This document shows positions 1-64,000 of a stretch of DNA of 64,000 nt, piece by piece. The stretch lies in contig JAFWYP010000022.1 in NCBI GenBank assembly GCA_017517665.1, positions 1-64,000 on the forward strand, read 5' to 3'. The stretch comes from Clostridia bacterium (lineage in GTDB: Bacteria; Bacillota; Clostridia; Oscillospirales; Acutalibacteraceae). A program made the translations under genes and the position numbers. Under the pieces are notes generated by a model, which saw nothing but the letters and a program-made list of their open reading frames with translations, was not told where the DNA came from and did no database searches. Numbering within the stretch: position 1 is the stretch's first letter; the number at the start of each line of letters is the position of its first letter.

Positions 1-1090
1 ACATCTGGGGTCTGTTGGTGAGCAATTTCATGAAGAGCATGCCGATACCGTTGAGAACGTCGTTTTCTGTTGCAAGGATGTAGGGTTCTCTTACGCCTTC
101 CCAGTCAAATGAGGTGTTGAGAAGAGCCTCTGCGAAGTCAGCGTTGGGATAGAAGTCTGTCCATTGTCTCTGACCCTGGAAGCCTGCAGCGATAGCGTTG
201 TGACCTACTGCTTCTTCTTCACAGCCTGCGGGGAGATTATCGTTGCCGTTCATGAGGTCCTTGATGATGCACATCATCTTAACAACGAATTCCCAATCCT
301 TTTCTTTCTGTTCGTCGCTCTTTCTTACGAATTCGGGGTTCTTATCGAAGCCTTCCTTGCACTTTGCCTTTGTCCATGCGAGAGCCTTCTGATATTCAGC
401 CTCGTCATAGATGCCTTCGGACATTCGGCGGATGATTTCAACCTCGTCAACGGATTCAACTCTCATGCCGAGATATTCTTCGATAAAGTCGGGGTCGATT
501 GATGAACCTGCAATACCCATGCAGATTGAACCGATCTGGAGATAGCTCTTGCCTCTCATTGTTGCAACTGCAACAGCTGAGCGTGCAAAACGGAGGAGCT
601 TTTCCTTAACGTCATCGGGCATTGATGTGTCGTCAGCATCCTGAACGTCCTTGCCGTAGATGCCGAATGCGGGAAGACCCTTCTGTGCATGAGCTGCAAG
701 AACTGCTGCAAGATAAACAGCGCCGGGTCTTTCGGTTGCGTTGAAGCCCCATACGCCCTTGATTGTTGTGGGGTCCATATCCATTGTTTCCGAGCCGTAG
801 CACCAGCAGGGAGTAACGGAAAGGGTGATGTCAACGCCTTCCTTCTTGAACTTTGCTGCGCAAGCTGCTGCTTCCGCAACACGTCCGATTGTGGTATCAG
901 CGATAACAACCTTTACGGGTTCGCCGTTTGAGTAGCGGAGATTTTCCTCAAAGAGAGCCTTTGCTGCCTTTGCCATGTTCATGGTCTGGTCTTCAAGGGA
1001 TTCTCTTACCTTGAGGGGTCCTCTTCTGCCGTCGATGATGGGGCGAATACCGATTACGGGATAATCGCCGATAAGTCTGCTTTTTGCCAT
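1..1090 (-). CDS. fucI: L-fucose isomerase, N-terminal ~363 residues (3' end outside window)
   Basis: Converts L-fucose to L-fuculose, the first intracellular step of fucose breakdown. The visible part follows E. coli FucI closely as I recall it: an [20 protein letters not shown] block at the N-terminus, then [62 protein letters not shown] and the ATEND block near the window edge. Full-length relatives are about 590-600 residues, so roughly 230 C-terminal residues lie outside. The ATG at 1090 follows an AGAAAGGAAG ribosome site. The neighbours FucU, a FGGY kinase and a class II aldolase fit a fucose route. D-arabinose isomerase activity is a known side activity of the family. Confidence 0.93.
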
Positions 1091-1129
1091 AATAGCATCT
1101 TCCTTTCTATGATTGGTTGTATGTTATTT

Positions 1130-2161
1130 TTAATAATAGATTTGGGTAGTTGTGGGTCGTTGAGTTGTTGAGCCTTCGTCGATAGCTGTTACACCTGAGG
1201 GGCGAGTGACAACAGAATCAGGATATGTTGTAGGCACAGCCGTGGTAAGTGATGTTTCATCATAACCTACAAACTTATCACTCTGAATACTGGTCCAAAG
1301 AAGCCATACATCCTTACCGTTCTGATAATATGAATCGTCAACAAGATTGTCCTCGTCAACTGCTCTTATAAAGCCTGCTTCTCTGAGACCCTGAGCAAAG
1401 AGAGTTGCCATTTCTTCGCTCTTAAATGTAATTCTGTTCTTTGCCTTAAGCTCTGTTCTGGGCTTGCTGTACTTTGTGAGCTGACCCCAAACGAAGCCTG
1501 TTGCCCACCAATACTTATCATAAGGTCTTGTAAATATCTTCTTATAGTGACCGTCGTTATTCTTGCTAAAATAGCAGTCAAGCTGCATATCAAGCCAGTC
1601 ATCCTTATCGGCGCAGTCATAGTGGTTTGCATCGCCGTTGCCGCCCTTGTATGTTCCTGCGGGAGCAGTATAAACACCTGTTTCGGCACCAACGAACAGC
1701 CAGCCGTACTGACCCTTCCAAAGTTGTATCATCCAGTCCTTGTTTTCATATGTAAAGCGGATACGAATCTGGTCGATGAACATAGCTGCTGCAGGAGCAT
1801 ATTTGTCATAAAACTCATTGTAACCCTTTCCGCTCTGCCAACAAGCCTCATCATCAATATAAAAGAAATCGCCGTCAGGTTCGTATTCGTATCCAGCAAC
1901 ATGATTTTCTACAAGCCAATTTTGTAGCGGTGTGAGAGGTTTAGTTGTAGTAGGATTTTGCGTGCTTGTTTTTGTGTTATCTGAAATCGTTGTAAAAATT
2001 GTTTCTGTAATGTTCTTGTGATAATCAGATATTATTTCACGCAGTTCAACAACTTCGCTTTCGAGGGTTGCGACACGGTTTTCGATAGCACTGTCAACAA
2101 TCGTATATCCGAATGCACCGACAAGAATCGAAAGCGCCGCCGCAATGATTTTTTTCATCAT
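1130..2161 (-). CDS. Membrane-anchored extracellular protein, DUF4474-like
   Basis: A 343-residue protein of unknown function. Residues 4-24 form a hydrophobic N-terminal segment (signal peptide or anchor), followed by a short predicted coiled coil (residues 30-55) and a Thr/Ser-rich linker ending near residue 75. A Trp/Tyr-rich globular domain follows (about 80-290), with WKGQYGWLFVGAETGVY as its most recognisable block. The C-terminus is again Thr/Pro-rich. The central domain resembles what I recall of DUF4474, but I cannot verify this. It ends 39 bp before fucI and could be cotranscribed with it. The stalk-like Thr-rich ends suggest a cell-surface location. Confidence 0.7.
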   Translation of the reverse strand: MMKKIIAAALSILVGAFGYTIVDSAIENRVATLESEVVELREIISDYHKNITETIFTTISDNTKTSTQNPTTTKPLTPLQNWLVENHVAGYEYEPDGDFFYIDDEACWQSGKGYNEFYDKYAPAAAMFIDQIRIRFTYENKDWMIQLWKGQYGWLFVGAETGVYTAPAGTYKGGNGDANHYDCADKDDWLDMQLDCYFSKNNDGHYKKIFTRPYDKYWWATGFVWGQLTKYSKPRTELKAKNRITFKSEEMATLFAQGLREAGFIRAVDEDNLVDDSYYQNGKDVWLLWTSIQSDKFVGYDETSLTTAVPTTYPDSVVTRPSGVTAIDEGSTTQRPTTTQIYY

Positions 2162-2207
2162 ATCTTCTCGCTTTCTTTGTTTTTATTGCTACGCAAAAAC
2201 TGTTGTT

Positions 2208-2252
2208 CTCTCCCTCAGGGTCTATGACCCAGCTCCCTCGTCAGAGGGAGCC
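2208..2252 (+). repeat. Double-hairpin repeat, copy A
   Basis: Carries two adjacent hairpins: GGGTC-TAT-GACCC (2218-2230) and GCTCCCTC-GTCA-GAGGGAGC (2232-2251), preceded by CTCTCCCTCA. Copies B and C nearby share this architecture. Copy B lies about 57 bp away in inverted orientation. Confidence 0.85.
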
Positions 2253-2309
2253 TATACAGAAAGTTTCTTCTTTTCAAAAATTTCCTGCAATAATTCTGCT
2301 CACTCCTTG

Positions 2310-2353
2310 GGCTTCCTCTGACGAGGAAGCTGTCCGTAGGACTGAAGGAGAGA
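2310..2353 (-). repeat. Double-hairpin repeat, copy B (inverted relative to A and C)
   Basis: GCTTCCTC-TGAC-GAGGAAGC (2311-2330), then GTCC-GTA-GGAC (2332-2342) and GAAGGAGAGA. It reads as the reverse complement of copies A and C with compensating changes in the stems. Its outer end directly touches the stop codon (2354-2356) of the endonuclease gene. Confidence 0.85.
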
Positions 2354-2704
2354 TTATTTTTTATTAACAAAAGAATCTATGTATTCACACACACCGTAAA
2401 AATTCTCATCAATCTCATTATTCGGAATGCGGATAACGGTCAAATCAAATTCTTCAAGTTTTTCCGTGCGGATTTTATCTTTTGCCATATCGTTTTCATT
2501 ATAATGCTGTGAGCCGTCAAGTTCAATAACAAGCTTTGCTTTTGCACAATAAAAATCAACGATAAAGTTGCCGATTGATTTTTGCCGTTGAAATCTTACA
2601 GGATATCCCGAAAGAAACTCATACCAAAGCTTGCGTTCCCAAGGTGTCATGTTTTTTCGCAGGTTTTTTGCAAGAGGGATATTGGATTTGTTGTATGGTA
2701 ACAT
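2354..2704 (-). CDS. DUF559 / Vsr-like PD-(D/E)XK endonuclease-fold protein
   Basis: A 116-residue protein of the DUF559 family, related to very-short-patch-repair endonucleases. From the chosen start, the plausible active-site set is E23 (TPWERKLW), D50 (FIVDFYC), E61 and D63 (VIELDGSQH) and H67. The reading frame stays open to 2764, but those 20 extra residues would be encoded by repeat C. The ATG at 2704 has an ideal GGAGGGAGAG ribosome site supplied by that repeat, so I start there. The stop codon abuts repeat B. The gene interrupts the sugar operon between the kinase and the DUF4474-like gene. DNA cleavage or nicking is inferred from the fold; the substrate is unknown. Confidence 0.85.
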   Translation of the reverse strand: MLPYNKSNIPLAKNLRKNMTPWERKLWYEFLSGYPVRFQRQKSIGNFIVDFYCAKAKLVIELDGSQHYNENDMAKDKIRTEKLEEFDLTVIRIPNNEIDENFYGVCEYIDSFVNKK

Positions 2705-2710
2705 TTTTTT

Positions 2711-2762
2711 CTCTCCCTCCGTCTGCGACTTTGTCGCATCCACCTCCCTCGTCAGAGGAGGC
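2711..2762 (+). repeat. Double-hairpin repeat, copy C
   Basis: CTCTCCCTC, then TGCGAC-TTT-GTCGCA (2724-2738) and CCTCCCTC-GTCA-GAGGAGG (2743-2761, one bulged C). It has the same orientation as copy A and is inverted relative to copy B. On the minus strand its GGAGGGAGAG end is the Shine-Dalgarno sequence of the DUF559 gene. Confidence 0.85.
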
Positions 2763-2784
2763 AATTACAGCCATAAACTATCCG

Positions 2785-4251
2785 TTATTTTATAACCGCT
2801 TTGAATCTCTCGTAAGCTTCTGCCCATTTATCGGCATCAACAGGAGAATATTCAACTGTTTTTTCGCTTGCCTTGACGATTTTGCGAGCCTCTGCAACGC
2901 TCTTGACTGCGCCGCAAGCCATGAGCTGAACGGCAATATTGCCGAGAACGGTTGCTTCGATAGGACCTGCGATAACTGTTCTGCCGCATGAAGAAGCGGT
3001 CATCTGACAAAGAAGTGTATCCTTTGTGCCGCCGCCGATAACATGAATGACGGGATAGGTTTTACCCGTGCAGTTTTCAAGATTATCAATGGTGAGGCGG
3101 TATTTCATCGCAAGGCTTTCGTAGATGCAGCGCATAACCTCGCCCACGCTTTCGGGTACAGGCTGGTTGGTTTTGCGGCAGTATTCGCGTACTCTTTCGG
3201 GGATGTTTCCGTGAGGAACAAACTCGGGTGCATCGGGGTCGATGAAGCACTTGAAGGGTTCAGCAGCAAGAGCAAGCTTTTCAAGGTCTGCATAGGAATA
3301 ATCGCTGCCGTGTCTGTTCCAATGTCTGCGGCTTTCCTGAATGAGCCAGAGACCGATTATATTCTTGAGGAAGCCGACGGATGAATCACAGCCGCCCTCG
3401 TTGGTAACGTTCATTGCAAGAGATGTTTCGTTGACGATAGGCGCTTTGAGTTCTGTTCCGAAGAGCGACCATGTGCCGCTTGAAAGGAAGGCAAAATCTT
3501 CGCTTTCGGCAGGTACGGCGGTGATGGCACTCTGCGTATCGTGACCGCATACGCTGATAACGTCAACATCCTTGATACCGCATTCCTCGCAGATATCGTC
3601 TGTTACCTTGCCGAGAACCGTTCCCGAAGGTACGATTTCACCTAAAAGCCTTGAGGGAATGCCGAGCTTTTCAATATAGTCGGTTGCCCACGATTTGGTT
3701 TCAAGGTCAATCATCTGTGAGGTGGTTGCGATTGAATATTCGGTTGTCATTTTGCCCGTGAGCATATAACCGAAAAGGTCAGGCATGAAGAGAAGTCTGT
3801 CTGCTCTTTCAAGAATGTGAGGACGGTATTTTTTGAGCGCATAGAGCTGATAAACTGTGTTCAGCTCCATGAACTGAATGCCCGTTTTGAAATAGAAATC
3901 CTTGTTGGGGATTATCTCTGCACATTCTTCGATAAGACCGACTGTTCTTTCGTCACGGTAATGAACGGGGTTTTCGAGAAGACAGCCGAATTCGTCGATG
4001 AGACCGAAGTCAACGCCCCATGTATCAATACCGATGCTGTCAAAGCCGCCTGCATTCTTGGCATTGATGATGCCCTGCTTGATGTTATAGAAAAGGCGCA
4101 GAACGTCCCAATACATTGTCTTTCCGACTTTTACGGGGTCGTTTGAAAAGCGGTGAACTTCTTCGAGGGTGATTTTTTCGCCGTCGAATTTGCCGAGGAT
4201 TGCTCTGCCGCTTGATGCGCCGAAGTCAATGGCTAATACTCTTTTGTCCAT
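2785..4251 (-). CDS. Rhamnulokinase-family sugar kinase (probable L-fuculokinase role)
   Basis: A 488-residue FGGY-superfamily kinase. The N-terminal phosphate-binding segment is AIDFGASSGRAILG (residues 7-20). IDTWGVDFGLID, a CGHDTQSA block, the SSGTWSLFG loop and a C-terminal VIHVIGGGTKDTLLCQ adenosine-binding motif match RhaB-type kinases. It phosphorylates a ketose at O-1, making L-rhamnulose- or L-fuculose-1-phosphate. The mutarotase FucU is encoded 10 bp upstream, and fucI and a class II aldolase are close, so I infer that L-fuculose is the real substrate. No L-rhamnose isomerase is visible. Many fucose pathways use a kinase from the RhaB branch. Confidence 0.85.
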   Translation of the reverse strand: MDKRVLAIDFGASSGRAILGKFDGEKITLEEVHRFSNDPVKVGKTMYWDVLRLFYNIKQGIINAKNAGGFDSIGIDTWGVDFGLIDEFGCLLENPVHYRDERTVGLIEECAEIIPNKDFYFKTGIQFMELNTVYQLYALKKYRPHILERADRLLFMPDLFGYMLTGKMTTEYSIATTSQMIDLETKSWATDYIEKLGIPSRLLGEIVPSGTVLGKVTDDICEECGIKDVDVISVCGHDTQSAITAVPAESEDFAFLSSGTWSLFGTELKAPIVNETSLAMNVTNEGGCDSSVGFLKNIIGLWLIQESRRHWNRHGSDYSYADLEKLALAAEPFKCFIDPDAPEFVPHGNIPERVREYCRKTNQPVPESVGEVMRCIYESLAMKYRLTIDNLENCTGKTYPVIHVIGGGTKDTLLCQMTASSCGRTVIAGPIEATVLGNIAVQLMACGAVKSVAEARKIVKASEKTVEYSPVDADKWAEAYERFKAVIK

Positions 4252-4261
4252 GGTTTTCTCC

Positions 4262-4687
4262 TTACTGAATAACTACGCCTTTTTTGAGAATGATGTTGGC
4301 ATAGATTGCTGTTTCGCCCGTTGCGATAACGGCATAAGCCTTCTTTGCTCTGTCATAGAAAGCGAATCTTTCAACAAGTTCGATGTTCTTTTCGCCTTCT
4401 TCAGCAAGGATAGTCTTTTTATAGTCTTCCCAGATGGGAGGAGGATTTGAAGCATCACCGTTATCCATGAGAGCAACGGGTGCGTCAACATATGTATCAA
4501 GAGGCATGAGCTTGAGGATAGCGGCGAGGATTTCGTCAACTCCGTGACCGTCAAGGCGTACAAGTCTCTGTGCAATTGAAGCTGAGGGGAAATTTCCGTC
4601 ACCGATAACGATTTCGTCACCGTGACCCATTTCCATGAGAATTTTAAGAAGTTCTGGGGAGATTACGGGGGAGATATTCTTGAGCAT
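4262..4687 (-). CDS. fucU: L-fucose mutarotase (RbsD/FucU family)
   Basis: Interconverts alpha and beta anomers of L-fucose so that the isomerase gets its preferred form. The 141 residues match the usual FucU length. Diagnostic segments are MGHGDEIVIGDGNFP (residues 20-34, with the catalytic-type His), a short DGHGV stretch in the middle, and a C-terminal ATGETAIYANIILKKGVV. It lies 17 bp after the ABC transporter and 10 bp before the kinase, in one transcription unit. RbsD-type ribose pyranase is the alternative, but the ETAIYANIILKKG end and the fucI neighbour favour FucU. Confidence 0.92.
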   Translation of the reverse strand: MLKNISPVISPELLKILMEMGHGDEIVIGDGNFPSASIAQRLVRLDGHGVDEILAAILKLMPLDTYVDAPVALMDNGDASNPPPIWEDYKKTILAEEGEKNIELVERFAFYDRAKKAYAVIATGETAIYANIILKKGVVIQ

Positions 4688-4704
4688 GATTTTTGTTCCT
4701 TTCT

Positions 4705-6489
4705 TTACATTATTGCATACATGCTGTACATATGGCTGTAGATACCGTCTTTTTGCATCAGCTCGGAATGCGAGCCGTGCTCTGCGATGCCGTCTTCGGT
4801 GAGAACAACGATTTCGTCGGCATTGCGGATGGTGGTGAGTCTGTGGGCGATGGTAAGGGTTGTTCTGCCCTCGGAAAGACGTTCAAGCGATTCCTGAACA
4901 AGCTTTTCACTCTCGTTATCGAGTGCGGATGTTGCTTCGTCAAGCAGAAGCACGGGAGGATTCTTGAGGAAAACTCTTGCGATTGAAATTCTCTGCTTCT
5001 GACCGCCCGAGAGCTTCACGCCTCTCTCGCCGATATATGTATCAAAGCCGTCGGGAAGTGCGCTGATGAAATCATATGCACCCGCCTTTTTGGTGGCTTC
5101 GATAATTTCTTCTTCGGTTGCACCGGGTTTACCGTAGATAAGATTATCACGGATTGTTCCCGAGAAAAGATAGACATCCTGTGCAACAACGCCGATATTT
5201 GAACGGAGAGAATGAAGGGTTATATCCTTTATATTCTTTCCGTCAAGGAAAATATCGCCGCTTTCAATCTCGTAGAATCTCGGAATGAGATTGCAGAGAG
5301 TTGTTTTACCGCCGCCGCTGGGTCCGACAAGTGCAACATTTGAACCGCTGGGGATATGCAAATCAAGGTGGTTGAGGATTGTTTTTTCACCCTTGACATA
5401 GCTGAACGAAACATCCTTGAACACGATATCGCCCTTGACATCGGTGATATCAACGGCATCGGGTTCATCGGTAATATCGGGAACTTCGTCCATGATTTCG
5501 GCGAAACGCTCAATGCCCGTTATGCCTCTGCTGAACTGCTCGCTGAAATCAACGATTGAACGGATTGAACCGAGAAGGGTTGAAACAAGCAGAAGGCTTG
5601 CCGCAAAGTCGCCGGGAGTTGTAACGCCGATATGCATGAAATATGCTCCGACTCCGACAACCGCAATATACATCGTACCGTCAAGCATGGTAACGGTTGA
5701 GTGGAATTTGGACATATATTTATAGCTCTTCTTTTTGATGTCAACATAATCTCTGTTGCCGTCGGAAAATTTTGTTTTTTCGGTTGCCTCGTTGGTGAAT
5801 GAACGGACAACTCTCACGCCGAGAAGGCTGTCCTCAATTCTCGCATTGATTTCGCCCACCTGATGGCGGCTCTGACGGAAGGTGTCACGCATTTTTGTGC
5901 GTGTTTTCTTTGTAAGAATTATCATGAACGGCATCATTGCGAAAACACAGACTGCAAGACGCCAGTCCATTGATGCGAAAATAAAGAAGCTTGCAAAAAA
6001 TTTTACGATTGTCATAAACACCATTTCGGGGAAATGGTGCGCCCATTCAGCAATATCGAAAAGGTCGGAGGTCATGCGGCTCATAATCTGACCGACTTTT
6101 GTGTTATCGAAAAATGTGAACGAAAGCTTTTGGAGATGATCAAACATATCCTCGCGCATTCGGTTTTCGATTTTAACGCCCATAATATGACCGTAATATG
6201 CCTGACAGTAGCTTGCAAGGCAGGCAATCGCCTTGAATCCTATGTAAAAAAGGCATATAAACAGAATTCTTTTTAAAGTGAGCGATGCGACATCCTCAAC
6301 ACCCGCATTGGTGATTTCACGCACAATCAGCGGAAGTGCGATATCGCAGGCGGCTGAAACCGCAACGCAGAAAAGCACGAGCGCTTCGGTGCCGAGATGT
6401 TTTTTAAGATACGGGAAGAATCTCTGCATGAGAGAAAAACTTTTTTTCATTGAGTTTTTCTTTTGTTCCTCGGGTTTGTTTCCTTTCAT
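4705..6489 (-). CDS. ABC exporter half-transporter (MsbA/LmrA type)
   Basis: A 594-residue fused permease-ATPase. The N-terminal ABC_membrane domain (about residues 35-320, six helices) is followed by a nucleotide-binding domain: Walker A GPSGGGKTT, Q-loop VVAQDVYLF, signature LSGGQKQR, Walker B VLLLDEATSALD and H-loop AHRLTTI. This is the architecture of lipid, drug or peptide exporters, not of a sugar importer, which is odd at the head of a sugar operon. The ATG at 6489 has a GAGGA ribosome site. An exporter coupled by chance to fucU-kinase, or one handling a glycolipid, are both possible; the substrate cannot be inferred. Confidence 0.92.
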   Translation of the reverse strand: MKGNKPEEQKKNSMKKSFSLMQRFFPYLKKHLGTEALVLFCVAVSAACDIALPLIVREITNAGVEDVASLTLKRILFICLFYIGFKAIACLASYCQAYYGHIMGVKIENRMREDMFDHLQKLSFTFFDNTKVGQIMSRMTSDLFDIAEWAHHFPEMVFMTIVKFFASFFIFASMDWRLAVCVFAMMPFMIILTKKTRTKMRDTFRQSRHQVGEINARIEDSLLGVRVVRSFTNEATEKTKFSDGNRDYVDIKKKSYKYMSKFHSTVTMLDGTMYIAVVGVGAYFMHIGVTTPGDFAASLLLVSTLLGSIRSIVDFSEQFSRGITGIERFAEIMDEVPDITDEPDAVDITDVKGDIVFKDVSFSYVKGEKTILNHLDLHIPSGSNVALVGPSGGGKTTLCNLIPRFYEIESGDIFLDGKNIKDITLHSLRSNIGVVAQDVYLFSGTIRDNLIYGKPGATEEEIIEATKKAGAYDFISALPDGFDTYIGERGVKLSGGQKQRISIARVFLKNPPVLLLDEATSALDNESEKLVQESLERLSEGRTTLTIAHRLTTIRNADEIVVLTEDGIAEHGSHSELMQKDGIYSHMYSMYAIM

Positions 6490-6670
6490 TATTATTCCTC
6501 TTTCAAATTATAAAGATTGTTATAATTATACATAGTATATTATGTAACAATTTTTAAAAATTGTAAAGAGGTTTACAGAATTAATTTTACGAACAAAAGA
6601 AAAAAGACAGCTTGAGTAAAGCTGCCCTGCAAACAAATGTAAATTCATTTTTAGTGTTGAGTTTTAAGTT

Positions 6671-6790
6671 TTTTCCGTCTGCGACGGAGTGATATTTTAT
6701 CCGCCGAAAAACTTGCGAAGCAAATACCGCTTGACGAAGTCAAATATCATTGGGAAGCAATACAATTCGCTGAAAGCGAATAAAACTATA
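6671..6790. repeat. Array of triloop mini-hairpins
   Basis: Successive short palindromes, mostly with a GAA loop: CCGTC-TGC-GACGG (6675-6687), TTGC-GAA-GCAA (6713-6723), TTGAC-GAA-GTCAA (6731-6743), a weaker ATTG/CAAT stem (6749-6761), and TTCGCT-GAA-AGCGAA (6766-6780). The stems differ but the layout is the same, so this is a structured interspersed repeat, not simple-sequence DNA. Confidence 0.7.
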
Positions 6791-6794
6791 CAAA

Positions 6795-6828
6795 GAAAAA
6801 GCCGAGGCCTCGCAGCCTCGGATTTTTC
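6795..6828 (-). terminator. Rho-independent terminator of the class II aldolase gene
   Basis: Stem CCGAGGC (6802-6808) / GCCTCGG (6815-6821) with a 6-nt loop. It is flanked by an A-tract on the left and ATTTTT on the right, so it can stop transcription from either side. The minus-strand aldolase gene ends 45 bp before it. Confidence 0.85.
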
Positions 6829-6872
6829 TCGTATAAAACGGGGGGGACAAAAGATGGTAGTGGTCAAATTAA

Positions 6873-8075
6873 TTATTTCTCTGCCTGCTTGGAATATTTG
6901 AGAGTATAGACAATTCTCATAAGCCAAGCTTCGGCAGGGTTGATTGCCTTTGTCTTGCCGAACACCTTTGAGGTGAGCAAGGTAAGGCCGCTTTTGCTCA
7001 TAATCATGTCAACCGCCTGTGCATCGCCTTCGTTTGCGCCGCAGCAAAGAGCACCCATATCCTTGATAAGAACGGCATTCTTGCCTTTTATCTTCTTTGC
7101 GGCATATTCGGGAGCTTTTGCACATTTGACGGTAGGACCGCATATCTGAGCAAAGTCGTCAAGCAGAGGCTTCATTGTTTTTCCGAGTCTGGAAACGGCA
7201 ACAACCTCACTTGAACCGTTGTGGATTATATTGTTGAATTTGGGACAAGCTGTGTAGATGTCCTTATGAGCGTTCAGAACATTTGCAAGATTTCCGATAG
7301 CGGATGACGGGCCGTTGAGCTCCATTGTCATTTCGTCACCGTTTTCGCTGTTTGTGAAAACGATTTCGCCGCTTTCTCTGTTGCAAACACTATTATACAG
7401 CAAGGATTTATCAATTTCAACAGTTTTTTCGGATTTTGTGAGCTTATCGGCAATCTCTGAACAGAAATCGTCAAGATTATCCGACTTTAATCCGAGTTTT
7501 GATTTTGCAGCGCCGAGAATATAGTCAGCACAAACCTTTTCGAGTGTGCTTGCAACCTGAAAAGCCTCTTCGCTGTCCTTGCCAAAGCAGAGAGCACCGT
7601 GGTGAGCCATGATAACAGCCTTTGAGGGACTGAGTCTGAGTGCGGTTGTTACACCCTTTCTGAGCTTCTTTGTGCCGGGCAGACCGTAGCCGCCGAGATG
7701 GACAACGCTTCCGATAAGGCTTGCGGCTTCGCCTGCAACCTTTTCAATGCCGCTTGAAAGAGCACTGACTGCGGAAGCGACCTTCTGATGGGTATGGATA
7801 ACGAAATTTGCTTCGGGATACTGCTTATAAACCTCGGCATGAATACCCTTTTCGGACGAGGGCTTTACGTTGCCGCCCCATTCGAGAGTGTTGATTGCAA
7901 CCTCAACGATATCGTCGGGAGTGAGTCCGATATAGGGTTTTCCGCTGGGAGTGATAACAAATGTTTTATCGTCAACACGGCAGCTTACGTTGCCCCATGT
8001 TCTTGCAATAAGACCGTTTTCAACAAGTCTTTCGCCTGCTTCTATAACAAGCTTTTTAGCGGTTAAAACATCCAT
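6873..8075 (-). CDS. Tandem class II aldolase/adducin-family protein, second domain degenerate
   Basis: Probably splits L-fuculose-1-phosphate (or rhamnulose-1-phosphate) into dihydroxyacetone phosphate and L-lactaldehyde. Known aldolases of this family are about 215 residues; this protein has 400 and contains two related domains. Domain 1 (about 1-215) keeps the full zinc and catalytic set: E75 (SSEKGIHAE), H94 and H96 (VIHTHQ) and H158/H159 (MAHHGAL), matching E73, H92, H94 and H155 of E. coli FucA. Domain 2 (about 225-400) repeats the fold outline (NIIHNGSSEVV, VLIKDMGALCCG) but lacks the HTH and HHG ligands, so it is likely structural or regulatory. The ATG at 8075 has a GAAAGGAAAAC ribosome site. 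Confidence 0.85.
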   Translation of the reverse strand: MDVLTAKKLVIEAGERLVENGLIARTWGNVSCRVDDKTFVITPSGKPYIGLTPDDIVEVAINTLEWGGNVKPSSEKGIHAEVYKQYPEANFVIHTHQKVASAVSALSSGIEKVAGEAASLIGSVVHLGGYGLPGTKKLRKGVTTALRLSPSKAVIMAHHGALCFGKDSEEAFQVASTLEKVCADYILGAAKSKLGLKSDNLDDFCSEIADKLTKSEKTVEIDKSLLYNSVCNRESGEIVFTNSENGDEMTMELNGPSSAIGNLANVLNAHKDIYTACPKFNNIIHNGSSEVVAVSRLGKTMKPLLDDFAQICGPTVKCAKAPEYAAKKIKGKNAVLIKDMGALCCGANEGDAQAVDMIMSKSGLTLLTSKVFGKTKAINPAEAWLMRIVYTLKYSKQAEK

Positions 8076-8103
8076 GGTAGTTTTCCTTTCGGATTATTTA
8101 AAA

Positions 8104-8132
8104 TAAGGCGGGATATCGGGTATCCCGCCGCG
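8104..8132 (-). terminator. Terminator or attenuator hairpin after the aminotransferase gene
   Basis: A perfect 9-bp stem GGCGGGATA (8107-8115) / TATCCCGCC (8121-8129) with a 5-nt loop, followed on the minus strand by TTATTTTAAAT. It lies between the aminotransferase stop (8141) and the aldolase start (8075). With so little space for a new promoter, it may terminate only part of the transcripts. Confidence 0.75.
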
Positions 8133-8140
8133 GTTGTTTC

Positions 8141-9622
8141 TTATTTCTTTTCGATGCAAACTATGTTCTCAAATACCTTGTCAAATCTTGCAACTGCATC
8201 GTCAATCATTTCTTCTGTGTAAGCTGCGCTTGTGTAGAGACGGCTGCCTGCAAGAGTTACAAGACCTTCTGCCATGTAAGCTGCGCCCATGTGAGTCATT
8301 TCCTTCTTGCGTGCCGATGTTGCATCGAGAACGCCGGGGATGCCCCAAGGCTTCTTCCAGTTGATGGAGAAGTTAAGAGTACCAACAGTTTCGAGGTGGC
8401 AGATTGAGCCCTGATTGAATGCTACGAAGGGAAGATTTCTCTTCTTGATGATTTCCTGAAGACCTGCTGTGAGTCTGTCACCCATGAGTGCAGCCTTGTA
8501 GCAAGCGTCAGCCTTTTCCATTTCTTCGAGCATTGTGTAGCCTGCGATACAGCTGAGGGGGTTAGCTGACATTGTGCCGCCGCAGAATGCCTTTTTAATC
8601 TTCTTGCCTGTATCGTCAAGACCTGCGCCGAGATACTTCATGTATTCCTTCTTACCGCCGAGACCGCCTGCACCGGGATATCCGCCTGCCATAACCTTGC
8701 CGAATACGGTGAGGTCGGGTGAGCAGCCGAAGTAACCCTGAGCACCGCTCATGCTTACGCGGAAAGCTGTAACAACTTCATCGAAGATGAGGAGAGCGCC
8801 GTACTTACGGCAGAGCTGTTCAACGCCCTTGCAGAAGTTCTTGTCAACGGGTCTTGTACCGCTTTCGGGACCAACAGGTTCAAGCATAACAGCAGCTGTG
8901 CCGCCCTTGAGTCTGTTAGCCTTGAGCTTTCTTTCGAGGTCATTGAGGTCGCCGGGGAAGAATTCTTCTGTGTCTCTGAAGCAGAAGAGGGGCACACCTG
9001 TTGCCTGAGTCCACTTTGAACCGGGAACACGGATGCCGTAGCCAAGCTGATCTGACCAGCCGTGGTAAGCGCCGCCCATCTTGAGAATCTTCTTCTTACC
9101 TGTTGCAAGACGAGCAACACGGATAGCTGTCATACAAGCTTCGGTACCTGAACCGAGCATACGGAACATGTCAACGTTGGGGATAAGTTCAGCAATCTTC
9201 TTGCCGAGTTTATATTCATATTCGTGGAAAAGACCTGTTGAAGGACCGCAATCGTTGAGGAGTTCGATAACCTTTTCACGAACTGCGGGAGGGTTGCTTC
9301 CGAGAACGGTGGGACCGCCTGCCTGAAGGAAGTCATAATATTTGTTGCCGTCGATATCGTAAAGATATGCGCCCTCAGCCTTTGTGAAAACGAGGGGGAA
9401 CGGATAGTTGAAAGCAAGGTTGTGCTGAACGCCGCCGGGGATGATTGTCTTTGCTTCTTCAATCATAGCCTTTGACTTTGCGCACTTCTTGTCAAAGTAT
9501 TCTGTTTCGTAATTCTTAAGAGCCTCGGGGCTGATTGAATAAATAGGCTTTTTGATAAGCTCGTCAAGCTGCTTCTGGACAGCCTGAGCGTCGGGATAAT
9601 TGATAATACCGTGGTTTGACAT
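8141..9622 (-). CDS. Class III aminotransferase, glutamate-1-semialdehyde aminomutase-like
   Basis: A PLP-dependent fold-type I enzyme of 493 residues in the HemL-like branch. Visible motifs include EAKTIIPGGVQHNLA, DIDGNKYYDFLQAGGP, GSGTEACMTAIRVAR (phosphate binding), GAYHGWSD, LIFDEVVTAFR (PLP-contacting Asp) and the Schiff-base lysine in TVFGKVMAGGYPGAGG. True HemL is about 430 residues and sits with other hem genes; neither holds here, and this protein carries about 40 extra N-terminal residues. A sugar- or amino-acid-specific aminotransferase is more likely than a heme role. The ATG at 9622 has a strong AAGGAGGATACAAA ribosome site; the upstream ATG at 9664 does not. Confidence 0.82.
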   Translation of the reverse strand: MSNHGIINYPDAQAVQKQLDELIKKPIYSISPEALKNYETEYFDKKCAKSKAMIEEAKTIIPGGVQHNLAFNYPFPLVFTKAEGAYLYDIDGNKYYDFLQAGGPTVLGSNPPAVREKVIELLNDCGPSTGLFHEYEYKLGKKIAELIPNVDMFRMLGSGTEACMTAIRVARLATGKKKILKMGGAYHGWSDQLGYGIRVPGSKWTQATGVPLFCFRDTEEFFPGDLNDLERKLKANRLKGGTAAVMLEPVGPESGTRPVDKNFCKGVEQLCRKYGALLIFDEVVTAFRVSMSGAQGYFGCSPDLTVFGKVMAGGYPGAGGLGGKKEYMKYLGAGLDDTGKKIKKAFCGGTMSANPLSCIAGYTMLEEMEKADACYKAALMGDRLTAGLQEIIKKRNLPFVAFNQGSICHLETVGTLNFSINWKKPWGIPGVLDATSARKKEMTHMGAAYMAEGLVTLAGSRLYTSAAYTEEMIDDAVARFDKVFENIVCIEKK

Positions 9623-9637
9623 TTTGTATCCTCCTTG

Positions 9638-9657
9638 TTTCAGCAACATCCTACGTT
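9638..9657 (-). promoter_or_regulatory. Small hairpin in the aminotransferase 5' leader
   Basis: AGCAAC/GTTGCT stem with a 7-nt loop, between the predicted transcription start and the ribosome site. Its function is unknown. Confidence 0.4.
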
Positions 9658-9678
9658 GCTTCATAATTTTACTATTTT

Positions 9679-9707
9679 ATTATATCATGCAAATTTTGAT
9701 TAATCAA
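9679..9707 (-). promoter_or_regulatory. Sigma-A-type promoter of the aminotransferase gene
   Basis: TTGATT (9707-9702), 17-bp spacer, TATAAT (9684-9679) on the minus strand, about 60 bp upstream of the start codon and after the smc gene. Confidence 0.75.
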
Positions 9708-9739
9708 GGGGCATAATAGCCCGAATGTGTTAATTTTTA

Positions 9740-12700
9740 TTACTCAAGACCGAGTTTTTTTGCCATTTCGGCAGTTTTGAGTTCAAGGAGCTTTGAAACG
9801 CCCTTTTCCTGCATGGTTACGCCATAGAGCATATCCGCTTCGTCCATTGTGCCTCGTCTGTGGGTGATGAGAATGAACTGCGTGCGGTCAGTCATGTTTC
9901 TGACATACTGTGCATAACGGGAAACGTTGATATCGTCAAGCGCCGCTTCAACCTCGTCGAAGATGCAGAAAGGTGCAGGGGTAACCTTGAGAATTGCGAA
10001 AAGAAGCGCAATTGCGGCAAGACCCTTTTCACCGCCCGAAAGAAGGTCAATATTCTGAACGTTCTTTCCGGGGGGCTGTACCCTTATGTTGATGTTGCAT
10101 TCAAGAACATCCTGCGGGTCATCAAGCACAAGCTCTGCACGTCCGCCGTCGAACAAATCCTTGAAGGTTTCGGTGAAATTGTTGTTGATTCGTCTGAACT
10201 GCTCTCTGAAGCGTTCAGCCATTTTACCCGTAAGATCTTCTATAAGCTTTGTCAGCTCTTCCTTGGATTTTTCGATGTCGCCAATCTGAACGCTCATGTA
10301 TTCATATCTTTCGGAAACCTCTTTATATTCCTCAACAGCACCCACGTTTACGCTGCCGAGTGCACGGATTTTGTTTTTGATTTCCTGCAATGTACGCTGT
10401 GCCTTGGGGATATCTTCAAGCACAATATTCATTTCAGCCGCCTCGCGGATGCTGAGCTGATATTCGTCATAGAGCTTATTCTGCGCTGTTTCAAGCTCTC
10501 TCTTCATTGAATCGCGGCGTTCTTCAAGACGTGCAAGCTCTGCGGTGAGCTTCTCTCTTTCGGAGTTCTTTTCACGCTCTTTTGCACGAAGCTCCGTGCT
10601 TCTTGCTTCGCCCTGAGTACGCTTTTCGATAAGCTGTTCGATTTTTTCACGGGTTTTTACCGAATTTTCCTTTGATGCCGCGATTTTTTCTTCAAGTGCG
10701 GCAATAAGAGCTTCGGTTTCCTCGTTTTCTTTCTTTATGAGGTCGATTTCTTCGCCGAGCTTATCCGCACGCATTTCAAATGCCTGCTTGCGTTCGATAC
10801 AGCCTGCAATGATTTCGTTGTCCGCTTCGATATCCTTTGAAAGAGCTACGATTTCAAGGTTAAGACCGTTCTGAATTCCCATTGATTCTTCACGGAGTTT
10901 ATCGAGAGATTCTCTCTTCTCATTGAGCTTTTCAAGCTCTGCGTTAAGCTTATCCGACTCTGAAGTAACGGTTTCGATTTCGGCATCCGCTTTTTTCTCT
11001 GCGGTGTCGGATTCTTCGATTCTCGCCGCAGCTCTCACCTTTTCGGCTTCAAGCTCGTCGATATGACCCTTTGCGGCTGAATATCTGTCTTTTATGAGAT
11101 TGAGAGCACTTTCTGCTCTGATGATATCTTCCTGAGTCTTTATGAGCTCGGCTTCGCTTGCGTCAAGCTCTGCCTGAACAAGCGCAAGCTCTTCGGAAAG
11201 AGTTTTGAAGCTTGCCTGTTTTTCGTCGAGCTTCTTTTCGAGAACGGCAACCTTTTCTTTAAGGCTCTCGATTTCGGTTGTTCTGCTGAGGAATCCTGCG
11301 CCCGAGCCTCTCGAGCCGCCCGTCATCGAACCGCCTGCGTTTAGCACCTGACCGTCAAGAGTAACAATCTTGAAGCGGTAGGAATACTTCTTTGCCATAT
11401 CAATGCCGTTGTCGATATTGTCAACAACCGCTGTTCTTGCAAGGAGAGAACCGATAATTCCCGAATATTTGGGGTCAAATTCAAGGAGCTTATCCGCCAT
11501 ATCAACAAAGCCCTCGCAGCTTTCAAGACCCTTTTCGGTGAACGGTCTTGACTGCACGGAAGTCAGCGGAAGGAAGGTTGCACGTCCCGCTCTGTTGTCT
11601 TTTAAGAAATTAATCGCTCTCTTGGCGGTGTTTTCATTATCGGTAACTATGTTCTGGATTGCCGCACCGAGAGCCGTTTCGATTGCAACGGCATATTCGG
11701 CAGGTGCGGAAATAAGCTGGGAAAGAGTGCCGTGGATGCCTTTGATAGCACCCCTCTTTGCCTCTTTGATAACCTTCTGAACGCTTCCTGCATAGCCGTC
11801 AAGGTTCTTTTCGAGGTCATCGAGCATTTTGATTCTTGCGTTTTTCTGATAAATATCAAGGTTAATCTCGTCAATTTCCTTGCGGAAACGTTCAACCTTG
11901 TCGGCTCTTGTGCCGATTATCATTTTATAACCGTCAAGTGCATTTTCATGCTCTGCCGCTTCGGAATTAAGACGGTCAAGTTCTTTCTGAGCGGCGGCTT
12001 TTTCGTTTTCGAGAGTGACGATAACTCCGCCTCTTGTTTCGATAACCTCGTTGATGTTATCTATTCTTGTCGCAAGCTCTCTGCGGGTTGACTGCGCGGT
12101 TGATTTTTCAACTCTCAAATCAGCAAGCTTCAAAGCGGCAGCGGTGATTTTTTCGCCGATTTCACGGGCTTTTTCGCTGTTTTCGCCGTTCTGACCGAGA
12201 AGATTGTTGAGTCTGCCGATTTCTTCGGCAAGCTCGGTTTTCTTGCTTTCAACAGCCTTTTCCTTTTCGGAAATATCCGACTTTGCCTGTTCAATCTGCG
12301 CATCAATTTCGGCTTTCGAGCTTTCGCTGTCACCCATATCGCTCATAAAACGCTCAATCGTCTGATTGTTATGCTCGATGGTGTTCTTTTTAACGGCAAT
12401 TTCGCCGCCGATAACAGCCGCTTCTTCTTCCGCATCGGCAATGCTCTGCCTTAAGCGTTCGATTTCGAGCGTAATTTCCTGACCCTCGCTTATAGCCTGC
12501 TCAATCTGCTCAACAAGCGCAATAGCTTCGCTTTCGGTCTGTTCATACTGCGCTGAAGCAAGCGAAAGCTTATGCTCCTGCTCACGCAGACCGTTCTTTG
12601 ATTTTTCTATCGTATGAAGCCACAAGCCGATTTCAAGAGTTTTCTTTTCATCGGCAAGGGCAAGGAATTTCAATGCCTTTTCGCTCTGTGTTTTGAGCGG

Positions 12701-13312
12701 TCCGATTCTCGATTCAAGCTCTGCGAGAATATCGCGGAGTCTTACGAGATTTTCTTCCGCCTGGTCAAGACGGCGGTTTGCATCGGCACGTCTGTAGCGG
12801 AATGCGGAAATACCCGAAGCTTCTTCGAGCATATCGCGGCGCTGGGTTGAACGTGCGGAAACAAGGTCGGCAATTCGTCCCTGACCGACCATCGAATAAC
12901 CGTCTCTGCCCAGACCCGTATCCATGAAAAGCTCATGAATATCGCGCAGACGGCATACCTCGCCGTTGATTTTATATTCACTTTCGCCCGAGCGATAGTA
13001 ACGGCGCGTTACCGCAACATCGTCTTTTTCGTAGTTATTGAGGCTTCTGTCCGAGTTATCAAGGCGCAGAGTAACCTCGGCATAGCCGAGAGCCTTTCTC
13101 TGGCTTGTACCGCCGAAGATGACGTCCTCCATCTTTGCACCGCGGAGAGTTTTGGTTGACTGCTCACCCAATACCCATCGCACGGCGTCGGAGATATTAC
13201 TCTTGCCTGAGCCGTTGGGACCGACAACTGCGGTTATGCCTTTTCCGAATTCGAGCACCGTCTTATCGGGAAAGGATTTGAAGCCCTGCATTTCAAGTGA
13301 TTTTAATATCAT
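9740..13312 (-). CDS. smc: Chromosome segregation protein SMC
   Basis: Condensin-type ATPase of 1190 residues, the usual bacterial SMC length. The head half with Walker A GPNGSGKSN is near residues 32-40, followed by long coiled coils (about 165-500 and 670-1020). The hinge lies around 520-650 and contains GSMTGGSRGSGAGF near its end. The C-terminal head has the LSGGEKGLAAIALLFAI signature and the FCIFDEVEAALDD Walker B. It compacts and resolves the chromosome together with ScpA/ScpB and is loaded at parS by ParB, whose gene and sites lie at the other end of this window. Its start overlaps the stop of the radical SAM gene by 4 bp. Confidence 0.98.
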   Translation of the reverse strand: MILKSLEMQGFKSFPDKTVLEFGKGITAVVGPNGSGKSNISDAVRWVLGEQSTKTLRGAKMEDVIFGGTSQRKALGYAEVTLRLDNSDRSLNNYEKDDVAVTRRYYRSGESEYKINGEVCRLRDIHELFMDTGLGRDGYSMVGQGRIADLVSARSTQRRDMLEEASGISAFRYRRADANRRLDQAEENLVRLRDILAELESRIGPLKTQSEKALKFLALADEKKTLEIGLWLHTIEKSKNGLREQEHKLSLASAQYEQTESEAIALVEQIEQAISEGQEITLEIERLRQSIADAEEEAAVIGGEIAVKKNTIEHNNQTIERFMSDMGDSESSKAEIDAQIEQAKSDISEKEKAVESKKTELAEEIGRLNNLLGQNGENSEKAREIGEKITAAALKLADLRVEKSTAQSTRRELATRIDNINEVIETRGGVIVTLENEKAAAQKELDRLNSEAAEHENALDGYKMIIGTRADKVERFRKEIDEINLDIYQKNARIKMLDDLEKNLDGYAGSVQKVIKEAKRGAIKGIHGTLSQLISAPAEYAVAIETALGAAIQNIVTDNENTAKRAINFLKDNRAGRATFLPLTSVQSRPFTEKGLESCEGFVDMADKLLEFDPKYSGIIGSLLARTAVVDNIDNGIDMAKKYSYRFKIVTLDGQVLNAGGSMTGGSRGSGAGFLSRTTEIESLKEKVAVLEKKLDEKQASFKTLSEELALVQAELDASEAELIKTQEDIIRAESALNLIKDRYSAAKGHIDELEAEKVRAAARIEESDTAEKKADAEIETVTSESDKLNAELEKLNEKRESLDKLREESMGIQNGLNLEIVALSKDIEADNEIIAGCIERKQAFEMRADKLGEEIDLIKKENEETEALIAALEEKIAASKENSVKTREKIEQLIEKRTQGEARSTELRAKEREKNSEREKLTAELARLEERRDSMKRELETAQNKLYDEYQLSIREAAEMNIVLEDIPKAQRTLQEIKNKIRALGSVNVGAVEEYKEVSERYEYMSVQIGDIEKSKEELTKLIEDLTGKMAERFREQFRRINNNFTETFKDLFDGGRAELVLDDPQDVLECNINIRVQPPGKNVQNIDLLSGGEKGLAAIALLFAILKVTPAPFCIFDEVEAALDDINVSRYAQYVRNMTDRTQFILITHRRGTMDEADMLYGVTMQEKGVSKLLELKTAEMAKKLGLE

Positions 13313-14319
13313 CTGAATACCTCTTTATGTATTTTAACCTCGTATTTTCCGAGACCCTCTGCACCTCTGACCGTGCAGCTATATCCTTTTTCACGAAGCT
13401 TTAAAAGATTCTCTTTTTTCTGACCCGTCATTTTTGATATTTCACGGGGATTTACATTTAAAATATAGCTTCCCCTGCCGATTTTTTCAAGCATTGAAAG
13501 CGCATTATTATAATAAATTCTGCCTTCGCAGAGTTCACGCAGCGCGGGATGATATGCACCGCCCGCGTAATCCTCTTCAACGTTTCCGCCCGAGTGCAGA
13601 CCCACTCTTATGACCTTTATTCCCGCATTTTCAAACATAGGGATGAGCTTTGCGCAGAGTTCAACCGTTTCGGGTATTCCTTTCGGAGAAAACTCACCGC
13701 TTTTCATAAGCTCATGGAGTTTTGTTCCTTTTATTATAACCGTCGGATAAATTCTGACGGTATCGGGCATGAGCCGAACGATTTTTTCGGCGGTTTCAAG
13801 GCTGTCGGCATCCTCCGAGCCGTAAAGACCCGTCATCATCTGCAAACCGACCTCAAAGCCGTATTCTTTAAGCATCAGCGTTGCATCCTCAACCTGCTTT
13901 GCGGTATGTCCTCTCTCGTTCATGAGAAGAACTCTGTCGTCAAGGCTTTGTGCGCCGAGTTCAACCGCCGTAACACCGTATTTCTTAAGGATACCGCAGA
14001 TTTCGGGGGTTATTCCGTCGGGTCTTGTGGAAATTCTTATTCCTTTGAATATTCCCTTTCGGATATATTCATGTGCCGCTTCAAGCAGAGAAATCATGTA
14101 TTCACGCTCTACCATGGTGAAGCTTCCGCCGAAGAATGCTATTTCACCGCCCGATGCCTCCCCTGCCGTAAGAGAAGCGATTGCCGTCTGTGCCGCGGAA
14201 TGAATATCCGAGGGTGTCAGATCCTTCTGGCTTCCCGAAATGCTCCGCTGATTGCAGAACGAGCACATATGGGGGCATCCTTTATGCACCACAAAAAGCG
14301 CAATATTTATATGCTTCAT
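13309..14319 (-). CDS. Radical SAM protein, Elp3-like catalytic domain
   Basis: A 336-residue radical SAM enzyme. The cluster-binding motif is CPHMCSFC (CX3CX2C, near residue 15). FFGGSFTMV, RISTRPDGITPE, ELGAQSLDDRVL and a final substrate-binding stretch TVRIYPTVIIKGTKL are shared with the Elp3-type radical SAM domain. No acetyltransferase domain is attached, so it is not a full Elp3. It overlaps smc (ATGA) and rnc by 4 bp each, and this position between rnc and smc suggests a housekeeping RNA-related job. The exact substrate is unknown. Confidence 0.82.
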   Translation of the reverse strand: MKHINIALFVVHKGCPHMCSFCNQRSISGSQKDLTPSDIHSAAQTAIASLTAGEASGGEIAFFGGSFTMVEREYMISLLEAAHEYIRKGIFKGIRISTRPDGITPEICGILKKYGVTAVELGAQSLDDRVLLMNERGHTAKQVEDATLMLKEYGFEVGLQMMTGLYGSEDADSLETAEKIVRLMPDTVRIYPTVIIKGTKLHELMKSGEFSPKGIPETVELCAKLIPMFENAGIKVIRVGLHSGGNVEEDYAGGAYHPALRELCEGRIYYNNALSMLEKIGRGSYILNVNPREISKMTGQKKENLLKLREKGYSCTVRGAEGLGKYEVKIHKEVFR

Positions 14320-14999
14320 TTTATTCCCATGAGTGCAAGAGCCTCTTTAGCCGCCTGCTGTTCGGCAAGCTTCTTGCTCTTACCTACGCCCTTGCCGATA
14401 ACGTTGCTGTTTAGATGAATCTCAACGGTGAATCTTTTATCGTGGTCGGGACCCGTTTCATCAACAAGCACATATTCAACCTTTTCCTCGCGGTTACGCT
14501 GAATAACTTCCTGAAGAGTGGTTTTATAATCTTTGTTTGTTTCAAGTGTATCCTTGCGGGGAATGAAGCGCATAACGATGTTGTTTGCCTCGTTGAGTCC
14601 GCCGTCAAGGTAGACCGCCGCAAGTACCGCTTCAAACGCATCGGCAAGAATGGAGGGCTTTTCTCTGCCGCCCATTCTGATTTCGCCCTTGCCGAGAAGA
14701 AGCGCTTCGCCAATCTGAAGCTCCTTTGCGAAAACAGACAATGCACCCTCACAGACTCTTGCCGCCCTGTGCTTTGTCATTTCGCCCTCGGAACCCGTGA
14801 AGTGTTTGTAAAAATAGTTTGCCGAAAGAAAACCGAGAATCGAGTCGCCGAGGAATTCAGGTCGCTCGTTGCTGCGGTAGCCTTCGCCTTTTTCGTTGGC
14901 ATATGACGAATGAGTGAGAGCGTTTTCAAGAAGAAGCGGATTTTTGAAGGTATATCCGAGATTTTTCTGGAGCTGCTCTGTTTCTTTGTTCATAATCAA
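14316..14999 (-). CDS. rnc: Ribonuclease III
   Basis: Cuts double-stranded RNA in rRNA and mRNA maturation. It has 227 residues with an N-terminal RNase III domain carrying the signature RPEFLGDSILGF (catalytic Glu and Asp) and a second acidic pair in KPSILADAFEAVLAA. A C-terminal double-stranded-RNA-binding domain (about 155-225) ends in the typical GKGVGKSKKLAEQQAAKEAL helix. It overlaps the neighbouring genes on both sides by 4 bp, so it is translationally coupled within the operon. Confidence 0.97.
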   Translation of the reverse strand: MIMNKETEQLQKNLGYTFKNPLLLENALTHSSYANEKGEGYRSNERPEFLGDSILGFLSANYFYKHFTGSEGEMTKHRAARVCEGALSVFAKELQIGEALLLGKGEIRMGGREKPSILADAFEAVLAAVYLDGGLNEANNIVMRFIPRKDTLETNKDYKTTLQEVIQRNREEKVEYVLVDETGPDHDKRFTVEIHLNSNVIGKGVGKSKKLAEQQAAKEALALMGIK

Positions 15000-16303
15000 T
15001 CTTCCTTTTCAAGCATCGCCTTAAGGTCTGCAAGACCTCTTTCGGCAAGTGCTTCATAACGGAGTTTTTTATCTCTGATTTTTTCGCCGAGGGGCGGAAG
15101 AAGTCCGAAGGATGCGCCCATAGGCTGGAAATTATTAACACTCGGGTCGCTGATATATCGGGCAAGTGCGCCCGTCATTGTAAGCTCGGAGGGGAGAAAT
15201 TCTCCCTTACCGAGAATTTTGTTTGCCGCATTTATTCCTGCAAGAATACCCGAGGCGGCGGATTCCATATATCCCTCAACGCCCGTTATCTGACCTGCAA
15301 AATAAAGTCCTTCTTTTGCCCTGAAGCCGAAATCGCTTCCGAGATGTCGGGGTGAATCAATGAAGGTGTTGCGGTGCATAACTCCGTAACGGACAAATTC
15401 CGCTTCTTTGAGAGCAGGTATCATTGAAAATACTCTTTTCTGCTCGGGGAATTTAAGATTTGTCTGAAACCCTACAAGATTATACATCGTGCCTGCGGTG
15501 TTTTCCTTGCGGAGCTGAAGATTTGCCCACGGTCTGTGACCCGTTTTAGGGTCAAGAAGTCCCGAGGGCTTCATCGGTCCGAAACGGATTGTGTCGTGAC
15601 CTCTCGATGCCATGACTTCAATCGGCATACAGCCTTCGTAAACGCCCTTGCGCTTGTCAAAATCATGGGTCGGAGCGCATTCGGCATTGATAAGTGCTTC
15701 ATAAAATGCTTCGTATTCCTCTTTGTTCATCGGGCAGTTGATATAATCCTCGGGGTCGCCGCGGTCATATCTCGACTGCATGAATGCTCTTTCGAGGTCG
15801 ATGCTTTCCGCCGTCACAATCGGTGCCGCCGCATCGAAGAAGCTTAAGCTTCCGCCGCAAAGCTCTTTTATCTTTTCGGAAAGAGCTTCCGAAGCGAGAG
15901 GACCTGCCGCAATGACAGCAACTCCGTCGGGAATTTCGGTCACTTCTTCTCTGATAAGAGTTATTTCGGGACGGGAAAGTATTTTTTCGGTTACGAGGGC
16001 GGAGAACTTATCTCTGTCAACGGCAAGAGCACCGCCTGCGGGAACAGCCGTTGCCTTTGCGCATTCAACGCAGAGAGAGCCCATCATTTCCATTTCGGCT
16101 TTGAGCATACCTGCCGCACAGCCGAGTCGCATCGCCTTGAAGGAATTTGAGCAGACAAGCTCCGCAAGACCCTCACCCGTATGTGCGGGTGAAAATTTTA
16201 CGGGCTTCATTTCGTAAAGGTCAACATTTATCCCTCTGTTTGCGAGCTGCCATGCCGCTTCAACGCCTGCAAAGCCGCCGCCTATAACAATAACTTTATT
16301 CAT
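14996..16303 (-). CDS. trmFO: Folate-dependent tRNA m5U54 methyltransferase TrmFO
   Basis: Methylates U54 in the T-loop of tRNA using methylene-tetrahydrofolate and FAD, replacing SAM-dependent TrmA in most Firmicutes. The dinucleotide-binding motif VIGGGFAGVEAAWQLA is at the N-terminus. LVCSNSFKAMR, the PSGLLDPKTGHRPWANLQLR block and GQITGVEGYMESAASG are typical, and the 435-residue length fits the family. I use the ATG at 16303, which gives a direct VIVIGGGF start and has an AGGAAAG ribosome site inside the topA 3' end (8-bp overlap). The frame stays open upstream to 16333. Confidence 0.96.
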   Translation of the reverse strand: MNKVIVIGGGFAGVEAAWQLANRGINVDLYEMKPVKFSPAHTGEGLAELVCSNSFKAMRLGCAAGMLKAEMEMMGSLCVECAKATAVPAGGALAVDRDKFSALVTEKILSRPEITLIREEVTEIPDGVAVIAAGPLASEALSEKIKELCGGSLSFFDAAAPIVTAESIDLERAFMQSRYDRGDPEDYINCPMNKEEYEAFYEALINAECAPTHDFDKRKGVYEGCMPIEVMASRGHDTIRFGPMKPSGLLDPKTGHRPWANLQLRKENTAGTMYNLVGFQTNLKFPEQKRVFSMIPALKEAEFVRYGVMHRNTFIDSPRHLGSDFGFRAKEGLYFAGQITGVEGYMESAASGILAGINAANKILGKGEFLPSELTMTGALARYISDPSVNNFQPMGASFGLLPPLGEKIRDKKLRYEALAERGLADLKAMLEKED

Positions 16304-18398
16304 CGTTCTTTTTCTTTCCTGCGGATTTTTCATAGCCGCAGTCTTTTGTCATGCAAACGATTTTGCCTGTCTTTTTCTTGAAAAGCGATTTGCCGCATTC
16401 GGGACAGTTTTCGCCTGCGGGAGCATCCCAGCTCATGAAATTGCACTTGGGCCAGTTGCCGCAGCCGTAGAACACATGACCTTTTTTGGATTTTCTTTCA
16501 ATGATTTCGCCGCCGCATTCGGGACATCTTGCACCCGTGTTAACGATAAGCGGCTTTGCATTTTTGCATTCGGGATAACCGGGGCAGGCAAGGAATCTGC
16601 CGTATCTGCCCGTCTTTATAACCATCATTCTGCCGCACTTGTCGCAGGGAATGTCGGTTGTATCCTCTTCAAGCTGAATCTTGACATTCTTCATCTCGGA
16701 TTTCGCCTTGTCGAGCGATTTTTCGAGGTCTGCATAGAATTCGTCAAGCATCTTTATATAGTCAAATTCGCCGCAGCCGACCTTATCGAGGTTGGTTTCC
16801 ATCTGTGCAGTGAACTTGGTATTGACAATCTTGGGGAATTTGTCCTTGAGAAGTCCCGTTATCGCAACGCCGAGCTCGGTGGGGATGAGCTGCTTTGACT
16901 TTCTCTGGACATAGCCTCTCTTTATGATAGTTGAGAGAATGGTTGCATAGGTACTGGGTCTGCCTACGCCGTTTTCTTCAAGCTCCTTAATGAGAGAAGC
17001 TTCGGTGTAGCGTGCGGGGGGCTGTGTGAAATGCTGATTGGGGATGATTTCACGGAGCTTGAGGCTTTCGTCGCTCTTCAATTCGGGAAGAACGCCCTTT
17101 TCGTTATCCTCTTCGGGAAGCTCATAGAGCTTTGTGAAGCCGTCAAACCTGATTGAATAGCCTGCTGCTGTGAAAATGCAGAATTCCTTGCCGCTTCCGT
17201 CCTTTGTCGCAAGGATTTCAGCCTTTACGGTATTCTGAACACAAGCCGCCATAAGGCTTGCCATGAAGCGTTTCCAGATAAGGTTATAAAGCTTATACTG
17301 GTCGCTTGTGAGACTGCTCTTTACTTCATCAGGTGTAAGTGACGGAATTGAAGGTCTGATTGCTTCGTGACCGTCCTGAGCATTTGCTCTTGATTTATAA
17401 TAAACGGGTTTCTCGGGAAGATAATCGCCGCCGTAAGTCTTTGTTATAAAATCATTTGCCGCGGCTCTTGCTTCTTCGGAGATGCGGAGCGAATCGGTTC
17501 TCATGTAAGTGATAAGACCCGTCATGCCCATGCCCTTTACGTTAACACCTTCGTAAAGCTCCTGTGCGGCTCTCATTGTTCTTTCAGCCTGAAAACCGAG
17601 CTTTCTGGAAGCTTCCTGCTGAAGAGTTGAGGTGATGAACGGAGGCGCGGGATTCTTCTTTCTTGTGCCCTTCTTTACTGATTTTACGGAATAATCAGCG
17701 CCGTCAAGGCGGTCAAGATATTTCTTTGCCTGAGCCTCGTCTGCAATCTTTATCTTGCCGTTTTCGTCGGAATAAAGAGTTGCGGTAAAGGTTCTTCTCT
17801 GCGAGGTTGCAAGCTTTGCGTCGATAATCCAGTATTCCTCGGGAACAAAAGCATTGATTTCGTCCTCACGGTCAACGATTATCTTGAGCGCAACACTCTG
17901 CACTCTGCCTGCGGAAAGACCTCTTCTGATTTTCTGCGAAACAAACGGGCTGAGTCTGTAGCCCACAAGGCGGTCAAGAATTCTTCTTGCCTGCTGTGCG
18001 TTGACAAGGTCGGTGTTTACCTTCTTGGGGTTTGCCATACCTGCGGCAACACCCGTTTTTGTTATTTCGTTGAAGGTTACGCGGTTTGCGGTGTTGAGAT
18101 CAAGACCGAGCACCGTTGCAAGATGCCATGAAATTGCTTCTCCCTCGCGGTCGGGGTCGGCTGCGAGATAAACTGCTTCGCTGGCATCAACTTTATCTTT
18201 AAGCTCTTTTACAAGCTTTTCTTTTCCCTTGATAAGAGCGTATTTCGGCGCAAAGTTATTCTTTACGTCAACGCTGAGCTTTGCGGCAGGCAAATCTCTG
18301 ATATGTCCCTTTGAAGCAACAACATCAAAATCCTTGCCGAGATATTTCTTTATGGTGTTCGCCTTTGCGGGCGACTCAACGATAATAAGCTTTGACAT
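16296..18398 (-). CDS. topA: DNA topoisomerase I
   Basis: Relaxes negative supercoils by single-strand passage. The 700 residues show a Toprim domain (IVESPAKANTIKKYLG at the start; AADPDREGEAISWHL), the active-site tyrosine in LITYMRTDS, and the DRLVGYRLSPF block. At the C-terminus there are three four-cysteine zinc ribbons (from about residue 580). Each shows CxxC...CxxxxC-type spacing, for example CDKCGRMMV, CPECGGEII and CPECGKSLF. dprA ends 19 bp upstream, so the pair is probably cotranscribed. Confidence 0.97.
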   Translation of the reverse strand: MSKLIIVESPAKANTIKKYLGKDFDVVASKGHIRDLPAAKLSVDVKNNFAPKYALIKGKEKLVKELKDKVDASEAVYLAADPDREGEAISWHLATVLGLDLNTANRVTFNEITKTGVAAGMANPKKVNTDLVNAQQARRILDRLVGYRLSPFVSQKIRRGLSAGRVQSVALKIIVDREDEINAFVPEEYWIIDAKLATSQRRTFTATLYSDENGKIKIADEAQAKKYLDRLDGADYSVKSVKKGTRKKNPAPPFITSTLQQEASRKLGFQAERTMRAAQELYEGVNVKGMGMTGLITYMRTDSLRISEEARAAANDFITKTYGGDYLPEKPVYYKSRANAQDGHEAIRPSIPSLTPDEVKSSLTSDQYKLYNLIWKRFMASLMAACVQNTVKAEILATKDGSGKEFCIFTAAGYSIRFDGFTKLYELPEEDNEKGVLPELKSDESLKLREIIPNQHFTQPPARYTEASLIKELEENGVGRPSTYATILSTIIKRGYVQRKSKQLIPTELGVAITGLLKDKFPKIVNTKFTAQMETNLDKVGCGEFDYIKMLDEFYADLEKSLDKAKSEMKNVKIQLEEDTTDIPCDKCGRMMVIKTGRYGRFLACPGYPECKNAKPLIVNTGARCPECGGEIIERKSKKGHVFYGCGNWPKCNFMSWDAPAGENCPECGKSLFKKKTGKIVCMTKDCGYEKSAGKKKNDE

Positions 18399-18417
18399 TT
18401 ATCTGACTCCTGTAAAA

Positions 18418-19545
18418 TTATTTTATAACATATTTTTTGCTTTCCGACTCCGTAATCAGTCCGGAAAGCTCAAGCTGCATGATTGCGGTTGTGACTCTTG
18501 TGTAGCCGAGACCCGATGCTGCAACGATATCGTCAAAATGAACGGGTTCAACACCAAGACAAGTATATACTCTCTGCATATCGGGGTCAAGACCTTCGGG
18601 TATATATTCACCTTTGTCTTCTTTTCCGTACTTTTTCGTGCCGATTAATTCAAGATTCAGTCTTTCGGGATATACGGTAACATACGATTCCAGAATTTCA
18701 CGGGCATCCGTCACCGCTTTCGCGCCCTTTGAGATTAGTCTGTTTGCGCCGGTGTAGGCACTTGAAAGTGCACTTCCGGGTACGGCAAATATTTCTCTTT
18801 TCTGTGTGATTGCCGCCTTTGCCGTTATTAGCGAACCGCTTTTTTCATGAGCTTCAACAACCAGCACACCGTGGCTCATTCCCGATATTATGCGGTTTCT
18901 CTGGGGAAAAGTGAATCTTGAAGCCTCTGTAAAAGGAGGATACTCGGTTACAACCGCACCGTTTCTTGCAATGCTTCTGCGAAGCGCCTCATTTTCCGCA
19001 AGATAATTCGTGCCAAAGCCGCAGCCGAGCACACATACCGTTTTTCCGCCTGCAAAAATTGCCGCTTCATGAGCCGCGCTGTCTATTCCGAGCGCGCCGC
19101 CGCTTACAACCACCGCACCCGCCAGTGAAAGGTCTGTGCAGATATCATGCGTAACGGTCACACCCTCGATTCCGGGATTTCTCGTGCCCACAACTCCTAT
19201 TATAACCTTACCCTGAAGGCAGGTTATGTCGCCGTCAATATAAAGCGCGACGGGCATATCGCGGGTTTTGCGCAGACCTGCGGGATATCCCGTGTCCTCG
19301 GGAGTTATGATATTCCAGCCCCTGCCCTCACAAAGAACAATAACCTCTTCCGCTTCTTCGAGAGTCATCTTTTCCAAATTTTCCTGCTGTTTTTTTGTGA
19401 AAACTCCGGAATTTATTCTGTCTGCCATCGGCGCCTCATAGAGTTCAAGCGGATTCTTGAACACGGAAAAGATTTCATCGGTCCTCGGCTCTGCGCCGAG
19501 TGCGAGAGAAAGCCAGACCCAATATTTTTTTCCGACCTTTTTCAT
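18418..19545 (-). CDS. dprA: DNA-processing protein DprA/Smf
   Basis: Binds incoming single-stranded DNA and loads RecA in natural transformation; it is also widely conserved in non-competent bacteria. The Rossmann-like core carries GVVGTRNPGIEGV, VVSGGALGIDSAAH and the TVCVLGCGFGTNYLAEN block. SGLGYTRVTTAIMQLELSGL at the C-terminus is the winged-helix DprA domain. I start at the ATG at 19545, in an ATGA overlap with the upstream methylase and behind GGGAG. An in-frame TTG at 19560 is less likely. With cinA elsewhere in the window, a competence link is possible but unproven. Confidence 0.94.
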   Translation of the reverse strand: MKKVGKKYWVWLSLALGAEPRTDEIFSVFKNPLELYEAPMADRINSGVFTKKQQENLEKMTLEEAEEVIVLCEGRGWNIITPEDTGYPAGLRKTRDMPVALYIDGDITCLQGKVIIGVVGTRNPGIEGVTVTHDICTDLSLAGAVVVSGGALGIDSAAHEAAIFAGGKTVCVLGCGFGTNYLAENEALRRSIARNGAVVTEYPPFTEASRFTFPQRNRIISGMSHGVLVVEAHEKSGSLITAKAAITQKREIFAVPGSALSSAYTGANRLISKGAKAVTDAREILESYVTVYPERLNLELIGTKKYGKEDKGEYIPEGLDPDMQRVYTCLGVEPVHFDDIVAASGLGYTRVTTAIMQLELSGLITESESKKYVIK

Positions 19546-20327
19546 CTCATCAGCTCCCAAGCGAGAATTGCCGCCGCTGCGGATGCATTGAAGGATTCCG
19601 CCCTTCCGCTCATGGGAATTGTGACTGCAGATGTGCAGATGCCGATTGTTTCCTCGGTAAGACCCGAGCCTTCGTTGCCGACACAGCAGACAACTCCGCC
19701 CTCCATGGAGATTTTGCGGATATCCGTTGCCGTATTGCGCGGCACGGAAGCGAGAGTCTGCATTCCGAGAGAATTTGCTTCCTCGAGAAGCGCGGGAAGG
19801 TTTTCGGCGGAAATTACGGGCATTCTCAGGGACGAGCCCATTGCCGCACGAAGCGCCTTCGGGTTATAAATATCGCACCCTCCGCTGACGATAAGACCGT
19901 CAAGACCGAGCGCTTCCGCACTTCTGCATACCGCACCCAGATTTGAGGGGTCCTGAAGATTTTCGAGAGCAATATATTTGCCTTTGGGGTTAAGCTCCCG
20001 TGTGCCTTCATTTTTTATCTCGCAGATACAGAAAACTCCCTGCGGATTTTCCGTGTCTGAAAGCTTCTGCGAAACCTCTGCGCTTATTTCATAGCATATA
20101 CCGCTTGCCGCGATTATGCTTTCGGTATATTCCGAATATTTCCAGAGCGCCTTCGCCGTGAAAAACGCCTGTTTTATTTCGATTCCCGTCTGAACGGCAT
20201 CAAAACAAAGCCGTGCGCCCTCGAGAAAGAATTCCCCTGCCTCTTTGCGGAGTGAAGCACTTTCTCCAAGACGGACTGCGTGTTTTATTTTGTCGTTTGT
20301 GCGTGCGGTTATCTTTTCCATTATCAT
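19542..20327 (-). CDS. SpoU/TrmH-family RNA 2'-O-methyltransferase
   Basis: A 261-residue SPOUT-fold methylase. The N-terminal substrate-binding domain (about 1-95) is followed by the knotted catalytic domain: motif 1 ALENLQDPSNLGAVCRSAEALG, motif 2 VVCCVGNEGSGLTEE, and motif 3 IPMSGRAESFNASAAAAI. It resembles the TsnR/RlmB-like rRNA methylases, and the exact target nucleotide cannot be told. A second family member (rlmB) occurs at 24662-25405. Translation is coupled to dprA through the ATGA overlap. Confidence 0.9.
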   Translation of the reverse strand: MIMEKITARTNDKIKHAVRLGESASLRKEAGEFFLEGARLCFDAVQTGIEIKQAFFTAKALWKYSEYTESIIAASGICYEISAEVSQKLSDTENPQGVFCICEIKNEGTRELNPKGKYIALENLQDPSNLGAVCRSAEALGLDGLIVSGGCDIYNPKALRAAMGSSLRMPVISAENLPALLEEANSLGMQTLASVPRNTATDIRKISMEGGVVCCVGNEGSGLTEETIGICTSAVTIPMSGRAESFNASAAAAILAWELMR

Positions 20328-20389
20328 ATATTTGATACCTTTTATATGTTGTTTTTTGATGTAAAATGTCGGCTGTGAAATACCTTAAT

Positions 20390-20433
20390 AAAACAAACAA
20401 TCAGAGATGTGTAACATATGCCACATCTCTGAT
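20390..20433 (-). terminator. Terminator of the infC-rpmI-rplT operon
   Basis: A perfect 12-bp stem ATCAGAGATGTG (20400-20411) / CACATCTCTGAT (20422-20433) with a 10-nt loop, followed on the minus strand by TTGTTTGTTTTATT. It starts 15 bp after the rplT stop. Confidence 0.88.
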
Positions 20434-20447
20434 ATTGATTGCTATGA

Positions 20448-20804
20448 TTAGTTGAGAGCTGCCTTTGCCTTTTCGGTAAGAGCAGTGAATGCTGCGGGAT
20501 CTGCAACAGCGATTTCAGCAAGCATCTTGCGGTTGAGGCTGATGTCAGCCTTCTTGAGACCGTTGATGAATGTTGAATAGTTCATGCCGTTTGCCTGGCA
20601 AGCTGCTGAGATACGGGTAATCCAAAGACGGCGGAAATCACGCTTCTTCTGCTTTCTGCCGATGTAAGCGTAGTTGCCGCTCTTCATAACTGCCTGCTTG
20701 GCAGTCTTGAAAAGAGTGCTCTTTGAGCCATAGTAGCCCTTAGCCATCTTGAGTACTTTATTTCTTCTCTTACGAGTCATTATAGCGCCTTTAATACGTG
20801 CCAT
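20448..20804 (-). CDS. rplT: 50S ribosomal protein L20
   Basis: Early-assembly 23S rRNA-binding protein of 118 residues, rich in Lys and Arg. It starts [20 protein letters not shown] and contains [17 protein letters not shown] and the [20 protein letters not shown] stretch, all typical of L20. It is the last gene of the infC-rpmI-rplT operon. In Firmicutes L20 itself represses this operon through the leader RNA; the leader at 21613-21779 fits that scheme. Confidence 0.98.
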
Positions 20805-20852
20805 TTTTAAAATCCTCCGTTATTCTTTAAGTTGTTTTACAAAGTTCCGATA

Positions 20853-21050
20853 TTATTTGTAGGGAACAAGACGCTTGATCTGCTTGCAGTTTGTTACGTC
20901 AGCAACAGTTGTCTTGCGAAGATTTCTCTTGCGCTTTGTGTTCTTCTTGTTGAGAATGTGTGACTTGTAGGCATGTGCACGCATGGGCTTGCCGTTCTTT
21001 GAAAGTTTGAAGCGCTTCTTTGCGCCGCTGTGTGTCTTAATCTTAGGCAT
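20853..21050 (-). CDS. rpmI: 50S ribosomal protein L35
   Basis: A 65-residue basic ribosomal protein. The start [20 protein letters not shown] and the middle [16 protein letters not shown] are diagnostic. It lies between infC (43 bp) and rplT (48 bp) in the conserved order. A good AGGAGG ribosome site precedes the ATG. Confidence 0.98.
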
Positions 21051-21093
21051 GGTTGTTTCCTCCTTAATAATTTACATTATAATCTGTGCTTTT

Positions 21094-21612
21094 TTATTTT
21101 GCGCTTTTCGGAGCGAGGAACATCAGCATCTGTCTGCCCTCAAGCTTAGCGGGCTTTTCAACCGAAGCACACTCCGCACAGGCTTCAGCACAACGGTTCA
21201 TGATGACCAGACCAAGCTCGGGATGAGCCATCTCACGGCCTCTGAAACGGATTGAAACCTTAACTTTATTACCCGATGCAATGAATTTCTTTGCATGGTT
21301 AATCTTTGTGTCGAAATCGTGTGTGTCGATGTTGAGAGAAAGTCTGATTTCTTTAATCTCGATTGTCTTCTGATTCTTCTTAGCTTCTTTCTCTTTCTTT
21401 GCCTTTTCAAATCGGAACTTACCGTAGTCCATAACCTTGCATACGGGGGGCTTTGCCATGGGAGCAATCTTAACAAGGTCAAGATTTCTGCTTTCGGCAA
21501 TTTTAAGTGCCTCCGCTGCGGACATGATACCGAGCTGTTCGCCGTCATCGGAAATAACTCTTATTTCTTTGTCACGGATTTCCTCATTGATTTGCTGCTC
21601 TTGCTTGCTGAT
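21094..21612 (-). CDS. infC: Translation initiation factor IF-3, starting at AUC
   Basis: Binds the 30S subunit and checks start-codon pairing. The N-domain (QQINEEIRDKEIRVI onward) and C-domain with IKEIRLSLNIDTHDFDTK and KVSIRFRGREMAHPELG are complete only if translation begins at the ATC codon at 21612-21610. This gives 172 residues, the normal length, with an AGGAGG site 9 nt upstream. The first in-frame ATG (21525) would remove 29 conserved residues, and no ATG, GTG or TTG lies between them in a useful position. Rare AUU/AUC starts are an established feature of infC and allow self-regulation, because IF-3 rejects such codons. Confidence 0.93.
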   Translation of the reverse strand: MSKQEQQINEEIRDKEIRVISDDGEQLGIMSAAEALKIAESRNLDLVKIAPMAKPPVCKVMDYGKFRFEKAKKEKEAKKNQKTIEIKEIRLSLNIDTHDFDTKINHAKKFIASGNKVKVSIRFRGREMAHPELGLVIMNRCAEACAECASVEKPAKLEGRQMLMFLAPKSAK

Positions 21613-21779
21613 GTTGAAGCACCTCCTGAAAATTTAAATAAAAAAGCGAGGGCAGGAAAACCCCGACCTCGCATAAAATCAACGCTTTTCACGGGCAGAA
21701 TGCCCGATTAAACAGAAGCTATTGACCGACGCGGGACTTCCCCGGAAGGTGAGAGCAAAACCTGCTCTGCTTTATTGTG
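21613..21779 (-). ncRNA. L20-type 5' leader with attenuator upstream of infC
   Basis: A ~167-nt untranslated leader. It contains a conserved-looking CTCACCTTCCGGGGAAGTCC segment (about 21751-21732) and GGTCAATAG (about 21726-21718). It ends in a strong stem GCGAGG/CCTCGC followed by T6, just before the infC ribosome site. This matches the layout of the Firmicutes L20 leader, in which excess L20 binding promotes termination. The family assignment is from memory of that RNA; a covariance-model search would settle it. Confidence 0.78.
21635..21672 (-). terminator. Attenuator terminator within the infC leader
   Basis: Outer stem GCGAGG (21672-21667) / CCTCGC (21651-21646) with an inner CGGG/CCTG extension, followed by TTTTTTATTT on the minus strand. 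It lies directly before the AGGAGG of infC, so read-through decides operon expression. Confidence 0.85.
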
Positions 21780-21785
21780 CAAGTT

Positions 21786-21814
21786 ATTCTAATATACAAT
21801 CGCCGATTTGTCAA
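21786..21814 (-). promoter_or_regulatory. Promoter of infC-rpmI-rplT
   Basis: TTGACA (21814-21809), 17-bp spacer, TAGAAT (21791-21786). The predicted transcript begins near 21779. It lies only 16 bp from the stop codon of the upstream P-type-ATPase-like gene. Confidence 0.88.
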
Positions 21815-21829
21815 GTGTTTTTTGCAAAA

Positions 21830-24661
21830 TTATTTGATTTTGCTGAAAATCATTATACCTGCGGAGATTGCAAGGCCTGCGCCGATGAAGAGTGCTGCGG
21901 TTATTCCGTTGACAAGCGCGCCTGACGCGGTGCAATAAAGCGCCATGCAGAGAGCGAAGCCGAGCACGCTGAGGATTATCTGGAGCACAGCGCCGAGCTT
22001 CACGCCCGAGCCTATCATACAAGATGCGGCAACAGCTTTGAGCATTGAGAAAGCCGTACCGTCATGAACAATTGACGCGGGAAGTCTGTCGCACACAGCT
22101 TCTCTTCTTCTCTTGAAGAGTCTGCCTGCAACGGATGAGAGAATCTTGAAATTCTCCTGAGGCATACCGAAACTCTTTGAAATAAGCTCTTCGGTAACAT
22201 TAACATCATTCGTGCGCACAAGCACCTGAATTCCGTTGCTTTCAAGCGATTTGAAATAACCCGTCAGATTCTTGTCAACCGCATAGCTGACAACGAAAAG
22301 CGCCGCTATTTTTTCTGCAACGGCAAGATAGATAACCTTTCTGCCGCTGTGTGAATATCTTTCCTCGAGAGCCTTTTCAGGAACCTCGATATTGTGGTGA
22401 ACAAGCATGTTTCTGTTGCCGAGAAGGACTTTCTGACCGTGGATTCTTGCGGAAATTCCGAGCTTATCCTCATAAACAAGCTCTTTTACGGGAGGAAGCA
22501 AATCCTGTCTGCCGTCAACAACCTGCTCAAAGCTTTCACGCATCGGGCCGCCCGATTTGATAACCATTGCCGCCGCATAAAGAAGAACATCGTCGATACG
22601 GATATTCTTGAAATCCTTCATGCCGTGCATGACGCATCTTGAACGGTCAAAGACATCTGCCGAATCCATTACAACGGCATTTGCACAAGCTGTTTTTTCC
22701 GCCGCATCGAGGCTCGCAATCATCGTTCCCTCGGAATTGAGCGAAGCGTTGGTGATTCTGAGCAGGAATGCAGGAATAAAGGATGAGAACACAGGTGCGC
22801 ACACGCAGAATGTGCCTGCAAAAGCAGAGAAAGCCGTCATGACACTCTGTGTCGTTATTCCCGCGGTTATTGAAACTATTGCCGATGCCGCAAAGGCAAC
22901 GGGAATAAGTATTTTAACAATTTTCTTTTCGCCCGAATCCGCTGACGAATTCTTGACAAATTCTGAGGGGAAGGAGAGCTTTGATGAATAGAGAAGCTCC
23001 GCATTTCCCATCATCAGACCTCTGCCGAGTTCAAAAATCTCGGACTCGTTTTCAATCGGATGCACCGCATACATATTATGCTCATATTTATACGCACATA
23101 CCTCGAAATTGCCGAGAATTCTCTGTGCATCCATTTTATCGGCAATTTTTCCGATAAGCACGGCAAGAATTACCGCAACCGTAAATACCGTTGCACCCAT
23201 TCCCTCGCTTCCGACAACCGCCGCAAGCGTACATTGAAGCAGCGAAACAACTATTGCGAGGCTGACCGCGGTATCACCCGTTATTCTGCGCTTTAAAATA
23301 CCGGTTATGCCGTCAACGAATTTAACGCTGTTGAGCGCAGCTGCGGCAATGATAAGCACGGCGTTGATAATATTGAGTGCGGATGAGCCGGCAACAAAAA
23401 GCTCCGTTTCGATTGAGAGCTTTTCGGCAAGGAAAGGAATAATGTTTATTATAACTGCAATAAGCTCGACTATTCCCACGAAAAGCAGGCTCATGCCCGC
23501 TTTCCGGCTGTTTTCGCTCAGCCTTGTATGTATCACGGCTCTTTCCGAGGGAGAGGAATACTCGTTTGCAACGGGCTTTGCCTCTTCCTTTTCAAGCTCT
23601 ATGCGCTTTTCTTTCTTTCTGCGTGCCTTCTCTTCCTTTGCACGCTCTTCGGGAGGCGCTTCAAAATCTCCGTCAAACTCCGAATCAAGGTCAATCGCAT
23701 TGACAAGCCTGAAATTCTTCGCCTTCTGCTTGCGCTTTTCCCAGAGATTTTCTTCAACATCCTCATCGCTGTCGGGAATTTCGTCGTCATCACCGTCGTC
23801 AAATCCCGTAAGCACTATCTGACCCTCAACGTCATTATCTATTTTTTCGGATTTTGCCGACGGCATATCCGCTTTTCCGATAATGCGCGTTCTTTCTTCA
23901 TCTGCCGCCCTGACATCCTCTGCGGCATGGACCTTCGGCATTGCCTCAAGTCCGTTTTCCGCTTCTTCCGTTGACTTCTCGATAACTATTCCCGACCTGT
24001 CAACGGGACCTTCTTCAGGTATATCTATCTCGCCCGTATCTTCTATTTCAAGCTTTTTGAAGAATCGGGTTTTGTAGTCGTTCTCAGTTATATGCTCTTC
24101 TTCGGGTTCGCCGAAAAAGCCTTTGATTTCCGACGGAGTTTCGTCAACGGGTTTTTTATCTGCCGTTTTTTCCTCTTTTTTCTCCGTTTCCTGCCATGCA
24201 AACATCGGCGCGGGAGGCTCGGGGATATCCTCGGGCACAATTACGGTTTCAAGCTCAAAAAGCTCGCTGTCAAAATCGTCGAAAACATCTTCTTTTTCAT
24301 AGAATTTTTCCTGACCGTCAACCTCAGAATCCGTTGACATCGAGGAAATATCCTGCATTTCTTCTTTTTGGGGTTTATCCTCGGTCAAAGGCTTGAGAGT
24401 AAATATTCCCGTGTCAAATTCGCGGCTGAGTATTCTTTCAAAATCCTCGTCGGGAGTCGGTTCTTTTTTCGGCTTCGGAACATATTCCTCGCCGTTTGAC
24501 TGAGCAATAAGTCTGTCGATATCGTCAAGCGACCATGTTTTCGACGGCTCGTCGGCTGCGGAAATATCTTCTGCCGCCTTTGACTTTTTCACCTCGGCAA
24601 GTATCGCATCAAGCTCACTGTCGCCCGATTTGTTATTCAAAAAATCGCTCAATTCATTCAC
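21830..24661 (-). CDS. P-type-ATPase-like membrane protein without catalytic motifs, long acidic N-terminal tail
   Basis: A 943-residue protein. Residues 1-385 are acidic, low-complexity and probably disordered, with short motifs such as TWSLDDIDRLI. About 390-620 holds several hydrophobic helices. The C-terminal part follows the cytoplasmic layout of heavy-metal-type P-type ATPases (GISARIHGQKVLLGN, HSGRKVIYLAV, NGIQVLVRTNDVNVTEELI), ending in two more helices. The phosphorylation loop DKTGT is replaced by D666-SADVF, TGDN by RTND, and GDGxND is unrecognisable (HDGTAFS). It should not hydrolyse ATP through a phospho-Asp and may be a scaffold or sensor. Its start abuts the rlmB stop. The role is unknown; divergent spoIIE lies beyond rlmB. 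Confidence 0.78.
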   Translation of the reverse strand: MNELSDFLNNKSGDSELDAILAEVKKSKAAEDISAADEPSKTWSLDDIDRLIAQSNGEEYVPKPKKEPTPDEDFERILSREFDTGIFTLKPLTEDKPQKEEMQDISSMSTDSEVDGQEKFYEKEDVFDDFDSELFELETVIVPEDIPEPPAPMFAWQETEKKEEKTADKKPVDETPSEIKGFFGEPEEEHITENDYKTRFFKKLEIEDTGEIDIPEEGPVDRSGIVIEKSTEEAENGLEAMPKVHAAEDVRAADEERTRIIGKADMPSAKSEKIDNDVEGQIVLTGFDDGDDDEIPDSDEDVEENLWEKRKQKAKNFRLVNAIDLDSEFDGDFEAPPEERAKEEKARRKKEKRIELEKEEAKPVANEYSSPSERAVIHTRLSENSRKAGMSLLFVGIVELIAVIINIIPFLAEKLSIETELFVAGSSALNIINAVLIIAAAALNSVKFVDGITGILKRRITGDTAVSLAIVVSLLQCTLAAVVGSEGMGATVFTVAVILAVLIGKIADKMDAQRILGNFEVCAYKYEHNMYAVHPIENESEIFELGRGLMMGNAELLYSSKLSFPSEFVKNSSADSGEKKIVKILIPVAFAASAIVSITAGITTQSVMTAFSAFAGTFCVCAPVFSSFIPAFLLRITNASLNSEGTMIASLDAAEKTACANAVVMDSADVFDRSRCVMHGMKDFKNIRIDDVLLYAAAMVIKSGGPMRESFEQVVDGRQDLLPPVKELVYEDKLGISARIHGQKVLLGNRNMLVHHNIEVPEKALEERYSHSGRKVIYLAVAEKIAALFVVSYAVDKNLTGYFKSLESNGIQVLVRTNDVNVTEELISKSFGMPQENFKILSSVAGRLFKRRREAVCDRLPASIVHDGTAFSMLKAVAASCMIGSGVKLGAVLQIILSVLGFALCMALYCTASGALVNGITAALFIGAGLAISAGIMIFSKIK

Positions 24662-25405
24662 CTACCTGTGTTTCGAAATTTCGTACATTAAAATTCCCGC
24701 CGCCACGGAGGCATTGAGAGAGTTGATTTTTCCTTTCATCGGAAGAGAAACTATGAAATCACACTTATCCTTGACAAGTCTGCCCATTCCCTTACCTTCC
24801 GAACCGACAACAAGTGCTACGCTGCCCGAATAATCCTGCTTATCCCAGCTTGTGCCGTCCATGTCCGCGCCGTAAATCCAGAAACCTTTTTCTTTGAGTT
24901 CGTCAATAGCGGAGGGAAGATTTGAAACCCTCGCAACGGGCACATATTCAACCGCACCCGCAGAAACCTTGCCTACAGCATAGGTCAGCGCAACGCCTCT
25001 TCTCTTGGGAATGATTATTCCGTGTGCACCGCAGGCATCCGCCGTTCTGATTATTGCACCGAGATTATGGGGATCTTCGATTTCGTCGCAGATAATAACA
25101 AACGGTGCTTCGCCCTTTGACTTTGCATTTTCAAGTATATCGTCGATGGTCGAATATTCATGCACGGCTGCCCATGCGGCAACGCCCTGATGATTTTCGC
25201 CCTCACAGATTTTATCAAGCTTTCTTTTATCCGTTTCCTTCACCACAATGCCTCTGTCACGGCACTGACCGATGATTTTTCCCACGGAGCCGCCTCTTTC
25301 TCCTTTTGCGACCATAAGACAGTCGATTGCCCTGCCGCTTTTAAGGGCTTCCGCAACAGCATTTCGTCCGATTATAAGCCCCTGACGCTCATTCTGATTT
25401 TCCAT
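24662..25405 (-). CDS. rlmB: 23S rRNA (guanosine 2251-2'-O)-methyltransferase family (RlmB/TrmH)
   Basis: SPOUT-class methylase of 247 residues from the chosen start. The N-terminal TrmH substrate-binding domain (GLIIGRNAVAEALKSG) is followed by the knotted domain: ICDEIEDPHNLGAIIRTAD, ALVVGSEGKGMGRLV and SLPMKGKINSLNASVAAGI. This is the RlmB/YacO type that usually modifies 23S G2251. I start at the ATG at 25405 because AGGAGG lies 10 nt upstream; the open frame continues to 25429. It is immediately followed by the pseudo-ATPase gene with no gap. Confidence 0.92.
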   Translation of the reverse strand: MENQNERQGLIIGRNAVAEALKSGRAIDCLMVAKGERGGSVGKIIGQCRDRGIVVKETDKRKLDKICEGENHQGVAAWAAVHEYSTIDDILENAKSKGEAPFVIICDEIEDPHNLGAIIRTADACGAHGIIIPKRRGVALTYAVGKVSAGAVEYVPVARVSNLPSAIDELKEKGFWIYGADMDGTSWDKQDYSGSVALVVGSEGKGMGRLVKDKCDFIVSLPMKGKINSLNASVAAGILMYEISKHR

Positions 25406-25528
25406 TGAGCAGACTCCTCCTATTTTCATTCATAATCGCTTTATTATAACACAAAATTATACGCTTGAACAGTATTATTCTTAATTTTACAAAAAATTTT
25501 TTTCATTATATTAAATTATATTCACAAA

Positions 25529-25561
25529 TTGACAGTTTTTGCCATGTAGTCCGTGTAATAT
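25529..25561 (+). promoter_or_regulatory. spoIIE promoter with 21-bp spacing (Spo0A-type)
   Basis: TTGACA (25529-25534), 21-bp spacer, TAATAT (25556-25561), 32 bp before the spoIIE start codon. In B. subtilis, the Spo0A-activated sigma-A promoters of spoIIE and spoIIG have unusually long 21-22 bp spacers. The minus strand of the -35 region reads CTGTCAAT, a partial 0A-box match. Confidence 0.68.
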
Positions 25562-25593
25562 TGAAGCAAAAAGACTGAAAAAGGAAGTATAAC

Positions 25594-27888
25594 ATGGAAA
25601 AAACAAAAGTTTATCATGAACGTGATTCCGTGGACAGGCTGTGGGAAAAAGGAATAAAAATTCTCACGGCAACGGGATATTTTCTCAGCGGATTCATTTT
25701 GTCGGGAGCGGGTCTTTTGTCGCTGAAAACGCCTCTCAACATCGGTCTTGCCGCCGCCTGCACGGGGTTTGAGCTGATTTTCGCTTCACTCGGCGGAATT
25801 CTCGGTGCACTGCTTCGCCTTGACGGCGGAGATATGCTGAACGCAGTTCTTCCTCAGGCAGGAGTCTGTGCCGTTATCTTCGCTCTCGACCGCCTCGGAA
25901 TATATAAAAAACGCCGCACGGCGCTGACCGTGAGCGTTTTCATTCTCTGCTTTGCCTGCGGCACAGCGGTTATGTTTTCAGAAAATCCGTCGGCAAACGA
26001 GCTTGTGCTTACCCTTTGTACAAGCCTTCTGTGCGCCGCTTCGGTAACTTTTTATTCGGGCACGGTCAATTGCATTACTCAGAAAAGAAGTCCGTATATG
26101 CTGGACACCCGAAGCCTTGTATGCATCGTAGCAAGCCTTTGCACGCTTCTTCTCGGTTCTTCGGAAATAAGCCTTCTCGGCTTTCGACCTGCAAGATTCT
26201 TCGGCTGTTTCGTAATTCTTGCCGCATCTTATCTTTTCAGCCGTTCGGGCGGAAGCGTTGCAGGCATTGCAATCGGCGGATGCATTGCCGTTTCGGGCAC
26301 AAGCGTTGCGCTGAGCATCTGCTACGGTATATGCGGTCTTCTTTCGGGCATTTTTTCAAGATTCGGACAAATTGTATGCGCCCTTGTTTTTTCCGTTACA
26401 GCAGGCATCGCGGCTCTTCTCGACGGCTCGGGCGAGGGGATTGCCGTTTTTGCCGAAGCGGCTTCGGCATCAATCATCTTTGCGCTGATACCCTCGTCAA
26501 AGCTCTCAAAAGTCAGGAGCAACATAATGAATCCGAGTGTTAAAAGAATAAGCTCGGAATTCGGTGCGGCAGGTAACAGACTGATTGAGGCTTCCCGTGC
26601 AATCGGCTCTGTTTCGGAGTGCGTGGCAAAGGTTTCGCAGGGGATAGAAAGCCTTTCGCCTGCATCGGATGAGCTGGTCTGCATGAGGGTCAGGGAAAGG
26701 GTATGTTCGACCTGTCCGCTGAAAAATACCTTCTGTCCCGAGGAAGGTGAATTCTCGGAAATCCTTAAAAAGCTTTCAGGCGGCGCAACCGTTACGGCAT
26801 CCGATTTTTCGGTGAATTTCAACGCAAAATGTCCGAGCGTGCCGAGAATTGCAGACGGCTTCAACAAGGCATATTCGGGCACAAAGGCAATCAACGCAAT
26901 GCAGGCAAATGCCGCAAGAAACAGAGAGCTTGCCTGCGGTCAGTTTGACTGGATTTCAAAGCTTCTCGAAGAGCTTTCAACGGAAATAGGGCAGGGGGCG
27001 GTGATTCTTTTCGGAAAAGAAAAAACAGCCGCCTCGGTGTTATCCGATAACGGCTTTCAGGTTATTTCCGTGAGTTGTGTATCACCGCCGTCGGGCGCAC
27101 TCCGACTGACGTGCGTTGTTGAGGCAATTCCCGTTTCAACAAGCCTTTCAAGGCTTACGGCAGAGCTTTCACGCGAGCTTGAAGCGGAGCTTCTTCCTCC
27201 GAAAATCAACGAACATAAAAACGGAAAAGAGCTTGTTTTTATCCGTAAAGAACTTTATAAAATCCGCCTTGGGTCAGCGGTTTCGAGCTGCGGCGGAAAG
27301 AAGCTCTGCGGCGATTATTTTGAATGCTTCCAGACCGAGTCAAAGGCATATATTATTCTGAGCGACGGTATGGGCACGGGCGGCAGAGCGGCAATAGATT
27401 CCGCAATGACGGTTGAGCTTTTTTCCCGTCTTATCAGGGCGGGAATCAGCCTTGACACCGCATTGAGCATCACAAATTCCGCGCTTTCCGTCAAATCCGA
27501 CGATGAATCGCTCTCCACCCTCGACGTTGCCGAAATCGACCTTTTCACGGGCAATGCGACCCTCCTCAAAGCAGGCGCAGCTCCCTCTTTCTATACCGTA
27601 TCCGGCAGGGTGAAAAGTGTTGAAATTCCTTCAACTCCGCTCGGAATTCTGAGCAAGGTGAAGTTCAGCAAATATGCAATCCGACTTCGCGCGGGCGACA
27701 CAATCGTGATGGTCAGCGACGGCATTCTCGGCTGCGGAAATCTCTGGATAAAAGAGGAAATCAAAGCTTTTTCGGGCGGTCCGGACGCAAGCACATTTTC
27801 CGAAAATCTGCTTGATTCGGCAAAGATAAAATGCGGCGAAAGCTTTGACGATATGACCGTCATAACCGTTGTTGCGGAAGAGGTTTAG
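25594..27888 (+). CDS. spoIIE: Stage II sporulation protein E (PP2C phosphatase)
   Basis: Dephosphorylates SpoIIAA to release sigma-F in the forespore and helps place the polar septum. It has 764 residues: about ten membrane helices (residues 25-310), a regulatory middle with a Cys cluster (VCSTCPLKNTFCPEE), and a C-terminal PP2C domain. The domain has metal-binding aspartates in ILSDGMGTGGRAA, VSDGILGCG and FDDMTVI. Domain order and length match Clostridia SpoIIE. The ATG at 25594 follows AAGGAAG. It converges on doc, with which its stop codon overlaps. Its presence argues that the host forms spores. Confidence 0.97.
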   Translation: MEKTKVYHERDSVDRLWEKGIKILTATGYFLSGFILSGAGLLSLKTPLNIGLAAACTGFELIFASLGGILGALLRLDGGDMLNAVLPQAGVCAVIFALDRLGIYKKRRTALTVSVFILCFACGTAVMFSENPSANELVLTLCTSLLCAASVTFYSGTVNCITQKRSPYMLDTRSLVCIVASLCTLLLGSSEISLLGFRPARFFGCFVILAASYLFSRSGGSVAGIAIGGCIAVSGTSVALSICYGICGLLSGIFSRFGQIVCALVFSVTAGIAALLDGSGEGIAVFAEAASASIIFALIPSSKLSKVRSNIMNPSVKRISSEFGAAGNRLIEASRAIGSVSECVAKVSQGIESLSPASDELVCMRVRERVCSTCPLKNTFCPEEGEFSEILKKLSGGATVTASDFSVNFNAKCPSVPRIADGFNKAYSGTKAINAMQANAARNRELACGQFDWISKLLEELSTEIGQGAVILFGKEKTAASVLSDNGFQVISVSCVSPPSGALRLTCVVEAIPVSTSLSRLTAELSRELEAELLPPKINEHKNGKELVFIRKELYKIRLGSAVSSCGGKKLCGDYFECFQTESKAYIILSDGMGTGGRAAIDSAMTVELFSRLIRAGISLDTALSITNSALSVKSDDESLSTLDVAEIDLFTGNATLLKAGAAPSFYTVSGRVKSVEIPSTPLGILSKVKFSKYAIRLRAGDTIVMVSDGILGCGNLWIKEEIKAFSGGPDASTFSENLLDSAKIKCGESFDDMTVITVVAEEV

Positions 27889-28265
27889 AAATTTCTGTTA
27901 TCAATAATCCATTTCAGAAGATCTTCGTATCCCATTTCACCCGATGCAACCGCAAGACCGACACGGGCAACATCATCAACCTCGGGACTGATTCTTATTC
28001 CGTTAACTTCAAGGAATGTCATCATGACATACATTCCGATTCTCTTGTTTCCGTCTACAAAAGCATGGTTTGAGATGAGTGAAAATCCGAGTCTTGCCCC
28101 CTTTTCTTCTTTGGTGGGATAAAGCTCCTCACCGCCAAAAGTCTGAAATGCAGATTCAAGAGCGCTGTCAAGCAACGCAAAATCACGGATATTCGGGTCA
28201 CCGCCTGTTTCCTCGGTAATAAGCTTATGGAGCAAAAGCACTTTTTCCTGACTGAATTTTATCAT
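27885..28265 (-). CDS. doc: Doc toxin (Fic/Doc family)
   Basis: Death-on-curing toxin of 126 residues. Doc proteins phosphorylate EF-Tu and stop translation. The conserved Fic/Doc motif is H67-AFVDGNKR-I (HxFxDGNKR) and is intact, with H67 as the expected catalytic base. The N-terminal leucine-rich helices and the length match Doc and not the larger Fic AMPylators. The start overlaps the stop of the phd-like antitoxin gene (ATGA), the classical antitoxin-first order. The stop overlaps that of convergent spoIIE. Confidence 0.92.
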   Translation of the reverse strand: MIKFSQEKVLLLHKLITEETGGDPNIRDFALLDSALESAFQTFGGEELYPTKEEKGARLGFSLISNHAFVDGNKRIGMYVMMTFLEVNGIRISPEVDDVARVGLAVASGEMGYEDLLKWIIDNRNF

Positions 28266-28504
28266 TTTGCAAGCTCCTCAAACGCTCTGCGGTATTTTTT
28301 AAGAATTCTTGAGGCAACAAAATCAATTTTTTCGCTGTCACTCATTTCGATTGAGGTATCATTTTCAATATCCACAAGCTTATATTTGGGTTTGTTGTTT
28401 CTGAAAATATAAATTTCTCCCGATTTATCCGCCATACGGGCAACCCTTGAAAAATTACGGTTAGCTTCGGAAATCGGAACAATCTGATTGACATTGATAT
28501 TCAT
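28262..28504 (-). CDS. phd: Phd-family antitoxin
   Basis: An 80-residue protein with the Phd/YefM N-terminal DNA-binding fold (VNQIVPISEANRNFSRVAR) followed by a short acidic, helical C-terminal tail (residues 55-80) expected to wrap the toxin. The ATG at 28504 has AAGGAGG 7 nt upstream. The frame stays open to 28558, but those codons lie inside the promoter. The antitoxin both neutralises Doc and represses its own promoter in known systems; the palindrome over the -10 box supports this here. Confidence 0.88.
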   Translation of the reverse strand: MNINVNQIVPISEANRNFSRVARMADKSGEIYIFRNNKPKYKLVDIENDTSIEMSDSEKIDFVASRILKKYRRAFEELAK

Positions 28505-28517
28505 TATCATTCCTCCT

Positions 28518-28540
28518 TTGTATACAAAAATTATATACAA
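28518..28540. promoter_or_regulatory. Probable Phd operator
   Basis: Perfect inverted repeat TTGTATA (28518-28524) / TATACAA (28534-28540) separated by 9 bp. It spans the -10 box and the transcription start of phd-doc. Confidence 0.75.
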
Positions 28541-28558
28541 ATTGTAGGATGTTGTCAA
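28530..28558 (-). promoter_or_regulatory. Perfect-consensus promoter of phd-doc
   Basis: TTGACA (28558-28553), exactly 17 bp, TATAAT (28535-28530). The -35 box overlaps the stop codon of glmM. Confidence 0.92.
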
Positions 28559-29895
28559 CCTACTTTATATCCTTTTCTGATTATTACATCAACCACGCTG
28601 TCAACACATTCGCGGCAGAGCTCTTCTGTTTCTGCCTCCGCCATGACTCTGATAACAGGCTCTGTTCCCGATTCGCGCACGAGGATTCTTCCCGAATTGC
28701 CGAGCTTTTTCTCTGCTTTTTCAACAGCGGCGCAGACATCCGCATCGTTTCTTGCGGCGGGCTTATCGGTAACCCTTATATTTCTCAATACCTGCGGATA
28801 CATCTCAAACCCCTCGGTAAGCTTGCTGAGGGGCTGTTTTTTTGCCAGCATGACCTCCATAACCTTAAGAGAAGTGAGTATTCCGTCGCCCGTCGAGGCA
28901 TATTTTGAAAAAATGATGTGACCCGACTCCTCTCCGCCGAGACGGTTATTGTTTTTCATCATGTACTCATACACATATTTGTCGCCGACAGCGGTTTTCG
29001 CATAATCTATTCCGATTTCGTCAAACGCCTTGTAAAGACCGAAATTGGACATCACGGTTGTGACAACGGTATTGTTGAGAAGCTCGCCCTTTTCCTTGAG
29101 ATATTTACCGCAGATGTAGAGAATGTGGTCGCCCGTGAGGATGTTTCCTTTTTCATCAACGCAAAGACATCTGTCCGCATCGCCGTCATAGGCAAAACCC
29201 GCATCGAGTGATTTTTCGGTAACGAATTTCTGCAGATTTTCAATATGGGTTGAGCCTGCGTTTTTATTGATGTTAAGACCGTCGGGCTCGGCATTGATGA
29301 CAAAAGTCTGCGCGCCGAGGGCATCAAAAACCGCTTTTGCGATATTCCACGCGCTTCCGTTGGCGCAGTCAAGACCGATTTTTTTGCCTCTGAACGAATA
29401 AATGCCGAGGGAAATGAGATAGCCGATATATCTGTTTCTGCCCGAAATATAGTCAACCGTTCTGCCGATTTTATCGCCCTTTGCAAACGGAAGCTCGGGA
29501 ACGTTTCCGTCGATATAATCTTCAATCATATCAAGCACTTTGCCGTCCAGCTTCTCTCCCTTTCCGCCGATGATTTTTATTCCGTTATCGCAAAAAGGAT
29601 TGTGGCTTGCGGATATCATGATACCGCAGTCAAAGCCGTCAACCCTTGTGATATAAGCAACCGACGGGGTTGTTGTGACATGAAGCATATATGCATCCGC
29701 ACCCGAGGCGGTAAGACCCGCAATGAGCGCATATTCAAACATATAGCTCGACCTTCTCGTGTCCTTGCCGATAACAATTTTTGAATTTTCGCCGTAAAAA
29801 CGTCCCAGAAATCTGCCCACCTTGTACGCGTGGTCTGTCGTTAAATTGATGTTTGCTTCGCCTCTGAAGCCGTCTGTTCCGAAATATCTGCCCAT
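28555..29895 (-). CDS. glmM: Phosphoglucosamine mutase
   Basis: Converts glucosamine-6-phosphate to glucosamine-1-phosphate for UDP-GlcNAc and peptidoglycan. The 446 residues start MGRYFGTDGFRGEAN. The catalytic phosphoserine loop is ISASHNP (near residue 100), the metal loop is FAYDGDADRCL, the sugar-binding loop is GGEESGH, and RESGTEPVIRVM is at the C-terminus. I chose the ATG at 29895 with AAGGAGTG upstream over the in-frame start at 29916. The adjacent upstream gene encodes an acetyltransferase-like protein for the next steps of the same pathway. Confidence 0.97.
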   Translation of the reverse strand: MGRYFGTDGFRGEANINLTTDHAYKVGRFLGRFYGENSKIVIGKDTRRSSYMFEYALIAGLTASGADAYMLHVTTTPSVAYITRVDGFDCGIMISASHNPFCDNGIKIIGGKGEKLDGKVLDMIEDYIDGNVPELPFAKGDKIGRTVDYISGRNRYIGYLISLGIYSFRGKKIGLDCANGSAWNIAKAVFDALGAQTFVINAEPDGLNINKNAGSTHIENLQKFVTEKSLDAGFAYDGDADRCLCVDEKGNILTGDHILYICGKYLKEKGELLNNTVVTTVMSNFGLYKAFDEIGIDYAKTAVGDKYVYEYMMKNNNRLGGEESGHIIFSKYASTGDGILTSLKVMEVMLAKKQPLSKLTEGFEMYPQVLRNIRVTDKPAARNDADVCAAVEKAEKKLGNSGRILVRESGTEPVIRVMAEAETEELCRECVDSVVDVIIRKGYKVG

Positions 29896-29899
29896 ATAA

Positions 29900-30559
29900 T
29901 CACTCCTTGTTAACAATAACTCCGCCCGTTTTGTATATGCTGTTTCCGGGAATAACCCCTCTTACGCACGAAAGCGGATAAATGTTGGTATTTCTGCCGA
30001 TAACCGACCCGGGATTAAGAACGCTGCCGCATCCGATTTCAACGCCGTCACCTATGATTGCACCGAATTTCTTAAGTCCCGTTTCTGTTTTTTCAGAGCC
30101 GTTTTTCACCGCAACAAGCGTTTTGTCGCTCTTGACGTTTGAGGTTATCGAGCCGGCGCCCATGTGGGATTTATAGCCGAGAATGCTGTCGCCCACATAG
30201 TTATAATGAGGAACCTGAACATTATCGAAAAGAATAACGTTTTTAAGCTCGGTCGAGTTTCCGACAACGCAGTTTTCGCCGATAAGCGCCGAGCCTCTTA
30301 TAAATGCACAGTGTCGGATTTCGGTATTTCTGCCGATAATGCACGGCGAAGCTATGAATGCTGTAGGTGCAACAACTGCCGTTTTATGGACAAAAATGTT
30401 CTCTCCCCGAAGCACATATTCGCTCATATCAAGGGACTGCCCGAGAGAAATTATAAGCCCCTTTATTCCCGAGAGCGACTGCCACGGATATTCGTGTTTT
30501 CCGAGATATTCTCCCGCCAGAGTATGTGATAAATCAAAGAGTTCTTTAGTTTTGAGCAT
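29900..30559 (-). CDS. Left-handed beta-helix protein resembling the GlmU C-terminal domain
   Basis: A 219-residue hexapeptide-repeat protein. Residues 1-55 are an N-terminal helical part. From about 55 to 215 follow irregular left-handed beta-helix turns (IGRNTEIRHCAF, IGENCVVGNSTEL, IGDGVEIGCGSVLNPG, IGRNTNIYPLSCV). There is no nucleotidyltransferase domain, so this is not a complete GlmU. The position 4 bp upstream of the glmM start suggests a role in amino-sugar nucleotide synthesis. It may supply the acetyltransfer step or act as a partner; a separate uridylyltransferase would then be needed elsewhere. Its ribosome site is buried in a hairpin (30562-30612). Confidence 0.8.
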   Translation of the reverse strand: MLKTKELFDLSHTLAGEYLGKHEYPWQSLSGIKGLIISLGQSLDMSEYVLRGENIFVHKTAVVAPTAFIASPCIIGRNTEIRHCAFIRGSALIGENCVVGNSTELKNVILFDNVQVPHYNYVGDSILGYKSHMGAGSITSNVKSDKTLVAVKNGSEKTETGLKKFGAIIGDGVEIGCGSVLNPGSVIGRNTNIYPLSCVRGVIPGNSIYKTGGVIVNKE

Positions 30560-30560
30560 A

Positions 30561-30613
30561 AAAAAATCCTTTCAGCAAATATCATTATATGATATGCACC
30601 GAAAGGATTTTTA
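30561..30613 (-). terminator. Terminator-like hairpin containing the GlmU-like gene's ribosome site
   Basis: Outer 12-bp stem AAAAATCCTTTC (562-573 + 30000) / GAAAGGATTTTT (30601-30612) and inner stem ATATCAT-TAT-ATGATAT (30579-30595). On the minus strand it ends the ftsW-PBP transcript with a T7 run. The AAAGGA in its 3' arm is the only Shine-Dalgarno sequence for the gene starting at 30559, and the T7 run is the spacer. Confidence 0.8.
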
Positions 30614-30620
30614 ATCATAT

Positions 30621-31979
30621 TTATTTGGCAAAATACTGCATAACTTTATTTGAAACCGTTGAGGCAACACCCGAGCCCTGCCCTGCGTGCTCGGCAATGC
30701 AGACTATCGCAAGAGGCAAATCCTCCCTCTGCGAATAACCGACAAACCATGAATGGCTCTTTGCGTTATCTATCTGCGCCGTGCCCGTTTTTCCGCACAT
30801 CTGCAGGTTTTCAAACTTCCAATCGCCGTATTTATCCTCAACGTTTGAACGCAGAAGAACCTTAAGCTTTGCGGCGGTTTCGGGATTTATTTTGACGCAT
30901 TCCTGAGTCATTCTGCCCATAATCTGCGAAACCGTACCCGTTGAGCGTATTCTGTCGGGCGCATAACCCGTGCCGCCGTTTGCGATTGCACCCATAAGCG
31001 CAAGAAAATGCGCGGGATTGACATAGGTTGTTGACTGTCCGATACCTGCCCAGCCAAGCTCCGCTTTGCTCGTTGCCGACGGCTCGAACCTGCTCTTTGT
31101 GAGCCTGATTTCCTTTGCGTAAAGCTGGGTGTTAAACCCGAGAGTTTCTGCATAAGCCTTGAGCTTTGCCGCACCGAGTTCAATTGAAATTTCGGCAAAT
31201 GCGCAGTTGCAGGAATTATTCATCGCCTTTTGGAAATCCTGCTTTCCGTGCTCGCCGTTGCAGATAACCGTGCCGTCATCGGTTTCATATTTTCCGTCGC
31301 ACTCAAAAGTACGCGTGTATAAATCGGGGATATTTTCGATTGCACAGCCTGCAGTCACGATTTTCATAATCGAACCGGGGGTATAGATACCCGATACAAC
31401 CTTATCGAGGAATACACCCGAATATTTTTCGTTCGTGAGAAGGTCCTCGGGCTTGCTGTTTATGTCGTAGGTCGGCTTTGAAACACTGCAGAGAAGCTGA
31501 CCCGTTCTGTAATTATACACCGCAACCGCGCCGTTATATTCTCCGAGTGCATTATATGCGATTTTATTTGCCTCGCTGTCGATATTGAGAGTTATATCCG
31601 TTCCTTCGCCGCTTTGTTTGAGGTGATAAATCCCCTCAACCTTGCTGTAGCCCGAAAGCACGTCACGGTAAAGATAATGCGTTCCCGTGGAAATAACGCC
31701 TGCGGTATCTCCCACAACATGAAGCACGGATTTTCTCACTGCCGGATCGGAAGAAAAAATTCTTTCGTTATCCGAGCTTTTAGCAAGCACAACGCCGTTT
31801 TTATCGTAAATCGTACCTGCGTTGACTATCGTTCCGCCCCTGTAAATATGGCGGTTTGCCTTGCTTGATGACCATTCCGAGCCGTTCATTACAAGACTTA
31901 CAACAAATATGCAGACTCCTGCAAGGAATGCGGCAATCAGCGCATAGACTATCGCTGCCCTTTTGGCTGTTATCCTCAT
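30621..31979 (-). CDS. Penicillin-binding transpeptidase (class B, PbpA/FtsI-like)
   Basis: D,D-transpeptidase that cross-links peptidoglycan outside the membrane. The 452 residues begin with one N-terminal anchor helix (about 8-32), then a short non-catalytic domain and the transpeptidase domain. Its three motifs are SxxK in YTPGSIMK, SxN in NNSCNCA and KTG in CGKTGTAQ. The short length resembles PbpA-type proteins paired with FtsW/RodA polymerases, and an FtsW/RodA gene overlaps its start by 4 bp. A second, larger class B PBP is encoded in the mre cluster, so this pair probably serves division or sporulation. Confidence 0.93.
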   Translation of the reverse strand: MRITAKRAAIVYALIAAFLAGVCIFVVSLVMNGSEWSSSKANRHIYRGGTIVNAGTIYDKNGVVLAKSSDNERIFSSDPAVRKSVLHVVGDTAGVISTGTHYLYRDVLSGYSKVEGIYHLKQSGEGTDITLNIDSEANKIAYNALGEYNGAVAVYNYRTGQLLCSVSKPTYDINSKPEDLLTNEKYSGVFLDKVVSGIYTPGSIMKIVTAGCAIENIPDLYTRTFECDGKYETDDGTVICNGEHGKQDFQKAMNNSCNCAFAEISIELGAAKLKAYAETLGFNTQLYAKEIRLTKSRFEPSATSKAELGWAGIGQSTTYVNPAHFLALMGAIANGGTGYAPDRIRSTGTVSQIMGRMTQECVKINPETAAKLKVLLRSNVEDKYGDWKFENLQMCGKTGTAQIDNAKSHSWFVGYSQREDLPLAIVCIAEHAGQGSGVASTVSNKVMQYFAK

Positions 31980-33265
31980 GCCGCGCCTCCTTTCGGTGCG
32001 GTTTTTTTGACGGGTTTTTTAACCGCAACATCGGGTTTCGGAGGCTCAAAGGGTGCACCTGCCGCCCTTATATAAGCTAAAAGTCCCCATGAGCATATCA
32101 TGCTCGAGCCGCCTCGGCTGACAAAAGGAAGAGTTACGCCCGTGAGGGGAAGTAAATCCGTTATGCCGAAAACGTTGAGTGAAAGCTGGAAAAGAAGCAT
32201 TCCCGCGGCTGATACGGCGGCGATTGCATAGAAGGTCGAAGCAGCGGTTTTTGCCGAACGGATTGCAAAAAAAGCAATTCCCGCAAAGCTTAATAGCACC
32301 GCAATTCCGATTAAAAGTCCCATTTCCTCGCAGATAAGACCGAAAACAAGGTCGGTTGATGCCGCATAGACATCGCGCAGTTTTCCCTCGCCGATTCCGA
32401 GTCCGAAAAGTCCGCCGCTTGCCGAATAAATCAGCACTCTCGTCTGCTGATAGCCCGTTGTGTCCATGAAGTCCCACACATGGCGGTATGCCGCAAAACG
32501 GTTGGCAACATAGGGTTTGAAGTAGATAATCAGCGCCGCACCCATGAGTGCAACCGTGCAGATAAGCGCGATTGTTCTGATATCGCCCGAGCGCATGAAG
32601 GCTATGAGAATAAAGGTGAAAAAGAAAATAAGAGCTGTGCCGAAATCTTTCATGAGGAAAAGTGCGCCGACACAGCCGAGCGAAAAGATGATGTATCTTG
32701 TAAGGCTCACGCTTGAAAGCAGCTTTTCGAGGGATACCGCACCGACGAGAACAAAGGCAACCTTAACGAATTCCGAAGGCTGAACGGAGAAAAATCCGAG
32801 GTCAATCCAGTTGAGAGTGCCGTTGATATTCTGCGCCATAACGAGGTTTACCGCAAGAAGTCCGACCGCACCCACAGCGGCGGGATAACGCAGAAGACCT
32901 GCAACATGAACATCTTTGATAAGCAGAAGCATCACCAGATAAACCGCAAGACCGAGACCGATTGCAATTATCTGCTTGAGTGCGAAATCCTCACTGAAGC
33001 TTGCACAGACCGTAAGTCCGATTCCCGAGAGAAAAAATGCGATTGCTTCAAGCTCAAAATAGTCGTTGCCCGTAACGAGCGTGCCGATTAGCATATAAAT
33101 CCACTCCGCGGCAATATATCCGAAGAAAATATAGACCATTTTCAGGCTCAGTTCTTCCTGCCTGCACAAAACACAGGCGGCACAGACAAGCTGAAAAGCC
33201 GTCATGAGCGCCATAACGGTTATCTGCTGAAAATGCGACTGTTTCTTAACAACGGTTTCTGACAA
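31976..33265 (-). CDS. FtsW/RodA/SpoVE-family glycan polymerase
   Basis: SEDS-family peptidoglycan polymerase with about ten membrane helices. Signature parts include NGTLNWIDLGFFSVQPSEFVK, FLMKDFGTALIFFFTF, the ATSTDLVFGLICEEMGLL-like loop and LPLTGVTLPFVSRGGSS. The C-terminus is a Pro/Lys-rich cytoplasmic tail. I place the start at TTG 33265, 8 nt after AAGGAGG. The frame is open to an ATG at 33328, but that codon coincides with the -35 box of the promoter at 33300-33328, so it cannot be in the mRNA from that promoter. It overlaps the PBP gene by 4 bp and most likely forms a polymerase-transpeptidase pair with it. Confidence 0.92.
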   Translation of the reverse strand: MSETVVKKQSHFQQITVMALMTAFQLVCAACVLCRQEELSLKMVYIFFGYIAAEWIYMLIGTLVTGNDYFELEAIAFFLSGIGLTVCASFSEDFALKQIIAIGLGLAVYLVMLLLIKDVHVAGLLRYPAAVGAVGLLAVNLVMAQNINGTLNWIDLGFFSVQPSEFVKVAFVLVGAVSLEKLLSSVSLTRYIIFSLGCVGALFLMKDFGTALIFFFTFILIAFMRSGDIRTIALICTVALMGAALIIYFKPYVANRFAAYRHVWDFMDTTGYQQTRVLIYSASGGLFGLGIGEGKLRDVYAASTDLVFGLICEEMGLLIGIAVLLSFAGIAFFAIRSAKTAASTFYAIAAVSAAGMLLFQLSLNVFGITDLLPLTGVTLPFVSRGGSSMICSWGLLAYIRAAGAPFEPPKPDVAVKKPVKKTAPKGGAA

Positions 33266-33299
33266 TGCGCATCCCTCCTTCCGTCTGAAATACAGATTT

Positions 33300-33328
33300 A
33301 TCATATCACATATCCAAAAATTTTTCAA
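33300..33328 (-). promoter_or_regulatory. Promoter of the FtsW-PBP operon
   Basis: TTGAAA (33328-33323), 17-bp spacer, TATGAT (33305-33300), about 35 bp before the proposed TTG start. Confidence 0.7.
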
Positions 33329-33521
33329 TTCCGATTATATTTTAAAACTGTTAACAAAATCCGCCGAAAATTATTAAATTTTTTCTTGTAAACTCTTTTG
33401 CATAACTTTGTCCCTGAAAAAATTTTTTACATATAATGTTGATGTGAGGAAAAGGAACACTACCGCTTGCGTTTTTCGCCCCCGTAGCCTTTCTTCCTTA
33501 TATTATAAATAAAAATTTTTA
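33329..33521. other. Divergent intergenic region, no gene seen
   Basis: AT-rich spacer between the ftsW promoter and the cysteine desulfurase promoter. A second possible plus-strand promoter is TTGTCC-N18-TATAAT (33408-33437). No coding sequence or strong structure is seen. Confidence 0.5.
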
Positions 33522-33550
33522 TTGCAAGTGGGGGAAAAGTAGTGTATAAT
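33522..33550 (+). promoter_or_regulatory. Promoter of the cysteine desulfurase-thiI operon
   Basis: TTGCAA (33522-33527), 17-bp spacer, TATAAT (33545-33550), 54 bp before the start codon. Confidence 0.78.
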
Positions 33551-33603
33551 GTTTTAAATATGATTATAATGGGCATAGTGCCGACAGAGGTGAACAGAGG
33601 ATA

Positions 33604-34737
33604 ATGGAAGCTTATTTTGACAACAGCGCAACGACCGCACCGTGCTGCGAAGCGGTAAAAGCGGTAACGGAAGCGATGACCCAAAGCTGGGGAAACCCAT
33701 CTTCTCTTCATGCAATCGGCAACAGAGCAAACGCCCTTCTCGAAAGCTCAAGAAGCGATATTGCTTCCCGTCTTTCCTGCTCTCCCGAAGAGATTTTCTT
33801 CACCTCGGGCGGAACGGAAAGCAACAATCTCGCCGTCATGGGTGCAGCCTATCAGATGCGCCGCATGGGCAGAAGGATAGTTTCAACAAGCATTGAGCAT
33901 TCAAGCATCGACGATACTCTTAACCGTCTCGAAGCGGACGGCTTTGAAGTTATAAAGCTCAGGGTTGACAGCTACGGCAGAGTGAATGAAAAAGACCTTT
34001 ACGCCGCAGTCAATTCAAACACAATTTTAATCACGATGATGCTTGTCAATAATGAAATCGGAACAATAATGCCCGTTCAGGCGGCAAAAAGAGCCGCAAT
34101 GATGGCTCGCTCGCCCGCACTCATCCATTGCGATGCTGTTCAGGCGTTCGGAAAAATGCCCGTGAAGCCTGCCGCACTCGGCGTTGACCTTATGACAATC
34201 AGTTCCCATAAAATCCACGGACCCAAAGGCATCGGTGCGCTTTATATCCGCAAGGGCGTGAAGATAAAGCCAAGAACCTTCGGAGGAGAACAGGAAAAGA
34301 AAATCAGACCCGGCACGGAAGCAATGCCCCTTATCGCAGGCTTTGCCGCCGCCGCAAGAGTCCTGCCCGACCCGCAGAAGGAGCTTGAGCATATAACCAT
34401 GCTCCGTGACTATATGGTGTCGAAGCTCACGGAAATTGACGGAATTGTTATCAATTCACCGCCCGATGCCCTGCCGTATGTGACGAATATTTCGCTCATC
34501 GGCATAAAATCCGAGCCGATGCTCAACTTCCTTTCGGACAGAGGAATCTGCGTTTCAAGCGGTTCAGCGTGTTCAAAAGGCAAGAAAAGCCACGTTCTCA
34601 TGCAGATGAATCTCGACCGCAGCAGACTTGACGGTCCGCTGAGAATCAGCTTTTCAAGATTCACCACAATTCAGGAAATAGACGCTCTTATTCTCGGAAT
34701 TATTGAGGGCAAAAAGGTTATAAGAGCTTTGAAATAA
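33604..34737 (+). CDS. Cysteine desulfurase (NifS/IscS-like)
   Basis: PLP enzyme that takes sulfur from cysteine and forms a protein persulfide. It has 377 residues starting MEAYFDNSATTAPC, typical of the family. Key features are the FTSGGTESNN phosphate loop, ISSHKIHGPKGIGAL with the Schiff-base lysine, RPGTEAMPLIAGF, and the persulfide cysteine in SSGSACSKGKKS near residue 325. thiI follows 18 bp downstream, so its main job is probably to feed sulfur to ThiI for 4-thiouridine in tRNA, as the NifZ-ThiI pair does in Bacillus. Confidence 0.95.
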   Translation: MEAYFDNSATTAPCCEAVKAVTEAMTQSWGNPSSLHAIGNRANALLESSRSDIASRLSCSPEEIFFTSGGTESNNLAVMGAAYQMRRMGRRIVSTSIEHSSIDDTLNRLEADGFEVIKLRVDSYGRVNEKDLYAAVNSNTILITMMLVNNEIGTIMPVQAAKRAAMMARSPALIHCDAVQAFGKMPVKPAALGVDLMTISSHKIHGPKGIGALYIRKGVKIKPRTFGGEQEKKIRPGTEAMPLIAGFAAAARVLPDPQKELEHITMLRDYMVSKLTEIDGIVINSPPDALPYVTNISLIGIKSEPMLNFLSDRGICVSSGSACSKGKKSHVLMQMNLDRSRLDGPLRISFSRFTTIQEIDALILGIIEGKKVIRALK

Positions 34738-34755
34738 TTTATTCGGAGTAAAAAA

Positions 34756-35928
34756 ATGAAAGAAATTATCTTAATCAAAAACGGAGAGCTTGCTCTCAAG
34801 GGTCTTAACAGAAGAACTTTTGAAGATATGCTCATCAAGAATATGAAGCGCAGGCTCGCTTCCGCGGGAAATTTCAAATTCACGGTTTCGCAGTCAACAA
34901 TCGTTGCCGAACCCGAGGAGGGTGCTGACCTTGAGGATGCGGTTGAACGCATCAGAAAGATTTTCGGCATTGCGGGATTTTCAAGAGCTGCGGCTGTTGA
35001 AAAGGATATGGACGTTATTCTGAGAAGCGCCGAAGAATATCTGGCTCCCCAGCTTCTCGGAGTGCGTACCTTCAAGGTTGAAGCAAAGCGTTCGGATAAA
35101 AAGTTCCCCCTCGGTTCTCCCGAAATATGCAGGGAAACGGGCGGATATCTCCTTCGCAAGTTCCCCCATTTAGAGGTTGACGTTCATAATCCCGACATGG
35201 TTGTTACCGTTGAAGTCAGAGATACCCACGCCTATATTCACGGAAAGCAGATAAAGGGTGCAGGCGGTATGCCCACAGGCTCCGCAGGCAGGTCGGCAAT
35301 CCTTATTTCGGGCGGTATCGACAGCCCCGTTGCCGCATACATGATGGCAAAAAGAGGTCTTGAGCTTATCGCGATTCATTTTGCATCGCCTCCCTATACA
35401 AGCGAAAGAGCCGAACAGAAGGTTCATTCACTCTTAAAGCAGGTCAGCAAATATTCGGGCAGAATCACTCTTTATGTTGTTCCGTTCACCGAAACGCAGG
35501 AACAGATCAAGGACAACTGCCCCGAGGATTTATTCACCGTTGTCATGCGCCGCATGATGATGAGAGTTTCGCAGATAATAGCACAGAGAGAGCACGCAGG
35601 CGCACTCATCACGGGTGAAAGCGTTGGTCAGGTTGCAAGCCAGACAATGCCCGCAATCGCCTGCACGGACGCGGTTTGCGAAATGCCTGTTTTCCGTCCT
35701 CTTATCGGCATGGACAAGGATGAGGTTGTTGCAATCTCAAGAAAAATAGATACTTTCGATATTTCAATTCTTCCCTATGAGGACTGCTGCACGGTATTCA
35801 CTCCGAAGCATCCCAGAACACGCCCCACAATCGACTATGTTGAAGAATGCGAAAAGGCACTCGAGGTTGAAAGACTCGTCAACGAAGCGGTTGAGGGAAC
35901 AAGATTTGTTCATATAAATGCTTATTAA
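34756..35928 (+). CDS. thiI: tRNA 4-thiouridine synthase ThiI (no rhodanese domain)
   Basis: Adenylates U8 of tRNA and transfers sulfur to it; it also feeds thiamine synthesis in some bacteria. The 390 residues contain an N-terminal ferredoxin-like part, a THUMP domain (about 60-165) and a PP-loop ATPase domain with ILISGGIDSPVAAYM near 180. Further downstream are TGESVGQVASQT and the EDCCTVFTPKHPRT region. The C-terminal rhodanese domain of E. coli ThiI is absent, as in Bacillus, which fits a dedicated cysteine desulfurase partner just upstream. Confidence 0.96.
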   Translation: MKEIILIKNGELALKGLNRRTFEDMLIKNMKRRLASAGNFKFTVSQSTIVAEPEEGADLEDAVERIRKIFGIAGFSRAAAVEKDMDVILRSAEEYLAPQLLGVRTFKVEAKRSDKKFPLGSPEICRETGGYLLRKFPHLEVDVHNPDMVVTVEVRDTHAYIHGKQIKGAGGMPTGSAGRSAILISGGIDSPVAAYMMAKRGLELIAIHFASPPYTSERAEQKVHSLLKQVSKYSGRITLYVVPFTETQEQIKDNCPEDLFTVVMRRMMMRVSQIIAQREHAGALITGESVGQVASQTMPAIACTDAVCEMPVFRPLIGMDKDEVVAISRKIDTFDISILPYEDCCTVFTPKHPRTRPTIDYVEECEKALEVERLVNEAVEGTRFVHINAY

Positions 35929-36084
35929 GTGAAGAGTGAAAAATGAAAAGTGAAAAGTTATGGGTGGGCGCTGCCCACACCCATTTATAATTGACTATTC
36001 ACTAAATTCAGCTTTTGCGGAGCAATATATAAATTGCGTCGCAGACCCTTAACTCTTAACTCTTCACTATTAACTATTCACTAA
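35926..36084. repeat. ~160-bp inverted, heptad-patterned repeat element
   Basis: The left end reads AAGTGAAGAGTGAAAAATG... and the right end ...AACTCTTCACTATTAAC and TATTCACTAA, imperfect inverted ends built of 7-nt units. Inside are a long hairpin GGGTGGGC-GCT-GCCCACACCC (about 35962-35982) and triloop hairpins such as TTGC-GGA-GCAA. The left end overlaps the thiI stop codon, and the right end stops just before the cinA ribosome site. It looks like a MITE-type interspersed element. Confidence 0.78.
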
Positions 36085-36098
36085 ACAAGGAGAAAATT

Positions 36099-37343
36099 AT
36101 GTCCGTTTGCGAAATTCTTTCCGTCGGCACGGAAATACTGCTCGGCGATATACTCAACACAAATTCAAAATATCTGTCCGTGCAGCTTGCAAAGCTCGGC
36201 ATATCGGTGCTCCGACACACAACCGTCGGCGACAATCCCGAAAGACTTGCCGCCGCACTTAAAACAGCTCTTGAAAGAAGCGATATCGTTATCGCAACGG
36301 GCGGTCTCGGCCCGACGGCTGATGATATCACAAGAGATGTATGTTGCGAGGTTATGGGTTTTGAAATGACGACCGATAACAGAATCGCCGAAAAAATAAA
36401 GGGATATTTCAACTCAAAGGGTCTTGAAATGCCCGAAACAAATCTCCGTCAGGCTCTCGTGCCCGTCGGCGGCGATGTTTTTGAAAACAATCACGGCACG
36501 GCACCGGGTCTCGGTCTCAAAAAAGACGGCAAGTGCGTCGTCATGCTTCCCGGTCCTCCCTACGAAATGGCGCCGATGTATCACGAAAGCGTGGTTGACT
36601 ATCTTCGTGAATATTCCGACGGTGCAATAGTTTCCCACACAGTCAGGACAATGGGCATAGGCGAAAGCGCAATGGCGGAAATCTGTGCGGATTTGCTCAA
36701 TAATGAAAATCCCACCGTTGCACCCTATGCAAAAAAAGGCGAAGCACTTCTTCGCATCACCGCAAAGGGTGAAACCGAGGAAGAAGCAGAAAAGCTCTGC
36801 ACGCCTGTTATTGACGAGGTCTGCAAAAGACTCGGCAATTATGTTTACGGTATCGACAGCGAAAGCATTGAGCAAAGAGTCGTTGAGCTTCTCAAAGAAA
36901 AAAATCTTAAAATTGCAACGGCGGAAAGCTGCACCGCGGGATATATTCCCAAAAGGATAACGGATATTGCGGGCGCAAGCAGCGTTTTTGATTTCGGCGC
37001 AATCACCTATTCAAACGAAATGAAGCATAAAATTCTCGGTGTGCGCGAAGAAACTCTCGCATCTCACGGCGCGGTGAGCGAACAGACAGCAAGAGAAATG
37101 GCGGCAGGAATACGCCGCGTTTCGGGGGCAGACATCGGAATTTCCGTTACGGGAATTGCAGGTCCCGGAAGCGACGGCACAAACAAACCCGTCGGTCTTT
37201 GCTTCATTGCTCTTGATGCAGAGGACTGCAATATATTTGAAAAAATCGAAACAGGCAAGAATGACAGGGAATATAACCGCTATGTGACGGCATCCCGTGC
37301 ACTCAATCTTGCAAGAGTTTATATAGAGGGAAAGGAGAAATAA
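36099..37343 (+). CDS. cinA: CinA-family protein (NMN deamidase / competence-damage protein)
   Basis: A 414-residue two-domain protein. The N-terminal MoCF-like domain (ILLGDILNTNSKYLSVQL; IATGGLGPTADDITRD; VVMLPGPPYEM) resembles a COG1058 pyrophosphatase. The C-terminal PncC domain carries ATAESCTAGYIPKRI and GISVTGIAGPGSDGTNKPVG and deamidates nicotinamide mononucleotide. All conserved motifs are intact. It is the first gene of a run with two sortases and a membrane protein whose cytoplasmic half looks like a decayed copy of this same protein. The gap to the first sortase is 2 bp. Confidence 0.95.
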   Translation: MSVCEILSVGTEILLGDILNTNSKYLSVQLAKLGISVLRHTTVGDNPERLAAALKTALERSDIVIATGGLGPTADDITRDVCCEVMGFEMTTDNRIAEKIKGYFNSKGLEMPETNLRQALVPVGGDVFENNHGTAPGLGLKKDGKCVVMLPGPPYEMAPMYHESVVDYLREYSDGAIVSHTVRTMGIGESAMAEICADLLNNENPTVAPYAKKGEALLRITAKGETEEEAEKLCTPVIDEVCKRLGNYVYGIDSESIEQRVVELLKEKNLKIATAESCTAGYIPKRITDIAGASSVFDFGAITYSNEMKHKILGVREETLASHGAVSEQTAREMAAGIRRVSGADIGISVTGIAGPGSDGTNKPVGLCFIALDAEDCNIFEKIETGKNDREYNRYVTASRALNLARVYIEGKEK

Positions 37344-37345
37344 AG

Positions 37346-38332
37346 ATGGATTCAAAAAAGATTTGTTCAATTCTGTGTGCCGTTTTTGCGGCGGTAACTG
37401 TGATATTCGCCGCCCTTTCGGTTGTGAATTTCACCAAAAAACCCGATGAACAGACAGAGCTTGAAACAAACGCTTCAAATTATATAATGAACGGCGAAAA
37501 GCTTAATGCACTCGCCGAAACTCTTTCGGGTGTTGTTTCAAACAACATGAAAAAACAGGGCAGCTTCCCCGAGGGTATTCTCGAAGAGCTCAAGCAGCCC
37601 TATTCAATCAACAATAACCTTGTCGGCTGGCTTTCAGTCCCAGGAACAGAGCTTGATACCGCGGTTCTGCAGAGCGATGACAACAGCAGATATCTCAAAA
37701 AGGATTTCTTTGAGAGAAGCACCGTTTCCACCACCTCAACGAACTACGGCAATCTCTATCTTGACTACCGCTGTGTTACCGAGGGTATCTCCAAAAACAT
37801 GGTTATCCACGGCCACACAACAAGCAGAATGGGTTCGGATGTTCCCAAGCAGGCATTCCGTTCGCTTTATGACTACAAGGACAAGCGGAATTTCATTGAC
37901 AGTCCGATAATAAAATACTCCAATCTTTATGAGGAGTATACATATAAAATCTGCGCCGTTTTCCTTTCAACAACCCAGCCTTCCCACGATAACGGCTATT
38001 TCTTCAACTATATTTATCCCGACATGAGCGAAAACAACATGGTCGGATATATAGAGCAGGTAAAACAAAGAGCACTCTACGAAACGGGCGTTTCTCTTGA
38101 ACCCACCGACAGCATAATCACTCTTTCAACCTGCATTTATGACTACGGTAAAAACATCGACACAAGATTTGTTGTTGTTGCAAGGCTTCTCCACGAGGGT
38201 GAAAGCGAAGAAATTGACGCTTCTCTCGTAAAGGACAACCCCGATTACCGCAGACCCCAGATATGGTACAACAGCAAAGGAAAAACAAACCCCTATAAAA
38301 ACACGGCAAAATGGCAGCCAAGCCCCAACTAA
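37346..38332 (+). CDS. Class B sortase, first of two
   Basis: Membrane-anchored transpeptidase that attaches surface proteins to the cell wall or each other. It has 328 residues with an N-terminal anchor helix (about 7-30) and a sortase fold from about 85. The catalytic triad is H157 (VIHGHTTS), C263 (ITLSTCIYD) and R274 (DTRFVVVAR). The TLSTC motif with D-x-R places it in class B. No sorting-signal substrate gene is adjacent. It is very likely cotranscribed with cinA (2-bp gap) and with the second sortase (18-bp gap). Confidence 0.92.
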   Translation: MDSKKICSILCAVFAAVTVIFAALSVVNFTKKPDEQTELETNASNYIMNGEKLNALAETLSGVVSNNMKKQGSFPEGILEELKQPYSINNNLVGWLSVPGTELDTAVLQSDDNSRYLKKDFFERSTVSTTSTNYGNLYLDYRCVTEGISKNMVIHGHTTSRMGSDVPKQAFRSLYDYKDKRNFIDSPIIKYSNLYEEYTYKICAVFLSTTQPSHDNGYFFNYIYPDMSENNMVGYIEQVKQRALYETGVSLEPTDSIITLSTCIYDYGKNIDTRFVVVARLLHEGESEEIDASLVKDNPDYRRPQIWYNSKGKTNPYKNTAKWQPSPN

Positions 38333-38350
38333 TTTGCGGAGGACAAAAAG

Positions 38351-40441
38351 ATGTCAAAAGATAACATTAACGAAAACAAAAATCCTTCTTCACTTCCCGA
38401 AGGACTCAGCTCAATCGCAGACGACGAAGCGATAACCGAAATCGACCTCGGCGATTTTCTTATCGAAAATTCAAAGTCAACCACTCTTTTTGAGGGATTC
38501 CGTGAGGATATCGAAAAAACGGAAAAAAGCCTTGAATCTGACCTTCAGAGTCTTTATGACGATATCATGGGAAGCGGTCCTGAAACAATCGTACCCAAAC
38601 CCATATCCATGCTTACCGAAAGCGAAGCAGAACCCAAGAAGGTTGTGCTTGCCGACCCCGAGCCTCTCCCCGACGATGAAAACTCCTCTCTCGAGGACCT
38701 CTGGATGAATCCCGATGACTATTTCGATGCCGATATTCCCGTTGTTTCGCTCGACGAAGAAACCGACGTGCAGGAAATTGAAGTTTTTGAGCCTGCTCCC
38801 GAAGAAACCGTTAAAAACGATGACGATGATGCAAAAAGCAGCATTTTCAGCATGATTGATATGCTCAAAAAGGAAACCGATACCGAAACGGGCTTCGACG
38901 ATATTCTTTCGGAAATAGAAGCAAATCCCGAAATTGCTCCCGTTGACACAGAGCTTTCCGCCGCCGCACAGCTCGTTTCGGCTCTCCCCGAAGCGGAAGA
39001 AGGGGCTGAGGAAGAAACGGAAGAAGAGGAAGAGCTTGATTTCTCAGAGGAAGATTTTGACTGGGATGAAATGCTCGGCGATGAAGATGCTCCCGAATTT
39101 TCCGAGGAGCTTCCCGCTATTCCCGAACCTGCAGAAGAAATTCCCGAGGTTGAGGAAATCACGGAAGATATTACCGAAGAAACCGACGGCGAAGTTTTTG
39201 ATACCGACTCGGACGATTTTGAAGCAGAGCTTGCAAGGCTTCTCGGAGACGATAACAACACAGCGGAAGAATCTGCCGTTGAGGAAACCGAAACCGAGGA
39301 GAAAAAAAGCTTTGTAATTAATGTTCCCGATGACGGAAACGATTACGAAAAAGCCGCCGCAACTCCAGAAAAACTCTATCAGTCGGCTCCCATGAGCACA
39401 ACAACCCTCAAAGATGACCCCGAACTGCTCGGCGACGATTATGAGGATGACAAAAAGGACAAAAAGAAGAATAAAAAAGAGAAAAAATCAAAAGAAACCG
39501 AAAATAAAACCTCAGGCGGTGCGGCTGAGGTTGTCAGAAAGATTATTCTTTCAATCTCCATCATCACAATTGTTGTCTGCCTTGCCATGCTTGCCAATGT
39601 ATATATCATTGAGCCATACCGCTTCAAATCGGATGCCGATAAAATCGCAAGCGAAATGAGCCAGAATATCAATACCCACAGCGATGCAACAGTCAATGAC
39701 GCACAGAACAGCACTCCCGATATTGAATACCCGGAGGGAATGCTTGCAAAATACGCAAATCTTTATGCGGCAAATGACGACCTCAAGGGCTGGATTTCAA
39801 TCCCCGGCTTTGAAATCAATCTCCCCATTGCACAGGGCAAAGACAACAGCTACTATCTCAAGAAGGACATTTACGGAAAATACACCCGTTACGGCGTTCC
39901 CTATTTCGATTACAGAATGGATAATTTCAAGACTCTTCACAGAAACTCGGTTATCTACGGTCACAATATGCGCCATGACGACCTCATTTTCGGTATGCTT
40001 GAAAATTACCGCAACATCAGCGGCTTCCGTCAGGCTCCCGTTATCGAATGCAACACGATTTACGGTGACCACACATGGTTTGTTTATGCCGTATTTATCA
40101 CTAATGCCGACAAAGAAGACGATAACGGCTATGTATTCCCCTATAACTTCATTGATATCAGCGACAGAAAATTTGAAGCCTATATCGAAGAAATAGATAA
40201 GAGAAAGCTTTATACAACAGGCGTTGACATTGCCGTAACCGATAAGATTCTTACTCTTTCGACCTGTGCTTACGACTTCGACGATGCAAGACTCGTTGTT
40301 GTTGCAAGAGAAAGAAGAGAGGGCGAAAGCATCGCAGTTGATACCTCAAAGGCTTATAAGAACAACGACCCAAAATACCCGCAGGCATGGTATGACGCTT
40401 ACGGAAAGGATAATACCCACGCAAACGAACCCAGATGGTAA
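38351..40441 (+). CDS. Class B sortase with a ~395-residue acidic cytoplasmic tail
   Basis: A 696-residue protein. The catalytic half (about 430-696) is an ordinary class B sortase with H538 (VIYGHNMR), C638 (LTLSTCAYD) and an Arg about ten residues later (DARLVVVAR). It is close in sequence to the preceding sortase. Ahead of the single membrane helix (about 397-420) lies a very acidic Asp/Glu/Pro-rich stretch with short SLEDLW- and FDDILSEIE-like motifs. It ends in a Lys-rich patch (KKDKKKNKKEKKSK) before the membrane. A sortase normally has only a few cytoplasmic residues, so the tail probably interacts with a cytosolic partner. The product's function is known by family; the tail's is not. 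Confidence 0.9.
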   Translation: MSKDNINENKNPSSLPEGLSSIADDEAITEIDLGDFLIENSKSTTLFEGFREDIEKTEKSLESDLQSLYDDIMGSGPETIVPKPISMLTESEAEPKKVVLADPEPLPDDENSSLEDLWMNPDDYFDADIPVVSLDEETDVQEIEVFEPAPEETVKNDDDDAKSSIFSMIDMLKKETDTETGFDDILSEIEANPEIAPVDTELSAAAQLVSALPEAEEGAEEETEEEEELDFSEEDFDWDEMLGDEDAPEFSEELPAIPEPAEEIPEVEEITEDITEETDGEVFDTDSDDFEAELARLLGDDNNTAEESAVEETETEEKKSFVINVPDDGNDYEKAAATPEKLYQSAPMSTTTLKDDPELLGDDYEDDKKDKKKNKKEKKSKETENKTSGGAAEVVRKIILSISIITIVVCLAMLANVYIIEPYRFKSDADKIASEMSQNINTHSDATVNDAQNSTPDIEYPEGMLAKYANLYAANDDLKGWISIPGFEINLPIAQGKDNSYYLKKDIYGKYTRYGVPYFDYRMDNFKTLHRNSVIYGHNMRHDDLIFGMLENYRNISGFRQAPVIECNTIYGDHTWFVYAVFITNADKEDDNGYVFPYNFIDISDRKFEAYIEEIDKRKLYTTGVDIAVTDKILTLSTCAYDFDDARLVVVARERREGESIAVDTSKAYKNNDPKYPQAWYDAYGKDNTHANEPRW

Positions 40442-40485
40442 AAATCAATTCGTAATCCGGAATTAATCAAGGAAAGGTGATTATT

Positions 40486-42816
40486 ATGGAAAGAAAGGTG
40501 AGCTGTTTCACGCTTTGCGCCGAAAAGGCACAGGGTGCTGCAGACTCTTTAAAACAACGGTTAAACTGCGAAACAATCAACTTCGGCGATGTATCCTCTT
40601 TTGCCGCCGAGGCTGTTGCTCTTGTCGGCAACGGCGGATTTGTTGTTGCCGCTGCACCCGTTGATGTTTTCCTTAATGCCAAATTCCGTTTACTTAAATC
40701 TCTTTCCTTAAAAATTGTAAAAAGCAACAAGATTTTAACTGCTGCAGGCGAAAATCTTCCCGAAAACGCAAAAGAACGCGACCTTCAGTGTGCCGTTCCA
40801 GAAAAATCGAAAGTATATCTCACTCTTGACGGTCTGTTTTCGGCTTTTTCCGTTGATATCGGCAGCGGAACTCTTGTTTTTGTTCCGCTTGACAAAGATA
40901 TGCTTGAGCAGGTCTTTGCTTCAGGTCTTGAAAAGCTTTTCCCCGCACCGAAAAAAACAAAAATGCAGGAGCTTCGCGAGCGTGTAAGCGGCGTTATTGC
41001 AAGCGGAAAAACCGTTGCGGTTTCTCCCTGCGGATGCGGAAAGATGCTGCTCTCGGCAATTTCTGCCGTGCCCGACTGCGAGGAAGCTTTTATCGCTGAT
41101 TCCTCCATGAGAGATAAGGCGGAAAACGAAACTCAGGCTGATTATATTGCACATTGTGCAAAGCTTTCAAAAGAAAATTCATCCGCCGACCTCGGCATTG
41201 CAATTTCGCAGATTGAAACCGACGGCTCCGGTGAACTCGTCACAGTTTGTGTTGCCGATTCCGAAAGAGCAAAGGCTGCAAAGGTCTACGCAAATCCGGA
41301 TGAAGACGGAAAACAGCTCATTGTTGCCGCAATAATCAAGCTTTGTCAGATGCTTGATGAACTTGCTGCAATGCCTGCGCTTGTGAATCCCCATGCGCCG
41401 AAGGCGGTACAGAAAAAATGGGCAAAAAATTCTAAAACCCCGTTGATTATCGCTATCATCGCATTAGCGGTTGCAATCATCGTCTGCTTTGTTCTCGCCT
41501 TTGTTTCTTCCTCGAAAAATGATAAAGATGCGCAGACCTATGCCGCAGGTGACTATATCGAATACGAAGACGCCTATTATGATGACGATAATGTATATGA
41601 GGATTACGGCGGAATTTTCCTCGAGGATGCGGATAACGAAGCTGTTGCTATCGTACCCGAAAGCACCTATTCCTACATAACCTCCGCACCCGCCTCGGTT
41701 TTCACAACAAAAAACGGGACAACCGTACTTCAGACTGTAACAAAGTTAACAACAGCTGTCAGGTCCACAACAAAAACTGCAGTCACCACAACCGCCAAGG
41801 CTCTGACAACCCTCATATCAACCACCGCAAAACCCACAACCACTACAACAAAACCGACCACCTCCACAACAAAACCAACTACAACTACCACAACAAAGCC
41901 GACCACCGTAACCACTACGGTCACAACAACTGCACCTTCAACCTCATCTGCTGCAGAAGGAGTCACAACAACGGCTTCCGAGGTCAAAGGCACATTTATA
42001 TTTAAAGTATACGGCTACGGTCACGGCGTGGGAATGAGTCAGCACGGCGCTATGGCAATGGCAAAAAGCGGCAGCAGCTATGAAGAAATTCTGACTCATT
42101 ATTATCCGGGTACAACAGTCAGAGCAGAAAGTTCAACACCTGCAACAATAAAATACGGCGGCGTTGATGTTCCGATTGTTGAGTATCTCTGCAAAACAAC
42201 AAAGCAGGAAATGGGCTACAGCAGTGCAGGCAAAGAGGCACTCAAGGCTCAGATGGCAACGATTTATACTTATGCAAAGCATAACGGCTTCGATGTGAAG
42301 AGAAGCCAGCACGCATATGCGGATAATTTTGACTTTGCAGGCTCAAAAATCCATGAAGCCTGCCTCGAATATCTCGGAATGACAGCCGACACTGATATCC
42401 CCGTTGCAAAGTATGTCGATTATAACGGCAAGGCGGCAAACACGGTTTATTTCGCATCCTCTGCAGGCAAAACTGCATCGGCAGGCAGCGTATGGTCGGC
42501 AGATACATATCCCTATCTCCGCGGCGGTGTTTCAAGTCCCGAAACCGTTGACGCAACAACCGTTGAAATCAGCGCGTCGGATATGAAGAAATACATCATG
42601 TCCTATGCGAAAGACAACAACAAAACAATCACCCTCTCTGATAATCCTGCGGAATGGCTTGAAATTCTTTCACATGACAAAGCATATAATTCAGGCACGG
42701 GTTATGTTACCGAAATCAGAGTCGGAGATTATAAGCTTAAGGGCAACGCATTCAGATGCTATGTTCTGGATTTCAAAATCCGTTCTCATTGCTTTACATT
42801 TGAATATAAAGATTAA
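40486..42816 (+). CDS. Fusion: CinA-like cytoplasmic part, membrane helix, Thr stalk, permuted SpoIID/LytB domain
   Basis: A 776-residue protein. Residues 1-310 align by eye along CinA: GSGTLVFVPLDKDMLEQ opposite its VVMLPGPPYEM region, KTVAVSPCGCGKMLL opposite TAESCTAGYI, and ADLGIAISQIETDGSG opposite ADIGISVTGIAGPGSDG. The catalytic residues are lost. A membrane helix (about 318-342) and a Thr/Lys/Pro stalk (about 405-500) follow. The outer domain has GYGHGVGMSQHGAMAMA (about 508), which ends SpoIID proteins, placed before the catalytic QEM...EALKAQMATIYTYA block (about 575) and YFASSAGKT (about 655). It probably acts on peptidoglycan glycan strands. The ATG at 40486 has GGAAAGGTG. An in-frame GTG at 40477 is less likely. 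Confidence 0.8.
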   Translation: MERKVSCFTLCAEKAQGAADSLKQRLNCETINFGDVSSFAAEAVALVGNGGFVVAAAPVDVFLNAKFRLLKSLSLKIVKSNKILTAAGENLPENAKERDLQCAVPEKSKVYLTLDGLFSAFSVDIGSGTLVFVPLDKDMLEQVFASGLEKLFPAPKKTKMQELRERVSGVIASGKTVAVSPCGCGKMLLSAISAVPDCEEAFIADSSMRDKAENETQADYIAHCAKLSKENSSADLGIAISQIETDGSGELVTVCVADSERAKAAKVYANPDEDGKQLIVAAIIKLCQMLDELAAMPALVNPHAPKAVQKKWAKNSKTPLIIAIIALAVAIIVCFVLAFVSSSKNDKDAQTYAAGDYIEYEDAYYDDDNVYEDYGGIFLEDADNEAVAIVPESTYSYITSAPASVFTTKNGTTVLQTVTKLTTAVRSTTKTAVTTTAKALTTLISTTAKPTTTTTKPTTSTTKPTTTTTTKPTTVTTTVTTTAPSTSSAAEGVTTTASEVKGTFIFKVYGYGHGVGMSQHGAMAMAKSGSSYEEILTHYYPGTTVRAESSTPATIKYGGVDVPIVEYLCKTTKQEMGYSSAGKEALKAQMATIYTYAKHNGFDVKRSQHAYADNFDFAGSKIHEACLEYLGMTADTDIPVAKYVDYNGKAANTVYFASSAGKTASAGSVWSADTYPYLRGGVSSPETVDATTVEISASDMKKYIMSYAKDNNKTITLSDNPAEWLEILSHDKAYNSGTGYVTEIRVGDYKLKGNAFRCYVLDFKIRSHCFTFEYKD

Positions 42817-42817
42817 T

Positions 42818-42847
42818 AAAAAGCTGTGCTTCGGCACAGTTTTTTTG
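42818..42847 (+). terminator. Terminator of the cinA-sortase-SpoIID operon
   Basis: CTGTGC-TTCG-GCACAG stem (42824-42839) preceded by an A-run and followed by seven T residues, directly after the stop codon at 42816. Confidence 0.93.
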
Positions 42848-42945
42848 TTGTATAAAATGCTGATAATCATGTATATTTATTCCGAATTAGAAACATTGCA
42901 CAAAATTCTTCATATCCCTTTGTGGATTTTGTCAAGTAATAATCC

Positions 42946-42974
42946 TTGACAGAGAGGCTTTTCTTCTGTATAAT
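42946..42974 (+). promoter_or_regulatory. Perfect-consensus promoter of the NlpC/P60 gene
   Basis: TTGACA (42946-42951), exactly 17 bp, TATAAT (42969-42974). The start codon at 43042 is about 60 nt after the predicted transcription start. Confidence 0.92.
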
Positions 42975-43041
42975 GTTGAACTGTTGTGTGCCGCGGGTCA
43001 GCGAAAATCAACACTCTCCCGAAGCACATCAGGAGGTTAAA

Positions 43042-43698
43042 ATGAAGATTACACAGAAGATTACCGCACTTTTGGTTATGTCTGCGATTATCGTAAGTGC
43101 CTTTTCATTCAGCGCATTGGGCGTATCTCCCGTAAAGGGCAGTGAGGTTGCACAATTCGCAGCTCAGTTTGAAGGCTGCGGATACAAATATTCAAGCAAG
43201 GGTCCCGATAAATTTGACTGCTCGGGTCTTGTATATTATGTACTTAAGAATTTCGGCATCACCTTCGGTCACAGTACATCCGCCTATAACACGGTTGAAA
43301 AGGCAAAAGAATTCGGCACGGTTATAAAGGATATGAGCAAGGCAAAGGAAGGCGACATCGTTGCATGGAGCGGTCACGCTGCGATATATCTCGGAAACGG
43401 CAAGTGCGTTCACGCAATGAATGAAAGAAAAGGCGTTATTATCAATAACGTTGAAGATTTCATAGACAGCAAGGGTGTCAAAAACCCCTCGCATTTCTTT
43501 ATCAGACCCTTTGATTATGCCGATGAAACCGCAGAAAAAGCTGTTGAAGAAAAACCCGTTGCAAAAACAGCGGCTCAGAGCAATGAGCCCGCCCGGGAAA
43601 AGCTCACATTCCGCGAAAAAATTGAGCATATGTTTGAAAGAATCGGAGATTTTATCAAATCTCCCTTCACTCCCGTTATTGATGCAATCAAAAACTGA
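43042..43698 (+). CDS. Secreted NlpC/P60 peptidoglycan hydrolase
   Basis: Cleaves the stem peptide of peptidoglycan, typically gamma-D-Glu-diamino acid bonds. It has 218 residues with a signal peptide (about 1-30; KKIT-like basic start, hydrophobic ALLVMSAIIVSAFSFSA). The NlpC/P60 domain has the catalytic Cys in FDCSGLVYYV and His in WSGHAAIYLG, and a third polar position is in CVHAMNERK. A charged C-terminal tail ends in amphipathic helices and carries no known wall-binding repeats. The ATG at 43042 follows AGGAGG; codons upstream back to 42946 overlap the promoter. Its strong promoter suggests high expression. Confidence 0.93.
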   Translation: MKITQKITALLVMSAIIVSAFSFSALGVSPVKGSEVAQFAAQFEGCGYKYSSKGPDKFDCSGLVYYVLKNFGITFGHSTSAYNTVEKAKEFGTVIKDMSKAKEGDIVAWSGHAAIYLGNGKCVHAMNERKGVIINNVEDFIDSKGVKNPSHFFIRPFDYADETAEKAVEEKPVAKTAAQSNEPAREKLTFREKIEHMFERIGDFIKSPFTPVIDAIKN

Positions 43699-43699
43699 A

Positions 43700-43738
43700 A
43701 TAACCGGTTTGTACGTTATCGTGCAAGCCGGTTTTTTA
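43700..43738 (+). terminator. Terminator of the NlpC/P60 gene
   Basis: A 10-bp stem AACCGGTTTG (43702-43711) / CAAGCCGGTT (43724-43733), one G·T-type mismatch position, followed by TTTTTT. Confidence 0.88.
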
Positions 43739-43920
43739 TTTAAATTATGTAATAAAATTATAAATACTACTTGTAATTTATATTTAAAATAATTATAATA
43801 GTAGAGTACAATAGGGTCATAGTGTACAGTTATGTCTTTTTTACACTTTTGTCACAATTTCTTAATTAAAGTGAAATATAATCAAAATGATGCAATGCAT
43901 CTGGATTCAGGAGGAAGAAA

Positions 43921-45519
43921 ATGGGCAAGAAATATGTTATTTCCTACGACATAGGAACAACCGGTGTTAAGACCTGTCTTTTTGAAATTGACAAAGAAAT
44001 AACACTTGTCAGCGCCGCAATGGAGGGATATAAGCTCTATATCATGCCCGACGGCGGTGCGGAGCAGGACCCCGACGAATGGTGGGCAGCCATCTGCTCA
44101 ACAACCAAAACCATTTTTAATAACTGCGATATCAGTCCCGAACTCGTAGAGGGCATTTCCTTCTGCTCACAGATGCAGGGTCTTGTGCTTGTAGATAAGA
44201 ACGGCAAGCCCGTTCACAGAGCCTTCAGCTACATGGACCAGCGTGCAAGAAAACAGATAAAAGAGGGCATGGCAAACGGAATTCAGATTGCAGGAGCAAA
44301 TATCTTCAAGCTCATTCCCTCAATTCTTATAACGGGTGCGGTTTCCGCAAGTGTAAAAGACCCCGTATGGAAATATAACTGGGTAAAAGAAAACGAGCCC
44401 GAAAACTTCAAGCGTGTTTATAAGTGGCTTGACGTTAAGGAATACATAATCTGCCGCATGACCGATAAATTTGTCATGACTCCCGACTCCGCTTTCGGAA
44501 CTCTTCTTTACGATATCCGCAAAGGCAAGGAAGGCTTCAGCAAAACAATCTGCAAGCTTCTCGGAGTTAATCCCGACCATATGCCCGAGCTTATCAAATG
44601 CACCGATAAGGCAGGCGGTCTTACCGCAAAGGCTGCCGCAGAGCTCGGTCTTAAGGAGGGCACGGCAGTATTCGGCGGCGGCGGTGACGCTTCGCTCATC
44701 GGTGTCGGCGCAGGCAGCGTTGAGCTCGGTGAAACACATATCTATAACGGCACATCGGGCTGGGTTTCAACCGTTGTTGACAAGAGCGTTGTTGATGCCT
44801 CGGCAATGATTGCCGCCATAGTCGGTGCACAGAAGGACCGCTTCAACTACTTCGCAGAGCTTGAAACCGCAGGCAAGTGCCTCGAGTGGGTAAAAGACCA
44901 CCTTGCTCTTGACGAAATCGGAATTTTCCTCAACAAAACAGACGTTGCGGAATCCGAAGAAACAGTTTACACAAGCCTTTACGATTATCTTTCAAAGGTT
45001 GTTGACGAAATTCCCGCAGGCAGTCAGGGAGTTATCTTCACTCCGTGGCTTCACGGCAACCGCTGTCCGTTTGAGGACCCCAACTCAAGAGGTATGTTCT
45101 TCAATATCAGCCTTGACGTGGGCAAAACAGAGCTCATCCGTTCCGTTCTTGAAGGCGTATGCATGCACATGAGATGGTTCCTTGAAACTCAGGATAAGAA
45201 AATCAAGACCTCTCAGACAGTCCGCTTTGTCGGCGGCGGCGCACTCAGCGACGTAACCTGCCAGATTCTTGCAGACGTAACGGGCAGAACCGTTGAAACA
45301 GTTGATTCTCCGCAGAACGTAGGTGCAGTCGGCGCAGCTGTTGTTATGGCAGTCGGTCTCGGAGTTCTCGATGACATCTCTCAGGCTAAAAAGCTCATCC
45401 CCGCAAAGAAAACCTTCAAGCCCAATCCCGCAAACAAAGAGGCTTATGACCGCAACTATGCAGTTTATAAAACTCTTTATAAGAATAACAAAGAAGCTTT
45501 CAAGGCTCTCAACAGCTGA
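43921..45519 (+). CDS. FGGY-family carbohydrate kinase (xylulokinase-like)
   Basis: Sugar kinase of 532 residues. The N-terminal nucleotide fold begins SYDIGTTGVKTCLFE, the substrate region has SFCSQMQGLVLVD and SYMDQRARKQ (xylulokinase-like MDQR), and the C-terminal FGGY domain has VRFVGGGALSDVTCQILADV and VGAVGAAVVMAVGLG. It belongs to the XylB-like group, but the substrate (xylulose, ribulose, gluconate-type or other) cannot be read from the sequence. It stands apart from the fucose genes and has no isomerase beside it. AGGAGGAAGAAA precedes the ATG. Confidence 0.88.
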   Translation: MGKKYVISYDIGTTGVKTCLFEIDKEITLVSAAMEGYKLYIMPDGGAEQDPDEWWAAICSTTKTIFNNCDISPELVEGISFCSQMQGLVLVDKNGKPVHRAFSYMDQRARKQIKEGMANGIQIAGANIFKLIPSILITGAVSASVKDPVWKYNWVKENEPENFKRVYKWLDVKEYIICRMTDKFVMTPDSAFGTLLYDIRKGKEGFSKTICKLLGVNPDHMPELIKCTDKAGGLTAKAAAELGLKEGTAVFGGGGDASLIGVGAGSVELGETHIYNGTSGWVSTVVDKSVVDASAMIAAIVGAQKDRFNYFAELETAGKCLEWVKDHLALDEIGIFLNKTDVAESEETVYTSLYDYLSKVVDEIPAGSQGVIFTPWLHGNRCPFEDPNSRGMFFNISLDVGKTELIRSVLEGVCMHMRWFLETQDKKIKTSQTVRFVGGGALSDVTCQILADVTGRTVETVDSPQNVGAVGAAVVMAVGLGVLDDISQAKKLIPAKKTFKPNPANKEAYDRNYAVYKTLYKNNKEAFKALNS

Positions 45520-45548
45520 GAAAAATTCATATGAAAGGACTCATTACC

Positions 45549-46250
45549 ATGAAAAGATATTTTGCTCTCATTATTACGGTTATCGTAATTCTTACCTGCT
45601 TCACAGCCTGCAAGCCCAAAGTAAAGAACGGTGCTGTTGTTGAAAACGGTGCAGGTCAGCAGGTTGCAATCGTTACCTCTCCCGACGGCGGCATCGTAAG
45701 AGACGGCGCAGGCAATCTCGTTGTTCTCGTAACCGACCATAACGGCAAAAACGTTAAAGACGAAAACGGCGAATACAAAACAAATGCCATTAATATGGAC
45801 CATGCAATCGTTATCGGCAGACGCGTTGAAGCCAAAAACTACTCTGTAGAAATTCCCAACGGCTGGTCAGATGCAGTCACTCTTGATAACCTCTCCATTA
45901 CAAAAGACGGCACAAACGAATCCCTTGTTATCATGGAAAAAGAAGGCTCTGTCACCAAGGCTATGGAAGACCTTTCAAAAGTATTTGATAACATTACCCG
46001 TATGTATCCCAATGTTGTAAGCGAAAACACAACAGTTAAAATCAATGATAAAATCACCGCGAACTTTATTTCGGCTTATATTCCCGTTCAGAAGACCGAT
46101 GAAAACGGAAATCCCGTTCCGGGCTATCTCGGCTACTACTTCTTTGAAGCAAACGGTCACACCTATTCCTGCAAAATCGAAGGCCGCCGCAATCTGAGCG
46201 AAACCCTCGATGAATTCACAAACATTCTTTCATCCATTAACTTCCGCTGA
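45549..46250 (+). CDS. Predicted lipoprotein of unknown function
   Basis: A 233-residue protein with a short basic start, a hydrophobic segment and a lipobox-like LTCFTAC, so Cys 20 is the probable lipidation site. After it come two short GxxxxDGxG-type repeats (ENGAGQQVAIVTSPDGG, DGAGNLVVLVTDHNGK). A globular domain (about 85-230, starting at YSVEIPNGWSDAV) resembles secreted PsbP/DUF-type stress domains of small lipoproteins, though I cannot assign a family. It lies between the FGGY kinase and mreB, ending 27 bp before the mreB start. The ATG at 45549 (AAAGGA upstream) gives a proper signal peptide. Confidence 0.78.
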   Translation: MKRYFALIITVIVILTCFTACKPKVKNGAVVENGAGQQVAIVTSPDGGIVRDGAGNLVVLVTDHNGKNVKDENGEYKTNAINMDHAIVIGRRVEAKNYSVEIPNGWSDAVTLDNLSITKDGTNESLVIMEKEGSVTKAMEDLSKVFDNITRMYPNVVSENTTVKINDKITANFISAYIPVQKTDENGNPVPGYLGYYFFEANGHTYSCKIEGRRNLSETLDEFTNILSSINFR

Positions 46251-46277
46251 TAATTCTATTTGAAGGAGATAATTAAA

Positions 46278-47294
46278 ATGCTTTTTACTCAGGATATCGG
46301 TATAGATTTAGGTACCGCCAACACCCTTGTATTCGTTAAAGGCAAGGGCATCGTTATTCGTGAACCCTCCGTTGTTGCCGTTGACCAGAAGAGCAACCCT
46401 CCCAGAGTTGTTGCCGTTGGTATGGAAGCAAAGGAAATGATAGGCAGAACTCCCGGTTCAATCACAGCCGTCCGTCCTCTTAAAGACGGCGTTATAGCTG
46501 ATTTTGAAATCACCGCAGAAATGATTGCCGCATTCATCAAAAGAACAGCAAAAAGATCGCCTTTCACCAAAATCAGAGTTCTTATCTGCATTCCCTCAGG
46601 TGTTACCGAGGTTGAAAGAAAGGCTGTTTATGACGCCGCAAAGAGCGCAGGCGCAAAGTATGTAAGCCTTATCGAAGAACCCATGGCAGCAGCTATAGGC
46701 GCAGGTCTTCCCGTAAGCGAAGCAACAGGCAGCATGGTTGTTGACATCGGCGGCGGCACATCGGAAGTTGCCGTTATCTCACTCGGCGACGTTGTTACCG
46801 CAAACTCCGCAAGAGTTGCAGGCGATAATTTCGACGAAGCTATCATTTCTTACATCAAGAAAAAATATAATCTTCTTATCGGTGAAAGAACCGCAGAAGA
46901 TATCAAAATCAAAATCGGTTCAGCTTATCCCTATGAGGGAGAAGGCACAATCAACATCAAGGGCAGAAACCTCATGGACGGTCTCCCCAAAAACGTTGAT
47001 ATCACAAGCGAAGAAATCCGCGAAGCTATGTCCGACACGGTTTCACAGATTGTTGACGCAGTTAAGTCAACTCTCGAAAAGACTCCTCCCGAGCTTGCCG
47101 CAGATATCATTGACCACGGCATTATGCTCACAGGCGGCGGTGCTCTTCTCAGAGGTCTTGACACTCTCATTGCATCCGAAACAAAAATTCCCGTTCTCAT
47201 CGCACAGAATCCTCTCGACTGCGTTGCAGACGGCACAGGTATCTGCCTTGAGAACAACACTCTCAACGTAACAGGCAACAAGAAATATATCTAA
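46278..47294 (+). CDS. mreB: Rod-shape-determining actin homologue MreB
   Basis: Cytoskeletal ATPase that guides the elongation complex. Its 338 residues show the actin-fold motifs: phosphate 1 [19 protein letters not shown], connect/phosphate 2 [19 protein letters not shown], and adenosine motif [14 protein letters not shown]. It begins with a short hydrophobic MLFTQDIG that probably aids membrane contact. The ATG at 46278 follows AAGGAG by 9 nt; an in-frame TTG at 46260 lies before that site and is unlikely. It heads the mreB-mreC-mreD-mrdA-minD cluster. Confidence 0.97.
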
Positions 47295-47305
47295 GGAGTA
47301 AAACG

Positions 47306-48148
47306 ATGATCCGCTTTTTGAAAAGCTCTGCATTTAAAATATTTGCAATCGTAGCCGCGGCATTGCTTGCAGGCTCGGTGTTTGCACTTGCTTCAAGAAG
47401 CGGCTCTTCACCGCTTACAAGCGTAACAAGCTTTGTTTTCGGTCCGGTTTCGCGTGCAGCATCGTATGTTGCCTCGGAGTTTGCAAATCTCCCGATTTCA
47501 TTCCGTTCATCCTCTGCGCTTGCAAGGGAAATTGAGGACCTTGAAAAGGAAATCGACAGACTCACACGCCAGCTTGTCGACTATGAGCAGGCAAAAAGCA
47601 AAAACGCTTTCTATCAGGAGTTTCTTGAAATCAAGGAAGAACACAGCGACTATGTTTTTTCCGAGGCGGCAATTATCGGCAGGGATTCGGCAGACCGTCT
47701 CGGCTCGTTCACGCTCAACAAGGGTTCAACAAGCGATATCAGCGTCAATGACCCCGTAATCTACGGTGATTACCTTGTGGGCATCGTTTCCTCCGTTACT
47801 CCTACTCGCTGCACAGTCAGCACAATACTTAATCCCGATGTAAATGTCAGCGCATATGAAGTGCGTACACGCGACCTCGGATTTGTAACCTCAACGGTTG
47901 CACTTGCCGAGGAGGGACACTGCCATATGCCCGGACTTTCAACCTCAACAGCCATCACCGCGGGCGGAATTGTCTGTACCTCGGGCGTGGGCGGTATTTA
48001 TCCGCGCGACCTGATTATCGGCACGGTTGTTGATATCGTTGACGGAACGGTTGATATCTCCGCAAGTGCGGTTATCGAACCGGGCGTTGACTTCGGCGAA
48101 ATCACCGATGTTTTCATCATCACAGAATTTGACGGACAGAACCAGTAA
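47306..48148 (+). CDS. mreC: Rod-shape-determining protein MreC
   Basis: Extracytoplasmic scaffold of the elongasome, 280 residues. It has an N-terminal membrane helix (about 8-28), a coiled coil (about 70-105; REIEDLEKEIDRLTRQLVDY), and the beta-rich MreC domain with AAIIGRDSADRLGSFTLNKG and INDPVIYG-like and GIVSSVTPTRCTVSTILNP blocks. It is 11 bp after mreB and 2 bp before mreD. It links MreB to the PBP2 encoded two genes downstream. Confidence 0.94.
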   Translation: MIRFLKSSAFKIFAIVAAALLAGSVFALASRSGSSPLTSVTSFVFGPVSRAASYVASEFANLPISFRSSSALAREIEDLEKEIDRLTRQLVDYEQAKSKNAFYQEFLEIKEEHSDYVFSEAAIIGRDSADRLGSFTLNKGSTSDISVNDPVIYGDYLVGIVSSVTPTRCTVSTILNPDVNVSAYEVRTRDLGFVTSTVALAEEGHCHMPGLSTSTAITAGGIVCTSGVGGIYPRDLIIGTVVDIVDGTVDISASAVIEPGVDFGEITDVFIITEFDGQNQ

Positions 48149-48150
48149 TA

Positions 48151-48669
48151 ATGACACTTGAAACGCAGAAGAAAAAATTGATATTCCGCAGACTAAGCCT
48201 TGCTCTGATAATTCTGCTGATTTCCGCTGTGCAAAACACAGACGGCTATTTTCCGCAGATTTTCGGCATCAGGGCTTTGCTTCTTATACCTGCCGTTGTT
48301 TGCATAGCAATGTATGAACGCGATATATGGGGCATGATTCTCGGAATTTTTGCAGGTGCACTCTGGGATGTTTTTGCCTCGGGCGCGAGCTTCAACGCTC
48401 TTTTTCTGATGTCGGCAGGCTTCATCTGCGGCACTCTCATCAACACAATAATGCGCAACAACATCGTCACCGCTTCGATTCTGTCTTTTATTTTCTCCTT
48501 ACTCTATAATATTGTCTATTGGCTTTTTCACTTTGTTTTCACAAAACTCGACTCGGCATTCTTCATGCTCTGGAGATACTACCTGCCGGGCATAGTATAT
48601 ACAACGGTATTTGTTCCGATAATATTTATTATAATCAGAGCCGTTGAAAAGAAATTCACGGAAGAATAA
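48151..48669 (+). CDS. mreD: Rod-shape-determining protein MreD
   Basis: A 172-residue integral membrane protein with five to six hydrophobic helices and very few charges between them. The sequence is poorly conserved in this family, but ILGIFAGALWDVFASG and the length and position between mreC and the PBP2 gene support MreD. The family is part of the elongation complex; its biochemical role is not defined. It is 2 bp after the mreC stop, and an AAGGAGG site for the next gene lies just after its stop. Confidence 0.88.
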   Translation: MTLETQKKKLIFRRLSLALIILLISAVQNTDGYFPQIFGIRALLLIPAVVCIAMYERDIWGMILGIFAGALWDVFASGASFNALFLMSAGFICGTLINTIMRNNIVTASILSFIFSLLYNIVYWLFHFVFTKLDSAFFMLWRYYLPGIVYTTVFVPIIFIIIRAVEKKFTEE

Positions 48670-48690
48670 TTTCAGCAAGGAGGTAAGAAT

Positions 48691-50730
48691 ATGCACGTTA
48701 AAATCACGGGAACAAGACGGATTGTGTCCCTCTGCATTCTTCTTGCCTTTTTTGCGTTCTTTATTTTTGACCTTGTTAAAATTCAGATTATCGACGGCCC
48801 CGAATATGCCGCCGCAAGCAACGCCGTTTCCGAAAGAACGGCTGTTATTTCCGCCGCAAGAGGAGAAATTGTTGACTGCAACGGCAAAGAGCTTGTTTAT
48901 AACGACCAGGGTTATTCGATTATCTTTGACTATGCATATTTTCCGACAGAACAAGCCGAACGAAATGTTATCATTTCAAATCTTATAGATCTTTTTGAAA
49001 AGAATTCTCTCGAATGGATTGATAATCTTCCTCTTGTTTTTGACGGAAACGGAAGTATCGTTTATAAAGAGGACAGCGAAAATCTCATTAAGGAAATGAA
49101 GAGCAAGGATATGCTCAATCTCAATGAATACGCTACCGCGCAGAACTGCTTCGATGCACTTATCAAAAGATACAAGCTTGAAGAATATCCTGCCGAAAAA
49201 GCAAGAAAAATCGCTTCTGTCTGCTATGAAATGAAACGTCTTTTCTTCAGCATCGGTTATCCCTATACCTTCGCTTCGGATGTTCCCGAAACAGTTATTT
49301 CCTTTATTAAAGAAAACAGCGGCACTTATCAGGGTGTTGATGTTCAGGTTGTTCCCATAAGACAGTATACCGACGGCACACTTGCTCCGCATATTCTCGG
49401 CAGAACAGGTGCAATTGACGCCGATGAATATAAAAAGCTCAAGGAAGAAGGCTACAAAATCACCGATTTCATCGGAAAAAGCGGTATTGAGCTTGCAATG
49501 GAAGAATACCTCAAGGGTACAGACGGCGAAGAAACCATTTACTGGGACGGCGACGGTAATAAATCGAGTGCTGTTACCGTAAAACCCATTCAGGGCAATA
49601 CCGTTGTGCTCACCATTGATGCAGGTCTGCAGAAGGTTGCTCAGGAGGCACTTCGCAACACCCTTCTTGACTTTGCAGGCAGTGACAGAGGTAACCTTGT
49701 TGATGACGCAGGTGCGGTTGTTGTTCTCAACTGCAAAACAGGTGCAATCCTTGCCTGCGCTTCATATCCCACCTACGATATTTCAACCTACAGCGAAAAC
49801 GCAAAGGCACTCAATGAGGATTCCTCTGCACCTCTTTGGAACAGAGCGCTCCTTTCAACCTATGCAACGGGTTCAACAAAGAAGCCATCCGTTGCAATTG
49901 CCGCTCTTGAAGAGGGGCTTATAACCGAAGAAGATACCGTTTACTGCTCGGGAATGTATACCTATCTGGGTCAGGAATTCAAGTGCGAGCAGTCACATAA
50001 AACCAGATTTGTAAATGTTGTAAATGCAATCGACGAATCCTGCAACACCTTCTTCTATGAGGTCGGCAAAAATCTCGGCATTGAAAAAATGAACGAATAC
50101 AGAACCCTTTTCGGTCTGGGTTCAAAAACGGGTTGTGAGCTCGGCGAAGCAACGGGTATTCTCGACAGTCCCGAATACCGTTCCTCTCTCGGTCAGACAT
50201 GGCTTCCCGGTTTCACCGTTCAGTCGGCAATCGGTCAGGCAGGTAATCTTTTCACACCCATCCAGCTTGCAAATTACTGCGCCGTTATCGCAAACGGCGG
50301 TACAAGATATAAAACTCATTTCGTTAAAAGCATTAAAAACAGCGACTATTCTCAGACTATTCTTGAAACCAAGCCCGAAATCCTTTCTCAGATGGATATC
50401 TCGGCTGAAACGCTTGACACCGTTCAGAGAGGTATGCTCGCCGTTGGCGCAAGGTCGTCATATTTCAAGGACAGTCCCGTTGCAATTGCCGCAAAAACAG
50501 GTACTTCGCAGGAAATCCGCCAGCTTGACGGTCATTCCGTCAAGGTAAACAACGGTTTCCTCATGGCTTTTGCTCCCTATGAAAATCCCGAAATCGCCGT
50601 TGCTGTTGTCGGTGAAGGCTTCAGAGCGGGTTCAAGACTTTCTTCCGTTGTTGCCGAAATCGTGAAATACTATTTCGGTCAGAGCGACAGTATGCAGACC
50701 AATCAGCAAGAGAACATTCTTATTCCTTAA
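48691..50730 (+). CDS. mrdA: Penicillin-binding protein 2 (elongation-specific transpeptidase)
   Basis: Class B PBP of 679 residues in the mre cluster, expected to cross-link side-wall peptidoglycan. It has an N-terminal anchor helix (about 10-30), then a dimerisation/pedestal domain containing RGEIVDCNGKELVYN and ILGRTGAIDADEY. The transpeptidase domain has SxxK in ATGSTKKPSVAI (near residue 395), SxN in DESCNTFF and KTG in AAKTGTSQE. A short polar tail follows the domain. Its spacing to mreD is 21 bp, with AAGGAGG before the ATG. Confidence 0.94.
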   Translation: MHVKITGTRRIVSLCILLAFFAFFIFDLVKIQIIDGPEYAAASNAVSERTAVISAARGEIVDCNGKELVYNDQGYSIIFDYAYFPTEQAERNVIISNLIDLFEKNSLEWIDNLPLVFDGNGSIVYKEDSENLIKEMKSKDMLNLNEYATAQNCFDALIKRYKLEEYPAEKARKIASVCYEMKRLFFSIGYPYTFASDVPETVISFIKENSGTYQGVDVQVVPIRQYTDGTLAPHILGRTGAIDADEYKKLKEEGYKITDFIGKSGIELAMEEYLKGTDGEETIYWDGDGNKSSAVTVKPIQGNTVVLTIDAGLQKVAQEALRNTLLDFAGSDRGNLVDDAGAVVVLNCKTGAILACASYPTYDISTYSENAKALNEDSSAPLWNRALLSTYATGSTKKPSVAIAALEEGLITEEDTVYCSGMYTYLGQEFKCEQSHKTRFVNVVNAIDESCNTFFYEVGKNLGIEKMNEYRTLFGLGSKTGCELGEATGILDSPEYRSSLGQTWLPGFTVQSAIGQAGNLFTPIQLANYCAVIANGGTRYKTHFVKSIKNSDYSQTILETKPEILSQMDISAETLDTVQRGMLAVGARSSYFKDSPVAIAAKTGTSQEIRQLDGHSVKVNNGFLMAFAPYENPEIAVAVVGEGFRAGSRLSSVVAEIVKYYFGQSDSMQTNQQENILIP

Positions 50731-50743
50731 GGAGATAACAATA

Positions 50744-51466
50744 ATGGCTGAAATTATAGTTATTGCTTCGGGCAAAGGCGGCTCGGGTAAATCATCTTTC
50801 ACCGCAGGCGTCGGCAGAGCTCTTGCCAATCTCGGCAAAAAAGTTCTTGCGATTGACTGCGATATCGGTCTGCGTTCACTCGACCTTCTTTTCGGCGTTA
50901 CCGAAAACGTTGTGTTTGACTGGGGCGACCTTATATGCGACAGATGCACCTTTGAACAGGCACTCATCAAGACTGAAATCGACCTTCTTGCAGCGCCCCG
51001 TAATTTCAGCGATGAATTCACTCCCGAAGCTTCGGCAGAGCTTTTCAAATCCTTATCAAAGGATTATGATTACATACTTCTTGATTCTCCCGCCGGAATT
51101 GACAGGGGATTTCAGCTTGCCGCAAGCGGCGCAGACAAAGCGGTTGTTATCACAACTCCCGACAATATCTGCGTGAGAAGCTGTGCAAGAGCCTTTGATG
51201 AGCTTCGCAGACTCGGCATTGAGGATGCAAGACTCGTTATCAATATGTTTGAAGTCAAACCCGTATGCAAGAAAAAGCTTCTCAACATTGACCAATGCAT
51301 TGACGAAACGGGCGTTCAGCTTTTAGGAATCGTTCCCCGTGATATAAATGTAGGCTTCAGCTCGGTAACGGGCGAAACACCGGGAGAGTTTTCTCCCTCA
51401 TCCCTTGCATATAAACGAATCGCAAAGCGTATAACGGGTGCGCGCGTACCCCTTGTATGCGAATAA
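50744..51466 (+). CDS. minD: MinD-like ParA-family ATPase
   Basis: A 240-residue deviant Walker-A ATPase: IASGKGGSGKSSFTAGVG, then DCDIGLRSLDLLFG (the MinD-type switch) and YILLDSPAGIDRG. Homologues position the division septum by recruiting MinC. The last helix (LAYKRIAKRITG) is amphipathic and may bind the membrane, but it is followed by extra residues unlike the classic MinD tip. No minC or minE is next to it. It is 13 bp after mrdA and 12 bp before mnmE. A role linked to the elongation cluster is possible. Confidence 0.85.
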   Translation: MAEIIVIASGKGGSGKSSFTAGVGRALANLGKKVLAIDCDIGLRSLDLLFGVTENVVFDWGDLICDRCTFEQALIKTEIDLLAAPRNFSDEFTPEASAELFKSLSKDYDYILLDSPAGIDRGFQLAASGADKAVVITTPDNICVRSCARAFDELRRLGIEDARLVINMFEVKPVCKKKLLNIDQCIDETGVQLLGIVPRDINVGFSSVTGETPGEFSPSSLAYKRIAKRITGARVPLVCE

Positions 51467-51478
51467 CAGAGGTATATT

Positions 51479-52846
51479 ATGAAAAACCGTACCATTGCCG
51501 CCATTGCAACACCGAATGCACCCGGCGGTATCGGAATTGTGAGAATTTCGGGCGATAATGCCCTTGAAATCGCTTCAAGAATATTCAGACCCGTCAGCGG
51601 TAAGGCTCTTACGGACAGTAAGGGCTACCGTGCATATTTCGGGGATGTTTATGATAATAATGAAAAAATTGACGAGGCAGTTTGCCTCGTTTTTCGTGCG
51701 CCCTCAAGCTATACGGGCGAAGATACCGCCGAAATTTCATGCCACGGCGGTCTTTATATAACCAAAAGAGTGCTCCGTGCCGCACTCGATGCAGGCGCAA
51801 TTCCTGCCGAAGCAGGGGAGTTTACGAAGCGTGCATTCCTCAACGGAAAGCTTGACCTTGCCGCCGCCGAAAGCGTTATGTCACTCATCGGTGCATCGGG
51901 TAAACAAGCTGCAACCGCCGCGCTCAACACCCTTGACGGCAATCTGAGCCGTGAAATACGAAAATGTGCCGATGACATCATCGGAATCTGCGCATCCCTT
52001 GCCGCATGGGTCGATTATCCTGACGAGGATATCGAAGACACCGGAGCAGGGGATATGCTTCCGATTTTTGAAAAAACCAAAGCTGCTCTTTCCGATATTA
52101 TCCGCCGTTACGACTGCGGACGAGCCGTCACCGACGGAATTGATGCAGTTATCGTCGGCAAACCCAATGTCGGAAAATCAACACTCATGAATTTGCTCAC
52201 AGGTTTTGAGCGTTCAATCGTTACCGATATTGCAGGCACAACCCGTGACGTTGTTGAAGAGAAAATTGTTCTCGGTGAAATCATTATGCGTGTTGCAGAT
52301 ACGGCAGGCATCCGTGAAACCGAAAACGTTGTTGAAAATATCGGTGTCAATCTCGCAAAACGCAGACTTGAAAGAGCCGAGCTTGTGCTTGCCGTTTTCG
52401 ATTCAAGCGTACCGCTTAACAACGATGACCTTGACATCATTGAGCAGTGCCGCGGCAAAAAAGCGATTGCTCTTCTCAATAAATCCGACCTTCCCATGAC
52501 GGCAGACAGAAAAATCATTGATGATAACTTTCCGTATACCGTTGAGCTTTCCGCCGCAACGGGTGAGGGGAGAGATGCACTCGAAAATGCGGTGCGTTCG
52601 ATTTTCAGAACAAATGAGTTCGACCCCAACTCCGCTTGTCTGACAAGTGAAAGACAGAGGCTTTGCTGCGTTAATGCAATAAATCACATTGAGGAAGCAA
52701 TCGCCGCACTCAACATGGGCGTAACCCTCGATGCAGTCAACGTCTGTGCCGACTGCGCAATTGACGCTCTCCTTGAACTCACGGGCGACAGAGCAACCTC
52801 CGCCGTTGTTGACGAAGTTTTCTCCCGTTTCTGCGTGGGTAAGTAG
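51479..52846 (+). CDS. mnmE: tRNA modification GTPase MnmE
   Basis: Works with MnmG to add the carboxymethylaminomethyl group at U34 of certain tRNAs. It has 455 residues: N-terminal folate-binding domain (TIAAIATPNAPGGIGIVRISG), helical domain, and an inserted G domain with GKPNVGKSTLMNLLTG, DIAGTTRD, DTAGIRET and LLNKSD. The C-terminus ends FSRFCVGK, keeping the catalytic-type Cys of the C-(I/L/V)-GK motif. Its partner mnmG lies about 0.9 kb downstream, separated by a small AT-rich gene and a repeat-bearing gap. Confidence 0.97.
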   Translation: MKNRTIAAIATPNAPGGIGIVRISGDNALEIASRIFRPVSGKALTDSKGYRAYFGDVYDNNEKIDEAVCLVFRAPSSYTGEDTAEISCHGGLYITKRVLRAALDAGAIPAEAGEFTKRAFLNGKLDLAAAESVMSLIGASGKQAATAALNTLDGNLSREIRKCADDIIGICASLAAWVDYPDEDIEDTGAGDMLPIFEKTKAALSDIIRRYDCGRAVTDGIDAVIVGKPNVGKSTLMNLLTGFERSIVTDIAGTTRDVVEEKIVLGEIIMRVADTAGIRETENVVENIGVNLAKRRLERAELVLAVFDSSVPLNNDDLDIIEQCRGKKAIALLNKSDLPMTADRKIIDDNFPYTVELSAATGEGRDALENAVRSIFRTNEFDPNSACLTSERQRLCCVNAINHIEEAIAALNMGVTLDAVNVCADCAIDALLELTGDRATSAVVDEVFSRFCVGK

Positions 52847-52878
52847 TTTGCAAATCCGATTTACAAGGCGATGATTAC

Positions 52879-53301
52879 ATGATAAAAATTAATGATATTA
52901 TGTTCTACGGACGATATTTCAGCGATGAAGAAAATAAATATGATATATCATGGTGGTTATGTCTTGAAAACTATGATATATATCATACAGAAACCTTGAT
53001 GTCGGATTTTTCTTACAAAAATACTCCCGAAATTAAGGAAAGTTCAAAATTTATTCCTTTATTTAAAACTGATATTATTCTGCTTGAAAAAGAGTTTATA
53101 AAAAAGTTAAATAATAAAACTCTTCTCAATTCTTTTAACAAAATTCTTTCTTCCGGCAACCGCGAATATGATGTAGCATTCAGAATATTTATTGAAAGAG
53201 AATTTTTGGTTAATTCCTGGAGCGAATTTGAAAAAGCTCAACTTCAGCAAGATGCAGTTGCCTGGTGCAAAGAGAATCATATTCCTTATATTATCAGCTG
53301 A
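52879..53301 (+). CDS. Small protein resembling UPF0158, AT-rich
   Basis: A 140-residue protein of unknown function. The C-terminal stretch FRIFIEREFLVNSWSEFE... followed by AVAWCKENHIPYI resembles the end of UPF0158 proteins, which have W-x-x-F and WC-x-E-N-x-I patterns. The N-terminal part is divergent, so the assignment is tentative. Its base composition is clearly more AT-rich than mnmE and mnmG on either side, with many ATA and TTA codons, which suggests recent acquisition. It begins 33 bp after mnmE and separates it from mnmG. Confidence 0.65.
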   Translation: MIKINDIMFYGRYFSDEENKYDISWWLCLENYDIYHTETLMSDFSYKNTPEIKESSKFIPLFKTDIILLEKEFIKKLNNKTLLNSFNKILSSGNREYDVAFRIFIEREFLVNSWSEFEKAQLQQDAVAWCKENHIPYIIS

Positions 53302-53722
53302 AGTCATCCCGCATTACAGAATCAATGCAATTCTCGGTAGGGGCGGATAATATCCGCCCGCAAAACAACCGAATATCATAAAACCTTGTTATTTTTCTTA
53401 TTTGCAATAATAAATGCCGTTTTTTATTATTTTTGAGAACAAAAATAGCAATTTTCGATTACAGCCGATAGAAATTTTCCGAATGATGCATTATTAATTC
53501 TGCTTCACGCAATCGTCTGTAAACAAGAGGTTTATTTTTCTGAATACGCAAATTATTTTGTTCGATTATTCTTATTTTCCCATACCCTCTTTACAGAAAT
53601 TCACCCCCTCCCGAAAATGTTTCACGCTTTAAAGCAGTGAATTTGGTTGAAGGGGAGAACTTATAATTTAAAATAATTCCGAATTTCGCATTACGAATTG
53701 CGAATTACAAAGTGGTGTTACT
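53302..53722. other. 421-bp intergenic region with repeats and a structured segment, no gene seen
   Basis: Contains a triloop hairpin GGGCGGAT-AAT-ATCCGCCC near 53343-53361. An AT-rich stretch follows, then a possible folded segment at 53600-53660: the hairpin TTCAC-GCTTTAAAGC-A-GTGAA at 53621-53641, flanked by CTCCC and GGGGAG. A patch of CGAATT-type repeat lies at 53677-53708, just before mnmG. No convincing promoter or open frame. Confidence 0.6.
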
Positions 53723-55597
53723 ATGGAATACTTTTCTGAAAATTTTGATGTTGCCGTTATCGGCGCAGGCCATGCCGGAATAGAGGCAGGGCTTGCCGCC
53801 GCACGTCTCGGATGCAAAACGGCAGTTTTCACCATAAATCTTGACTGGGTCGGCAATATGCCGTGCAACCCCTCCATCGGAGGCACATCGAAGGGACATC
53901 TTGTCCGCGAAATTGATGCTCTCGGCGGTGAAATGGGTATTGCGGCTGACCTTAACACACTCCAGAGCCGTATGCTCAATCTCGGCAAAGGTCCTGCCGT
54001 GCACAGCCTTCGTGCGCAGATTGACCGCAGAGGCTACTGTGACTATATGAAATTTGCTCTCGAAAAGCAGGAAAATCTCTTTCTCCGTCAGGCGGAAATC
54101 ATTGATTTGAAGCGTGACGGCGATGAATGGCTGCTCAAAACACGTCTTGAGGCAATTCACAGAGCAAAGGCAGTCGTTATTGCAACGGGTACTTTCCTTG
54201 CAGGACGCATTTTTATCGGCGACATTTCATACGAAAGCGGTCCCGACGGTATGTTCCCTGCGGTTGAACTTGCAAAATCGCTCAAAGAGCTCGGTGTTAT
54301 GACCCGCCGTTTCAAAACGGGTACACCTCCCCGTGTTAACCGCAGAAGCGTTGACACCGAAAATCTTGAACCGCAGTACGGCGATGAAAACATCGTTCAC
54401 TTTTCATTCAATAATAATATTGAAGTGCGTAACACCGAAAAATGCTACATTACATACACGGGCGAAGAAACCAAGAAGATTATTCTTGAAAATCTTCACC
54501 GTTCACCCCTATATTCGGGCAAAATTGACGGCGTTGGTCCGCGTTACTGCCCGAGCATCGAGGATAAAATCGTTCGTTTCTCCGAAAAAGAACGCCATCA
54601 GATATTCATTGAGCCTTGCGGCGGCAACACAGACGAGATGTATATTCAGGGTCTTTCGTCATCTCTGCCCGAGGATGTTCAGCTCAAAATCGTTCACAGC
54701 ATACCCGGACTTGAAAAAGCGGAGTTTCTGCGCACCGCTTATGCCATAGAATATGACTGCGTTGACCCTCTTTCGCTCCGTCAGACGCTTGAATTCAAGG
54801 ATTTTCCGGGTCTTTACGGCGCAGGTCAGTTCAACGGTTCAAGCGGATATGAGGAAGCTGCGGCACAGGGACTTGTTGCAGGCATGAATGCCGCACTGAA
54901 AATCAAGGGCAAAGAACCCGTTATTCTTGACCGTACAACCTCATATATCGGCACTCTGATTGACGACCTTGTAACAAAAGGCTGCTCCGACCCCTACAGA
55001 ATGATGACCTCCCGTTCTGAATACCGACTTATTCTCCGTCAGGACAATGCTGACCGCAGACTCACTGAAATCGGCTACAAAGCAGGTCTTATCAGCGAAG
55101 AAAGATATCAGGCTTTCCTCAAAAAGCTTGATTTGATTGCCGAAGAAATGGAAAGAATCAAAAATCTATCCATTCCCAAATCTCCGGAGCTTGACGAAAT
55201 GCTTGTTTCACGTGAAACATCGGCACTCGAAAAGGGCGTAAAAATGATTGAACTTCTGCGCAGACCGCAGATTAACTATGAGGCACTCGCTCCGTTTGAC
55301 AAAAACCGACCCGACTTACCCTTTGAAGTGTTTGAACAGGTTGAAATTGATATTAAATATGAAGGATATATCAAGCGTCAGCAGATGCAGATTAACGAAA
55401 ACCGCAGACTTGAGGTTAAAAAGCTGCCCGAAAACCTTGATTATAAGGCTATAACAGGTCTGCGCCTTGAAGCGGTTGAAAAGCTTTCCAAAATCCGACC
55501 CGAAACCGTTGGTCAGGCTTCGAGAATTTCAGGTGTTTCGCCTGCCGACATTTCTGTTTTACTTATCTATCTTGAGAGGAACGGTATAAATGGTTAA
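53723..55597 (+). CDS. mnmG: tRNA uridine-34 carboxymethylaminomethyl enzyme MnmG
   Basis: FAD-dependent partner of MnmE, 624 residues. FAD-binding [20 protein letters not shown] at the start; [57 protein letters not shown] and the C-terminal [16 protein letters not shown] and [17 protein letters not shown] blocks are all family marks. A perfect parS palindrome lies inside the gene at 55204-55219, encoding part of LVSRETS near residue 497. The ribosome site is weak (GTGGTG). The stop overlaps the rsmG start by 8 bp. Confidence 0.98.
55204..55219. other. parS site within mnmG
   Basis: TGTTTCACGTGAAACA, a perfect 16-bp palindrome identical to the B. subtilis parS consensus. It is the ParB/Spo0J loading site for chromosome segregation and SMC recruitment. 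Confidence 0.96.
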
Positions 55598-56300
55598 CAC
55601 CAATCTCTTAATATCCGATGCCGAAAAGCTCGGAATATCACTCACCGATGAGCAGACAAAGCTCTTTGAAAAGCTTGCGGAATTGCTCGTTGAACAGAAC
55701 AAAACAATGAATTTAACCGCCATAACCGACCCCGACGGCATTGCGGTCAAGCATTTTGCAGACAGCATTTCAGCGTTATCCGCTTATGACTTTGCGGAAA
55801 ACGCAAAGGTGCTTGATGTCGGAACGGGTGCAGGCTTCCCGTCAATCCCTCTGCTTATCGCAAGACCCGACCTTGAAATGACGATGATAGATTCCACCGC
55901 AAAGAAGCTGAAATATGTCGCTTCAACGGTTGAAACGCTCGGTCTGACTGCCGAAGTGCTCCACACAAGAGCCGAAGAGGCGGGTCAGAACAAGGAATAC
56001 AGAGAAAAATTTGACATAGTTTGTTCAAGAGCCGTTGCGGCACTCAATGTTCTCTGCGAATACTGTCTGCCTTTTGTCAAAGTCGGCGGAGTATTTCTCG
56101 CGATGAAAGCGGCAAAAGCACAGGAAGAAATTGCCGATGCAAAGAATGCGATTAAGACTCTCGGCGGTAAAATAGTTGCAGAAAAGTCATTTTCACTCTC
56201 CGACAGCGGTGAGAGAACAATCGTTGTTATCAAAAAAATATCGCAAGTTCCGCCAAAATACCCGAGAGTTTCCGCACAGATAGCAAAAAAGCCTCTTTAA
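55590..56300 (+). CDS. rsmG: 16S rRNA (guanine-527-N7)-methyltransferase RsmG
   Basis: SAM-dependent methylase of 236 residues. Signature parts are [20 protein letters not shown], the SAM-binding [20 protein letters not shown], and [19 protein letters not shown]. The product modifies G527 in 16S rRNA; loss gives low-level streptomycin resistance in other bacteria. It starts inside the mnmG stop region (8-bp overlap), the usual mnmG-rsmG coupling, and is followed by noc after 75-105 bp. Confidence 0.96.
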
Positions 56301-56353
56301 TTCAACATTTGCTGTCGGTAAAAGCAGTTTTTTGAAAATCGAATATGCTGGAC

Positions 56354-56400
56354 AATCCCTCCTTTCGGTGATAAGATGAAATCACAGAAACGGAGGGATT
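56354..56400 (+). promoter_or_regulatory. Long hairpin enclosing the noc start region
   Basis: The arms at 56354-56372 and 56381-56400 are reverse complements except for one mismatch and one extra base; the stem includes AATCCCTCC / GGAGGGATT and GTGAT / ATCAC. The 8-nt loop contains the ATG at 56376, while GGAGGG, the ribosome site for the TTG at 56406, lies in the 3' arm. Confidence 0.8.
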
Positions 56401-56405
56401 TACTT

Positions 56406-57236
56406 TTGAAAAGCGGAAAATATAAAATCGGCGGTCAGATTATTCTGATACCTCAGGAGGAAATCTATCCGAATCCGAATCAGCCGCGCCGCAGATTTGA
56501 TTTTGATGAGCTTGAAGGTCTGGCACAAAGCATAAGACAAAACGGTATAATTCAACCGATTGCGGTAAGAGTCAATAAACGCGGCGAATATGAACTGATT
56601 TCAGGCGAAAGAAGGCTTCGTGCATCAAGGCTTGTCGGCATAACACAAGTGCCGTGCATAATAATGGAAGCAAACGATGAGAAATCAGCACTCTTTGCAC
56701 TTCTTGAGAATGTTCAGCGCAGCGACCTTGACTTCTTTGAAGAAGCGGTTGCAATTGAAAAACTGCTCACCGATTACGGTATGACGCGCGACGAAATCTG
56801 CAAAAAACTCGGCAAAGCACCACCTACCATCTCAAACAAGCTCCGTCTTCTGCGTTTACCCGAGGAAATCCGCATGAGAATTACTCAGGAAAATCTCACG
56901 GAACGCCACGCAAGAGCGATGCTGAAGCTGACTTCTGTCAGTCAGATGGAGCGTGCGATGTCCATAATCGCAGAAAAAAGGCTCAACGTTGCCGAAACTG
57001 AAAGACTTATTTCGCAGATACTTACCAATGACAGCCGTCACAGACAGCCGACGGTCAAGCTTTTCAAGGATGTCCGTATTTTTGTCAATACACTCAACCA
57101 TGCGGTTGACACAATGCGCCGCGCAGGAATTGAGGCGGATTCTGCCAAAAGCGAAACGGATGAATACATTGAATATATTGTCCGCATTCCCAAGAGCCGG
57201 AATTGTTATATAAAAGCAAAAAAATCTTCGGCATGA
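56406..57236 (+). CDS. noc: Noc, nucleoid occlusion ParB-family protein
   Basis: DNA-binding CTP-dependent clamp that blocks division over the chromosome. The ParB core contains [18 protein letters not shown], the CTP-binding [16 protein letters not shown] and [20 protein letters not shown]. The helix-turn-helix [19 protein letters not shown] is followed by [10 protein letters not shown]. The length (276 residues) fits Noc, and its position after rsmG matches the standard rsmG-noc-parA-parB order. Two starts are possible: TTG at 56406 behind GGAGGG (chosen), or ATG at 56376 with only GGTG upstream. Both are affected by the hairpin at 56354-56400. Confidence 0.9.
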
Positions 57237-57298
57237 TATTATTATTCTGACAACTCCTAACTTACCATATCTTTCTCTTTCACACCCACATCCAGCGG

Positions 57299-57324
57299 AA
57301 CGGGCAGACTTCGGTCTGTCCGTT
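57299..57324 (+). terminator. UUCG hairpin next to parS, possible weak terminator of noc
   Basis: An 11-bp stem AACGGGCAGAC (57299-57309) / GTCTGTCCGTT (57314-57324) with one G·T pair and a TTCG loop. No T-run follows, so termination may be weak. It ends 4 bp before the parS site. Confidence 0.6.
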
Positions 57325-57328
57325 CTGC

Positions 57329-57344
57329 TGTTTCACGTGAAACA
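57329..57344. other. parS site between noc and parA
   Basis: TGTTTCACGTGAAACA, a second perfect parS palindrome, 2.1 kb from the copy in mnmG and 82 bp upstream of parA. Confidence 0.97.
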
Positions 57345-57426
57345 TAAAAATTTTAATTTAATCTTTTCATTTATAATTATATATGTTATAATTAATTACA
57401 TTAATATTACATCAGGAGCGATTATT

Positions 57427-58197
57427 TTGGGAAAGATTATTGCTATTGTTAATCAGAAAGGCGGCGTGGGCAAAACCACATCTGCCGTTAATCTTACCGC
57501 CGCACTCGGCAGTAAGGGATATAAAATTCTGCTCGTTGATATCGACCCTCAGGGCAACTCAACAAGCGGTCTCGGAATCAACAAAAAAGGTCTTGAAAAA
57601 ACCTCCTACAGCGTGCTTATCGGCGGCAGTTCGGCAAATGAAGCCGTTGTTGAAACTCCGTATAAGAATGTTTTTGTTATGCCGTCAAGCATGGACCTTG
57701 CAGGTGCAGAGCTTGAACTGATTGAATTTGACAAGCGCGAAGCAAAGCTCAAAAATGCACTTGCAACTATTGTTGATGATTTCGATTTCATTTTTCTTGA
57801 CTGTCCCCCTTCTCTCGGACTCATAACTCTCAACGGTCTTTGCGCTGCAGATACGCTGATTGTTCCGATTCAGTGCGAATTCTATGCGCTCGAAGGTCTT
57901 TCACAGCTCATTTCAACAGTCAGAACGGTCAAGCGTCTTTATAATCCCTACATAGAAATTGAGGGCGTTCTTCTCACAATGTATAACGGTCAGCTCAATC
58001 TCACTCAGCAGGTTGTTGAGGAAGTGAAGCGCTGCTTCCCGAAAAAGGTTTATTCAACCGTTATCCCCAGAAATGTCAGACTTTCCGAAGCACCCAGCTA
58101 CGGTCAGCCCGTTATGTATTACGATAAATCATCCAAGGGCGCACACGCATATAATGACCTTGCAGATGAATTTCTTAGAGTGACGGGAGCAATTTGA
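57427..58197 (+). CDS. parA: Chromosome partitioning ATPase ParA/Soj
   Basis: Deviant Walker-A ATPase that acts with ParB to segregate the origin and control replication. It has 256 residues: [20 protein letters not shown] at the start, then [25 protein letters not shown] and [18 protein letters not shown] start at TTG 57427, 8 nt after AGGAG, which puts the Walker motif at the normal place. The in-frame ATG at 57337 lies inside parS and would add 30 unrelated hydrophobic residues. parB follows after a repeat-containing gap. Confidence 0.96.
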
Positions 58198-58479
58198 ACT
58201 ATGCCTGAAAGTGAATCTTTTTAACGCTTTTCGGCATTTCGTGATTGAAAGGCGTCAGCCTTACTGCTCACTCAATTGCCAAAAATCATTTAAAAATCTT
58301 TCACTCTCAGGTCTAAGATTTTTTATCGTGAGGATTTTTGGCTTGTCAAGGCACAAAACGGAGCAAATCCTTGACGGATTTGCGAGTATTTTAACGAAGA
58401 AAAGGCGGAAATCATCCGATAAAAAACACAGTTCAGATTACTCCCGCCACTCTATAAATAACAAATAAGGAGAAAATAT
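58198..58479. repeat. 282-bp gap between parA and parB with interspersed hairpin repeat
   Basis: Contains the inverted pair AAAAATCTT / AAGATTTTT (about 58289-58326) and a perfect hairpin GCAAATCC-TTGAC-GGATTTGC (58363-58383). An 85-codon open frame through it (58211-58468) has no coding character. It is likely a mobile repeat inserted in the par operon; the ribosome site of parB (AAGGAG) follows it. Confidence 0.7.
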
Positions 58480-59349
58480 ATGGCACCGAAAAAAGGCGGT
58501 CTCGGCAGAGGACTCACCTCTCTGCTTGCGGATAATTCTTTGGAAGAAACAAGCGCAGCTCAGCCCGTGAAGCTGAACTTAATGGATATTGAACCCAACA
58601 AAGATCAGGCAAGAAAGCAGTTTGACGAAGCAGCTCTTTCAGAGCTTGCCGATTCAATCGCACAGCACGGCGTTTTGCAGCCGCTTCTTGTCCGTCCCCT
58701 CATCGGCGGCGGATATCAGCTTGTTGCAGGTGAAAGACGCTGGAGAGCAAGCCGCATTGCAGGTCTTACACAAGTACCCGTTGTTATAAAGGAACTCAGC
58801 GATACTGAAGCTGCCGTTATTTCTTTAATAGAAAATTTACAGCGTGAAGACCTCAACCCCGTTGAAGAAGCACTCGGCTTTGCAAGCCTTATGAAGGACT
58901 TCAATCTCACTCAGGAAGAGGCGGCGCAGAGGGTCGGCAAATCACGCCCTGCAGTTGCAAATGCACTCCGTCTTTTGAAGCTTCCCGAAAAGGTGCTCGA
59001 CATGGTGCGTGAAAACAAGCTTTCCGCAGGTCATGCAAGAGCATTGGCGGCAATCGACGACGAAAAGGTTCTTATTTCCACAGCAGAATTAATCGTTGCA
59101 AAAGGACTTTCGGTAAGAGCCGTTGAAAAGCTTGTCAAAACCCTCACCGCCGAAAAGAAAGAGAAGGCAAAGAAAACCGCATCCCGTGCAACCTTCTTTG
59201 ATGAGGTTGAGCTTTCGCTCAATAACTCGCTCGGCAGAAAAGCAAAGGTTATCACAAAAAGCGGCAAGGAGTCGGGCACTCTCGAAATCGCTTTCTACGA
59301 TAAAGACGACCTCGCACGCATCGCATCAATTCTTTCGGCTTTAGAGTAA
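58480..59349 (+). CDS. parB: ParB/Spo0J chromosome segregation protein
   Basis: CTP-dependent clamp loaded at parS that recruits SMC. It has 289 residues starting KKGGLGRGLTSLL (the ParA-contacting N-terminal tail), then ParB core LMDIEPNKDQARKQFDE, LVAGERRWRASRIAGL and LIENLQREDLNPVEEA. The helix-turn-helix AAQRVGKSRPAVANALRLL and a C-terminal dimerisation domain follow. Its GERRW differs from Noc's GERRL, as expected. The stop overlaps the convergent M14 peptidase gene by 9 bp. Confidence 0.97.
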   Translation: MAPKKGGLGRGLTSLLADNSLEETSAAQPVKLNLMDIEPNKDQARKQFDEAALSELADSIAQHGVLQPLLVRPLIGGGYQLVAGERRWRASRIAGLTQVPVVIKELSDTEAAVISLIENLQREDLNPVEEALGFASLMKDFNLTQEEAAQRVGKSRPAVANALRLLKLPEKVLDMVRENKLSAGHARALAAIDDEKVLISTAELIVAKGLSVRAVEKLVKTLTAEKKEKAKKTASRATFFDEVELSLNNSLGRKAKVITKSGKESGTLEIAFYDKDDLARIASILSALE

Positions 59350-60237
59350 TGCCGCAAGGGTCAGCATGGGAATACAATTTTTGAGTATACCGTCAAAATC
59401 GCTTATCGGCAGAGGATTTTCACCCTTACCGATTTCGATTGTATAGGCAGGTTTGTTGAAATAATCAATAAACCAATCCTTGAATCCCCCGTGCGAAGCA
59501 AGACCCGAATTTTCAATAAGATTATAACCGCTGACGGAAGAAAAGATTTTTGCAATCTCTTCACTCCGCGGCGGTTTTTTATTGCCGTATTCCCAGAAGA
59601 TTTCTTCGCCCTGACTGTGAAGTGCAATCACCATTCGCGGAGTATAAAGTCTGCAAAGATAAACGAGAGCCTTGGTTTCGGGCTCGCTTTCAGGGGCATA
59701 TCCGCCGTATCTTCTCGGTGAGGGTCCGAGTATGCCGCTTTCGGTTTCCATTCTGCGAAGCTCGTTCCAGCCTGCATCAAAATTATGATTTATGTCAACT
59801 CCCCTTGCGTTGGAATTCCATTTATCATCGGAAACGGCAGCGATTTTTCTGCAGATTTCGGAAAACCTTCCTGCACTCTCAAATCCGTTCAATGCAATCT
59901 CAACCCCGTCGGGATTTACGCACGGAACGATAATTATGCTTCGGGTTATGCCTGAAGGGTCGACACCCCATATCGGAATTCGGTTTGATTTGGAATGAAG
60001 TATAATTTCTGCAAATCGCAGGGCAAGGAGAGTTGTGAGCCATTCCTGAGCATGAAAACCCGCCGCGATTATAACGGGATTTCGGCTTTTTCCGACTGTC
60101 AGAGAATAAATATTTCTCTGACACATAGACTTTCCGATAATGTTCACTCCGATAAACGGATAAGCTTTTTTTAAAGAAAAAATCATTTTTCTTTGATTTT
60201 CATATGTCATTCTTGTAGGGTTTGTGATATAATTCAT
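59341..60237 (-). CDS. M14-family zinc carboxypeptidase (gamma-D-glutamyl-diamino-acid peptidase-like)
   Basis: A 298-residue metallopeptidase. Zinc ligands are seen in FHAQEWLT (HxxE) and MVIALHSQGEEI (distal His). PCVNPDGVE, NARGVDINHNFDAGW and the catalytic Glu in YTIEIGKGENPLP complete the M14 signature. This branch resembles ENP1/MpaA-type enzymes that trim murein peptides. There is no signal peptide, so it is probably cytoplasmic and recycles peptidoglycan fragments. I use the ATG at 60237, behind GAGGTG. It is convergent with parB and divergent from the nudix gene. Confidence 0.9.
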   Translation of the reverse strand: MNYITNPTRMTYENQRKMIFSLKKAYPFIGVNIIGKSMCQRNIYSLTVGKSRNPVIIAAGFHAQEWLTTLLALRFAEIILHSKSNRIPIWGVDPSGITRSIIIVPCVNPDGVEIALNGFESAGRFSEICRKIAAVSDDKWNSNARGVDINHNFDAGWNELRRMETESGILGPSPRRYGGYAPESEPETKALVYLCRLYTPRMVIALHSQGEEIFWEYGNKKPPRSEEIAKIFSSVSGYNLIENSGLASHGGFKDWFIDYFNKPAYTIEIGKGENPLPISDFDGILKNCIPMLTLAALL

Positions 60238-60279
60238 AAGTAACACCTCAATAAACTATATGCAAGAGGAGAATTTATT

Positions 60280-60828
60280 ATGGAGATATTTGAAAAAACG
60301 GTTGAAAAGAATTATGTATATAAAGGAAAGATTATTAACGTGCGCTGTGACAAGGCAGAGCTTCACAACGGCAAACCCTGTACACGCGAGGTTGTTGAGC
60401 ATAACGGCGGTGTATGCGTTGCGGCACTTACAGATGAAAACGAGCTGATTTTTGTCCGCCAGTTCAGATATCCTTATATGGAGGTTATTCTTGAGCTTCC
60501 CGCAGGCAAGCTCGAGCTTGGCGAAGACCCCTTTGAAGCAGGCAAAAGAGAGCTTGAAGAAGAAACCGGTACTGTTGCGGAAAAATATTATGACCTCGGA
60601 AAGTTTTATCCCACTCCGGGATATTGCGGTGAAATCATTCATCTTTATGCCGCTTCAAATCTAAAATCAACTGCAATGAATCCAGATGAGGATGAATTCC
60701 TTGAGGTTGAGAAAATTGCGATTGATAAAGCGGTTGATATGGTTCTTAATAACGAAATCCGCGACGGTAAAACACAGACACTTATAATGAAAGTTTCGGA
60801 AATGCTCCGCAGAGGTATAATTGAATGA
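60280..60828 (+). CDS. nudF: ADP-ribose pyrophosphatase-type Nudix hydrolase
   Basis: Hydrolyses ADP-ribose to AMP and ribose-5-phosphate, or a similar substrate. The 182 residues include the Nudix box GKLELGEDPFEAGKRELEEE followed by TG, with the QFRYPYMEVILELPAGK strand before it, as in the YqkG/NudF group. The YPTPGYCGEIIHLY segment after the box is also typical. It overlaps maf by 4 bp (ATGA), suggesting a two-gene operon for nucleotide-pool cleaning. Confidence 0.93.
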   Translation: MEIFEKTVEKNYVYKGKIINVRCDKAELHNGKPCTREVVEHNGGVCVAALTDENELIFVRQFRYPYMEVILELPAGKLELGEDPFEAGKRELEEETGTVAEKYYDLGKFYPTPGYCGEIIHLYAASNLKSTAMNPDEDEFLEVEKIAIDKAVDMVLNNEIRDGKTQTLIMKVSEMLRRGIIE

Positions 60829-61370
60829 AAAAAATAATTCTTGCATCCTCATCGCCGAGAAGAAAAGAGCTTCTCACAACGGCGGGAATTGAATTTGAAA
60901 TTCATGTCAAAGAGGTTGACGAATCCGTGCCCGATGGCACTCCCCCTGCCGAAGCCGCAAAAATGACGGCAGCCAGAAAAGCCGCCGCCGTTGCAGAAGA
61001 TTATGCTGATTGCGTTGTTATCGGCGCAGATACCATAGTTGTTGCAAACGGAAAAATTCTCGGAAAACCGAAGGATGAAGCCGACGCAGAATCAATGCTC
61101 AGAATGCTTTCAGGCATTGAGCACGAAGTTATAACCGGCGTTTGCATTATCAGAAACGGTACACCCGAAACCTTTGCACAAATCAGCAAGGTTAAATTCT
61201 ATGATCTCACAGATGAAGAAATTTCCGCTTACGTTGCCACAAAAGAGCCTATGGATAAGGCAGGCGCATACGGAATTCAGGGTCTCGGCTGCAAGCTTGT
61301 TGAACACATCGAGGGTGATTATTTCAATATAGTCGGTCTGCCCGTTGCCGAGGTTTGCAGAAGAATATAA
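60825..61370 (+). CDS. maf: Maf nucleotide pyrophosphatase
   Basis: House-cleaning nucleoside triphosphate pyrophosphatase (dTTP/UTP or modified pyrimidines), also called septum-formation inhibitor. The 181 residues start IILASSSPRRKELL, have IGADTIVVANGKILGKPKD and end with GAYGIQGLGCKLVEHIEGDYFNIVGLPV, the complete Maf pattern. It converges on the ATPase gene downstream with a gap of only 3 bp, and no terminator hairpin is visible between them. Confidence 0.96.
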   Translation: MKKIILASSSPRRKELLTTAGIEFEIHVKEVDESVPDGTPPAEAAKMTAARKAAAVAEDYADCVVIGADTIVVANGKILGKPKDEADAESMLRMLSGIEHEVITGVCIIRNGTPETFAQISKVKFYDLTDEEISAYVATKEPMDKAGAYGIQGLGCKLVEHIEGDYFNIVGLPVAEVCRRI

Positions 61371-61373
61371 TTC

Positions 61374-62465
61374 TTAAATTTCATCGGGATACCAGTCGCT
61401 CTGTCGGATTCTTTCCGTCAGGGCTTTTGCTATTTTTTCGGTTTTTTCAAAATTCATCGCCTCAATATAAACCGCTTCAAGCTCATCGTGGATATCCTTT
61501 GCCATTTTAAGAGCGCAGACCGCTTCATCAAGAAGCTCTTTTGCCGCTTTTTTTGAGAAAGACAATCTTGCACGGTGAGAAAGCAACTCTTCTGAAGAAT
61601 AAAAACGGCGGAGCGATACCGTTTTGGTAGGATTCAGTTTCAAATCGCATAATTTATCGGCGGTGAAAAATCCGAGTGACAATTCTTTAATAATAATATG
61701 ACGGATTGCGCCCTCTCTGCTGACCGACGGACTTGAAATAACAGAATAACCGCTTGCAAGCGCATAGGTGCGAAGTCTGTCGATAAGCACGGAAGAAGCA
61801 ACTCCGAAATCATCCTCAAAAACAATAATTTCATCGCAAAGAAAATCAACCGTTTCCGAAAGAAAATAATATCCTTTCGGAGTTACGGCATCGAGAAGCC
61901 TGATTTTTTCAAGACCGATTCTGCCGTTCGGTTTTTTGAAATGTCGGTTGGAAAGCCTTGATGCGTAACGGATAAGCCTTCCGTTATCAAGGCAGTCACG
62001 GCAGATTTTTTCGCCGTCGCCGAAGATTGAAAACGCCGATTCAATGAACCGTCTGCTTCTCATATGGCAGGCTCTGTTTTTATCCGTCAGCTCAATTATT
62101 TTTTCTTTTTTATCAAAAAGAAGTTTTTTATTCCAGCATTCGCCAAGATTGATTATCTCACCTGTTGCGCCCGGATAATCGGGGTCGATTGTGTGGGGCG
62201 AAGTGCCGTCGGCAATGCTGACCCGAAGCGACGGAATGATGATTCCGTCAAGCGATGAGGGGTCTGACGAACAGAAAATTTTTTCGCATTCAATATCCAT
62301 TTTTTCTATTTCCGATGCAATTTTTTTCATCATGGAGGATTTTCCCGTTCCCGGACCGCCCTTTATAATAAATGTATATTGACCTTCGATTTTCGGTGTA
62401 AGCTGTGAAAAGCATGAAAAAAAGCCGTTTTTACCGCTTGAACCCAAAAAATATCCCTGATTCAT
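61374..62465 (-). CDS. P-loop ATPase of a conserved Firmicutes family (PRK06851-like)
   Basis: A 363-residue protein of unknown function. The Walker A motif GGPGTGKSSMMKKI is near residue 37, and FCSSDPSSLDGIIIPSL and DGTSPHTIDPDYPGATGEIINLG follow as conserved blocks. LCDEIIVFEDDFG is a second acidic strand. The layout resembles the PRK06851 family of spore-formers, but that is from memory and the cellular role is not known. I start at the ATG at 62465, which is behind GGGGG; an earlier ATG at 62483 lacks a ribosome site. Confidence 0.65.
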   Translation of the reverse strand: MNQGYFLGSSGKNGFFSCFSQLTPKIEGQYTFIIKGGPGTGKSSMMKKIASEIEKMDIECEKIFCSSDPSSLDGIIIPSLRVSIADGTSPHTIDPDYPGATGEIINLGECWNKKLLFDKKEKIIELTDKNRACHMRSRRFIESAFSIFGDGEKICRDCLDNGRLIRYASRLSNRHFKKPNGRIGLEKIRLLDAVTPKGYYFLSETVDFLCDEIIVFEDDFGVASSVLIDRLRTYALASGYSVISSPSVSREGAIRHIIIKELSLGFFTADKLCDLKLNPTKTVSLRRFYSSEELLSHRARLSFSKKAAKELLDEAVCALKMAKDIHDELEAVYIEAMNFEKTEKIAKALTERIRQSDWYPDEI

Positions 62466-62602
62466 ATCAAGACCCCCAACCATGTTTTAATACTAATTTA
62501 TTCAAAATTTCGGTATTTGTGAAAAAACATTATGATTTTTATCTGCTTTTTTATTTTTTTACCTTAAATTGAAAATATAGCAATAAAAAACAAAAATTTC
62601 TC

Positions 62603-62631
62603 TTGATATTATTTTAATTATAATATATAAT
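62603..62631 (+). promoter_or_regulatory. Promoter of the SRP RNA
   Basis: TTGATA (62603-62608), 17-bp spacer, TATAAT (62626-62631), placing the transcription start close to 62640. Confidence 0.82.
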
Positions 62632-62649
62632 ATAAAGGTATCTGAACAG

Positions 62650-62790
62650 GCATTTCTTTAGTCATGTGGCGTGTGGGTCCTGTGCGACAGGGCGCCGTGA
62701 ACCATGTCAGGCGGGTGAACCGAGCAGCATTAAGCGGATAGTCTTGTGCGCCACAGTCTGCCTGCCGCCATATGACTAAGGAAATGCTTT
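62650..62790 (+). ncRNA. ffs: Signal recognition particle RNA (small bacterial type)
   Basis: RNA part of SRP, which guides ribosomes to the membrane with Ffh. The conserved apical domain reads ACCATGTCAGGCGGG-TGA-ACCG..GCAGCA, with the GNRA-type GTGA tetraloop and the asymmetric loop that binds Ffh. The outer arms GCATTTC (62650-62656) and GAAATGC (62781-62787) pair, and a T6 run follows as the terminator. The length of about 140 nt lies between the E. coli and Bacillus forms. Its position directly before dnaX is common in Firmicutes. Confidence 0.93.
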
Positions 62791-62823
62791 TTTAATAAAT
62801 AACCTGTAAAGGAGAGTGAAAAG

Positions 62824-64000
62824 ATGTATCAGGCGTTATACAGAAAATGGAGACCGCAGACTTTCAATGATGTTTACGGTCAGCCTCATGTCACAAAAAC
62901 TCTGCAGAATCAGCTTTGCAGCGGGAGAATTTCACATGCCTATCTTTTCACGGGTTCAAGAGGTACGGGCAAAACAACCTGCGCAAAGATTCTTTCAAAG
63001 GCGGTAAACTGTCTTTCACCGATTGACGGCAATCCCTGCAATGAATGCGAAATCTGCCGCGGAATTGATAACGGCTCAATTCTTGACGTTATTGAAATTG
63101 ACGCCGCAAGCAACAACGGTGTTGATAATATCCGTGACTTGCGCGAAGAAGCAAACTTTACTCCCGTAAATGCAAAATACAGAGTTTATATAATCGACGA
63201 GGTTCATATGCTTTCAATCGGCGCATTCAATGCGCTTCTGAAAACTCTTGAAGAGCCTCCCTCACATGTTATTTTTATTCTTGCAACAACGGAAATTCAT
63301 AAGCTGCCGTCAACCATTCTTTCAAGATGCCAGCGTTTTGATTTCAAGAGAATTGCACCCGAGGATATAACCTCCAGACTTCTCTATGTTGCGGAAAAAG
63401 AAAACGTAAATCTCACCGAAAACGCCGCAAACCTTATTGCACGAATAGCCGACGGCGGTATGCGTGACGCACTTTCACTTCTTGACCGCTGCTTTGCAAT
63501 GGGAACGGATATTGACGAAAACGCAGTCAGCGATGCCGCAAGTATTGCAGGCACAATTCATCTTTTCTCATTTTCGGAATACGTTGCAAACGGTGATTTT
63601 ACAAGTTCATTGAAGCTTGTTTCAAAGCTCCACAGCGAAAGCTGTGATATTGACAGCCTCTGTACGGAGCTTACTCTGCATTTCAGAAATCTTATGGTTG
63701 CAAAAACCGTTTCGGAATGCGAAGGACTCATTGTTTGCTCAAAGGATGAACTTGCATCTCTCAAAGAAAGAGCTGCTTCGCTCAAGCTCTCAAAAATTCT
63801 TGAATGCATTGAAATTCTTGAACAGACAGCCAAAAACATAAAAAATGCCGCAAACAAAAAAATTCAGCTTGAAGCGGCAGTCATAAAAATGTGTGCACCT
63901 TCATCGGCAGACGCGGCAATTTCCGAAGGACTTGAGGAAAGAATTTCAAAGCTTGAAGAATTGCTTGTAAACGGAGTCAGACCTGCCGCCGCACCCGTAG
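62824..64000 (+). CDS. dnaX: DNA polymerase III subunits gamma/tau, N-terminal ~392 residues (3' end outside window)
   Basis: Clamp-loader ATPase. The start YQALYRKWRPQTFNDVYGQ, Walker A LFTGSRGTGKTTCAKIL, a zinc-binding cluster of four cysteines in the CNECEICRG region, Walker B VYIIDEVHML, SRCQRFDFKR (the sensor-type SRC motif) and GGMRDALSLLD identify DnaX. The visible part covers domains I-III; the tau-specific tail is off the window. The ATG at 62824 has GGAGAG 9 nt before it. Separated from the SRP RNA by 33 bp, it may be expressed by read-through or from its own promoter. Confidence 0.97.
   Translation, partial: MYQALYRKWRPQTFNDVYGQPHVTKTLQNQLCSGRISHAYLFTGSRGTGKTTCAKILSKAVNCLSPIDGNPCNECEICRGIDNGSILDVIEIDAASNNGVDNIRDLREEANFTPVNAKYRVYIIDEVHMLSIGAFNALLKTLEEPPSHVIFILATTEIHKLPSTILSRCQRFDFKRIAPEDITSRLLYVAEKENVNLTENAANLIARIADGGMRDALSLLDRCFAMGTDIDENAVSDAASIAGTIHLFSFSEYVANGDFTSSLKLVSKLHSESCDIDSLCTELTLHFRNLMVAKTVSECEGLIVCSKDELASLKERAASLKLSKILECIEILEQTAKNIKNAANKKIQLEAAVIKMCAPSSADAAISEGLEERISKLEELLVNGVRPAAAPV

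Follow-up and report, generated by a model that had tools for sequence, protein, structure and literature searches.

A predicted membrane protein joining a CinA-derived pseudo-enzyme to a circularly permuted SpoIID/LytB domain at a sortase locus in Clostridia

CinA is an NAD-recycling enzyme in which MoCF (COG1058), KH and PncC domains follow one another (PDB 4CT8, 4UUX). SpoIID is the lytic transglycosylase of sporulation stage II (PDB 5I1T, 5TXU, 4RWR; TIGR02669, TIGR02870, PF08486) whose catalytic block is normally N-terminal and whose GHGVGMSQ block is normally C-terminal. E101 is described as the catalytic residue of the C. difficile enzyme (PMC6934232), and a SpoIID-like protein of C. 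acetobutylicum is named as one of four potential sortase substrates (PMC4877998). The protein described here has relations to both. Its cytoplasmic part shares with CinA the fold and the MoCF to PncC order, but it is without the KH domain and the catalytic residues, is tethered to the membrane and is fused to a wall domain. With SpoIID it has in common the fold, the catalytic Glu and the GHGVGMSQ block, but its segments are circularly permuted, a CinA-derived cytoplasmic part is added, and the zinc-binding residues of the C. difficile enzyme are not kept. Likeness also extends to single CinA-sortase-SpoIID chains of Anaerotruncus sp. (L139) and Ca. Neoruminococcus (L136), which likewise begin with CinA, continue through a hydrophobic helix, end in SpoIID and have thiI upstream; unlike our protein, they keep the KH domain and recognisable CinA domains, carry the sortase as part of one chain and show the usual segment order of SpoIID. 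Within the CC0, BY and BY-SA literature of PMC, a scope outside which preprints and most subscription papers fall, we found no description of a circularly permuted SpoIID and no paper that treats CinA, SpoIID and sortase together.

The gene occupies positions 40486..42816 of the forward strand of the window, by which we mean the whole 64,000-nucleotide stretch of DNA analysed here, from a gut-type bacterium. It encodes 776 residues, from an ATG at 40486 to a stop codon at 42814-42816; an alternative in-frame GTG is possible at 40477 and overlaps the end of AAGGAAAGG upstream of the ATG. Directly 3' of the gene stands a terminator-like hairpin with a T tail (42818..42845, +; consensus match). 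The gene is the last in a same-strand (+) run that consists of a NifS/IscS-like cysteine desulfurase (33604..34737, below every NCBIfam cut-off), thiI (34756..35928), the intact cinA of 414 residues that the preliminary description had already recognised (36099..37343; MoCF, KH and PncC above the Pfam cut-offs), and two class B sortases, srtB1 (37346..38332) and srtB2 (38351..40441), both above the Pfam Sortase cut-off and below that of the srtB equivalog. srtB2 has a long acidic cytoplasmic region; read by eye, an acidic stretch of about 390 residues precedes its hydrophobic helix. Beyond the hairpin lies an NlpC/P60 gene (42946-43698), and other wall-type genes nearby are a divergent FtsW/RodA-like and PBP2-like pair (30621-33328) and mreB (46260).

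The product is almost certainly a bitopic, single-pass membrane protein with a CinA-derived pseudo-enzyme inside, a Thr-rich tether, and a permuted SpoIID/LytB domain outside. The cytoplasmic part of about 310 residues comprises a MoCF (COG1058)-like half (residues 1-157; 40486..40956, +) and a PncC-like half (residues 158-296; 40957..41373, +), each assigned by hhalign and fold search and each with its catalytic motifs lost. Hydropathy predicts a transmembrane helix at residues 321-340 (41446..41505, +); charges read by eye are basic before and acidic after it, so the protein is probably oriented N-in/C-out. The tether (residues 346-496; 41521..41973, +) contains 48 Thr in 151 residues. From about residue 497 to the C-terminal end runs the outer domain, in which the GHGVGMSQ block comes first (41986..42120, +) and the catalytic block second (42157..42810, +): GYGHGVGMSQHGA starts at residue 510 and is followed by QEM...EALKAQ, with E575 (codon 42208..42210, +), and then by YFASSAGKT.

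NCBIfam TIGR02669 (SpoIID_LytB) matches the protein with E 6.9e-33 and 114.7 bits against a cut-off of 83.3, in two stretches; PF08486 scores 22.8 against a cut-off of 23, just under, in the protein scan and 27.9, above the cut-off, in the genome search. To a profile built from 38 permuted domains, SpoIID sequences of known structure align in swapped pieces. Residues 55-280 of 5i1t match profile positions 57-276 and its residues 282-327 then match positions 5-50; 5txu follows the same order, residues 60-205 of 4rwr fall on positions 60-199 and residues 274-320 then on 6-52, and the canonical SpoIID of this same genome splits likewise. Among the matches listed from 291 class genomes, the window's own is the only one to span profile positions 2-277. 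The circular permutation proposed from the block order in the preliminary description is thereby borne out. The AlphaFold model of the outer domain has a mean pLDDT of 96.1, and the sole Foldseek match at E<=0.001 is SpoIID 5i1t (1.7e-7, TM 0.58-0.59), a score of 0.59 that cannot reward a permutation because the aligner is sequential. A permutation would keep the fold and place the termini in a different loop. When each block was searched with a profile of its own, 16 of 80 loci came out permuted and 64 canonical among the best 80 of 487 candidates. The order could be had without a permutation if homologues carried a second, C-terminal GHGVG segment, as the preliminary description had pointed out; this protein has no such segment, nor has any of the 96 permuted ORF records, which include repeats of the same locus, and on this ground we rejected duplication with a hidden second block. 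We also rejected misassembly, since many independent genomes have the identical order. The assignment of the outer domain as a circularly permuted SpoIID/LytB, a permuted variant rather than a standard member, holds on both the sequence comparisons and the predicted model.

E575 aligns with E101 of C. difficile SpoIID, and the catalytic Glu column has E in 38 of 38 profile domains and 72 of 72 permuted rows. In canonical rows it has E in 56 of 71 and a gap in the other 15; the canonical fused relative L244 has a gap here and its cousin L259 has E. The Cys and His that bind zinc in C. difficile SpoIID are not conserved in the outer domain, and according to PMC6934232 they are absent from the SpoIID of Bacilli too. 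The catalytic Glu bears on a rival account, in which the outer domain leaves glycan uncut and, as has been proposed for LytB, binds the wall and enhances the activity of an amidase. Amidase stimulation has been proposed for SpoIID/LytB, and inactive B. subtilis SpoIID is reported to have stimulated in a dye-release assay (PMC6934232); the next gene, at 42946-43698, is of the NlpC/P60 type, though it lies behind the terminator-like hairpin. The same source reports that stimulation was not reproduced with C. difficile SpoIID (PMC6934232), and the invariance of the Glu in permuted rows also speaks against this account, which we consider unlikely. We prefer to read the outer domain as a putative lytic transglycosylase.

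The 776-residue protein probably does not serve as the SpoIID of sporulation, because the host genome keeps canonical SpoIID, SpoIIP and Spo0A. Against TIGR02870 (spore_II_D), it reaches 90.8 bits where the cut-off is 234.75, and the canonical copy elsewhere in the genome reaches 299.7. In the tree, the SpoIIDs of the locus split from 11 other canonical SpoIIDs with support 99/98; the five of these that were scanned, the genome's own copy included, all exceed the spore_II_D cut-off, and the canonical locus SpoIIDs L135 and L144 are below it. Trees were built on 95 and 53 of 143 rows, selected for coverage and spread, and the Ca. Daviesbacteria row was omitted from both AU tests. The 53-row tree needs four order changes, two of them forced by well-supported branches, and a single order change is found in 0% of 200 bootstrap trees of this set. 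One permuted clade is nevertheless not rejected by the AU test (p 0.136), and on a 94-row quick tree (p 0.787) the tree constrained to one permuted clade scored higher. On these phylogenies the permutation would have arisen once or more. The Ca. Daviesbacteria record (L187:4230-5915) combines a permuted SpoIID with a weak match to a PcsB coiled coil, below the cut-off, and its permutation may be independent.

Descent of the cytoplasmic part is not apparent from family searches: Pfam gives no family at E<=0.1 for this part and no CinA match at E<=1 for the 776-residue protein, and a Pfam CinA match is present in just one of 28 genus proteins (E 0.0057). Profile-profile comparison with hhalign matches the 28 genus proteins to 25 CinA proteins at 97.9% (E 4e-13), near end-to-end, and a wider set of 65 proteins to CinA at 99.2% (E 6e-20). 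Six control families (the cysteine desulfurase, ThiI, both sortases, and the FtsW/RodA-like and PBP2-like neighbours) reach at most 4.1% against the cytoplasmic part. An alignment of permuted SpoIID gives 0.1% against the 28-protein set; its 100% against the 65-protein set is no control, as those rows carried their own SpoIID part. Taken separately, the MoCF-like half matches the MoCF half of CinA at 94.5% and the KH and PncC domains at 0.1-0.5%, and the PncC-like half matches the PncC half at 96.2% and MoCF and KH at 0.1-1.0%. No KH match is found, and the KH columns of CinA are a gap in the profile alignment. The AlphaFold model of the inner part has a mean pLDDT of 90.2 and a pTM of 0.61, with the relative placing of the halves unsure. 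Foldseek returns 23 PDB matches at E<=0.001, every one of them a CinA entry (the best with E 9.3e-12), and single-domain CinA chains match each half (3kbq for the MoCF-like half, TMt 0.68-0.70; for the PncC-like half, for example, 5kvk, TMt 0.66). A sequence search of the PDB with the CinA-like profile returned no CinA and only weak matches, the best (E 0.018) being a designed protein. The earlier proposal that the cytoplasmic part follows CinA from MoCF to PncC thus agrees with both sequence profiles and fold, and the reading of residues 1-296 as CinA-derived, with MoCF and PncC halves and the KH domain lost, holds on these comparisons.

When the CinA-like profile (A1) was run against 295 genomes of the order, matches beyond the taxonomic family came from ten genomes, with E values from 8e-11 to 6e-4. 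All ten matches sit in proteins that the CinA profile also finds, nine of them of stand-alone size; the tenth, L229:1270-3495 from another family of the order (G383), is a MoCF-KH-sortase chain that runs off the end of the retrieved stretch. The CinA profile missed L234, a match from the window's own family. Within that family, 47 of 120 genomes have matches to the CinA-like profile at E<=0.001, the weakest of which may be true cinA or chance. The preliminary description took duplication as the simplest origin, given the intact cinA in the run. A cinA duplication further back in time is still the simplest explanation, but a recent copy of the neighbouring cinA was rejected, because the CinA-like part is old and spread over the family and its motifs differ from those of CinAs.

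We scored residue retention over the 28 genus proteins at columns invariant in 25 of 25 CinAs. Glu276 is kept in none, Ser277 in 5, Thr279 in none, Lys309 in 2, Arg390 in 3 and Arg394 in none, and of the three residues Glu276, Ser277 and the general-base Lys309 each protein retains one at most. In GGLGPTxDD, G68 is kept in none, G69 in 3, L70 in 4, G71 in 5, and P72, T73 and D76 in none; D75 and the GTELLLG motif are without an aligned column in this comparison. The substitutions noticed earlier are confirmed, with SPCGCGK (residues 180-186) in place of AESCTAG and SQIETDGSG (residues 241-249) in place of TGIAGPGG. On these tests, of the KH domain and of the catalytic residues, the cytoplasmic part is classed as CinA-derived and not as a CinA enzyme. 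PMC4246079 describes what Lys-301, Thr-340 and the KH domain do in the CinA of T. thermophilus, and in our reading Lys309 and Thr351 are the counterparts of these two residues. The retained fold and conserved sequence would suit a nucleotide sensor that binds ADP-ribose, NMN or a related ligand and switches the outer domain, as would the Thr351 column, which has Thr in none and Ser in all 28 proteins, Ser being found at the Thr-340 position in some true CinAs as well (PMC4246079). Yet the Glu of the PncC site is lost throughout, its Lys is nearly so, the four GGLGPTxDD residues G68, P72, T73 and D76 are gone, and the KH domain, which closes the ADP-ribose site of CinA (PMC4246079), is missing; we regard such a sensor as decidedly doubtful.

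The loss of CinA motifs could also mark a decaying, non-functional duplicate, and the preliminary description spoke of a decayed copy. However, 31 of 37 genus genomes have conserved the gene with its frame open, the gene position is conserved, and dN/dS is about 0.06-0.25 in each folded domain, which largely refutes decay and makes a non-functional duplicate extremely improbable. Over four pairs, in which dS is high for the more distant ones, dN/dS is 0.20-0.25 in the MoCF-like half, 0.06-0.23 in the PncC-like half and 0.11-0.21 in SpoIID; against the nearest relative it is 0.20, 0.06 and 0.19, respectively. Such values despite the lost catalytic residues argue that the CinA part is a maintained pseudo-enzyme under purifying selection, and "decayed" is not an apt word for it.

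The fused permuted protein is present in 31 of the 37 genus genomes (this genome and 36 others), and homologues with the same block order, which the preliminary description had suggested looking for, are found in other genera, Ruminococcus and Ca. Daviesbacteria as well. In three of the 37 (G013, G029, G030) the slot is filled by a CinA-like membrane protein that carries no SpoIID, and a short permuted SpoIID is encoded separately; G009 has only pieces of permuted SpoIID, one at a contig end, and from G005 and G032 neither the fused protein nor its parts were recovered. The fused proteins of G006 and G033 (L067:7105-8886, 593 aa; L068:7561-9210, 549 aa) are without the MoCF-like half. Elsewhere in the genus a sortase gene adjoins the CinA-like gene at 31 of 33 loci, the remaining two being cut by contig ends, and cinA is in the run at 30 of 33, the missing cases again lying at contig ends. 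In the rest of the family we examined 20 regions outside the genus, chosen mostly among the stronger profile matches, and all 20 have an adjacent sortase. Seven of them carry a fused protein, five permuted and two canonical (L244, L259), five have separate adjacent CinA-like and SpoIID genes, all permuted, and eight have a CinA-like gene without adjacent SpoIID. These eight regions and the three genus genomes without a fusion argue that the inner part has a role independent of fused SpoIID. L124 also has the two genes as separate neighbours.

Other arrangements were observed alongside. The neighbouring cinA is reduced to roughly the size of PncC (155-186 aa) in L034, L035, L036, L244, L250, L254, L258 and L260. 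Some proteins of the same genus (446-505 aa) have a hydrophobic helix at the N-terminus and combine a permuted SpoIID with a Peptidase_M23 domain that exceeds its Pfam cut-off (L077:3015-4532, L078:6517-7935, L079:5995-7401, L043:4848-6188). An N-terminal type I dockerin (above the Pfam cut-off) precedes a permuted SpoIID in L251:9735-11096 and L124:4533-5831, and both of these genes lie directly after a separate CinA-like gene.

A comparable locus exists in further Clostridia; there a stand-alone SpoIID is preceded by sortase genes and, in most cases, by thiI or cinA. This SpoIID is canonical in L135, L144, L148, L158, L161, L165 and L175 and permuted in L125-L132 (seven Ruminococcus records and one of Oscillospiraceae, L130). 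In L136:2037-5687 (1217 aa) and L139:1452-5705 (1418 aa), MoCF, KH, PncC, sortase and canonical SpoIID form a single chain, with all domains above the Pfam cut-offs, the hydrophobic helix between CinA and sortase and thiI upstream. L177 (1003 aa) has PncC, KH below the cut-off and SpoIID, with MoCF and sortase unmatched; L152 (766 aa, thiI upstream) has MoCF below the cut-off (E 0.0025) and SpoIID below its Pfam cut-off. The genomes of L139, L177 and L152 also contain a separate full cinA; a search of the L136 genome recovered the fused copy alone. Judged by their domain content, these four proteins are intermediate states such as a coupling of CinA to SpoIID would predict.

The conserved sortase neighbour, the CinA-like and SpoIID genes that stand as separate neighbours, and the L136 and L139 single chains argue for a functional link. 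We think it somewhat probable that the protein as a whole serves a sortase-linked wall module as a tethered lytic transglycosylase, its CinA part being a docking or switch domain. The mechanism, drawn from the anatomy, has not quite an even chance: the transglycosylase would work with the neighbouring sortase B at the wall, cutting those glycan strands that its tether lets it reach, in the zone where this sortase acts, and the CinA-derived part would be a docking or allosteric domain, most likely pairing with CinA or with the cytoplasmic part of a sortase, so that pairing inside would place or time the opening of the wall. The conserved neighbours and the single-chain relatives would suit equally an inner part that is a mere scaffold beside sortase B or CinA and does no switching; sequence cannot separate a scaffold from a switch, and we take the scaffold as quite possible, if short of likely. 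Counted against the tethered transglycosylase with a docking or switch domain are the genomes and regions whose inner part has no SpoIID fused or adjacent to it, the missing MoCF-like half in G006 and G033, the zinc residues not kept, the pTM of the inner part and the gap at the Glu column in L244.

Taken further, a lineage of CinA may have come, at one locus, to control from the inside an enzyme that cuts the wall outside, passing from neighbour gene through fusion with sortase and SpoIID to a pseudo-enzyme without KH, with the outer enzyme permuted once or more and the inner part reporting the state of CinA and NAD, or of sortase assembly, to the wall. We offer this transmembrane coupling as a speculative reading that is probably not the full account. 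A natural circular permutation of SpoIID is a ready test of which lytic transglycosylase loops matter, and because gene order and single chains both tie CinA to sortase B and a wall-cutting domain, a connection between CinA and the cell wall becomes testable.
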